Virus record (IMG/VR): IMGVR_UViG_3300034082_000892
Span: 1-27,557 of that record
DNA: 27,557 bases
DNA from: a virus
Strand: one strand, 5' to 3'
In this document: piece by piece, positions 1 through 27,557 of the stretch
Layout of the letters: every line of letters begins with the position of its first letter
How positions within the stretch are numbered: position 1 is the stretch's first letter
Made by a program: the position numbers and the translations under genes
The notes under the pieces: generated by a model
Told to the model about the DNA's origin: nothing
Seen by the model: only the letters and a program-made list of their open reading frames with translations
The model's database searches: none

Positions 1-45
1 ACGCTGCCGATTTCAAGAAATAGTCGAAGCCCCCAAAAACGTCCT

Positions 46-338
46 TTACGAACCTTCGAAAAAAAATCACGGGGCCTCTAGCCAAACCTCCTTTACGAAC
101 CCAACAAAAAAATTCACTGGACTTTTTAGACATTACGATCCCAAACCTTATATCCCCATATACGGGGCACAGTATACTCTAGATACTAAGGTTTGTCAAG
201 TCTTTTATTACGATCCCCGACATTACGATCTCCAACTATCCTATCAGACATTACGATCCACGGTATATGAACCAGGGTATATTACGATCTGATACCAAAT
301 CCCCCTAGTATAACTACACACCAAATAAAAGATTACGA
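46..338 (+). repeat. TTACGA(TC) direct repeats, iteron-like
   Basis: The hexamer TTACGA occurs at 46, 93, 133, 208, 223, 251, 282 and 333, always on the plus strand. Five of the copies are ATTACGATC, and three carry a preceding GAC. The first two are the variant CCTTTACGAACC and are 47 bp apart. Two more copies lie outside the cluster at 548 and 1018. A given hexamer is expected about once in 4 kb per strand, so eight in under 300 bp is not chance. Spacing is irregular (15 to 75 bp), unlike helically phased plasmid iterons, so a repressor or initiator binding array are both possible. Confidence 0.75.
171..199 (-). promoter_or_regulatory. Leftward sigma70-type promoter
   Basis: On the minus strand TTGACA (199-194) is followed after exactly 17 nt by TATACT (176-171). 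The predicted start is near 164 and transcription would run out of the left edge of the window. A short inverted repeat, CCCC-ATATAC-GGGG (154-167), lies at the predicted start and could be an operator. Confidence 0.6.
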
Positions 339-438
339 TATCAAACCTTTTTCCCTGGTTTTTAGATATTATCAAACCTTTTTATTAATTTATTGGACAA
401 AATCCTACAAAATGTCTATGGTTTTATAGGGGCTTTTA

Positions 439-519
439 GGCTATAAAGGTTTGACAATATGAAGGTTTGGGAGTATAATTCGGCTATAAAGGTTTGAAGG
501 TTTGACATATGAAGGTTTG
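439..519 (+). repeat. AAGGTTTG repeats around the rightward promoter
   Basis: AAGGTTTG occurs at 446, 462, 489, 497 and 512, and the 15-mer beginning GGCTATAAAGG occurs twice, at 439 and 482 (43 bp apart). One copy overlaps the -35 hexamer of the promoter at 451-479 and one lies in its spacer, where a bound repressor would block RNA polymerase. The same octamer in either orientation occurs further left at 142, 188, 342 and 373. Which protein would bind is unknown. Confidence 0.6.
451..479 (+). promoter_or_regulatory. Consensus rightward promoter TTGACA-17-TATAAT
   Basis: Both hexamers match the sigma70 consensus perfectly (451-456 and 474-479) with the ideal 17-nt spacer. The predicted start is near 486. 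No good start codon follows closely, so the transcript would run about 150 nt through the DnaA boxes. It may be a leader, a regulatory RNA or a replication primer. Confidence 0.7.
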
Positions 520-639
520 TGTGGTAGGCCCTGCAACACGGTGGACATTACGAACGCCTTTGTCTAAATGGTCCATTCCCCACTATGCTCCACTTCACTC
601 CACCCAAACCATATATAAAAAATATCAGTAAGATTTATC

Positions 640-690
640 TGTGGATAACTATAGCAAATCTGTGGATAACTCATCTCATATTGTGGATAA
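640..690 (+). other. Three phased DnaA boxes (putative origin core)
   Basis: TGTGGATAA, the complement of the consensus DnaA box TTATCCACA, occurs perfectly at 640-648, 661-669 and 682-690, all in one orientation and exactly 21 bp apart, two helical turns. A degenerate copy, TGTGTACAA, follows at 694-702. The 30 bp to the left (609-638) are almost all A/T, which fits a DNA unwinding element. Host DnaA would be expected to bind as an array on one face of the helix. This may be a phage origin using host DnaA, or a DnaA-titrating site. Confidence 0.75.
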
Positions 691-719
691 ACCTGTGTAC
701 AACTCTATGGTCCATAGGG

Positions 720-725
720 TATAAT
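720..725 (+). promoter_or_regulatory. -10 hexamer placed for a leaderless mRNA
   Basis: TATAAT is followed by exactly 6 nt and then the ATG at 732, so the predicted transcription start coincides with the A of the start codon. There is no convincing -35 at the matching distance. Confidence 0.5.
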
Positions 726-731
726 TGCTAT

Positions 732-824
732 ATGAAACTATTCTTTATATTGCTCTTAGGTCTATTTGCATTCTTAAACCTTATGGCATATCTCCAGCAA
801 TTAAGATGGGCTAACTATGGTTAA
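732..824 (+). CDS. Small membrane protein, 30 aa
   Basis: This frame could open earlier, at 585, but that part translates the DnaA boxes. I place the start at 732 because a -10 hexamer lies 6 nt upstream, as at eight other genes in this window. The product begins MKLFF and is one hydrophobic helix followed by a short polar tail. It overlaps the next gene by 8 nt. Function is unknown. Confidence 0.45.
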   Translation: MKLFFILLLGLFAFLNLMAYLQQLRWANYG

Positions 825-945
825 TGTACTATGCTTTAACTGTGGGGGTATGTTTGAAGTATCCTATCAAACCTCAAAGCCTACATCTGCCTGTCCTAAA
901 TGTCAGGATAAGATGTTTGAGGAACAAACCTCATTTGAGGAATAA
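817..945 (+). CDS. Zinc-ribbon microprotein, 42 aa
   Basis: The product has two CxxC knuckles, CFNC near residue 6 and CPKC near residue 27, as in small phage zinc ribbons that fold around one metal ion. The ATG lies inside the end of the preceding gene, which suggests translational coupling. There is no DNA-binding tail or other domain, so the role (RNA polymerase binding, nucleic-acid binding or other) cannot be told. Confidence 0.6.
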   Translation: MVNVLCFNCGGMFEVSYQTSKPTSACPKCQDKMFEEQTSFEE

Positions 946-1052
946 ACCAGGGGATAAATAACTCTCTGGGGTTGTTCTGGCTATGGGGCATATGGGGCTT
1001 ATATCTTATACTAGGGATTACGATCACACTTTAAATCCCCCGATTTTTCTGG

Positions 1053-1058
1053 TATGCT
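1053..1058 (+). promoter_or_regulatory. -10 hexamer placed for a leaderless mRNA
   Basis: TATGCT, 6 nt, then the ATG at 1065. The corresponding -35 is poor (TTTAAA). A lone TTACGATC repeat at 1018 lies just upstream and could serve as an operator. Confidence 0.45.
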
Positions 1059-1064
1059 TGGTAT

Positions 1065-1274
1065 ATGAACGATGTAAACTTTGACAAACCACTATCTAAA
1101 TATATCTTTGAGTCTTGCATTGACTGTGGCAAGTTTATTAGAACAAATGACAAAACCAGGCTTATCCTATTTATGATGGATCATTATGGGGGAGATGGCA
1201 TTAAGGTTTGTAGTAAGAATTGGTACGGCTATGCTCTGTATACCCTGCTAAATTGGAAACATAGGAATATCTAA
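1065..1274 (+). CDS. Hypothetical protein with CIDC motif, 69 aa
   Basis: No family was recognised. A single CIDCG knuckle lies near residues 18-22, followed by a basic stretch and an aromatic C-terminus. A second cysteine at residue 49 could complete a metal site only with histidines. The start is supported by the -10 hexamer 6 nt upstream and by the lack of a ribosome binding site. Confidence 0.55.
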   Translation: MNDVNFDKPLSKYIFESCIDCGKFIRTNDKTRLILFMMDHYGGDGIKVCSKNWYGYALYTLLNWKHRNI

Positions 1275-1298
1275 GCATATTTGGGATAGAACCGCTAT

Positions 1299-1313
1299 AG
1301 CCCGTGTCGGGCT
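1299..1313 (+). terminator. Short GC hairpin, possible terminator
   Basis: AGCCCG-TGT-CGGGCT forms a 6-bp perfect stem with a 3-nt loop, 25 nt after the stop of the preceding gene and 40 nt before the next promoter. No T tract follows, so it would be an actinobacterial-style tail-less terminator or only a transcript end structure. Confidence 0.4.
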
Positions 1314-1353
1314 TGGGGAGGTTTGGAACCCTCTATTTTGCGCCGACTTTTAG

Positions 1354-1382
1354 TTGCACTTTTCGCCGAACTTTGGTACACT
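1354..1382 (+). promoter_or_regulatory. Promoter TTGCAC-17-TACACT for a leaderless mRNA
   Basis: TTGCAC (1354-1359) and TACACT (1377-1382) are 17 nt apart, and the ATG at 1389 follows 6 nt later. This fixes the start of the following gene at 1389 rather than the upstream in-frame TTG at 1323. Confidence 0.6.
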
Positions 1383-1388
1383 TTAGTT

Positions 1389-1505
1389 ATGAATCCAAAC
1401 GAATGCATTAAATGTGAGATGGCACATAAAGATCCATTATTTTGGGAGACTCATCAGACTATGACTGATGGTAGGATATGGTGTGCTTATGCTAGAAAAC
1501 CTTGA
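1389..1505 (+). CDS. CxxC microprotein, 38 aa
   Basis: It begins MNPNECIKCEM and has one CxxC near the start, a His-rich middle and a further Cys near residue 32, compatible with a one-zinc fold. It overlaps the next gene by 17 nt. Function is unknown. The start is taken from the well-formed upstream promoter. Confidence 0.5.
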   Translation: MNPNECIKCEMAHKDPLFWETHQTMTDGRIWCAYARKP

Positions 1506-1698
1506 AATCCCCGATCCTTTTCAAACCTTTGTAACTAAGAAATATGCTAATGCTAAAGGCTTGGTTTATGACTTCTTTGCTAAAGAGTGGTATCTTAAGA
1601 CTGCTTGTTGTGGGGAAGAATTGTATGCCCCGAACAAAAAAACTATGACAAAAATACGTTTATACCATACAAGAAATGAGTGCTTAAATGGATACTGA
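1489..1698 (+). CDS. Hypothetical protein, 69 aa
   Basis: I chose the ATG at 1489 over an earlier in-frame GTG/ATG-poor extension from 1468 because it lies inside the preceding gene's end, the usual coupling here. The product is mixed polar/aromatic with a CC pair near residue 40 and basic residues at the end. No family was recognised. Confidence 0.5.
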   Translation: MLENLEIPDPFQTFVTKKYANAKGLVYDFFAKEWYLKTACCGEELYAPNKKTMTKIRLYHTRNECLNGY

Positions 1699-1810
1699 AC
1701 AAACCTTTGACCAAGAGTTTACAGTTGAAGAGATTACGAAGGCTATTGTAGATCAGGCTAGGTCTGATGTTAAGGCTAAGTATGGAAACAAGAAACGGCA
1801 TAGACAATGA
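1688..1810 (+). CDS. Small charged protein, 40 aa
   Basis: The N-terminal half is acidic (MDTEQTFDQEF), then comes a predicted helix, then a very basic end (KYGNKKRHRQ). It overlaps the preceding gene by 11 nt and the next by ATGA, so it sits in a coupled string. No family was recognised. Confidence 0.5.
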   Translation: MDTEQTFDQEFTVEEITKAIVDQARSDVKAKYGNKKRHRQ

Positions 1811-1923
1811 CTGGCATTACCTGTGTAAACTGTTATGGTACTAATGCTACTCAGGTAGTAAAGAGTGGTGCCTACTGTGCAGAGTGCTATACTTATATGA
1901 TAAAGGAGGTTCAAAATGATTAA
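1807..1923 (+). CDS. Zinc-ribbon microprotein, 38 aa
   Basis: Two CxxC pairs, CVNC near residue 6 and CAEC near residue 24, are 14 residues apart, a compact zinc ribbon with almost nothing outside the fold. It starts at the ATGA overlap with the previous gene and carries, near its own end, the ribosome binding site of the next gene. Confidence 0.6.
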   Translation: MTGITCVNCYGTNATQVVKSGAYCAECYTYMIKEVQND

Positions 1924-2005
1924 TGTATTATTTCTTATTCCCGCATTTTTTATGGGATATGTCGCTTGCTATGTTGCAATGACTTATAAGGTTGACCAAG
2001 ATTAA
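1916..2005 (+). CDS. Single-pass membrane microprotein, 29 aa
   Basis: A strong AAAGGAGG (1902-1909) lies 6 nt before the ATG, inside the preceding gene. The product is one hydrophobic helix with a short charged tail (TYKVDQD). The strong ribosome binding site is the best evidence that so short a gene is translated. Function is unknown. Confidence 0.5.
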   Translation: MINVLFLIPAFFMGYVACYVAMTYKVDQD

Positions 2006-2018
2006 AGAGCCAAAGATT

Positions 2019-2132
2019 ATGAAGATGGACTGGAAGTCCCTTGGTTATGAAAGAGAGTATAAAGATGGAAAAGTCAGATGGGTTCCTAGGGAAGTCTACA
2101 AAGGAACACAAGACGAACAACCTACCTCTTAG
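2019..2132 (+). CDS. Small basic/aromatic protein, 37 aa
   Basis: It begins MKMDWKSLGYEREYKDG and looks like a genuine small phage protein, with alternating aromatic and charged residues. It stops at a TAG at 2130, but the +1 frame continues without interruption into a protein with a Cys/His pattern. See the next entry for the possible frameshift. Confidence 0.5.
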   Translation: MKMDWKSLGYEREYKDGKVRWVPREVYKGTQDEQPTS

Positions 2133-2337
2133 GTGGTTTGCTAATCTGTGCGAAAAGCCTGCTCATTACCATCTCAACAAGTTCTTACATTACAGCGATC
2201 ACGATGACTATGGTCTTGTATGTAGGTACCACGCACGTGTATCTTATTGGCTCTATAAGCCCTACTTAAGGTGGGGTACCGTGTATGAACTCAATACCCA
2301 TTTAACCGAGCAGGACCATATAGACTCAAAAGAATGA
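2047..2337 (+). CDS. Cys/His protein, overlapping in +1 frame
   Basis: From about 2131 on, the product carries a plausible metal-binding pattern: a CEK knuckle followed by HYH, then a VCRYH pair near the middle, similar in style to actinophage treble-clef microproteins. The only ATG before this part (2047) lies inside the 2019-2132 gene in another frame and has no ribosome binding site, so the true start is uncertain. Either the two genes overlap heavily, or a +1 frameshift at the TCT-TAG-G stop of the first gene fuses them into one protein of about 106 aa, or there is a sequence error. Confidence 0.4.
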   Translation: MKESIKMEKSDGFLGKSTKEHKTNNLPLRWFANLCEKPAHYHLNKFLHYSDHDDYGLVCRYHARVSYWLYKPYLRWGTVYELNTHLTEQDHIDSKE

Positions 2338-2373
2338 TATAATGATTTTATATTATCTTAGGAGCAATTAATG
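2327..2373 (+). repeat. Duplicated promoter/RBS cassette, copy 1
   Basis: These 47 bp match 23141-23095 on the minus strand with one mismatch and no gap up to and including the ATG. The cassette holds an extended -10 (TGA-TATAAT, 2335-2343), a TTAGGAG ribosome binding site and the start codon. Beyond the ATG the two genes diverge quickly. Confidence 0.85.
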
Positions 2374-3348
2374 GCTATATCAGTATTTCCAGCACCAACA
2401 GCAAGTAGCGGAGCCTCAGCCTTTTCCATCACCGCTGCAGCAGCAAATACGGTTTACCGAGATACTTTGGTTTTTTCCCCTGCAATTTATAGGGTTAGTT
2501 GCATTGCTGGAACCATATCAACTGTAGATTTTTTTAACGGAAATACTTTTATTGTCCGTGCTGTAACCGCAAGTGGAACTATAGATGTTTCTTTGGGTTC
2601 TGAGGCAGATAATGTGCGTTTTCATACCAACACAGGAACAAATGTTATTGTTACTATTACTAAATTGGCTGATATTTTGATTGATGATTTTCCAAGTAGA
2701 ACCTTAGATACTGTTACGTCCACAGGAACTTATACTGGAACTTCTGCATCAGGTTTTGGTTACGCCATAGTAATCGGCGGTGGTGGTAGTGGAGGAAGCA
2801 TAACAGGAGAGGGCGATGTTTCAGGCGGAGGCGCAGGAGGTATGGCTGCAAAAATTGTTGCATTAACTGGCAGTATGGCAGTAACCATTGGTGCGGGTGG
2901 GACCTCGGTAACGAATACTGTTGGATTAGCAGGTGGAAACTCTACTTTTGCAGGAATGACTGCAAACGGAGGTAGCGGTGGAGTAAGGTTTGCAGGTGAT
3001 AATCTTGGAACTGGAACAGCAGCAGGAGGCACGGCAACTGGAGGAATCTATAACATTACTGGAGGAAGAGGCGCAGGACGTAACGCAACTGCTGCTACAG
3101 CAAGTGATTTTTCTCCATTTCCATTTGTAAGTTTTGGTAATATAGGTGGCGGAAATGGTATATATAATAGTATTAACTTAAATGCTGGTAAAACTGGAAA
3201 TACATTAGGAGTTGGTGGTGGGGGAAACTGGGGAACAAATGGTTCCATTACTAACGCAACAGGTTACGGTGCTGGCGGTGGTGGAGCAGCCAATAATGGT
3301 GCTTCTGGAATTGGTGCACCTGGCGTTGTTTTCGTTCTAAAGTATTGA
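2371..3348 (+). CDS. Glycine-rich fibre/adhesin-like protein, 325 aa
   Basis: Residues 1-120 form a Thr/Ser/Val-rich beta-type domain beginning MAISVFP. Residues from about 135 on are a glycine-rich repeat region (GGGGSGG and similar) like the C-terminal part of phage tail-fibre and receptor-binding proteins. It is a paralogue of the 22168-23097 product, sharing the segments VTITKLA and YTGTSASGF, and shares the start MAIS(I/V)FP with the 21354-22139 product. The latter two are on the other strand 20 kb away. Its place alone among tiny zinc-ribbon genes suggests it was duplicated and moved with its promoter. A host-recognition role is inferred from composition. Confidence 0.7.
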   Translation: MAISVFPAPTASSGASAFSITAAAANTVYRDTLVFSPAIYRVSCIAGTISTVDFFNGNTFIVRAVTASGTIDVSLGSEADNVRFHTNTGTNVIVTITKLADILIDDFPSRTLDTVTSTGTYTGTSASGFGYAIVIGGGGSGGSITGEGDVSGGGAGGMAAKIVALTGSMAVTIGAGGTSVTNTVGLAGGNSTFAGMTANGGSGGVRFAGDNLGTGTAAGGTATGGIYNITGGRGAGRNATAATASDFSPFPFVSFGNIGGGNGIYNSINLNAGKTGNTLGVGGGGNWGTNGSITNATGYGAGGGGAANNGASGIGAPGVVFVLKY

Positions 3349-3359
3349 TTAATACAAAT

Positions 3360-3388
3360 TTGACTTACTAAACCTTATTTGCTATACT
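3360..3388 (+). promoter_or_regulatory. Promoter TTGACT-17-TATACT for a leaderless mRNA
   Basis: TTGACT (3360-3365) and TATACT (3383-3388) are 17 nt apart, and the ATG at 3395 lies 6 nt downstream. The near-consensus hexamers and ideal spacer make this one of the clearest leaderless promoters in the window. Confidence 0.7.
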
Positions 3389-3394
3389 TTGTAT

Positions 3395-3469
3395 ATGACA
3401 CTAAGTTCAACATTATTTAGTTTATTCTGTATGTCTTTGGGACTATGGATCTTATTGGGTAGGAGATAA
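3395..3469 (+). CDS. Membrane microprotein, 24 aa
   Basis: A single hydrophobic helix ends in GRR. It is called mainly because a strong promoter points its start at this ATG. It is followed after 2 nt by the next gene, whose ribosome binding site (AGGAGAT) lies in this gene's last codons, so it could also act as a short translated leader. Confidence 0.4.
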   Translation: MTLSSTLFSLFCMSLGLWILLGRR

Positions 3470-3471
3470 TC

Positions 3472-3588
3472 ATGGCTAGAATAATTATATGTTATATTTG
3501 TAAGAAGGAGATTGAATCTAGATCCCCCTTCGCCCACGAAACCTTAACAAACCATCTAAAGAAAGACCATAAAAAAGTAGATGCTTAA
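3472..3588 (+). CDS. C2H2-type zinc finger microprotein, 38 aa
   Basis: A CYIC pair near residue 7 is followed by His22, His28 and His33, matching the CxxC-x(n)-H-x(4)-H spacing of a classical zinc finger. The C-terminus is lysine-rich, consistent with nucleic-acid binding. AGGAGA lies 6 nt upstream. No closer family was recognised. Confidence 0.6.
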   Translation: MARIIICYICKKEIESRSPFAHETLTNHLKKDHKKVDA

Positions 3589-3697
3589 GTTCCTATTTGG
3601 TATGCTTGCTGGGTATTTTGTGGCAAACCTTGAAATTGCAAGGTATTTAGTTAGTAAAGGCTATAGGTCTGTTTATGACATTCCAGATAAAGATTGA
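3581..3697 (+). CDS. Membrane-associated small protein, 38 aa
   Basis: It begins MLKFLFGMLAGYFVANLEIARYL, which looks like an N-terminal membrane helix, and ends in a polar tail. Small actinophage membrane proteins of this shape are common but unnamed. It overlaps the preceding gene by 8 nt and the next by 23 nt. Confidence 0.45.
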   Translation: MLKFLFGMLAGYFVANLEIARYLVSKGYRSVYDIPDKD

Positions 3698-3875
3698 AGA
3701 GTTTGATTACAGTAGCATTAAAAAAAATGCATTCTATCTACCGCCAATTCCTTGGAAGTGGACATTAACTAAGTCAGGCAAAGTTCTTGGGTTTGGGTAT
3801 TGTCATACAGAAGAGGAAGCCAACGAGATGGCCAATCAATCTTTAAACTATTTTAAAAAGCCTCAGTACAAGTAG
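3675..3875 (+). CDS. Hypothetical protein, 66 aa
   Basis: It has a mixed beta/alpha composition with the stretch WKWTLTKSGKVLGFGYCHTEEEA, typical of small DUF-type phage proteins in which a short beta sheet precedes a helix. No family was recognised. Its last 23 nt overlap the 3' end of the minus-strand gene at 3853-4011. Confidence 0.5.
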   Translation: MTFQIKIEEFDYSSIKKNAFYLPPIPWKWTLTKSGKVLGFGYCHTEEEANEMANQSLNYFKKPQYK

Positions 3876-4011
3876 AACAATAAAATTCGGGTCTATCAAT
3901 AGCATCTGAATCACCAATAATAACATGACCAGATCTTGCCATCTCTAAAATATCAGGATTAAGAACTCCATAGGCTATGGGTGTTAGTCTTGAACCACAA
4001 GTATTACACAT
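3853..4011 (-). CDS. Minus-strand zinc-ribbon protein, 52 aa
   Basis: This gene lies against the direction of everything around it. The product has CNTC near the start and CSTC near the end, bracketing a segment with TPIAYG and an acidic loop. That layout matches a widespread small bacterial zinc-ribbon family whose members begin MCxxCGS and carry P(I/V)xYG. A -10 hexamer TATGAT (4023-4018) precedes its ATG by exactly 6 nt. It is convergent with the 3675-3875 gene and divergent from the gene at 4065. A one-frame match to a known pattern with both CxxC pairs makes chance unlikely. Confidence 0.65.
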   Translation of the reverse strand: MCNTCGSRLTPIAYGVLNPDILEMARSGHVIIGDSDAIDRPEFYCSTCTEAF

Positions 4012-4017
4012 ACTTTA

Positions 4018-4058
4018 ATCATACCACACTTGCACCTGAAGCCAAAGTTTGCTATACT
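4018..4058. promoter_or_regulatory. Overlapping divergent leaderless promoters
   Basis: On the plus strand TTGCAC (4030-4035), 17 nt, TATACT (4053-4058), 6 nt and ATG 4065. On the minus strand TATGAT (4023-4018), 6 nt and ATG 4011, with a weak -35 (TTTGGC, 4046-4041). The two promoters interleave, so polymerase at one should exclude the other. Confidence 0.6.
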
Positions 4059-4064
4059 GAGTAT

Positions 4065-4190
4065 ATGAAAAACACTTATAAATGTCCAGATTGCAAAACC
4101 TCTATAATTATTAATACCAAGGTTCACGAATTACCAGAATCAATTATATGTCCTTGCGAAACGGTAATGCCGCTAGAGTCTTCCAAGTAA
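4065..4190 (+). CDS. Zinc-ribbon microprotein, 41 aa
   Basis: CPDC near residue 8 and CPC near residue 30 form a compact ribbon. The frame is open back to 3981, but the promoter 6 nt before 4065 and the lack of a ribosome binding site upstream argue for this start. It is followed by the next gene after a single nucleotide. Confidence 0.6.
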   Translation: MKNTYKCPDCKTSIIINTKVHELPESIICPCETVMPLESSK

Positions 4191-4191
4191 T

Positions 4192-4404
4192 ATGTGGTCG
4201 TGGGTATTAGCCTTTATTGGCGTTTCTGGAATCTTCCTTGTTGGTCGCAAGACTATCTGGGGATGGTTAGTTCTGTGCTTAAATGAGATCCTATGGATTG
4301 TCTATGCCCTCACAACAAAACAATATGGCTTTATATTTGCAGCGGTAGCGTATGGAATAGTCTATATTAAATCATTTATGCACTGGAGAAAAGATGAGTC
4401 GTGA
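4192..4404 (+). CDS. Small multi-pass membrane protein, 70 aa
   Basis: Two or three hydrophobic helices (residues 3-17, 22-40 and 45-62) with Trp at the interfaces, ending in HWRKDES. Similar short proteins with the WxWLVxxxxExLWxxYALxTxQYGF pattern are common in actinophages, where some resemble half of a PnuC-type transporter. Function there is unproven. It overlaps the next gene by 11 nt. Confidence 0.6.
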   Translation: MWSWVLAFIGVSGIFLVGRKTIWGWLVLCLNEILWIVYALTTKQYGFIFAAVAYGIVYIKSFMHWRKDES

Positions 4405-4849
4405 TTACTTTAAAAAGTTATGGTCAACCATCTTATCAAACGGTGTTCGCCAAGACTCTGAGGGTAACTGGAATGTTATAAACTCTTCTACCAATAAGCG
4501 TAGAATGGAAGGTAAAGGCTCTAGTGTAGGTGGTGTATCTGGTCCTAATCAACATCAATGGATCCCCGCCAAAATTTATGTAACACCAGATGAACTAAAA
4601 GAGATTTGGGATAGACAACTTGGCAAATGCTACTGGTTTGGTGTAGACTTAGACTTAGAACTACTCTATAAGTCACACCCTGATTGGATGCCAAAGCACC
4701 CTATGTGTCCTAGCATAGATAAGATTGATGTTAATGGAGATTATACAAAAGAGAATATTGTTATCACAACTAGGTTTGCTAACTTTGGCAGAAATGTTTG
4801 TGACTTTGACAAGTTCCACGATATAGTGAGGGTTTTAAAAAATGCATAA
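4394..4849 (+). CDS. HNH-like endonuclease, 151 aa
   Basis: The core GKCYWFGVDL, then PSIDKIDVNGDYTKENIV, then TTRFANFGR follows the order of phage HNH-type nucleases in which the central Asp/Asn-rich segment after a beta hairpin binds the metal. The first His of the classical motif is replaced by Asp (SIDKID), as in several phage-homing variants. The N-terminal 50 residues are polar and may bind DNA. A role in genome processing or as a homing enzyme cannot be told apart; there is no intron nearby. Confidence 0.65.
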   Translation: MSRDYFKKLWSTILSNGVRQDSEGNWNVINSSTNKRRMEGKGSSVGGVSGPNQHQWIPAKIYVTPDELKEIWDRQLGKCYWFGVDLDLELLYKSHPDWMPKHPMCPSIDKIDVNGDYTKENIVITTRFANFGRNVCDFDKFHDIVRVLKNA

Positions 4850-5306
4850 TGCAGTTATATTTGATGTTGATGGCACTCTAGCAAATGTTGAGCCTTACCT
4901 ACACCACATCAGGAATATACACAATACTCCTGACTTTAAAAAGGATTACGATAAGTTTCACTCTGAATCAGTTAATGCTGAACCAAATCAAGAAGTAGTT
5001 GAGATGGTTAATCAAACTTTCTTTGATCAGAATCATGTTATCGTTGTTACTTCTCGTAATGAATACTGGCGGGGCATTACCTCATATTGGCTAGCAAAAA
5101 ATGATATTGGACACCACGCTTTGTATATGCGTAAAGATGGTGACTTTAGACCTGACTATGAAGTAAAGAGTGAGATCCTTGCTAAGATTAAGAAGCAGTG
5201 GAATGTCATTCATGCTATTGATGATAATCCAGCAGTATTAAAGTTATGGTTTGAGCACGGCATATCAACTACAAAAATTGGCGATTGGGATGGAAGTAGA
5301 GACTAA
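4842..5306 (+). CDS. HAD-superfamily phosphatase, 154 aa
   Basis: It carries the HAD motifs: DVDGT with the nucleophile Asp8 and acid/base Asp10, motif II VTSR (about residue 70), a conserved Lys near 107, and motif III DDNP (about residue 127). Size and motif spacing fit the 3'-phosphatase domain of T4-type polynucleotide kinase/phosphatase, without the kinase domain. It may remove 3'-phosphates from nicked nucleic acid, or act on nucleotides. It overlaps the HNH gene by 8 nt, so cleavage and end-repair activities may be coupled, which is inference. Confidence 0.8.
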   Translation: MHNAVIFDVDGTLANVEPYLHHIRNIHNTPDFKKDYDKFHSESVNAEPNQEVVEMVNQTFFDQNHVIVVTSRNEYWRGITSYWLAKNDIGHHALYMRKDGDFRPDYEVKSEILAKIKKQWNVIHAIDDNPAVLKLWFEHGISTTKIGDWDGSRD

Positions 5307-5307
5307 T

Positions 5308-5412
5308 ATGTTTTGTATAGATTGCGGATCTAAAATAGTTAATGGAGACTGCAACTATTGTTTTAAAAATAAAAATGCATTAAAAGAATTTGAAGAGGAG
5401 TCAGATGAGTAA
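5308..5412 (+). CDS. Zinc-ribbon microprotein, 34 aa
   Basis: CIDC near residue 3 and CNYC near residue 15 are only 8 residues apart, making this the smallest ribbon in the set, followed by an acidic helix (ALKEFEEESDE). Its end overlaps the start of the next gene, and GAGGAG in its tail serves as that gene's ribosome binding site. Confidence 0.55.
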   Translation: MFCIDCGSKIVNGDCNYCFKNKNALKEFEEESDE

Positions 5413-5620
5413 CTGGACAGAAGAACTTACCGATGAACAAAAGAAGCAGGTATGGGACTTTATTGTGTTTACTGTAAAAGAAATCAGAGAACAGATAGCA
5501 GTTGATATTCTTGCTACATCTGATCTTTGGGCAGCAAAGGGTTTAAATAAGTCCCGTCGTACACAAAAAGCATTTACTATATCTGCTGCTATTGCGAGAG
5601 GACAAAACGAAATCAAATGA
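5405..5620 (+). CDS. Helical hypothetical protein, 71 aa
   Basis: The ATG at 5405 is preferred over an upstream TTG because GAGGAG lies 4 nt before it. The product begins MSNWTEELTDEQ and is predicted helical, with one long amphipathic helix in the middle and a basic segment (NKSRRTQK). No family was recognised. Confidence 0.5.
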   Translation: MSNWTEELTDEQKKQVWDFIVFTVKEIREQIAVDILATSDLWAAKGLNKSRRTQKAFTISAAIARGQNEIK

Positions 5621-5760
5621 TTATGAATGTTATTAAATTTATTAAGTGTAAGATAAGCGGCCACAGACTAGCCTATGGTGGTGCATGCCCATTTACTGGG
5701 TTGCTATATGATTATTGTGAAAAATGTAGTATGATGATTCCAAGACAGCCAGTGGGGTAA
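5617..5760 (+). CDS. Zinc-binding microprotein, 47 aa
   Basis: Cys11 and His16 near the front, then Cys24, and YCEKC (Cys34, Cys37) near the end, provide enough ligands for one zinc. Similar KFIKCKxxGHR starts are seen in small phage proteins with a CxxxxGH knuckle. It overlaps the preceding gene by ATGA. Confidence 0.55.
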   Translation: MIMNVIKFIKCKISGHRLAYGGACPFTGLLYDYCEKCSMMIPRQPVG

Positions 5761-5768
5761 CTTTAATT

Positions 5769-5906
5769 ATGGAAAACAATTATGATGTGCCAAATGAAGT
5801 TCGTGATAAGATTATTAAAGATTATATGATGAAGTCTTATCATTGGACAATTGGTCTTGGAATGTTTTTAATTGGTCTATTGTTGGGAGCATTAATAGGT
5901 GGCTGA
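5769..5906 (+). CDS. Membrane-anchored small protein, 45 aa
   Basis: A charged N-terminal half is followed by a single hydrophobic helix (residues 27-45) rich in Gly and Leu that ends at the C-terminus, a tail-anchored shape. It overlaps the next gene by 8 nt. Function is unknown. Confidence 0.5.
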   Translation: MENNYDVPNEVRDKIIKDYMMKSYHWTIGLGMFLIGLLLGALIGG

Positions 5907-6168
5907 TCCAAATCAAACCTCTGCTCGTGGCGACTGGCTCTGTCCTTGTAGTGGATGTTCAAAGTCTATTGCAGCAGAACGCAAACAACTGATTGAATTA
6001 TTTGAAAAACATAAGTATGACTACTTAGTTTATCGTGGTTCATCATTTGATCAGGATGGTAATTTAATGTGGGCTAAAGATGATACTGAAGCATATGCTG
6101 AGGGCATTGATGAAGTTATTAAGTTGATTAAAGAAAGAATGCTCAAGCCTAAAATTAAGCACCAGTAG
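5899..6168 (+). CDS. Cys-rich hypothetical protein, 89 aa
   Basis: It starts at GTG 5899 within the end of the previous gene. CPCSGC near residues 15-20 is followed by a long helix and a YLVYRG segment, resembling small actinophage proteins that carry GDWLCPCxGCxKS. The last 10 nt overlap the 5' end of the tRNA gene that follows, so the transcript could be cleaved within the coding region when the tRNA is processed. Confidence 0.6.
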   Translation: MADPNQTSARGDWLCPCSGCSKSIAAERKQLIELFEKHKYDYLVYRGSSFDQDGNLMWAKDDTEAYAEGIDEVIKLIKERMLKPKIKHQ

Positions 6169-6232
6169 CCAAGTTGGTTAAGGCACCGAACTCATAATTC
6201 GGCTATCGTAGGTTCAAGTCCTACCTGGTGTA
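6159..6232 (+). tRNA. tRNA with CAT anticodon (Met or Ile2)
   Basis: All four arms fold: acceptor GCACCAG/CTGGTGT, D stem GCC/GGC, anticodon stem CCGAA/TTCGG with loop CTCATAA, T stem GTAGG/CCTAC with loop TTCAAGT. The first pair is G-U and there is no C-A mismatch as in initiators, so it is an elongator Met or, if lysidine-modified, Ile2. The 3' CCA is not encoded. Confidence 0.85.
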
Positions 6233-6236
6233 CTAA

Positions 6237-6308
6237 ATCTCTGTAACTCAGCGGAAGAGTGACACCCTTCTAAGGTGTAGGTCGTAGGTTCAAATCCTAC
6301 CAGAGATG
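6237..6308 (+). tRNA. tRNA-Arg (TCT)
   Basis: Acceptor ATCTCTG/CAGAGAT, D stem ACTC/GAGT, anticodon stem ACACC/GGTGT with loop CTTCTAA (anticodon TCT), T stem GTAGG/CCTAC. It reads AGA/AGG, codons frequent in this AT-rich genome and likely rarer in the host. The CCA is not encoded. It is 4 nt after the preceding tRNA. Confidence 0.9.
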
Positions 6309-6309
6309 C

Positions 6310-6334
6310 TATAATAGAATGAAACTAAAAGGGG
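6310..6334 (+). promoter_or_regulatory. -10 hexamer and RBS leading the glycan operon
   Basis: TATAAT (6310-6315) lies directly after the tRNA-Arg gene and is preceded by GC, without a clear -35. AAAAGGGG (6327-6334) is a good ribosome binding site 7 nt before the TTG start at 6342 and decides that start. Confidence 0.45.
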
Positions 6335-6341
6335 TAATTCG

Positions 6342-7301
6342 TTGGCTAAAATTGTTTTTCTAGGAAACTTTGAGGTTTCTTATAGTAGTGAGAATCATCA
6401 TGCTAAGAGTCTAGAATCTCTTGGGCATACCGTTGTAAAATTGCAAGAAAAGCAAGCAAAAAGCCACGTAATTCTTGATCAAGCCTTGAACTCAGACCTA
6501 TTTATTTGGGTACATACCCATGGCTGGGAGACAAGCGGAAGAATTACAATGGATAATGTTTTGCTTGAGTTAAAGAAGGCAGGCGTAGAAACAATTACCT
6601 ACCATCTTGATCTATGGTTTGGACTTGATCGCCAGAAGGATCTTGAAGACGATAACTTTTATAAAACCATTGGTCACTTCTTTACAGTAGATAAGTTGAT
6701 GGCTGATTGGTTTAATGAGAACACACAGGTAAAGGGACACTTTATTCCTGCAGGAGTTTATGATAAAGAATGTTATATCCATAAGGACTATGACTCAGAT
6801 AAGTTTAAGTATGACGTAATATTTGTGGGTAGCAAGAGGTATCACCACGAGCATAAGTATAGATCAGACCTTATAGATTTTCTAAGAAAGACTTATGGAA
6901 GTAGATTTCTTCACGTTGGTGGTGACGGAGACACTGGAACTGTGCGTGGTGATGAGTTAAATAAGATATACGCACAAAGCAAGGTGGCAGTAGGAGATAG
7001 CCTTAACATTAACTTTAACTATCCTTATTACACTAGTGATAGGTTGTTTGAGAGTACTGGTCGTGGAGGATTTACTATCTACCCTCGCATCAAAGGTTTA
7101 GAAGATTACTTTGTTGATGAAGAAGAAATTGTTTTTTATGAACACGGTAACTTAGAAGATCTAAGAACTAAGATAGACAAGTATCTTGAAAATGGTGTTG
7201 ATAGGGAGCGTATCAGGTTAAGTGGCCATGAAAAAACTAAGCAAGAGCATACATACATCCATAGATGGAAAATCATTATGAGTGAGTTAGGAATACAATG
7301 A
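6342..7301 (+). CDS. CgeB-like glycosyltransferase, 319 aa
   Basis: A GT-B type fold is suggested by an N-terminal Rossmann-like half (KIVFLGNFE, residues 3-11) and a C-terminal half beginning near DVIFVGS (about residue 160). The C-terminal half carries RLFESTGRGGF (about residue 235), the CgeB/GT4-like segment that holds the donor nucleotide-sugar, and the usual closing segment EIVFYEHGNLEDL. Full length for the family. It starts with TTG after a good ribosome binding site and overlaps the next gene by ATGA. It would transfer a sugar from an NDP-sugar to an unknown acceptor, and it opens a run of glycan genes. Confidence 0.75.
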   Translation: MAKIVFLGNFEVSYSSENHHAKSLESLGHTVVKLQEKQAKSHVILDQALNSDLFIWVHTHGWETSGRITMDNVLLELKKAGVETITYHLDLWFGLDRQKDLEDDNFYKTIGHFFTVDKLMADWFNENTQVKGHFIPAGVYDKECYIHKDYDSDKFKYDVIFVGSKRYHHEHKYRSDLIDFLRKTYGSRFLHVGGDGDTGTVRGDELNKIYAQSKVAVGDSLNINFNYPYYTSDRLFESTGRGGFTIYPRIKGLEDYFVDEEEIVFYEHGNLEDLRTKIDKYLENGVDRERIRLSGHEKTKQEHTYIHRWKIIMSELGIQ

Positions 7302-8182
7302 ACTGTATAGTGACGGGTGGTGCTGGATTTATTGGATCAAACCTTGTTGATAAGTTAATTAGTCTTGGTCATGATGTTATTTGTGTTGATGATGAGTCTG
7401 CAGAGTGTCATGAACAATTCTATTGGAATGATAAAGCACAAAACTATAAGTATGATATTTGTGATTATGATCTGATTGCCCCACTCTTTAAAGATATTGA
7501 CTGCGTATTTCACGTTGCATCTGATGCAAGAATACAGCCAGCAATACTAAATCCTAAAAAATCTATTCAATCAAACGCAGTAGGAACAGCCAATGTTCTT
7601 GAACTTTGTAGGGTTAACAAGGTAGGTAGACTAATTTATTCAAGCACATCTTCTGCATATGGAAAAAAGTCCTTTATTCCAAACACAGAAACTCAGCAGT
7701 CTGATCCACTAACACCTTATTCCGCAGCAAAAGTTTTTGGGGAAAATTTAGCAAGAGTGTATTATAACTTGTATGGTTTAGAAACTATATCCCTTAGATA
7801 TTTTAACGTTTACGGAAATAGACAGCCCCTTAAAGGTCAGTATGCACCAGTAATAGGGTTATTCTTAAAACAATACCACGAAGGAAAGCCATTAACGGTA
7901 GTTGGAGATGGATCTCAACGCAGAGACTTTACACACATATCTGATGTAGTAGAAGCAAACATCCTTGCATCTCAGACAAAAGATGGGTTTGGTGAAGTAT
8001 ATAATATTGGGTATGGAAATAACTACTCTATACTTGATATTGCTAATATGATTTCAAATGATGTTAAGTTTATCCCGTCAAGAGTTGGAGAGGTTCAAGA
8101 AACTCTTGCGTCTAACTCTAAGTTTAAAAATTTAACTGGATGGATGCCAAAGGTATCACTAATAGAATGGTTGCAAAAATGA
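7298..8182 (+). CDS. NAD-dependent sugar epimerase/dehydratase, 294 aa
   Basis: It has the SDR-extended features: the glycine motif GGAGFIGS (residues 7-14), an acidic residue after beta-2 (VDDE), the SSTSSAYG segment with the catalytic Ser/Thr, and Tyr141-xxx-Lys145 (YSAAK). Then come RYFNVYGNRQ and RRDFTHISDV, typical of UDP-glucose 4-epimerase-like enzymes. It is slightly short at the C-terminus compared with GalE. It probably makes a UDP- or other NDP-sugar for the glycosyltransferases around it. The exact substrate cannot be told. Confidence 0.85.
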   Translation: MNCIVTGGAGFIGSNLVDKLISLGHDVICVDDESAECHEQFYWNDKAQNYKYDICDYDLIAPLFKDIDCVFHVASDARIQPAILNPKKSIQSNAVGTANVLELCRVNKVGRLIYSSTSSAYGKKSFIPNTETQQSDPLTPYSAAKVFGENLARVYYNLYGLETISLRYFNVYGNRQPLKGQYAPVIGLFLKQYHEGKPLTVVGDGSQRRDFTHISDVVEANILASQTKDGFGEVYNIGYGNNYSILDIANMISNDVKFIPSRVGEVQETLASNSKFKNLTGWMPKVSLIEWLQK

Positions 8183-8892
8183 CAGAAATGGTTAAAGCAG
8201 TTTTAAACGGAGAGTTTGAAATGATCTTGCCTAAGCATCGTGCAGATAGACCAGACTGGTATGAACCACATGGGTGGGAAAAACCAAGATTAAAACATAT
8301 GTCTGAGAACATTGGTACTGAAGATGTTGTTTACTACGTTGGTGCTGAAGAAGGAGAATTTCCAGCACTATGTCAAATGTGGGGTGCAGAAGTAGTTTTA
8401 TTTGAGCCAAACCCTAAAGTTTGGTCGCACTTTCCTGCAACATGGACTGCAAATAATTTAGAAATTCCCATGGTATGTATTCCTGGATTTGCATCTGACA
8501 AGATAAATAAACTTTCTAGAATATATTACAATGAATGGCCCCCAGAAGTTAATGATGTAATTGAAGCAGCACATGGATTTAAAGAATTGTATCTTGAAGG
8601 AGATACCTATGGGCAAATCACTATAGATTCTTGTGTATATGATCATGGAATTAAACCACCTACCGCTATTTCATTGGACGTAGAGGGTAGTGAATGGAGG
8701 GTGCTAGGAGGTGCAGAGAAGGTGCTTAGAGAGTACAAACCAAAGATTTGGCTATCTGGACACCCTGAGTTTATGTTACAGCAATGGGATGAATCTTTAT
8801 ATAATCTTAGACACTGGATCAAGGGATTAGGATATACTGAAATAATTTTAGACTACCAGCATGAGGTGCATCTTTATTATGAATCATGCTAA
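8179..8892 (+). CDS. FkbM-family methyltransferase, 237 aa
   Basis: The start at 8179 makes an ATGA overlap with the epimerase gene. A 13-residue earlier start (8140) would give a long overlap. SAM-binding motif I is VGAEEGEFPAL, followed by the acidic LFEPNP strand, and later SLDVEGSEWRVLGGA, the FkbM signature. Family members O-methylate sugars or other hydroxyls. Here it sits between sugar genes, so methylation of the glycan or of a glycolipid is likely. Confidence 0.8.
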   Translation: MTEMVKAVLNGEFEMILPKHRADRPDWYEPHGWEKPRLKHMSENIGTEDVVYYVGAEEGEFPALCQMWGAEVVLFEPNPKVWSHFPATWTANNLEIPMVCIPGFASDKINKLSRIYYNEWPPEVNDVIEAAHGFKELYLEGDTYGQITIDSCVYDHGIKPPTAISLDVEGSEWRVLGGAEKVLREYKPKIWLSGHPEFMLQQWDESLYNLRHWIKGLGYTEIILDYQHEVHLYYESC

Positions 8893-9427
8893 AACTTTTT
8901 GGGATAACGCTGCTAAAGATCCAGATGTAAGGTATAAATATATTGCAGATGAGTGGGCAACTACTGAAACATTTTTGGATCTTATAAAAAATAATAATGA
9001 CGAATGGAACAATGTTTTAGAAATTGGTTGCGGAATAGGCAGACTGCTAGTTCCTTTTGCAGATATGCACAAAGACTGTAACTTCTATGGGATAGACATA
9101 TCTGATGAAATGATAAACCTTGCACCTAAAAGAGATAACATAAAGTATCAAGAACTTGCAGACAACCTTGATCTTGTATATTCAATGTTAGTCTTTCAAC
9201 ATATTGAACACCAAGAAAAGATTAACTACATAAAACTTGCTTATGAAAAATTAAAAGTTGATGGTATTTTATTCTTTCAGTTTGTTGTTGGGGAAGAGAA
9301 CTCTCCATACTCTTATCAAACATCAAGGTTTGAAGTTGACAGAATATTAAGTGATGCAGGATTTAAAAACTTAATATTTACAAATCATATGCATCCTGAA
9401 TGGATGTTTGTTAGGGCTACAAAATGA
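8879..9427 (+). CDS. Class I SAM-dependent methyltransferase, 182 aa
   Basis: The start at 8879 overlaps the previous gene by 14 nt. Motif I, VLEIGCGIGRLLVPFA, is textbook; GIDISDEMI follows as motif II and LVYSMLVFQHIEHQE as the post-II region. It is about the minimal size for a Methyltransf_11/25 domain. The acceptor is unknown; together with the FkbM gene it gives this island two methylation steps. Confidence 0.8.
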   Translation: MNHAKTFWDNAAKDPDVRYKYIADEWATTETFLDLIKNNNDEWNNVLEIGCGIGRLLVPFADMHKDCNFYGIDISDEMINLAPKRDNIKYQELADNLDLVYSMLVFQHIEHQEKINYIKLAYEKLKVDGILFFQFVVGEENSPYSYQTSRFEVDRILSDAGFKNLIFTNHMHPEWMFVRATK

Positions 9428-10278
9428 CTAATGCATACATATATTCTATTGATCCGCTTGATGCTGCGGATGGTAAATGGGACTATGGATTACTTAAAGA
9501 AACATTTGAAAAAAATAATGTTAGTCAGATAGTTGTAAAAGAAATACCAAAAGCAGATCGTGGGTTTGTTGTTATTCCTGGACATGGAAATGCTGGTAAA
9601 GAAAAAGAAATATCAAACCAATTAAAAAACCTTGATAGAGTTGTCTTGTTTATAACTGGTGATGAAAGCGCTCAATTTAATGTAGATAAAATTAGTCACT
9701 CTAATATTTCTATTTGGGTTCAATACCCACATCAAAAACATGAAAAATATAATAAATTTTTTATTGGTCCACCTCAGCATTTAAAGTCTAACCTACCTGA
9801 TTATCCTGTTAAAGAATATGACATTTATTTTGGTGGACAAATAACCCATCAGCGTAGACAACAGTTAGCAGAGGTTATGCCAGACCTTCCCAATGCCCTC
9901 TATAAGCCTACAAAGGGCTTTGCACAGGGAGAACAGCCTAAAGAGTACTACCGCACCCTATCAAAGGCTAGAGTTGTTCCAGCCCCCGCTGGTGCCCAAG
10001 TTATAGACACCTTTAGGTTCTTTGAGGCTATTGAGATGTTGGCTTTGCCTGTTGGGGATCTTGTTGATTCTAAGGGTGAAATGATTGATTATTTTAATTA
10101 TGTTTACCCTGCAGGAATTCCAATTGAAAAAGTTAATAACTGGAATAAATTAAAAGAAATACTTCCTAACCTTATTAATGATTATCCAAACAATATGCAT
10201 CAGGTTGTATGTTGGTGGATTAAATATAAAAGAGATTTTTCTATTGAGATAATGAAGGATATTTATGAACAAAGATAA
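9424..10278 (+). CDS. Exostosin-like glycosyltransferase, 284 aa
   Basis: The C-terminal half contains KEYYRTLSKARVVPAPAG followed by DTFRFFEAIEMLALPV, which matches the RFYEAL-x-GxIPV donor-binding segment of exostosin-type GT-B proteins. The central ITHQRRQQLAE resembles the FxGxxxxxRR segment before it. It overlaps its neighbours by ATGA and 14 nt. It is likely to transfer a sugar with an unknown donor. The family assignment rests on those two motifs. Confidence 0.65.
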   Translation: MTNAYIYSIDPLDAADGKWDYGLLKETFEKNNVSQIVVKEIPKADRGFVVIPGHGNAGKEKEISNQLKNLDRVVLFITGDESAQFNVDKISHSNISIWVQYPHQKHEKYNKFFIGPPQHLKSNLPDYPVKEYDIYFGGQITHQRRQQLAEVMPDLPNALYKPTKGFAQGEQPKEYYRTLSKARVVPAPAGAQVIDTFRFFEAIEMLALPVGDLVDSKGEMIDYFNYVYPAGIPIEKVNNWNKLKEILPNLINDYPNNMHQVVCWWIKYKRDFSIEIMKDIYEQR

Positions 10279-10996
10279 CGTAACAATTATAGTAGTCGCT
10301 TCAGTTATTCCAAGTCATCCAGATACTTTTATTATTGATGAGACAATATCCTCAGTAAGATCACACTTTCCAGACAACGAAATCATTCTACAACTTGATG
10401 GTCTCAGAAAAGAAAGATTGGCCCGTAAGGATGACTACGATGAATTTAAAAGTAGGGTTCTCTGGAAGTGTTTACATGAATGGAAAAATGTTTTGCCTGT
10501 AATATTTGATGAGCATAGCCATCAGACAGACATGATGAAAAAAACTATTGATGATATTCAAACAGCAGCAATACTTTATGTTGAAGGAGATGCTCCACTA
10601 ACTCCTGACATTGAAATTGATTGGCAGAAATGTCTAGACATGCTTGAATATGAGAAGGCTAACACTATTAGATTTCACTTTGAAGCATCTATTCCTATTG
10701 AGCATGAACATCTAATGTTTGGCATTGAAGATGGCTTTATGAAAACACTTCAATGGAGTCAAAGGCCACACCTTAGTCTAACTAAATATTATAGAGAAGT
10801 AGTTCTTCCTGCTTGTGATGAGAAAACTTTTATTGAAGATAAGTTTCACGGGGTAGTCCAAGATGATGGATGGGACAAGCATAAACTTTGGATCTATCAT
10901 CCAGAAGGAAGTATTAAGCGTTCATATCATCTAGATGGTCGTGCTGGAACAAGAAAATTTACATCAGATGATGATGCTTGGGGATATACAGAGTGA
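10265..10996 (+). CDS. GT-A-like glycosyltransferase, 243 aa
   Basis: It begins with an alternating hydrophobic strand (TIIVVASVIPSHPD), then IDETISSVRSHFPDNEIILQLDG, then YVEGDAPLTPDIEIDW, where the EGD acidic cluster sits in the place of the GT-A DxD metal site. It lacks a strict DxD, so the donor site may be altered or the enzyme weak. Phage genomes often carry such a protein beside other glycan genes. It overlaps the next gene by GTGA. Confidence 0.6.
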   Translation: MNKDNVTIIVVASVIPSHPDTFIIDETISSVRSHFPDNEIILQLDGLRKERLARKDDYDEFKSRVLWKCLHEWKNVLPVIFDEHSHQTDMMKKTIDDIQTAAILYVEGDAPLTPDIEIDWQKCLDMLEYEKANTIRFHFEASIPIEHEHLMFGIEDGFMKTLQWSQRPHLSLTKYYREVVLPACDEKTFIEDKFHGVVQDDGWDKHKLWIYHPEGSIKRSYHLDGRAGTRKFTSDDDAWGYTE

Positions 10997-12024
10997 CATT
11001 TGGAATAATTGCAAGATGCGATAATACTGGATTAGGAAATCAAACAAGGGATTTAGTTAAAATGTTAAATCCAGATAGGATTCTCCTAATTAACTCTGCA
11101 AAATTTAATAACAATAAGCAATATCCTGAGTGGTATGAAGGATATAACGTAACAATGACCAATGGCTTTCCAACCAAGCAAGAGGTTGCTATATTTATGG
11201 ATGGATTAAATTCTGTTTTAACCTGTGAAACTTTCTACCACCCACACTTTATTAATTTGGCCCAAAGGCGTAAGGTCAAAACCTTAATGCAGTATAACTA
11301 TGAGTTTCTTGATCATCTAAATAAACCAGATATGCCTTTGCCAACCTATATGATTTCTCCTAGTTACTGGAAGATAGATGAGGTTATTAGTAAGTTTAGT
11401 AATGATACGACTGTTGTTCATATACCGCCGCCAATTGACTCAGAAGAGTTTGCCACTGTTAGAAATAATAATCTTGCAAAAGATCATAAAAGAATCCTAC
11501 ATATTGGCGGAAAGGTTGCTTCCAAAGATAGAAACGGTACTCAAACTGTAATTGATATGCTCAGACATTCCAAGGCTGACTATGAGTTAGTTATTCGGAG
11601 CCAAAGCGAACTTAATATTAATTGCCAAGACTCCAGGCTCACTGTTGAAATAGGCAATGTTGATAGCAGGTCTTCAATGTATGATGGTTTTGATGCTATG
11701 GTTCTTCCAAGAAGGTATGCTGGTCTTTGTCTACCAATGAATGAAGCCCTTATGAGTGGCCTTCCAGTTTTTATGACTGATATATCCCCAAATAATCAGG
11801 TGCTTCCAAAAGATTGGCTAATACCATCAAGCAAAATTACTACACTTATGACAAGAGTTAAACTAGATGTATATGATGCTGATGTTAGAGAACTTGGCAA
11901 AAGGATTGATAAGTATGTTAACAGTGATAAGAAAGAACAAAAAGAAAAGGCTGCAACGATTGGATTTGAAAACTTTGACCCATCTATTCTAAGGGATCAA
12001 TACCTTCAGATTCTGGAAGGATAA
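10993..12024 (+). CDS. GT-B glycosyltransferase (GT1/GT4-like), 343 aa
   Basis: I set the start at GTG 10993, giving a GTGA overlap with the previous gene; a TTG at 10978 would add five residues. It begins TFGIIARCDNTGLGNQTRDLV, resembling GT4 proteins whose N-terminus has a glycine-rich GLGxQ turn. The C-terminal half carries KRILHIGGK, then AMVLPRRYAGLCLPMNEALM, a GT4-style E-x7-E donor motif, then SGLPVFMTDI. Its last 41 nt overlap the convergent minus-strand gene. Confidence 0.8.
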   Translation: MTFGIIARCDNTGLGNQTRDLVKMLNPDRILLINSAKFNNNKQYPEWYEGYNVTMTNGFPTKQEVAIFMDGLNSVLTCETFYHPHFINLAQRRKVKTLMQYNYEFLDHLNKPDMPLPTYMISPSYWKIDEVISKFSNDTTVVHIPPPIDSEEFATVRNNNLAKDHKRILHIGGKVASKDRNGTQTVIDMLRHSKADYELVIRSQSELNINCQDSRLTVEIGNVDSRSSMYDGFDAMVLPRRYAGLCLPMNEALMSGLPVFMTDISPNNQVLPKDWLIPSSKITTLMTRVKLDVYDADVRELGKRIDKYVNSDKKEQKEKAATIGFENFDPSILRDQYLQILEG

Positions 12025-12670
12025 ACTCTTCGGAAAACTTTTGTTTCAAATCTCCAAGAGTTAAAAATGTTGCCTTTCTATCTTTAATAAATTTAATATC
12101 TGTTCTGAGTTCTTTAATCTTATAGTCTGTAAACTTTAATACATAATAAGATAACCATAGATCATCAATGATCCAGTATTCTTCAGGGCAGTCAAAGAAG
12201 TCTTCATTTAAAAAAAGTTTAGCATCACAAATAAGCCCACCAGTACCAGCATAGTTACCTAACTCATTGCCAACAATTTTAATCTTTCTTTTATATCTTG
12301 AGTTAACCTTATGTGCCCAAAAAGATTTTACACAATCGCTTTCATATTGTCTATGACATTCCTGAATAAAGGTGTTTGGAATTATTTCATCGTCATCAAT
12401 AAATATTATTTTTTCATATCCTTCTTCAGCGAGATCTCTTGCTAATAGAAACCTAGCAAACTGCTTAAATTCATTTGAGTAATTGTGAACAGAGATATTT
12501 AAGTTGCCTTTAAACTTATCTAAATACTTTAAAAGTTTTTCGTTTTGATTTGAATTATCAACAATATAAAAATCAAAATCCTTGTCTGTTTGATTATTTA
12601 TGCAGGCTAATGTAGCACTTAGGTTTTCAAACCTTATATACGTACACATTATTAGCGCTGTTGTTGACAT
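11984..12670 (-). CDS. GT2-family glycosyltransferase, 228 aa
   Basis: It begins TTALIMCTYIRFENLSATL, the standard nucleotide-binding start of GT2 enzymes, then DFYIVDNSN, then KIIFIDDDEIIP, where DDD is the metal-binding DxD motif. WIIDDLWLSYYVLK supplies the ED-like catalytic acidic pair. The start at 12670 is preferred because AGAGGAAA lies just upstream. It is the first gene on the minus strand and runs against the glycan operon, so read-through from the two ends would make antisense RNA over 41 nt. Confidence 0.8.
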   Translation of the reverse strand: MSTTALIMCTYIRFENLSATLACINNQTDKDFDFYIVDNSNQNEKLLKYLDKFKGNLNISVHNYSNEFKQFARFLLARDLAEEGYEKIIFIDDDEIIPNTFIQECHRQYESDCVKSFWAHKVNSRYKRKIKIVGNELGNYAGTGGLICDAKLFLNEDFFDCPEEYWIIDDLWLSYYVLKFTDYKIKELRTDIKFIKDRKATFLTLGDLKQKFSEEFILPESEGIDPLE

Positions 12671-12692
12671 ATTTTCCTCTGGTAGCATAGAA

Positions 12693-12718
12693 AGAGCCAG
12701 CCTAAATAGACTGGCCCT
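12693..12718 (-). terminator. Hairpin after the holin-like gene
   Basis: AGGGCCAG and CTGGCTCT form an 8-bp stem with one G-U pair and a 10-nt loop, followed on the minus strand by TTTCT. It lies 16 nt after the stop of the 12734-13009 gene and 23 nt before the GT2 start. On the plus strand it could also stop read-through from the glycan operon. Confidence 0.6.
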
Positions 12719-12733
12719 AACTATTTTGACTAT

Positions 12734-13009
12734 TTACTTCTTTGGTGCTGCCTTCTTGACTGCAGCCTTCTTCTTTACAGGTGCCTTAGCAGACTTGAGA
12801 GCCTTCTCTACTTCCTTAGCATCTGGCAATACGCCAAAAGCCTTGTCGTTAGGGTTGATTGCTCTAATTGCTACTGGTGCGATAGCAGCAACAAGTGCTG
12901 TCCATAGATCCTTTGGATCTGTTACGCCAGCCATGTAGAGTGCTAGACCTGATGCAAGCACTGAGCGACCATATGATGCTAGTAGTGCTTCTAGTTGTTT
13001 CTTATTCAT
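12734..13009 (-). CDS. Holin-like membrane protein, 91 aa
   Basis: It begins MNKKQLEALLASYGRSVLASGLALYM, with a hydrophobic segment (residues 15-29), a short turn (TDPKDLW), a second hydrophobic segment (about 35-50), and a lysine/alanine-rich tail ending AAVKKAAPKK. Two helices and a basic tail are the layout of small actinophage holins. A ribosome binding site (AGGAGGAA) precedes it. The endolysin is 6.6 kb away, so this is not a classic adjacent lysis cassette. A membrane role is likely; holin activity is inferred. Confidence 0.55.
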   Translation of the reverse strand: MNKKQLEALLASYGRSVLASGLALYMAGVTDPKDLWTALVAAIAPVAIRAINPNDKAFGVLPDAKEVEKALKSAKAPVKKKAAVKKAAPKK

Positions 13010-13019
13010 TTTATTCCTC

Positions 13020-13178
13020 CTAGGATATAACTCGTGTTAGTAATGTAAAGCCAATCCATAGACCAATAATTCCTGCGACTCCCGCAAAAACTGGTGGTGC
13101 TGGCACTGGCAATTTGAATGCTGCGAACACGACACCGCACCCAAAACCTGTTAGTGTAGATAACAAAATATCTTTCAC
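13020..13178 (-). CDS. XapX-domain membrane protein, 52 aa
   Basis: The product matches the XapX domain along its whole length: a first helix (LLSTLTGFGCGVVFAAF), the signature KLPVPAPPVFAGVAGI, then a second helix (GLWIGFTLL). XapX proteins are tiny bacterial membrane proteins of unknown function. It starts at a GTG that overlaps the previous stop as GTGA. To see one in a phage beside holin-like proteins suggests it may take part in membrane disruption or superinfection control; that is speculative. Confidence 0.7.
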   Translation of the reverse strand: MKDILLSTLTGFGCGVVFAAFKLPVPAPPVFAGVAGIIGLWIGFTLLTRVIS

Positions 13179-13606
13179 TTTACTTCCTCTTCTTCCTTTG
13201 GCAATAGTTTAATAAGTTTATCATATGATTCTGAAATCTTTTTCATTGAATGGTAATTTGGTTGCATAGAAATTATGTCACCATACTCTCTAAAGTATTC
13301 TATTTCTGGCTTAACATCTTCAATAAATTCTGTTAGACCAGTCTGAACCTCTTCTATATATGCAAATGCCCAATCTCTAGAATCAGACAAAAACTTCAAA
13401 AAGTTTTCCTTGTGAACCTCTTGATCTGTGTTGTTAGATTTAGAGTCTTGTAATAGTTTTATGTATTGCTCTAGTGCAAAATTATCAACATACAGTTTGC
13501 TAGCAGTCTTTTTGCTTATCACCAATTTATTTAAAGTATAAATGTATGAAAGTAAAAATACTATACATGCCACTAACAAAGAAACAGTTGCAATTTTATA
13601 AATCAT
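13175..13606 (-). CDS. Membrane-anchored coiled-coil protein, 143 aa
   Basis: One N-terminal hydrophobic helix (residues 4-24) is followed by a long polar region predicted helical and mostly acidic, ending EEEEVK. The order fits an anchored rod facing one side of the membrane. It overlaps the XapX gene by GTGA and the upstream gene by ATGA. No family was recognised. Spanin-like or inhibitory roles are possible. Confidence 0.5.
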   Translation of the reverse strand: MIYKIATVSLLVACIVFLLSYIYTLNKLVISKKTASKLYVDNFALEQYIKLLQDSKSNNTDQEVHKENFLKFLSDSRDWAFAYIEEVQTGLTEFIEDVKPEIEYFREYGDIISMQPNYHSMKKISESYDKLIKLLPKEEEEVK

Positions 13607-13818
13607 TTGAGAACCTCTCTAGTTACTAGCACAATAGCGCCTTCCATCTCTAAAGCATTCTTTAGTTGAACTACATATTGCAATGCTGCAATCTTTTCAC
13701 CATGTGTAAGACCAGAAAAATGTCTTTCATCTAACTTAATGGTAAGGAAGTGCTCGTTGTCAATAAGTTGAACCGAAAAACCTTTAGGTGCTTGGACCGC
13801 ATGGAATGCTCTCTTCAT
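13603..13818 (-). CDS. Hypothetical protein, 71 aa
   Basis: A small alpha/beta protein: strands FSVQLIDNEHFLTIKLDE, then helix GEKIAALQYVVQLKNALEM, then a last strand AIVLVTREVLK. The frame extends to 13833, but TATACT lies exactly 6 nt before the ATG at 13818, so I use that start. No family was recognised. Confidence 0.55.
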   Translation of the reverse strand: MKRAFHAVQAPKGFSVQLIDNEHFLTIKLDERHFSGLTHGEKIAALQYVVQLKNALEMEGAIVLVTREVLK

Positions 13819-13824
13819 TGAATT

Positions 13825-13830
13825 AGTATA
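13825..13830 (-). promoter_or_regulatory. -10 hexamer placed for a leaderless mRNA
   Basis: TATACT on the minus strand, then 6 nt, then ATG 13818. It lies a few nt after the stop of the WhiB gene, so the lower genes (XapX, holin-like) can be expressed apart from WhiB. The -35 is weak. Confidence 0.5.
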
Positions 13831-13833
13831 CAC

Positions 13834-14118
13834 TTATTTGTCCGTTGTTAAAATTTGCCACGTATCTGCCCAGTCTGCTTTAGTTTTGTGATTATTAAAT
13901 TCTCTAGATATTTTACCATCTTCAAGGTATACACCAGCCCAAACTCCCCACTCTTTACCAGATACGCCGTTAGCAAAACATTTTCTTGCTAATGGACACT
14001 GCATGCACAAGGCATCAACTAAAAATCTAGAATCTGGCTCATCTTCATATTTATCAAAAAAGATATTAGTATCAAGGTCTTTGCACGGAGCATCGTCTTT
14101 CCATAGATGCTGCTTCAT
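13834..14118 (-). CDS. WhiB-family iron-sulfur regulator, 94 aa
   Basis: Four conserved cysteines stand at 12, 38, 41 and 47, in the WhiB order C-x(n)-C-x2-C-x5-C that holds a [4Fe-4S] cluster, followed by the WhiB signature WGVWAGVYL (about residues 57-65) and a basic tail (HKTKADW). WhiB proteins bind region 4 of the host primary sigma factor and adjust transcription. They are known only from actinobacteria and their phages, where phage copies interfere with host WhiB-controlled genes. This gene is the strongest host marker in the window. Promoter redirection during infection is an inference. Confidence 0.9.
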   Translation of the reverse strand: MKQHLWKDDAPCKDLDTNIFFDKYEDEPDSRFLVDALCMQCPLARKCFANGVSGKEWGVWAGVYLEDGKISREFNNHKTKADWADTWQILTTDK

Positions 14119-14120
14119 GT

Positions 14121-14330
14121 CTACACCTTATACTTGCCTGGAATCTCCCAGCCATTACGAGAAGGACTAAAAGTTTTTTTGATGTACCATTGATTGTTTA
14201 TGCGAATACCATTTACGTCAGTTCTGCCAAGATTTGATTTCTTGAGTTCTAGAACATCCCAGCCAACCCACTTTAGGTCGCTATTTTTTGATACAATTTT
14301 TTCCATTGTACCTAAGTCTTTTATGATCAT
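14121..14330 (-). CDS. Hypothetical protein, 69 aa
   Basis: Beta-rich and basic, with DLKWVGWDVLELKKSN and a central GIRINNQWYIKKTF segment, suggesting a small barrel. AAAGGGG precedes the start. It lies 2 nt upstream of the WhiB gene, and the two are probably co-transcribed. No family was recognised. Confidence 0.55.
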   Translation of the reverse strand: MIIKDLGTMEKIVSKNSDLKWVGWDVLELKKSNLGRTDVNGIRINNQWYIKKTFSPSRNGWEIPGKYKV

Positions 14331-14341
14331 CTTTACCCCTT

Positions 14342-14692
14342 TTAGTATCTAAAAATTCCAACTTCAACATTATTAAGTTCTGCTTGTTCAACAAGTTTTA
14401 AGTTTTGTTGTTTAGTAGTAGTTAAAAATGCAAAGTAATTAATGTAACTCATATTTTCTTCTATCCATGACTGAGGTGCTTTATAGAACTTAATCTTTTT
14501 CCCACGAGCCTTCATGCCTCTTTCAGAAAGATTAGAAAATTCTGAAACAAAAGAGTTGACTTTTGCTGGGCCAACCGAATAAATAATAAACTCTTTATCA
14601 TCTTCTTTCATGCCAGAGAGAGCAACGCTCATTGCACGCAAAAAAATTTGGTAGTCATTAAAGTCAGTCGTTCCTTGAACTGCCACTATCAT
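14342..14692 (-). CDS. Rossmann/SLOG-like protein, 116 aa
   Basis: It begins MIVAVQGTTDFNDYQIFLRAMS, a strand-turn-helix like the nucleotide-binding start of SLOG/YspA-type proteins, then KEFIIYSVGPAKVNSF and repeated alternating strands. I use ATG 14692 rather than a GTG at 14704 that sits on top of the ribosome binding site. If SLOG-like, it would bind a nucleotide or NAD derivative. The match is weak. Confidence 0.45.
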   Translation of the reverse strand: MIVAVQGTTDFNDYQIFLRAMSVALSGMKEDDKEFIIYSVGPAKVNSFVSEFSNLSERGMKARGKKIKFYKAPQSWIEENMSYINYFAFLTTTKQQNLKLVEQAELNNVEVGIFRY

Positions 14693-15083
14693 TTTTGTTT
14701 CCACCCCTTAAGTTATCTAATATAGATAACATCTTTTGAATATCTTTTTTGGACATATTGGCTGTGTCTACTGGCTTTGCAGTTTCTGGTACAGGTGTAC
14801 CATTTTCTACATTAGCAACATAAAATATATTGCTAGTAACCCAATAGGCTTGATCTTCTATAACCAATACCTTAATTGTATCCTTTTCTCTTCGCTTTTG
14901 CAACTGAGAGGAAGGATCTTCTTTTTCTGGTAACTCATAAGTAAAAAACTTTTTCATCATTTTATGCATATCGCTTTGGCGATAGATAACTCTATGAGAT
15001 TTTTTATACTTATTTTTTGTTACTACTCTAATTATAAGCCAAGAAGCAAGTATTGTCAAGCCAAAGGTTATGACATATAGCAC
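14664..15083 (-). CDS. Membrane-anchored hypothetical protein, 139 aa
   Basis: An N-terminal helix (MLYVITFGLTILASWLIIRVV) is followed by a basic linker, a small soluble part with IKVLVIEDQAYWVTSNIFYVA, and a polar low-complexity end rich in Asn, Ser and Lys. It overlaps the next gene by 29 nt. An AGGAGG ribosome binding site precedes it. No family was recognised. Confidence 0.55.
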   Translation of the reverse strand: MLYVITFGLTILASWLIIRVVTKNKYKKSHRVIYRQSDMHKMMKKFFTYELPEKEDPSSQLQKRREKDTIKVLVIEDQAYWVTSNIFYVANVENGTPVPETAKPVDTANMSKKDIQKMLSILDNLRGGNKNDSGSSRND

Positions 15084-15092
15084 TAAGTCCTC

Positions 15093-15242
15093 CTATGGTT
15101 TGGGTTTTTTATCTACCTGAATACTTTCGGGCACTCTTGCATTCTTTAGTTGAAACTTTAGTACTTCAAACTCTAAGTCATTAGACTTTTGTCTGTAAAA
15201 GATAACTAATTGTTTTAGTTCATCTATTGTTAGATCTTCCAT
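15093..15242 (-). CDS. Small coiled-coil protein, 49 aa
   Basis: Residues 1-33 form a heptad-like helix (MEDLTIDELKQLVIFYRQKS), then a short basic-proline tail. The start codon overlaps the stop of the preceding gene as TAATG, the usual coupling in this region. Function is unknown. Confidence 0.55.
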   Translation of the reverse strand: MEDLTIDELKQLVIFYRQKSNDLEFEVLKFQLKNARVPESIQVDKKPKP

Positions 15243-15616
15243 TATTGTCTACCCCTTATGCTAAATGGACTTCCAGCCCACAACTTTTCAGTTTTATTTT
15301 TTTCTCTTTCTACAATACTTCTGCTCCAAGAAAATCCAGCATCTCCGCCCCAAGCATCCCACATAATGCGACCATTGGAAGGAAACTCTGGACCATCATA
15401 AAAGCCTTTTCCTTTTTTATCTACTTCGTGACGAGAAAAGAAAGAAAACATTCTCTTAACAGTATCAAGAGACATTGCAGATCCGTTAACAATATCTGTT
15501 GCTCTACCCCAACCTACAGGAGTTCCAGCACCAGTTGCCTTGCCTTCTTCTTTCCACTTAAGCGCTCTTCTTGCAGCAGCCTTCATGCCAGAAGTTGGGG
15601 TATATGTATCAGCCAT
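15242..15616 (-). CDS. Phage structural/maturation-type protein, 124 aa
   Basis: It carries the strongly conserved stretch TPVGWGRATDIVNGSAMS, then RMFSFFSRHEVDKKGKGFY, then FPSNGRIMWDAWGGDAGFSW. I recognise this as a recurring module near prohead protease and XkdF-like genes in tailed phages, but no enzymatic role is established. It overlaps both neighbours by short ATG/TAATG junctions, placing it in the same unit as the 15749-16480 gene. Confidence 0.6.
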   Translation of the reverse strand: MADTYTPTSGMKAAARRALKWKEEGKATGAGTPVGWGRATDIVNGSAMSLDTVKRMFSFFSRHEVDKKGKGFYDGPEFPSNGRIMWDAWGGDAGFSWSRSIVEREKNKTEKLWAGSPFSIRGRQ

Positions 15617-15749
15617 TCTTCTTCACCTTGTTATGATTAACATAGTAGTCACCAAGAACAGACTTAACTGTTCCATTCTTATTCATACGAACAATCTTTC
15701 CATCTTTAATTTGGGTTGCGTTAAATGCTCCCGCTTTTTTCTTTGGCAT
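15609..15749 (-). CDS. Small basic protein, 46 aa
   Basis: It begins MPKKKAGAFNATQIKDGK and ends NKVKKNG, very basic throughout, with a central beta hairpin (GKIVRMNKNGTVKSVLG). Start and stop overlap its neighbours. It may bind nucleic acid or be a minor virion protein. No family was recognised. Confidence 0.5.
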   Translation of the reverse strand: MPKKKAGAFNATQIKDGKIVRMNKNGTVKSVLGDYYVNHNKVKKNG

Positions 15750-16480
15750 TATTTATTAAATCCTTTCGGATCAAACAATCCACTCCAAATACTTTTTGTT
15801 TCTTGTACTGAATCAAATTTATATGTACCGCCACGGCGCTTGTATTCTTGAACTACCCAAGAGTTTGCAACTGCTGATGGATATACATCAAACTTATCTT
15901 TTGCTGCTTGAACTACTCTTGCGTATAGTTTTGGATTTGCAGGAGAGGATCCACCGCTACGTGGCTTAATCATTGCTCCATAGTTAGGTTTCTTTGCTTT
16001 GCCAATTGATGAATCATACATTGCCATCATAGTTTCTGAGTCCATCTCTTCTGACTCTTCTGTTTTTAATGGTGGAATTTTTACCATTAGTCCCATACTA
16101 CAAGCACTATAGAGTCTTGTTGCTTCCCATGTTCCATCTTCTTCTTGTTCAAATAATTGAATTAGTACCGCTGGATTTTCTGGTGTTGCCTGCAATGCGT
16201 ACTCTGTACCAGTATTTCCAAGCATGCCTTCATACATAATGTGTACAACCTGACCAATGTGAAAATCTCCTTCTCCACCGTGCTCAGTCATAGCAAAGTC
16301 ACCTTCTACCAAAGAGGTAGCAGCCTTTCCTATGTTACCTTCACTACGATTAATAGCAAAAATTTGTGCTGATGCTGCTGCTCTTGATGTATGGCATCCC
16401 ATTACTTCATTTGTACCCTCTTTAAGGGCAGGGTAGCCAGCGCACCCAAACGATCCTTTTGCTCCCACTTTATATGGCAT
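15749..16480 (-). CDS. Phage structural/prohead-associated protein, 243 aa
   Basis: Three parts are visible. Residues 1-50 hold FGCAGYPALKEGT and MGCHTSRAAASAQI, a pattern seen in phage protease/structural proteins. Residues 55-140 are a beta barrel-like domain (HIGQVVHIMYEG to GLMVKI). Residues 185-230 hold PKLYARVVQAAKDKF and YPSAVANSWVVQEYKRRGGT, a DUF5872/ChaB-like repeat often found in capsid-maturation proteins. AGGAGGATC precedes the start. A virion or maturation role is likely; the exact part is unknown. Confidence 0.6.
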   Translation of the reverse strand: MPYKVGAKGSFGCAGYPALKEGTNEVMGCHTSRAAASAQIFAINRSEGNIGKAATSLVEGDFAMTEHGGEGDFHIGQVVHIMYEGMLGNTGTEYALQATPENPAVLIQLFEQEEDGTWEATRLYSACSMGLMVKIPPLKTEESEEMDSETMMAMYDSSIGKAKKPNYGAMIKPRSGGSSPANPKLYARVVQAAKDKFDVYPSAVANSWVVQEYKRRGGTYKFDSVQETKSIWSGLFDPKGFNK

Positions 16481-16506
16481 GATGATCCTCCTAGACCTAT
16501 ATACTG

Positions 16507-16515
16507 ATTATAGCA
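16507..16515 (-). promoter_or_regulatory. Extended -10 promoter for the structural unit
   Basis: On the minus strand TGC-TATAAT (16515-16507) lies 26 nt before the ATG at 16480 and just after the stop of the 16520-16849 gene. AGGAGG follows as ribosome binding site. No clear -35. Confidence 0.5.
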
Positions 16516-16519
16516 GAAT

Positions 16520-16849
16520 TTACTTTGCTAGAACTCTCTTTATCTCATTTAGACACTCTAGGGACTCTATGCTCATTTTTGATAATTCTTCTGGAATGAA
16601 TGCCTTGTGTGTTAGATTGACCATAGGGTTCTCATCTAGCAAATCAACAGTAACAAAGCCATCTTCCCAAAGACCCATTATCTGGTGGTTTACCTGGTTA
16701 AGATGTTCCTGATAAACTTCAGGCATGATTTCAATCATCTTTTCTGTCATTGAATATAAAAATTCACCTGATATAGGGTCAAGACCTATAACCTCAATTG
16801 CTCCATTTAAAATGAGCATATCAAAAATATCAGTATAGTCTTCACTCAT
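16520..16849 (-). CDS. Acidic hypothetical protein, 109 aa
   Basis: Strongly acidic and predicted largely helical, with MLILNGAIEVIGLDPISGEFLYS at the start and two helices rich in Glu, Met and Leu after it. In its N-terminal half the pattern resembles small phage proteins of unknown function that read 'xxxLxxxGaiExxGvDxxTGEfxYs'. It overlaps the thioredoxin gene by 8 nt. Confidence 0.55.
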   Translation of the reverse strand: MSEDYTDIFDMLILNGAIEVIGLDPISGEFLYSMTEKMIEIMPEVYQEHLNQVNHQIMGLWEDGFVTVDLLDENPMVNLTHKAFIPEELSKMSIESLECLNEIKRVLAK

Positions 16850-17099
16850 TGTTCATTAACCCTAACAGTTGATCCTTTGTCTGTGCTCCAGAGAGTCTTT
16901 TTATCTCTTTGCCATCTTCAATAAGAATAAATGTAGGAATTGACCTGACCTCAAATGATTTTACGAGATCAACTTCAGAGTCAGCGTCAACGATTTGAAA
17001 CCTTATATCAGCCGATTCACGATTAAGTTCTTCAACAATTGGCCTTACCTTCTTGCATGGGTTACACCACTCAGCAGTAAAGTAAAGAATGTGTCTCAC
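16842..17099 (-). CDS. Thioredoxin-like protein, 85 aa
   Basis: The active-site motif is WCNPC (Cys12, Cys15), followed by a long helix and the cis-proline SIPTF near residue 55, both in the right places. It is shorter than bacterial thioredoxin by about 20 residues, lacking the first strand-helix. It starts at GTG in a GTGA overlap. It may reduce disulfides for host-type ribonucleotide reductase or for protein folding. CNPC instead of CGPC should shift its redox potential. Confidence 0.85.
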   Translation of the reverse strand: MRHILYFTAEWCNPCKKVRPIVEELNRESADIRFQIVDADSEVDLVKSFEVRSIPTFILIEDGKEIKRLSGAQTKDQLLGLMNNE

Positions 17100-17503
17100 T
17101 TACCAGATTTCTTTCTAGCCTTTGCAAGTTCATCAAAATCTTTTACCTTGGTATCTCCTAGGTATCCCCAAGCATAACCATCATTAATCATCATGTCATT
17201 TAGAGATACTGTGTCTCCATTGATATATACCCAGCCTAAAATGCGACCATACTTTTCAGATGAATCCATCTTTTCAGTCTTGATAATAACAGACTTAGCA
17301 TCCTTTAGAGCCTTCTTTAGGTACTCCTTAGACTCAAGACCAAGAGCCTTCTCTTTAAGATCTTTTGTGCGAGACTCAGGGGTATCAATACCAGCCAGTC
17401 GTACACGGGATTGAAACAAAATGTCAAACCCTAAATCAATAAGAACATCGATGGTATCTCCATCCACTACATTTTCTACTTTTCTTACATAGTATTCATA
17501 CAT
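17096..17503 (-). CDS. Staphylococcal nuclease-like (SNase) protein, 135 aa
   Basis: The key elements are present: VVDGDTIDVLIDLG (calcium-binding Asp), SRVRLAGIDTPESR (catalytic Arg and Glu), and later EKYGRILGWVY (second catalytic Arg), then NDMMINDGYAWGY. Full domain length and no signal peptide, so it would work in the cytoplasm, probably degrading host DNA or RNA for nucleotide reuse. The ATG at 17503 forms TAATG with the previous stop; an earlier ATG at 17518 would lie inside that gene. Confidence 0.85.
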   Translation of the reverse strand: MYEYYVRKVENVVDGDTIDVLIDLGFDILFQSRVRLAGIDTPESRTKDLKEKALGLESKEYLKKALKDAKSVIIKTEKMDSSEKYGRILGWVYINGDTVSLNDMMINDGYAWGYLGDTKVKDFDELAKARKKSGK

Positions 17504-17706
17504 TATTTTCTCCCCCATTTAATTTTATTCCAACCACGCTCATGGAAGTAATAAAGAATTGTTTTTGTTAATACCTCAAAACTTGCAATTGCTCCTGCTG
17601 TAACTGGCTCTTTGGTTATGACCCATGAAATAACAAAGGTATCTGCTGTTCCAATTATACGCCAGGTAATTGCTTTTAATGCTGATCTTTGTTTGGTTAC
17701 ATTCAT
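17503..17706 (-). CDS. DUF2061 membrane protein, 67 aa
   Basis: It matches the DUF2061 pattern along its length: KAITWRIIGTADTFVISWVIT, then AGAIASFEVLTKTILYYFHERGWNKIKW. The family is a two-helix membrane protein of unknown function that often lies next to sulfate-assimilation genes. Here it sits directly after an APS kinase-like gene, overlapping it by 4 nt, so that neighbourhood has been carried into a phage. Confidence 0.85.
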   Translation of the reverse strand: MNVTKQRSALKAITWRIIGTADTFVISWVITKEPVTAGAIASFEVLTKTILYYFHERGWNKIKWGRK

Positions 17707-18464
17707 ATACCCATTTCCTTACGCTTTTGCGTAGCAGAAATAGCATGAATGTCTGCGCCCAAATCTACTTGTTCAATTTTATATCCTACATCACGACCAT
17801 AAACAATGTTAGTAATGTTAGGTAATCTTAGTACTAATACCCCATCCATAAATTCATCCTTGGCAATATATTCTTTTACCTGATCAAACTTAAGTGGATC
17901 TTTCTCACTTGTGTTGTAGGTGTTGCGTACTCCAAGAAGCACTTGGTCAGTTCTATTGCCAGCCTCTTTATAAAGGGCGTGGTGGCCTTCGTGCCAAGGC
18001 TGGTACCTACCTAGCATAAGGGTTGTAGGTGCAGACCAATCGTGCAGTCTAAACTTTTCAATGATACGAGATGCCTTTTGTTCAGGTTCTAATTCGTGAT
18101 TAGTGAAATAGAAATCAGCAACTTCTGGACGCTCAAACATTTTATTTGTATCTTCAAAACGACCCTCAGCGATTGTGTCCATAAAGATAAGAATATCTGG
18201 TTTACCAAATGCTGCACGAGTTAAGTCAGTAGGACAAACAAAATCTACAATTACTGGAGCAACACCCTGTTTAGAGATAAGCCTTGCCATCTCTCCCATA
18301 CGACGAGCCTGTTCAATTCTATCTTCTGGTGCAAAACCTAAATCTGAATTGACTGTTGCACGAACCTCATCTGCATTGAGATGGATAGCATTAATACGCT
18401 CTTTAAGGGCCTTTGCTAATTCCGTTTTACCAGAACCAGGAAGACCAATAATCTGAATAATCAT
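17703..18464 (-). CDS. APS kinase-like / nucleotidyltransferase fusion, 253 aa
   Basis: Residues 1-140 are an APS kinase-like domain: P-loop GLPGSGKTELA (7-17), then LNADEVRATVNSDLGFAPEDR, then RRMGEMARLI. Residues 145-253 are a cytidylyltransferase-type domain: LGRYQPWHEGHHALYKEA with the HxGH motif, and near the end ISATQKR, in the place of the ISSTxxR motif. APS kinase phosphorylates adenylylsulfate, and the second domain joins a nucleotide to a phosphorylated substrate. The natural substrate of the fusion is unknown and may not be a sulfate compound. AGGAA precedes the start. Confidence 0.8.
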   Translation of the reverse strand: MIIQIIGLPGSGKTELAKALKERINAIHLNADEVRATVNSDLGFAPEDRIEQARRMGEMARLISKQGVAPVIVDFVCPTDLTRAAFGKPDILIFMDTIAEGRFEDTNKMFERPEVADFYFTNHELEPEQKASRIIEKFRLHDWSAPTTLMLGRYQPWHEGHHALYKEAGNRTDQVLLGVRNTYNTSEKDPLKFDQVKEYIAKDEFMDGVLVLRLPNITNIVYGRDVGYKIEQVDLGADIHAISATQKRKEMGI

Positions 18465-18466
18465 TT

Positions 18467-18694
18467 TTATTCCTTAACTAACTTTTCTCGTTCATCAATA
18501 ATCGTAAGCATAAATGCCATCATTTTTTTATAAGATTCCGAATTGTCCATAATTTTGTTATAGTGATGGCCACAAAACAAAAGATCTCCAGTAATACCCG
18601 AAATCTTAACTAATGCCTCTGCTGCACATGAATCACAACGGTCTGTAGCCTTAAGCACCCACTGTTTTTCTACAATGTCTTCTGTTATCGTCAT
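18467..18694 (-). CDS. DUF7455-like zinc protein, 75 aa
   Basis: It carries TDRCDSCAAEALVKIS, then GDLLFCGHHYNKI, the CxxC-x(n)-CxHH pattern of a small protein family common in actinobacteria and their phages. I prefer the second ATG (18694): TATACT ends exactly 6 nt before it with a good -35. The first ATG (18700) has an AGGAG 12 nt upstream, so both may be used. It likely binds one zinc; function is unknown. Confidence 0.7.
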   Translation of the reverse strand: MTITEDIVEKQWVLKATDRCDSCAAEALVKISGITGDLLFCGHHYNKIMDNSESYKKMMAFMLTIIDEREKLVKE

Positions 18695-18700
18695 ATTCAT

Positions 18701-18729
18701 AGTATACTCCTAGTTTCTATAGTTATCAA
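18701..18729 (-). promoter_or_regulatory. Promoter TTGATA-17-TATACT for a leaderless mRNA
   Basis: On the minus strand TTGATA (18729-18724), 17 nt, TATACT (18706-18701), 6 nt and ATG 18694. It would drive the APS-kinase/SNase/thioredoxin unit. A lone DnaA-like site with one mismatch (TTATCAACA) begins at 18724 on the plus strand and overlaps the -35. Confidence 0.65.
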
Positions 18730-18747
18730 CACAACCTGTGTTAAAAT

Positions 18748-19404
18748 TTATTCAAAAGACTTTTTTTGCCAAACCTGTTTTTTGTAAAAATTAGCAATCC
18801 CTCTTCTTTCGTTTATCTTTTTTTCCCAAAAAAAATCACTATACTGTTGAGTTTCAGACTTCCAGTCTTCTCTTTTTATAGGTATTATTTGAAACATTGG
18901 AGTTCCAGCAGGGATTATTCCTGTAAAACCTTTTTTAATATAAAATGGTATGTTTCCTATTTTAGCGTGTATTGACTTGTCAAAGTCAACAATCCCTGAA
19001 AGTGTCATAAATGGTAGATCAACCCTATTTAAGGGATGTACCACAAGCGCAGAATACCCATCTGGCAAGATCGTTGACCATGGTCTTTTCCATATAAACT
19101 CAATGTTGTAAAAAAAGTTATCAACTGGCATATCAGATGTTTCTCTATAATCAAATAGCGGCACCTGGCTATCAAAAACAACTTTTAGTCCATCTTCTTT
19201 ATCTATAACATTAATGTCACACCAGGTTGTTTGAATGTATCCACTAGACATAGAGTCTAAAAATGGAACACATTTTTTTACATTAATTAAATCTTTTCCT
19301 GCTGCTATATCTTTATACCAATCTGGAATAAAACTTTTTGCTGGTTTTGGAAACATGACAACATCCTCTATTTCTTTTGTGCCAGGAACAAAGGTTATTT
19401 TCAT
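18748..19404 (-). CDS. DUF6065-like hypothetical protein, 218 aa
   Basis: The order KITFVPG, FPKPAKSFIPDWYKDI, VKKCVPFLDSMSSGY, and later RPWSTILPDGYSALVVHPLNR and GFTGIIPAGTPMFQIIPIKRE is one I have seen in hypothetical phage proteins grouped in DUF6065-type families. Alternating strands suggest a beta-sandwich. It overlaps the FmdB-like gene by ATGA. No activity is known. Confidence 0.6.
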   Translation of the reverse strand: MKITFVPGTKEIEDVVMFPKPAKSFIPDWYKDIAAGKDLINVKKCVPFLDSMSSGYIQTTWCDINVIDKEDGLKVVFDSQVPLFDYRETSDMPVDNFFYNIEFIWKRPWSTILPDGYSALVVHPLNRVDLPFMTLSGIVDFDKSIHAKIGNIPFYIKKGFTGIIPAGTPMFQIIPIKREDWKSETQQYSDFFWEKKINERRGIANFYKKQVWQKKSFE

Positions 19405-19586
19405 TTTTTGTTGTCCGTTGAATAAAAGCCAGCACCATTAAAAATTGCTGCTACATTAGAGTATACACGCTCCAGTGGTAGAGTGCAAGTTTCACACTCA
19501 TACCCTGGATCGTCTTCTTTAATAGAACGAACTTTAATGACCACACCTTCACAAGTATTAGTACATATATATTCGTATGCTGGCAT
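19401..19586 (-). CDS. FmdB-family zinc ribbon protein, 61 aa
   Basis: It has the FmdB order: MPAYEYICTNTC at the front, a second pair YECETC near residue 32, and FNGAGFYSTD at the end. The family is small zinc ribbons of uncertain role, once called regulators, often next to host nucleic-acid genes. It starts in a TAATG overlap with the endolysin stop. Confidence 0.85.
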   Translation of the reverse strand: MPAYEYICTNTCEGVVIKVRSIKEDDPGYECETCTLPLERVYSNVAAIFNGAGFYSTDNKK

Positions 19587-20188
19587 TACTTATTCTTCAA
19601 TACCTTAGTTACCGCTGGTTTCTTGGCTGCAGGAATTGCTACCTCTGCCTTTAAGAGCAGTGCAGCGCCTTCTTCACCAGCATATACTGGACGGCCCCAA
19701 CCCACGATTCCGTTAAGTAACTTCTTCTTGTTGTTCTTAACATATGCACGAGTTTTCTCTACGCACATACCGCCATTTCGTTGGTCTCCCTTTGCAGTTC
19801 CTGAAGTGTTTCCTTCAATAACCTGGATAGTTCCATCTCCGTTGTTCTTAATACAAATACCAACGTGTGAAATACGATTTACACCATCATCTGGGAAATC
19901 AAAATAGATCCAGTCACCTGGTGTGGGATCGTCATTACGAGCATCTGCCCAACGATTATTCTTTTTAAACCAATCTGATGCTGCTACTGTTGATGCTGAT
20001 TTTGGATACTTCTTTGCATCTAAGCCAGATGTGAATGCACACCAAGAGACAAATGATTGGCACCATGGCTGAAAATTCATTCCAGTCCATTTACCATACT
20101 TTGTTTCATTATCTTTGGGACCTTCAATGGTTCCAACTTCTTTCTTTGCAACCTCAATGATTGCTTCTAATGAGCCTTTGACAGCCAT
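19586..20188 (-). CDS. CHAP-domain endolysin, 200 aa
   Basis: The catalytic cysteine lies in WCQSFVSWCA (Cys43), the histidine in ISHVGIC (His108), and the third residue in QVIEGNT (Glu125), in the CHAP order. The domain fills residues 8-170. The remaining 30 residues are Ala/Lys-rich with no recognised cell-wall binding repeat. It would cut peptidoglycan (endopeptidase or amidase). AGGAGG precedes the ATG, and a consensus promoter lies 28 nt upstream. Confidence 0.85.
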   Translation of the reverse strand: MAVKGSLEAIIEVAKKEVGTIEGPKDNETKYGKWTGMNFQPWCQSFVSWCAFTSGLDAKKYPKSASTVAASDWFKKNNRWADARNDDPTPGDWIYFDFPDDGVNRISHVGICIKNNGDGTIQVIEGNTSGTAKGDQRNGGMCVEKTRAYVKNNKKKLLNGIVGWGRPVYAGEEGAALLLKAEVAIPAAKKPAVTKVLKNK

Positions 20189-20215
20189 ATATAACCTCCT
20201 AAAGTTAGTATTTCA

Positions 20216-20245
20216 ATTATAGCATTAAGCAGTCTTGCTTGTCAA
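20216..20245 (-). promoter_or_regulatory. Endolysin promoter TTGACA-18-TATAAT
   Basis: On the minus strand TTGACA (20245-20240), 18 nt, TGC-TATAAT (20221-20216). Both hexamers match consensus and the -10 is extended. Most of it lies in the last codons of the HNH gene. A leader of about 20 nt with AGGAGG follows. Confidence 0.65.
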
Positions 20246-20500
20246 CCTGTTGTGAGTTCTTATCCTGTGACAGTTTGCACATACTACTTCACATTTTTCT
20301 ATTTCTTTTTTTATTGCTGCCCAGGAAAATCCGTCGTGAATCATCCTAGAAATATTATATTTTTTATTGTGAAGATGATCAAAATCTAAAACTATATGAT
20401 TACATTCTCCACAGTCAACACAGCCACTTGCCTCTTTGATTAGTCTAAGACGCATCTTGAATTGCTGTTTATTATAAACTGCCAATTCTTTATCTGACAT
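20225..20500 (-). CDS. HNH endonuclease, 91 aa
   Basis: A clear zinc-stabilised HNH: CVDCGE (first pair), LDFDHL (the first His of the active site), then CEVVCANCHRIRTHNRL with the second pair and closing His. Full domain with only a short N-terminal helix before it. It could assist DNA packaging or be a free-standing homing enzyme. TATAAT lies 8 nt before the ATG, so the leader would be about 2 nt. Confidence 0.85.
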   Translation of the reverse strand: MSDKELAVYNKQQFKMRLRLIKEASGCVDCGECNHIVLDFDHLHNKKYNISRMIHDGFSWAAIKKEIEKCEVVCANCHRIRTHNRLTSKTA

Positions 20501-20525
20501 AGATCTTAATTATACACCTAAATGT

Positions 20526-20611
20526 AAAGCCCTACACAGGCATTCCAGGCACTAGGCCACGGTAGATATAATGGGTAACTATTACCATCTCTAAGGTCCT
20601 GTGTAGGGACC
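20526..20611 (-). ncRNA. Candidate structured small RNA
   Basis: On the minus strand TATACT (20623-20618) precedes a GG start at 20611. From there GGTCC-CTACACA-GGACC can form a local hairpin (20611-20595). Alternatively CCCTACACAGG (20608-20598) can pair perfectly over 11 bp with CCTGTGTAGGG (20540-20530). Between these arms is a perfect GGTAA-TAG-TTACC hairpin and a second short hairpin (GGC/GCC). The two long pairings exclude one another, which would give a two-state RNA. No reading frame of note is present. It fits none of the tRNA rules. Confidence 0.55.
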
Positions 20612-20623
20612 AACACAAGTATA

Positions 20624-21040
20624 CTACTTGATTTTGATAGACTTAGGCTTTTTATCTTCAGGAATAATGCGATCTACATTGATATGTAGCATGCCATCCT
20701 TTAGTTCAGCCGAAGATACTTCCATATATTCACCCAGTGCAAATGATCGTGTAAACTTACGACTTGCAATGCCTTTGTGAACTACTTCTGCATCTGTGAC
20801 TTCTACAATTTCACCCTTAATAATAAGAGTACCATTGTCTATTGACACATCAATATCATTCTTGCTAAATCCTGCTACTGCAATAGACAGTCTATACGTA
20901 TCTTCATCTAGTTTCAGAAGATCGTATGGAGGATATGATGTTGTATTTGTTTTATGTGCTGTATTAAGACGACCCAACTCTCTGTTGAATCCAATAAAAA
21001 AAGGATCATTGAATAGATCCATTGCGAACTGTGTTACCAT
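20624..21040 (-). CDS. Hsp20 small heat-shock protein, 138 aa
   Basis: An alpha-crystallin domain of full length: LLKLDEDTYRLSIAVAGFSKND, then LIIKGEI, then RSFALGEYMEVSSAELKDGML, close to the IbpA type. The C-terminal SIKIK supplies the I-x-I motif that holds the oligomer. Phage Hsp20 proteins are known from cyanophages; here it may protect or help assemble virion proteins. AAAGGGG precedes the ATG at 9 nt. Confidence 0.85.
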   Translation of the reverse strand: MVTQFAMDLFNDPFFIGFNRELGRLNTAHKTNTTSYPPYDLLKLDEDTYRLSIAVAGFSKNDIDVSIDNGTLIIKGEIVEVTDAEVVHKGIASRKFTRSFALGEYMEVSSAELKDGMLHINVDRIIPEDKKPKSIKIK

Positions 21041-21096
21041 TTTATTCCCCTTTCAAGCGAATAAGTTAATAGGCCCCATAAGGCGACCTATATACT

Positions 21097-21105
21097 ATTA
21101 TATCA
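21097..21105 (-). promoter_or_regulatory. Extended -10 promoter of hsp20
   Basis: TGA-TATAAT on the minus strand, predicted start near 21090, giving a leader of about 50 nt. The leader holds GCCTT, which could pair with the AAGG of the ribosome binding site, but the pairing is only four strong bases. Confidence 0.45.
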
Positions 21106-21147
21106 AAGGTTTTGAGTAGTTTTTAATTTATAGTTAGTTATAGTATA

Positions 21148-21342
21148 TTATTCTGTTGGTTCTTCAACAGAAATACTTGGAGAGACAAAGTTAGTACCGT
21201 CCCAAGTATCATTAACAAGTGCTGGATTTTCATCAGTATATTCAATACACTCTAAACTAGTTACTTCTTCTGCAATTTCTTTTGAATTTGCTAAAATTAT
21301 ATTTACTACAATATTATTTTGAAGTACTGCAAATTTTTTCAT
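21148..21342 (-). CDS. Phage tail-type accessory protein, 64 aa
   Basis: It reads KKFAVLQNNIVVNIILANS, then EEVTSLECIEYTDENPALV, then DTWDGTNFVSP, a recurring small protein in tail-fibre regions of tailed phages, probably an accessory or fibre chaperone-like part. AAGGAG precedes the ATG. It lies directly after the glycine-rich gene, which supports a fibre-related job. Confidence 0.65.
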   Translation of the reverse strand: MKKFAVLQNNIVVNIILANSKEIAEEVTSLECIEYTDENPALVNDTWDGTNFVSPSISVEEPTE

Positions 21343-21353
21343 ACCTTCTCCTT

Positions 21354-22139
21354 TTAGTAATAAAGATAAACAATTCCGCTTCCACCACTTCCGCCAGCGC
21401 CACCACCGCTAGAGCCACCACCGCCGCCTCCACCGCCTTGGCCTCCATTTGCACCAGAACCTGCAGCGTGATAACCGCCGCCACCACCAGAAGCAGAGCC
21501 TGCAAAAATACCGCTACCTCCTGCTGCAGCGCCTTGGTTATGTCCACCACCGCCGCCACCGCCGATAGCACCAGATCCGCCAACGCCACCAGGGTTTGAA
21601 CTTGCTCTACCAAACCCACCGCCACCACCAGAAGTTCCTGAACCACCAGCGCCACCTACACCACCATCGGAAGAACCACCTGCTGCTCCACCTCCGCCAC
21701 CGTAACCTGCTCCACCAGCACCACCAGTACCTGCTGTCAGTCTAACTCCTGCAATTCCACCTTGACCACCGTTTTGACCACCGAATCCTGCAGTTCCACC
21801 TTTACCACCAGCGCCTATTCCGTTTCCGCCTCCACCACCAACAATGTGTCCATAACGTGATTGACCACCAAAACTACCAGCAGAACCGCCTGCTCCAACT
21901 ATTACGGAAGATTGAACTGGTGTCCAGCCCCAAGAAAGTCCACCAGCACCACCACCCATACCGCCATCAAATGATCCACCACCATTGTCACCACCTTGGC
22001 CACCGCCAATGACAACTGCATAAACCTGTGTAATTCCAGCAGGGATACTTACTGATCCAGATGATGTAAGGGTATGCCTTAAAGTTAAATTTTGCTGAGG
22101 TGTTGATCCTGCTACTTCTGGGAATATTGAAATTGCCAT
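21354..22139 (-). CDS. Glycine-rich fibre/adhesin protein, 261 aa
   Basis: It starts MAISIFPEVAGSTPQQN and, unlike its two relatives, has only about 50 residues of beta domain before the glycine-rich array begins at GGGQGG. The array runs to near the end and closes GGSGIVYLYY, an aromatic cap shared in style with the other two (VVFVLKY, VLYVLRF). Glycine is well over a third of the array. Probably a trimeric polyglycine-II type tip of a receptor-binding protein, by analogy with phage S16 type tips. Confidence 0.7.
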   Translation of the reverse strand: MAISIFPEVAGSTPQQNLTLRHTLTSSGSVSIPAGITQVYAVVIGGGQGGDNGGGSFDGGMGGGAGGLSWGWTPVQSSVIVGAGGSAGSFGGQSRYGHIVGGGGGNGIGAGGKGGTAGFGGQNGGQGGIAGVRLTAGTGGAGGAGYGGGGGAAGGSSDGGVGGAGGSGTSGGGGGFGRASSNPGGVGGSGAIGGGGGGGHNQGAAAGGSGIFAGSASGGGGGYHAAGSGANGGQGGGGGGGGSSGGGAGGSGGSGIVYLYY

Positions 22140-22167
22140 TTTTAATTATCCTTTCGTGATAATTTAA

Positions 22168-23097
22168 TTAAAACCTTAATACGTAAAGAACACCTGGAGC
22201 ACCAGCACCACCTGCAGGACCAGAACCACCAATACCGCCACCTGCACCGCCACCTGCTGTATATCCAGTGCCAGCAGTTCCTGGGTTTACGTTGCTATAT
22301 GGTGAGTTTCCGCCAGTTCCAAGGGTTCCAACAACAAATGGCCAAACAGAACTTCCAACACCAGCATTATTACCACTGCCACCGCCACCGTTACTACCAG
22401 TGTTATTAATAGTTCCACCAGTAGCAGTACCACCAGCACCGCCTGAGTTAGTAGTGGTTCCACCACCACCGCCTTGACCACCATTTGCAGTCATTCCACC
22501 AAAAGTACTTGCACCACCATTACCTCCATTTGCTGAACCACCGTTCCACGCAGGACCAGCAGTACCACCAGCACCAATAGTTACAGACATAGAACCAGTA
22601 AGTGCAATAATTCCGTGGGCTACACCACCACCACCTCCTGCAATTCCAGTGTTACCATTTGCGGCCTGCCCACCTCCGCCACCGCCACCTGCACCACCAA
22701 GAACTACATATGCAAATCCTGATGCTGATGTTCCTGTGTATGTACTAGTTGCTGTTACTGTATCTAGGGTTCCAGTAAATTGATTAGTAAGAGCATTTGC
22801 TAGTTTAGTAATAGTTACAACAATGCTTGAACCAGTGTTTGTCCATACTCTTATTCTATCTGCTGTGGTACCAAGGTTAAGTGTAACAGTTCCAGAAGAT
22901 GTTGTAGATGTTGTAATAAGTGAAGTTGATGAAGAAAGAAACTGAACATTAGCAACTGTTCCAGATGCACAGGTAATTTGATAAATAGCAGGTTCTAAAG
23001 TTACTCTGCCTTCATATAATGTGTTTGCCGTTATAGCCGTAACTGAGTTAGCATTAATACTTGATGTTACTGCCACTGGAAATACCGAGATAGTCAT
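22168..23097 (-). CDS. Glycine-rich fibre/adhesin protein, 309 aa
   Basis: A two-part protein with a Thr/Ser beta domain (1-115), a short bridge (LDTVTATSTYTGTSASGF), and a glycine-rich array from about 135. It is the closest relative of the 2371-3348 product, sharing both parts, but the proteins are roughly half identical while their upstream 47 bp are almost identical. It lies directly after the tRNA array. Confidence 0.7.
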   Translation of the reverse strand: MTISVFPVAVTSSINANSVTAITANTLYEGRVTLEPAIYQITCASGTVANVQFLSSSTSLITTSTTSSGTVTLNLGTTADRIRVWTNTGSSIVVTITKLANALTNQFTGTLDTVTATSTYTGTSASGFAYVVLGGAGGGGGGGQAANGNTGIAGGGGGVAHGIIALTGSMSVTIGAGGTAGPAWNGGSANGGNGGASTFGGMTANGGQGGGGGTTTNSGGAGGTATGGTINNTGSNGGGGSGNNAGVGSSVWPFVVGTLGTGGNSPYSNVNPGTAGTGYTAGGGAGGGIGGSGPAGGAGAPGVLYVLRF

Positions 23098-23141
23098 TAA
23101 TTGCTCCTAAGATAATATAAGATCATTATATCATTCTTTTG
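23095..23141 (-). repeat. Duplicated promoter/RBS cassette, copy 2
   Basis: This is the inverted copy of 2327-2373 (46 of 47 bp). On the minus strand it has the extended -10 TGA-TATAAT, TTAGGAG and the ATG. It begins within 10 nt of the 3' end of the tRNA-Gly gene. Confidence 0.85.
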
Positions 23142-23146
23142 GTAAT

Positions 23147-23220
23147 TGGAGCGGATAGCGGGAATCAAACCCGCACATTAACCTTGGCAAGGTTACGCAC
23201 TATCACTATGCAATATCCGC
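23147..23220 (-). tRNA. tRNA-Gly (GCC)
   Basis: Acceptor GCGGATA/TATCCGC, anticodon stem TAACC/GGTTA with loop TTGCCAA (anticodon GCC), T stem GCGGG/CCCGC, discriminator T as usual for glycine. CCA is encoded (23149-23147). It reads GGC and GGT and stands just before two very glycine-rich genes. Confidence 0.9.
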
Positions 23221-23224
23221 ATTG

Positions 23225-23297
23225 TGTCTCCAACGGGATTTGAACCCGTGTTATTGCCGTGAAAGGGCAACGTCCTAGGCCCCTAGACGATGGAGAC
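23225..23297 (-). tRNA. tRNA-Glu (TTC)
   Basis: Acceptor GTCTCCA/TGGAGAC, anticodon stem TTGCC/GGCAA with loop CTTTCAC (anticodon TTC), T stem ACGGG/CCCGT. Discriminator A. CCA is not encoded. Confidence 0.9.
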
Positions 23298-23298
23298 T

Positions 23299-23374
23299 TG
23301 GCTGGTCTGGTAGGCCTCGATCCTACGACTTGCGAATTAACAGTTCGCCACTCTACCAACTGAGTTACAGACCA
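23299..23374 (-). tRNA. tRNA-Asn (GTT)
   Basis: Acceptor TGGTCTG/CAGACCA, anticodon stem GCGAA/TTCGC with loop CTGTTAA (anticodon GTT), T stem GTAGG/CCTAC. Discriminator G and an encoded CCA (23301-23299). It is the first tRNA of the minus-strand array. Confidence 0.9.
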
Positions 23375-23384
23375 AAACCCTATC

Positions 23385-24095
23385 CTACAAGAACCATCTC
23401 ATAAGAGAAATTTTAAACCAATGGATGTTTCTGTTTAGGATTACAAAGTCAGCAAGTGCATCTTCTACCTGTTTTTCAGTCTTTCTTTCAGTAAAAGTGA
23501 TTGACTCTGTTACAATTGGCACAACATTTTCAATAATGACTGTTGATGTTTCTCCTGTACCGACTACAACAGTTGATGTTTCAATATCTACCTCTGATGC
23601 CGTCAATGTTGCACCAATAGAATTATCCATTGTTTCGGTTCTCATAATTGGACGACCATCTGTCTGACCAACTGTATCGTTAAAAGTAAAAGAACTTTGA
23701 ACTCCTGGCTCTAATGATGTTGACAAAACAGTTCTGCCTGTTTCGTTTTGAATTACACTTGTAGTTACTGTTGAATTATCGTTAGTTAAAGTAAATCTAC
23801 CGTTTGACTCTACAACTGGTGTGCTATCTGGATTTGAAAGGTACCCACCTTGATTTTGATGTGTTTCAGGATTTGCTGCAACCTGTGGAACAACTCGTGA
23901 ACCAGCAAATGTTCCACTACCACATACTGATGGTTGACAGACAATAATATTTGTAACTACACCAGCATCGTTTACCATTGCATATGTGTGGCAAGGATCC
24001 TCTGCAGAACATTCTCCTGCTTGTGCAGGTGCAGATACAAATGTAAGTGCCCCAAAAGTTAGTACAATACTAGCAACTATTGATTTTATTTTCAT
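23385..24095 (-). CDS. Exported Thr/Ser-rich protein, 236 aa
   Basis: The start at 24095 gives a classical signal peptide: basic MKIKS, a hydrophobic core, then SAPAQAGE with the likely cut after AQA. Four cysteines soon after (CSAEDPC, then CQPSVC) suggest two disulfides outside the cell. The remainder is beta-rich with Thr/Val repeats such as STVVVGTGETSTVIIENV. AAGGAG precedes it. A phage gene with a signal peptide suggests a protein placed in the host envelope. It resembles actinobacterial secreted proteins in style, and transfer from a host is possible. No family was recognised. Confidence 0.6.
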   Translation of the reverse strand: MKIKSIVASIVLTFGALTFVSAPAQAGECSAEDPCHTYAMVNDAGVVTNIIVCQPSVCGSGTFAGSRVVPQVAANPETHQNQGGYLSNPDSTPVVESNGRFTLTNDNSTVTTSVIQNETGRTVLSTSLEPGVQSSFTFNDTVGQTDGRPIMRTETMDNSIGATLTASEVDIETSTVVVGTGETSTVIIENVVPIVTESITFTERKTEKQVEDALADFVILNRNIHWFKISLMRWFL

Positions 24096-24103
24096 TTTTC
24101 TCC

Positions 24104-24295
24104 TTATATCATTAGACGGACTACATGACAACATGGGTCGCCACCGTCTTCCCATTCTTGAACTTCTTCTTCATCCATATATTCGTATCCACCATCATGA
24201 GTATTGCAGTACGGGTCTGAGATCCATCCCCGCTCAATACCGCTTGTTAACCAGATACCAAATTCTGCATCTTCTATGTCATCTTCTTTATGCAT
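24104..24295 (-). CDS. Acidic hypothetical protein, 63 aa
   Basis: Very acidic, with EDDIEDAEFGIWLTSGIERGWIS and CNTHDGGYEYMDEEE. The CNTHDG and CCH segments could hold a metal ion. The frame GIWLTSGIERGWISDPYCxTHDG matches small actinophage proteins of unknown function. TATACT with a good -35 ends 6 nt before the ATG. Confidence 0.6.
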   Translation of the reverse strand: MHKEDDIEDAEFGIWLTSGIERGWISDPYCNTHDGGYEYMDEEEVQEWEDGGDPCCHVVRLMI

Positions 24296-24301
24296 ATTAA
24301 A

Positions 24302-24330
24302 AGTATACCCCTAAACGCTTACTACGTCAA
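24302..24330 (-). promoter_or_regulatory. Promoter TTGACG-17-TATACT for a leaderless mRNA
   Basis: On the minus strand TTGACG (24330-24325), 17 nt, TATACT (24307-24302), 6 nt and ATG 24295. The -35 and spacer lie in the last codons of the Ntn hydrolase gene. Confidence 0.7.
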
Positions 24331-24841
24331 CTGGACCCATACAGGATGGGCTAAATTTAATGGCTGCATTTACTGCACCAACTACACGCTTTCTAGCGTC
24401 TTTTGTTTTTTCTGTGGCATTTAAATATCCATAAGCATATTCAGCACCTGACCCCATAGCAAGATAAGGAAGCGTATACTTAGACAAAGACATATCTCCA
24501 GAACTATGCTCATAAATTTGTCCACGAACAGCAATTATTAAACCAAGATCTCCATCCTTAGATGTGTCAACCCAAAAGTCATTATAGAATGCTCTAAGTT
24601 GTTTAATAAACTTAGTCTGCATAAACTTATCTGTATCTTTAATATCTGGAACATAGGGGTTAAAGTTATAGCGAATGCGCTCACCATCCATAGAACCAGC
24701 ATATCCAATAAGGTAGGGTCCTAGTTTCCAAACCTTTGGACTAGATAGTGCTAGAATGGTACCATCATCAGATGCCCCACGATCACCAGCCATAAAGATT
24801 TTATTGTTTATTTCATCACGAACGACTGCAATACAAGTCAT
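24311..24841 (-). CDS. Proteasome beta/HslV-like Ntn hydrolase, 176 aa
   Basis: After removal of Met1 the chain begins with Thr, the nucleophile of proteasome-type hydrolases (MTCIAVVRD). The other marks follow in order: MAGDRGASDDG with the Asp of the active site, SPKVWKLG with the Lys that lowers the Thr pKa, LIGYAGSMDGERI, LGLIIAVRGQIYE, and YLAMGSGAEYAYGYL, the HslV-like GSGxxYA motif. Full length for the family. No unfoldase ATPase gene is near, so it may act alone on peptides, use host partners, or have been adapted to another amide-bond reaction. GGGAGGGG precedes the start. Confidence 0.85.
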   Translation of the reverse strand: MTCIAVVRDEINNKIFMAGDRGASDDGTILALSSPKVWKLGPYLIGYAGSMDGERIRYNFNPYVPDIKDTDKFMQTKFIKQLRAFYNDFWVDTSKDGDLGLIIAVRGQIYEHSSGDMSLSKYTLPYLAMGSGAEYAYGYLNATEKTKDARKRVVGAVNAAIKFSPSCMGPVDVVSV

Positions 24842-24871
24842 GCAGAAACCCCTCCCAAAGCGATATATTTA

Positions 24872-24901
24872 AGTATACCATTCCCTGAGAGGGGCTGTCA
24901 A
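24872..24901 (-). promoter_or_regulatory. Ntn hydrolase promoter TTGACA-18-TATACT
   Basis: On the minus strand TTGACA (24901-24896), 18 nt, TATACT (24877-24872). The start would be near 24865, giving a leader of about 24 nt that includes the purine-rich ribosome binding site. Confidence 0.6.
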
Positions 24902-24921
24902 ATAGGGTCAAAGATGTTTAA

Positions 24922-25221
24922 TTATGCTGTCTTTGATTTTGCTCTGCGCTTTTCAACTGCTTCATCCTGCACAGTTTTTGCATTCTTGTCTGTGGTGGAA
25001 AATGCTGCATTAATCTCATCTCTTGTGAGTCGTCCGTCATCCATAAATGCACGAGCCAACTTCTCAACAACAACTGCTACTGCGCTAAGGCCTGCTACTG
25101 TCATTGCTTTTGCTACTGAGATACCTGCGATTGCACCAGCGCCAATTACTGCTAATGCATTTGCTGCAAATACCGCAACAATACGCATGAGAATGTTCCA
25201 AATATTTGTAATACTGTTCAT
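24922..25221 (-). CDS. Holin-like membrane protein, 99 aa
   Basis: Two hydrophobic helices (residues 9-32, rich in Ala/Gly/Val, and about 38-52) are followed by a soluble part with LTRDEINAAFSTTDKNA, which reads like a tape-end or EF-hand-like helix, and a basic tail (KRRAKSKTA). Similar actinophage proteins, found near lysis genes, are called putative holins. GGAG precedes the start. Confidence 0.55.
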   Translation of the reverse strand: MNSITNIWNILMRIVAVFAANALAVIGAGAIAGISVAKAMTVAGLSAVAVVVEKLARAFMDDGRLTRDEINAAFSTTDKNAKTVQDEAVEKRRAKSKTA

Positions 25222-25223
25222 GT

Positions 25224-25403
25224 TTACTCCTCTCTATTTCTAATAGGACTAGTTATAATCCAAAGTGCTAATGTAGCCATGATTCCATAGCCAACTATTG
25301 TTTTTGCACTACCATCTAATACAACCCAGGCAATAAACATTCCAAGAAGAGTCCATGCCTGATCTACTAGGTCTTTCATTATATTTTTTATTACTCTTAC
25401 CAT
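25224..25403 (-). CDS. Small two-helix membrane protein, 59 aa
   Basis: Helices at about residues 18-30 (LLGMFIAWVVL) and 36-51 (IVGYGIMATLALWII), joined by a DGSAKT turn, with a charged end (PIRNREE). The start overlaps the stop of the large exported protein (ATGGTAA). It is followed by another membrane protein, so two or three small membrane proteins in a row may form a lysis group. Confidence 0.6.
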   Translation of the reverse strand: MVRVIKNIMKDLVDQAWTLLGMFIAWVVLDGSAKTIVGYGIMATLALWIITSPIRNREE

Positions 25404-27557
25404 TTTCTTCCTCCTCTTGAACCTGGTGAATTGCTGCCTGAGCCTCCACCAGAACTTCCTCCACCGCCTGTGCTTCCGCCTGTTGCTCCACCTGTTGCTA
25501 CTGCTGCTGCATTAATTGCTGCACCTGCTGCTACAACCGTTGCTATAACCATGTCTGTTGCTTCTTCTCTTTCGCCTTCAGTCATATCTGCACCAATACT
25601 TCCAAGGGCTGCTAGGGCTGCACCAGGATCAGTAAAGACTGCTTCTAATAATGCTCCTGGATCTTGAACTAATTCTACATTTGCTGCAACCTCTGCTGTA
25701 ATTATTAATACCTCGCCAGATTCAGATGTTCTTAGTTCAATTGGTGTTTCTGCTGGAAGATCTGCATAAGATACTCCAGATGCCTGAACTTCTGCTGCAG
25801 AAATAGATTCTCCTGGCTTAAGATTTTCTATTAGTGCTGCAACCACAACCTCTTTTTGTTCTTCAGTTAATTCTTTTCCATCTTTGGCTTCTTCAAGTAT
25901 TTCTTTTAACTCTTCTTGTTCTGCTTCTTCTTCAGCCAACGCTTCTTCTAATTCTTTTGCCTCTTCCTCTTCCGCAATTCTTTCTTCTTCTGCAAGGGCT
26001 TCAGCCTCTGCCTCTGCCTTTGCTTTTGCAATTGCCTCTTCTTCTGCTGCTATACGCTCAGCCTCAGCCTCTGCCTCTGCAATGACTCTTTCTTCTTCTG
26101 CTATGCGCTCTGCTTCTATGCGTTCAGCCTCTGCCTCTGCCTCTGCCTTTGCTTTTTCTTCTGCTGCTTTAATTTCTGCTGCTATACGATCTGCTTCTGC
26201 TTGGGCTTCTATTTCTGCCTGAATTCTTTCTGCTTCAATCTCGGCTTCTATACGATCAGCCTCTGCTTGGGCCTCTGCTTCTGCTTTAATTCTTTCTGCT
26301 TCTTGTGCTGCTTGAAGTGCTGCAATTCTTTCAGCCTCCGCTTGGGCTGCTGCTGCCTGGGCTGCAATCAATGCTGCTGTCTCTGCCTGTATTCTTGCTG
26401 CTTCTGCTGCTTGCGCCGCCGCTTGTGCTGCAGTTGCTGCTGCAATTTCTGCTTCAGTTGGTCCAATTGGTACTGTCACTGTTGATGTTTCGCTAGGCGA
26501 AGGCGTTGTTACGGTTGTTGTTTCTGTAGGAGTTGTAACCGTTGTAGTTTCGCTGGGTGTTGTTACAGTTGTTGTTTCGGGTGTTGGTGTTGGTGTTGGT
26601 GTTGTTGCAGTTGATGTTTCAGATGTTACAGTTGATGTTTCGCTAGGTGTAGGTTCTGGTGTAGGTGTAGGTTCTGGAGCAGGGGCTACATATGTAGAAC
26701 CAGTAACAACATTTGAATTTGCAGAGTAAAGGGAGAAGGTATCGTTATCTGATCTAATATGAAATGACCAGACTGTTCCTGCTGGCATAAGTCCATCTAG
26801 CAAGGAATGGTCAATTGTAATTGTTGTATTTAAAGAGTTTGGTCCGCCAACATTTCCAGTAGCAATTCCCCAACCATTACATCCAGAACAATTAAAACTT
26901 ATTGCATATCTTTCTGGTTGTGTGTTACCAGTGTCGGGTGCTTCCCAGTTTAATATTGTTGAGGTTTCTCCACTAATAATAGTTAAATTTCTTGGAGGTC
27001 CTATTGTTTTTACTACTGGTGCTGCTTGAGATGTAAAGGCTTCTGCTGGGATGATCTGCATTGATCCAGATTGATTCCAATTAAGGAATACCTTTGCTCC
27101 CCCGCCATTTTCATAATACATTAATTCTATTGTTTTAGGTACTCCTGCTGTGAAGGATATTGGATCAGTTGTAGTTCCTCCGCCACCTTTGTCAACCCAG
27201 TCATCTGCCACCAAGACTCCATCAATGTACAGCCTAGTTCCATCGTCTGCTGTTGCTAAAAATGATATTTCTTGAGTAGAATCACTTCTAATTGACCCTG
27301 TAAAGCGCACAATAACATCCTCTGAGGGGCCACCTAAGACACTGCCAAGACCCCATTGAAAGTCAATGTTGGGTACATTAGTAGTGACGACTGGAGAGGC
27401 TCCCTGGGGTATGTAGGGAGAACCATTTTGTCCTAGTACATTATAGACCTGAGCAGTTAAACCTTCTGCTGCGTGGGCTTTATCAATTATTAAAAGCAGG
27501 GGAAATAGAGCAAGGGATAATACCAATGCTACTCTCAATAACTTTTTAATACTTAAC
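25397..27557 (-). CDS. Large exported PA14/FnIII/coiled-coil protein, 5' end off window
   Basis: Visible from a TTG at 27538 the product is 713 aa, but the frame stays open to the window edge and reads LSIKKLL before it, so the real start probably lies outside. A signal peptide ends near AHA-AEG. Residues 25-168 look like a PA14 carbohydrate-binding domain (ATADDGTRLYIDG and WVDKG are typical). Residues 180-282 look like a fibronectin III domain (PPRNLTIISGETSTILNW). Residues 285-360 are a Thr/Pro/Ser linker with ETTTVTTP repeats. From 361 to about 565 an Ala/Glu coiled coil follows, then a soluble part, then a Gly/Ser tail. The design is a long stalked adhesin. Whether it is carried on the virion or exported by the infected cell is not clear. 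Confidence 0.7.
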   Translation of the reverse strand, partial: LSIKKLLRVALVLSLALFPLLLIIDKAHAAEGLTAQVYNVLGQNGSPYIPQGASPVVTTNVPNIDFQWGLGSVLGGPSEDVIVRFTGSIRSDSTQEISFLATADDGTRLYIDGVLVADDWVDKGGGGTTTDPISFTAGVPKTIELMYYENGGGAKVFLNWNQSGSMQIIPAEAFTSQAAPVVKTIGPPRNLTIISGETSTILNWEAPDTGNTQPERYAISFNCSGCNGWGIATGNVGGPNSLNTTITIDHSLLDGLMPAGTVWSFHIRSDNDTFSLYSANSNVVTGSTYVAPAPEPTPTPEPTPSETSTVTSETSTATTPTPTPTPETTTVTTPSETTTVTTPTETTTVTTPSPSETSTVTVPIGPTEAEIAAATAAQAAAQAAEAARIQAETAALIAAQAAAAQAEAERIAALQAAQEAERIKAEAEAQAEADRIEAEIEAERIQAEIEAQAEADRIAAEIKAAEEKAKAEAEAEAERIEAERIAEEERVIAEAEAEAERIAAEEEAIAKAKAEAEAEALAEEERIAEEEEAKELEEALAEEEAEQEELKEILEEAKDGKELTEEQKEVVVAALIENLKPGESISAAEVQASGVSYADLPAETPIELRTSESGEVLIITAEVAANVELVQDPGALLEAVFTDPGAALAALGSIGADMTEGEREEATDMVIATVVAAGAAINAAAVATGGATGGSTGGGGSSGGGSGSNSPGSRGGRKW

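Follow-up and report, generated by a model that had tools for sequence, protein, structure and literature searches.

DnaA-assisted origins are already known from P1, from plasmids and from bacterial oriC. In P1 and other plasmids, the origin unites DnaA sites with AT-rich DNA and phased iterons, and P1 can be opened by DnaA alone (PMC5043065), while the basal unwinding system (BUS) is searched for with a rule that looks for NAN DnaA-trios near a DnaA box (PMC8287927). Among phages, a Pseudomonas phage is predicted to have a putative origin that contains DnaA boxes (PMC11512268), and the injection stop signal of T5 has been described as consisting of repeats, palindromes and DnaA boxes (PMC13250531). 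In the open-access literature, we found no description of how the replication start site is chosen in large actinobacteriophages that have a replisome of their own. What appears to be new in the locus described here is a conserved, single-copy module of the DnaA-origin kind in a large and widespread group of such actinobacteriophages.

Results

The window analysed here (i.e., the whole stretch of 27,557 bases) is an entire virus record and probably a fragment of a larger genome, so that just 639 bp lie between its left edge and the first DnaA box. Its plus strand carries three perfect DnaA boxes TGTGGATAA (640–648, 661–669 and 682–690, by sequence match) at the exact 21-bp spacing that the first-pass annotation had claimed, and no other perfect copy occurs in the window. 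The AT-rich tract to their left and the degenerate fourth copy, which had been pointed out as well, were both confirmed, the latter reading TGTGTACAA (694–702, plus strand) and overlapping a possible –35 element. An order-2 Markov null of the window (1,500 simulations) produced a mean of 0.43 perfect boxes, and a 21-bp box pair or three boxes within 60 bp arose in 0/1,500 simulations. Since no simulation reproduced the arrangement, a random origin of the three-box array is excluded. As in origins of the oriC/BUS type, the locus thus holds a cluster of high-affinity DnaA boxes.

The box array turned out to form the right-hand portion of a larger conserved module (578–702). The originally proposed range of 609–702 does hold the boxes and the AT-rich tract, but omits three tandem 10-bp units, CCCCACTATG, CTCCACTTCA and CTCCACCCAA, which were read from the sequence and make up the left edge of the module (578–607, plus strand). 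From left to right, the module is composed of these three CTCCACT-type units, an AT-rich tract containing the nearly invariant ATCAGTAASAT, and the phased DnaA boxes. The tract (609–639, plus strand), proposed to be a DNA-unwinding element, adjoins the boxes, and its least stable 30-mer, starting at 611, ranks within the least stable 0.07% of all 30-mers of the window.

Within the tract, the core ATCAGTAAGAT (624–634, plus strand), delimited by its conservation in viral spacers, contains the trios CAG-TAA-GAT (CAG-TAA-SAT in relatives) at 5 nt from the first box, which fit the NAN DnaA-trio rule. At least three NAN trios are thus present within 16 bp of a box, although this rule is loose in AT-rich DNA. 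The trio consensus 3′-GAT-5′ (TAG) is not matched, the trios reading CAG, TAA and GAT or CAT; because the trio motif is described as degenerate (PMC8287927), we take TAG as a typical rather than a strict feature. Among the matches listed, 21 non-redundant spacers display a period-3 A pattern that is clear just over the three core trios and weak further left. Given this weakness further left and the permissiveness of the rule in AT-rich DNA, the fit to the BUS is consistent with such a system and no proof of it.

Conservation in related phages had been proposed as a check, and the region proved to be strongly conserved there. The sequence ATCAGTAAGATTTATC is common to relatives left of the boxes, and its pattern matches 93 stretches, corresponding to at least 69 distinct viral sequences. 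Circularity was avoided by querying with the CTCCACTTNNCTCCAC block further left, followed by a DnaA box, with the spacer left free; this arrangement was found in at least 120 viral stretches. Among the matches listed, most positions of ATCAGTAASAT are 97–100% conserved in 65 distinct spacers, the core not having been selected for, while in the 21 non-redundant spacers 9/11 core positions are conserved at 0.81–0.95, with the first A at 0.71 and the ninth position being mixed G/C. All ten long relatives (63–117 kb) contain the module exactly once per genome. Annotated phage records yielded no near match of the module beyond short DnaA-box similarity.

A hand count of the full-length family contigs among the matches listed revealed that 14/38 terminate at most 1 kb to the left of the module and 2/38 at most 1 kb to its right. 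The ends on the left may be due to a genome end, to the boundary of a terminal repeat or to variation between strains.

Scanning viral contigs for three DnaA boxes at any spacing retrieved at least 80 loci. Among these listed loci, box spacings peak at 11–12, 21–23 and 32–34 bp, and phasing near 10.5–11 bp is strong, also for spacings of at least 15 bp (n = 130, approximate p < 1e-11, with repeated spacing patterns removed before the statistic). Helical phasing is therefore general in viral DnaA-box clusters, which makes 21 bp one choice among several. The exact 21+21 arrangement occurs in 56 viral stretches, including close relatives that carry the left flank of the window (L014, L025, L036, L037 and L049), and in many relatives of the module the first box pair is 11–12 bp apart. 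Of the two-turn phased array suggested earlier, the canonical and helically phased DnaA boxes in an actinobacteriophage hold, but the exact 21 bp is not special, other phased spacings being used as well. Phased DnaA-box arrays, mostly unannotated, were also observed in Lactococcus 949-like phages, Klebsiella podoviruses, Enterobacter phage phiEap-1, T5-like phages and gokushoviruses.

The module is surrounded by short repeats. A region rich in GGTTTG-type and ATTACGAT/TCGTAA-type repeats (83–520, from counts against the rest of the window) lies to the left, and a repeat scan located a further ATTACGATC repeat to the right of the boxes (1017–1025, plus strand). Within 1.2 kb of the boxes, the window has 18 copies of GGTTTG and 11 of TCGTAA, where 1.8 and 0.5, respectively, are expected from the rest of the window. 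In 8/10 relatives GGTTTG is found 9–25 times within 1.2 kb of the module (ca. 2 expected), in a cluster at or next to the densest of the genome; this cluster is absent near the module in relatives G007 and G008. TCGTAA is enriched over the same distance in 10/10 relatives. Both repeats could be candidate iterons.

On the other side of the boxes, a TATAAT (720–725, plus strand; read from the sequence and similar in relatives) may be the –10 element of a leaderless promoter, followed by an ORF of 30 amino acids, probably a membrane protein, with its ATG at 732 (732–824, plus strand). A similar –10 with a close ATG comes after the boxes in a number of relatives. A longer frame across the boxes (585–824) has no family match and is probably not a gene. 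Since the boxes are followed by a –10 and a nearby start codon, host DnaA on the array could instead regulate the leaderless gene at ca. 732 and so couple phage expression to the DnaA level. The degenerate box over the –35 position and the recurrence of the promoter-like sequence would suit such control, and DnaA is known as a transcription regulator (PMC11317965). However, the first downstream gene is mostly not common to the relatives, which argues against a gene-specific regulatory site, and the conserved left half of the module would be unnecessary for a promoter site. We therefore consider a DnaA-controlled promoter quite unlikely.

As overall GC skew tracks gene direction, whole-genome GC skew was rejected as an origin test and the silent sites of same-strand genes were used. 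The silent-site skew of plus-strand genes is –0.03 to –0.17 in 2-kb bins over the 12 kb left of the module versus +0.11 to +0.13 over the 6 kb to its right. The same-strand right-minus-left difference is above zero in 10/10 relatives (negligibly so in one), with a mean of 0.178 at the module versus 0.022 at breakpoints placed randomly in the opposite-strand run. The P of ca. 5e-5 for this shift assumes independent genomes, which these relatives are not, and in single genomes the shift is mostly not exceptional. Furthermore, gene content is more conserved left of the module than right of it, a contrast that possibly confounds the comparison, and two Streptomyces phages that were tested had no skew step. 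A GC-skew switch had been put forward as a check, and the outcome is mixed: same-strand silent sites do shift at the module, but opposite-strand genes to its right also have positive silent-site skew, where a simple bidirectional leading/lagging model predicts otherwise.

Regarding gene content, DnaA (PF00308) was found in 0/15 relatives, while the positive controls matched in 13/14 control genomes, and a phage-encoded DnaA was rejected on this basis. G006, a circular relative of 101,516 bp, has genes for a DnaE-type polymerase, a DnaB-type helicase, a DnaG-type primase and RecA, next to ribonucleotide reductase, head, portal and terminase genes. Of 16 records searched, 10 had a DnaB-type helicase, in one case below the cut-off. 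The polymerases of G006 and of Streptomyces phage BillNye (Stanwilliamsviridae) share 56% identity, and with its homologous DnaE polymerase and similar gene order G006 is Stanwilliamsviridae-like. The window fragment is without these polymerase-type genes and is tied to the group through the module and through a WhiB-like gene (13834–14118, minus strand; Pfam PF02467, 39.9 bits), an actinobacteriophage marker that is syntenic with the relatives.

Other genes seen in the window include those for a PNKP-type phosphatase (4842–5306, plus strand), a thioredoxin-like protein (16842–17099, minus strand) and an Hsp20 small heat-shock protein (20624–21040, minus strand), as well as tRNA clusters at 6159–6309 (Met, Arg) and 23147–23374 (Gly, Glu, Asn). 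In 9/10 long relatives, an acidic protein of ca. 90 residues with the motif ND[LIV]GL[PS]L is encoded 0.8–1.7 kb upstream of the module (11259–11534 in G006). This 91-aa protein was rejected as an initiator, being acidic, without a useful family match and without the WhiB cysteine pattern. No Rep family match was found among the scanned small upstream genes of G006.

WhiB is encoded by 13/15 relatives and, as in the window, lies roughly 10–20 kb downstream of the module on the opposite strand in several of them. Since most relatives encode WhiB, their hosts are actinobacteria. WhiB and the freshwater actinophage literature (PMC10202952) point to the order Nanopelagicales as the putative host, and members of this order, going by size and GC, are presumably included among the small candidate host genomes. 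These small actinobacterial genomes (1.0–1.5 Mb) have dnaA regions/oriC with the perfect DnaA box of the module, and many of these dnaA regions have, next to AT-rich DNA, a TAGTAGTAGTAA tract, which reads CTACTACTA on the opposite strand. Phage module and candidate host oriC are alike in layout, with the unwinding tract left of TGTGGATAA, but different in sequence. The phage core plus box had no match in genome_contigs, and a looser core pattern gave one isolated match in 394 class genomes, so that the module was rejected as a copy of a host oriC.

In cultured Streptomyces phages of the Stanwilliamsviridae, DnaA-box clusters occur in a comparable setting. In BillNye, a 1.3-kb stretch whose annotation consists of just two small ORFs on the reverse strand holds boxes at 119428, 119441, 119452 and 119707, the first of them overlapped by one of these ORFs. 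Blueeyedbeauty has two boxes (123482 and 123737) in a 1.5-kb gap, and LilMartin four (ca. 121.19–121.28 kb) in a 1.4-kb gap. Like the module, these stretches are mostly non-coding DNA in the right arm with a DnaA-box cluster and TCGTAA repeats; unlike in the module, box orientation is mixed in BillNye and LilMartin. Neither the ATCAGTAASAT core nor CTCCACT units were seen in the three phages. We found no open-access report on DnaA boxes in these phages, nor one describing the box stretch as an origin.

The main rival to an origin is a control of DNA entry like the T5 injection stop signal, in which repeats and host DnaA near the genome end would pause entry after the first genes. As in that signal, the DnaA boxes of the module are set in non-coding DNA with numerous short repeats, and the terminal repeat of T5-like phage Stitch contains a box, degenerate boxes and repeats. 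LilMartin has a terminal repeat of 11,126 bp, and its four boxes (MT684590.1, ca. 121191–121345) lie outside this repeat, 63–154 bp from the left edge of the right copy; because they adjoin the repeat, this explanation gains some weight. Family contigs among the matches listed often end just left of the module, which would also suit it. However, the distance to the terminal repeat varies, the boxes of BillNye and Blueeyedbeauty being ca. 5–6 kb away and thus not adjoining it, and a roadblock needs no conserved AT-rich tract of the unwinding type with trios. In further contrast to the module, the T5 signal is inside the terminal repeat in Stitch, has no matching AT-rich trio element described, and is unrelated in sequence. 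An entry stop thus seems unlikely to us, though not negligible.

Discussion

We think it fairly probable, on the strength of its sequence and conservation, that the module (578–702) is a replication origin, or the core of one, opened by host DnaA. This reading is supported by the fact that no fewer than 69 distinct viral sequences contain the module, with one copy per genome in ten long relatives, by a core that is conserved though not selected for in the search, and by a least stable tract that adjoins the boxes in the orientation seen in candidate host oriCs. Further support comes from the lack of DnaA in 15 relatives together with the phage replisome genes of G006, from the position of the module in a short-repeat cluster, with a box cluster kept in the Streptomyces relatives, and from the precedent of P1 and plasmid origins (PMC5043065). 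The positive skew of opposite-strand genes on the right and the missing step in two Streptomyces phages speak against it, as do the deviation of the trios from the 3′-GAT-5′ consensus and the presence of DnaA boxes in the DNA-entry region of T5-like phages.

Compared with a bacterial oriC carrying a BUS, the module has the same perfect boxes beside an AT-rich tract, NAN trios and the orientation of the candidate host oriCs, but its relatives have no dnaA gene, CAG-TAA-GAT takes the place of TAG repeats, and the spacer is 5 nt. With P1 and the iteron origins of F, RK2 and R6K it shares DnaA sites, an AT-rich tract, short repeats and helical phasing (PMC5043065), the repeats being putative initiator sites as in P1; unlike for those origins, no Rep initiator was recognised among the small upstream genes scanned in G006, and the phages carry their own replisome set.

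We infer that DnaA binding, tract melting and replication start take place at the module. Host DnaA would bind the helically phased boxes (640–690), and its oligomer would extend leftward onto one strand of the AT-rich tract, aided by the CAG-TAA-GAT trios. The tract would then melt, and the phage DnaB-type helicase, primase and DnaE polymerase would take over. A phage protein that assists opening or sets its timing may bind to the GGTTTG and TCGTAA repeats.

The boxes could alternatively act as a sink that titrates host DnaA and blocks new rounds of host replication. They are of the high-affinity consensus, and the many phage copies late in infection could presumably bind much DnaA. Nevertheless, each genome has one module with few boxes, and a sink has no need of a fixed AT-rich element and orientation, which makes this explanation very improbable. 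The earlier suggestion that such titration halts the host cell cycle found no specific support, and some titration of DnaA is possible as a side effect of the module.

Returning to an origin opened by host DnaA, the conservation of so compact a module in many related viruses suggests that these viruses, although they have their own copying enzymes, probably borrow host DnaA to initiate replication of their DNA. A wider proposal, which we advance only tentatively, is that a widespread group of large actinobacteriophages, from those of lake actinobacteria to those of Streptomyces, which encode a polymerase, helicase and primase of their own, nonetheless use a chromosome-type origin that is opened by host DnaA, has a phage-specific trio element and iterons of its own, and is tied to host initiation control. 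The cultured Streptomyces relatives make the origin question testable in the laboratory. If host DnaA does open the module, infection would depend on the cell-cycle initiator of the host, and the module would provide a sequence handle for origins in many uncultured phages.

What the first reader, a model, noticed from the sequence alone, without database searches (positions are those of the whole stretch)
20526..20623. Candidate structured, bistable small RNA between hsp20 and HNH genes
From a minus-strand -10 hexamer a start at 20611 would give an RNA whose first 17 nt form a GGTCC/GGACC hairpin. The loop and flank of that hairpin (CCCTACACAGG) can instead pair perfectly over 11 bp with CCTGTGTAGGG 57 nt later, enclosing a perfect GGTAA/TTACC hairpin. 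Mutually exclusive pairings of this quality in a 120-bp non-coding gap suggest a riboswitch-like, attenuator-like or antisense RNA. It lies just upstream of the HNH and endolysin genes, so it could time lysis.
Basis: partly seen in the sequence, partly recalled or inferred. Interest (0 to 1): 0.7.

Follow-up and report, generated by a model that had tools for sequence, protein, structure and literature searches.

The report
Uncatalogued phage RNA beside HNH gene
The short gap holds a real, previously uncatalogued folded RNA that travels with a tiny HNH nuclease gene through hundreds of environmental phage genomes; it is probably the nuclease's RNA partner or regulator rather than a lysis timer, but its function is untested.

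Summary
The arms described are exactly where stated, and they belong to a conserved RNA family. Pattern scans of IMG/VR recovered about 155 distinct copies of this ~85-nt element. Its outer helix P1 (11 bp) is paired in 99.8% of cells, and 8 of its 11 pairs show compensatory changes. Deviations are G.U in the sense of the minus strand (9 distinct) rather than A.C (1), so this is an RNA. Inside lie a P2 hairpin with a nearly invariant loop (UAGUUA) and a variable P3. A -10 hexamer sits 7-9 nt before P1 in nearly all of 152 copies (142; background 1.1%), so the RNA starts at P1. Directly downstream, in 146 of 150 informative copies, lies a leaderless 91-aa HNH gene under strong purifying selection (dN/dS ~0.07). 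RNA and HNH are present or absent together (24/1/1/23 over 49 contigs), one copy per genome, at eight or more genomic positions. No Rfam match; none in the cultured phages or bacterial genomes searched. Best reading: the RNA half of a mobile RNA-HNH module, acting as the nuclease's partner or inhibitor. Function untested.

The parts
20618..20623 (-). -10 hexamer TATACT of the RNA promoter (TATAAT or TACAAT in most relatives)
   Evidence: 142 of 152 copies have a -10-like hexamer 7-10 nt before the P1 arm; background 1.1%
20525..20611 (-). Structured RNA, about 85 nt, inferred start 20611; 3' end not determined (weak U-tract only)
   Evidence: Alignment of 54 diverse copies, covariation, model R1 finds one copy per contig
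20598..20608 (-). P1 5' arm CCCTACACAGG
   Evidence: 11 bp, 8 pairs with compensatory change, 99.8% of cells paired
20530..20540 (-). P1 3' arm CCTGTGTAGGG
   Evidence: as above
20591..20597 (-). Conserved single-stranded joiner ACCUUAG between P1 and P2
   Evidence: mean pairwise distance 0.10 against 0.43 at HNH third codon positions
20572..20589 (-). P2 hairpin GAUGG..CCCAU with the nearly invariant loop NNUAGUUA
   Evidence: 95.9% of cells paired, loop columns invariant; distance 0.07
20545..20562 (-). P3, variable hairpin CCGUGGC..GCCUGG
   Evidence: Weak: 77% of cells paired, alternative versions in subclasses
20509..20514 (-). -10 hexamer TATAAT of the HNH gene, 8 nt before its ATG
   Evidence: TATAAT 7-9 nt before ATG is the commonest arrangement; 0 of 145 have an SD-like 4-mer
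20225..20500 (-). Leaderless 91-aa HNH nuclease gene, partner of the RNA
   Evidence: PHROG HNH families 3e-21; RNA directly upstream in 142 of 147 relatives; dN/dS about 0.07

Best explanation
The element is a new family of small phage RNA that forms one functional, mobile module with the small HNH nuclease encoded next to it. Shown: a promoter sequence at a fixed distance; a covarying 11-bp helix that closes a region with a conserved hairpin loop and joiner; joint presence and absence with the HNH gene, and joint occurrence at many genomic positions. Inferred: the conserved loop and joiner bind the HNH protein, so that the RNA holds the nuclease inactive or directs it (an RNA-protein pair similar in layout to RNA antitoxin-nuclease pairs), which keeps the phage genome safe while the module spreads between co-infecting phages. 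Which of the two (inhibitor or guide/cofactor) is not resolved.
For: Co-occurrence 24 both, 1 RNA only, 1 HNH only, 23 neither, over 49 contigs. HNH directly downstream in 146 of 150 informative distinct copies and in 143 of 152 informative copies found by DNA pattern alone. In two of the exceptions a glutathione-peroxidase-like gene lies between RNA and HNH. Eight or more upstream contexts: hsp20, a pseudoknot RNA, a tRNA, several other genes. P1 covariation, G.U 9 distinct against A.C 1. RNA core far more conserved than third codon positions. The HNH is only the nuclease part: it aligns to residues 95-175 of the 211-position phrog_2255, while most of the nearest HNHs of cultured actinophages are annotated at 125-147 aa.
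Against: No RNA-protein contact can be shown here. RNA distances track hsp20 (r 0.38) slightly better than HNH (r 0.30), so the two parts recombine and need not be a matched pair. One phage (L226) has the RNA without this HNH beside it, and one contig (L160) has the HNH without the RNA. No variable, target-matching segment that would act as a guide was identified.
Confidence: 0.4

Rival explanations
1. The RNA is an independent trans-acting phage small RNA (decoy, host-RNA or protein binder). The HNH gene is a selfish endonuclease that settled beside it and now hitch-hikes.
For: L226 keeps the RNA without this HNH next to it; RNA distances follow the flanking hsp20 as well as HNH; the RNA has its own promoter.
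Against: 23 hsp20-bearing contigs without HNH also lack the RNA; the pair is found together at unrelated positions.
Confidence: 0.27
2. Cis-acting leader of the HNH gene: read-through RNA from the upstream promoter folds into P1/P2/P3 and controls HNH transcription or mRNA decay (attenuator or 5'-stabiliser).
For: Same strand, 7-32 nt upstream of the HNH ORF; T-rich tail (46% T) after P1; other structured 5' RNAs occupy the same slot in relatives.
Against: HNH has its own -10 and is leaderless; longest T-run after P1 is 5 or less, so no clear terminator; an extra gene sits between the two in L211 and L262; the alternative hairpin does not covary.
Confidence: 0.2
3. DNA-level element: the inverted repeat is a cruciform, single-strand fold or recognition site used by the HNH enzyme for mobility.
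For: Inverted repeat adjacent to a mobile nuclease gene; the repeat is preserved by compensatory change.
Against: Deviations are G.U in one strand's sense (9 against 1 A.C), a fixed -10 spacing to the 5' arm, strong conservation of unpaired loops.
Confidence: 0.08
4. Riboswitch-like bistable RNA that times lysis.
For: Alternative GUCC/GGAC hairpin in 38 of 46 variants, one compensated swap in L018.
Against: No covariation above shuffles; no expression platform; endolysin has its own promoter; gene after HNH is often not endolysin.
Confidence: 0.05

Closest known systems
AbiF / RCd22 RNA-antitoxin system (PMC12373285) and type III toxin-antitoxin ToxIN (PMC5772629)
   Same: A structured RNA encoded beside a small effector protein, AbiF in a prophage; RNA binds and inhibits the protein in those systems
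   Different: Effectors there are ToxN ribonuclease or Abi_2-family protein, here an HNH nuclease; no tandem repeats; Rfam models do not match this RNA; inhibition untested here
OMEGA systems (IscB/IsrB with omega RNA, HEARO; TnpB reRNA)
   Same: Mobile unit with a structured RNA beside an HNH-containing nuclease (IscB, IsrB; from general knowledge)
   Different: The protein is 91 aa and is covered by its HNH-family matches, the RNA is about 85 nt, no guide segment found, no Rfam HEARO match
GOLLD and ROOL phage RNAs (PMC12286853)
   Same: Phage-encoded structured RNAs of unknown function
   Different: Those are several hundred nt and ornate, often near tRNA islands; this is about 85 nt and tied to an HNH gene
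Free-standing phage HNH homing endonucleases of actinophages (Streptomyces phages Tribute, Wofford, JimJam)
   Same: Homologous HNH protein
   Different: Mostly 125-147 aa, mostly among tRNA genes, with no credible copy of this RNA beside them (best hits are 19-37-nt fragments at E >= 0.06)

Membership tests
Any Rfam 15 family | Covariance-model score above gathering, or at least a consistent sub-threshold hit | tested here: not met
   None at gathering in the window element or in 13 related loci beyond tRNA and tmRNA; only unrelated chance hits up to E 10 for three diverse members
Riboswitch / attenuator | Conserved mutually exclusive helices plus an expression platform (terminator or SD sequestration) | tested here: not met
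   Alternative helix not above shuffles; no SD at HNH; T-runs of at most 5 after P1
Type III toxin-antitoxin | RNA antitoxin directly upstream of a nuclease toxin gene | tested here: met
   Order and strand as in type III in 146 of 150; that the RNA is an antitoxin is not shown
Type III toxin-antitoxin | Toxin of ToxN/CptN/TenpN fold and RNA of tandem repeats | tested here: not met
   Protein is HNH by PHROGs; single RNA unit
Type III toxin-antitoxin | RNA binds and neutralises the protein | not testable with these tools
   needs expression and pull-down
OMEGA / IscB-like RNA-guided nuclease | IscB/IsrB/TnpB-type protein with RuvC and/or PLMP domains and omega RNA | tested here: not met
   91-aa protein with HNH-family matches only; no RNA match to HEARO
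OMEGA / IscB-like RNA-guided nuclease | Variable guide segment matching a target | not tested
   No obvious candidate segment; no systematic target search was made
HNH homing endonuclease (free-standing) | HNH motif and presence at several genomic sites | tested here: met
   Invariant DFDH and near-invariant CxNCHR motifs, PHROG HNH, many contexts; site-specific cutting and homing not testable here

The most novel reading that the evidence does not exclude
A minimal RNA-dependent HNH nuclease: the ~85-nt RNA assembles with the 91-aa HNH protein and supplies the targeting or switching that a longer protein would otherwise provide, forming a new kind of mobile RNA-protein element unrelated to CRISPR or OMEGA systems.
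Probability: 0.13. Interest if true: 0.92.

Novelty: new variant of a known kind. Interest (0 to 1): 0.66.

Why it matters
A strongly conserved RNA that has escaped the RNA catalogues occurs in at least 150 distinct forms in environmental phage genomes and is coupled almost one-to-one with a nuclease gene. If the RNA controls or guides the nuclease, it adds a compact RNA-protein system to the small set known in phages; even if not, it defines a new RNA family with a ready alignment (A1) and covariance model (R1) for annotating viral metagenomes.

Tried and rejected
Rfam at gathering and at E 10: nothing related. Genome collection scan with the core motif: 7 hits, all without the arms, judged chance. 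BLASTN of the element against cultured phages: none. Model R1 with filters off around HNH genes of cultured phages: only 19-37-nt fragments at E >= 0.06. Variant scan without GGA: one real new copy, L342, the rest chance. Alternative 5' hairpin as a conserved switch: rejected as main feature. A complement of the loop elsewhere in the window: two minus-strand matches to GGTAACTA at 19613 and 12259, neither recognisably at a translation start. HNH structure model (mean pLDDT 78) gave only weak PDB matches, E 3 or worse, among them HNH enzymes Cap5 and SciA. Matched-pair test by distance correlation did not favour RNA-HNH over RNA-hsp20. Literature searches found no description; the library is incomplete. 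Pairing of the L2 loop with the P3-P1 joiner was considered and dropped because the joiner varies while the loop does not.

Full report
What was checked. Folding energy alone is only modestly unusual (z about -2). The window is a virus record of 27,557 bases from IMG/VR.

The element is a family. After removing duplicates there are 155 distinct copies. In the alignment of 54 diverse copies P1 forms in 99.8% of cells, 8 of 11 pairs show double compensatory changes, and slid or shuffled controls are far lower. Extreme variants such as GCTCTGCACGGG/CCTGTGCAGAGC and GCCTCACGTAGG/CCTACGTGAGGC keep the helix. Departures are mostly G.U in the sense of the minus strand (9 distinct) rather than A.C (1), which points to RNA of that strand. 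Within P1 lie a conserved joiner (ACCUUNG), a P2 hairpin GAUGG-NNUAGUUA(C)-CC(C)AU with a nearly invariant loop, an A/U-rich joiner and a variable P3. P1 is the only helix with real covariation; P2 rests on conservation and P3 is weak. The joiner and P2 differ by 0.07-0.10 between copies, against 0.43 at third codon positions of the neighbouring HNH gene.

Expression layout (from sequence). A -10-like hexamer ends 7-9 nt (once 10) before the P1 arm in 142 of 152 copies, against 1.1% at background positions, so P1 begins at or next to the likely first nucleotide. A subset instead carries an extra 5' hairpin module (GTCGGGGGAGACAGCGAC) between the -10 and P1. After P1 there is a T-rich stretch (46% T) with no long T-run, then a second -10 (TATAAT) typically 7-9 nt before the ATG of the HNH gene, and no Shine-Dalgarno motif in any of 145. 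The HNH mRNA is thus probably leaderless, and a new -10 follows its stop codon for the next gene in most loci.

Link with HNH. The HNH ORF follows the RNA directly in 146 of 150 informative distinct copies. Among loci found by DNA pattern only, which is independent of the protein, a strict HNH ORF follows in 143 of 152 informative copies. In the reverse direction, 142 of 147 HNH homologues have the RNA upstream; of the five exceptions two have a glutathione-peroxidase-like gene in between and two are distant paralogues. Over 49 contigs the presence table is 24 both, 1 RNA only, 1 HNH only, 23 neither, with a single RNA per contig; contigs were chosen by RNA, hsp20 or HNH and are fragments, so this is strong but not a random sample. 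RNA-HNH sits after hsp20 (about 106 copies), after a pseudoknot RNA (within a group of 28 copies with no gene end just upstream), after a tRNA, and after several unrelated genes. The HNH is under strong purifying selection (median dN/dS about 0.07) and matches only the nuclease part of longer PHROG families. Distance correlation shows recombination within the segment: RNA-HNH 0.30, RNA-hsp20 0.38.

What it is not. No Rfam match. Not seen in the cultured phage collection nor in the genome collection, apart from chance partial matches. The endolysin resembles those of Streptomyces phages and the HNH resembles those of actinophages, so an actinobacterial host is likely; this is inference. Lysis timing is unsupported because the endolysin has its own promoter and is often not the neighbour.

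Interpretation. The best reading is a two-part mobile module, structured RNA plus minimal HNH nuclease. That they occur together and are absent together is shown; that the RNA binds and restrains or directs the nuclease is inferred by analogy of layout to RNA antitoxin systems such as ToxIN (PMC5772629; abstract) and AbiF/RCd22 (PMC12373285; abstract). The rivals (independent small RNA, cis leader, DNA element) remain possible, in that order. Experiments in laboratory strains would separate them.

Noticed in passing
L010, L015, L039, L040, L042, L003, L006, L051, L227 and others, between hsp20 and the next gene: A second uncatalogued motif, an H-type pseudoknot AGAC-CU-GAGCA-N-GUCU-nUAAAC-UGCUC; its second stem varies in step (GAGCA/UGCUC, GGGUA/UGCCC, GGACA/UGUCC). 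A search found 75 in the loci, 9 in mononucleotide-shuffled sequence. In some it lies between a -10 and the Shine-Dalgarno site of the endolysin gene, in others just before the next -10. No Rfam hit.
   Followed up: partly
L027, L043, L051, L053, L055, L063, L086: Another conserved 5' module after the -10 downstream of hsp20: GTCGGGGGAGACAGCGAC..TAAATACCTGGCAT, followed either by the pseudoknot or by the new RNA.
   Followed up: no
L006, L042, L057, L074, L223: Longer conserved leader ATTCCG..CAACGGATGCTCC..GTTAGCAGGAGTCGAATCTTCGTGGCT ending in the same pseudoknot; possibly a further structured RNA.
   Followed up: no
L211, L262, L209: A glutathione-peroxidase-like gene (named from its N-terminal sequence only) sits directly downstream of the RNA; in L211 and L262 the HNH gene follows it, in L209 no HNH was seen before the stretch ends.
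   Followed up: partly
window 20225-20188 and HNH stop codons of relatives: Compact gene spacing: the HNH stop codon is followed at once by an extended -10 (TAATGCTATAAT) for the next gene in most loci.
   Followed up: no
window 6159-6308 and 23150-23374: Five tRNA genes in two clusters; a nucleotide-sugar epimerase-like gene at 7298-8182 resembles those of cyanophages.
   Followed up: no
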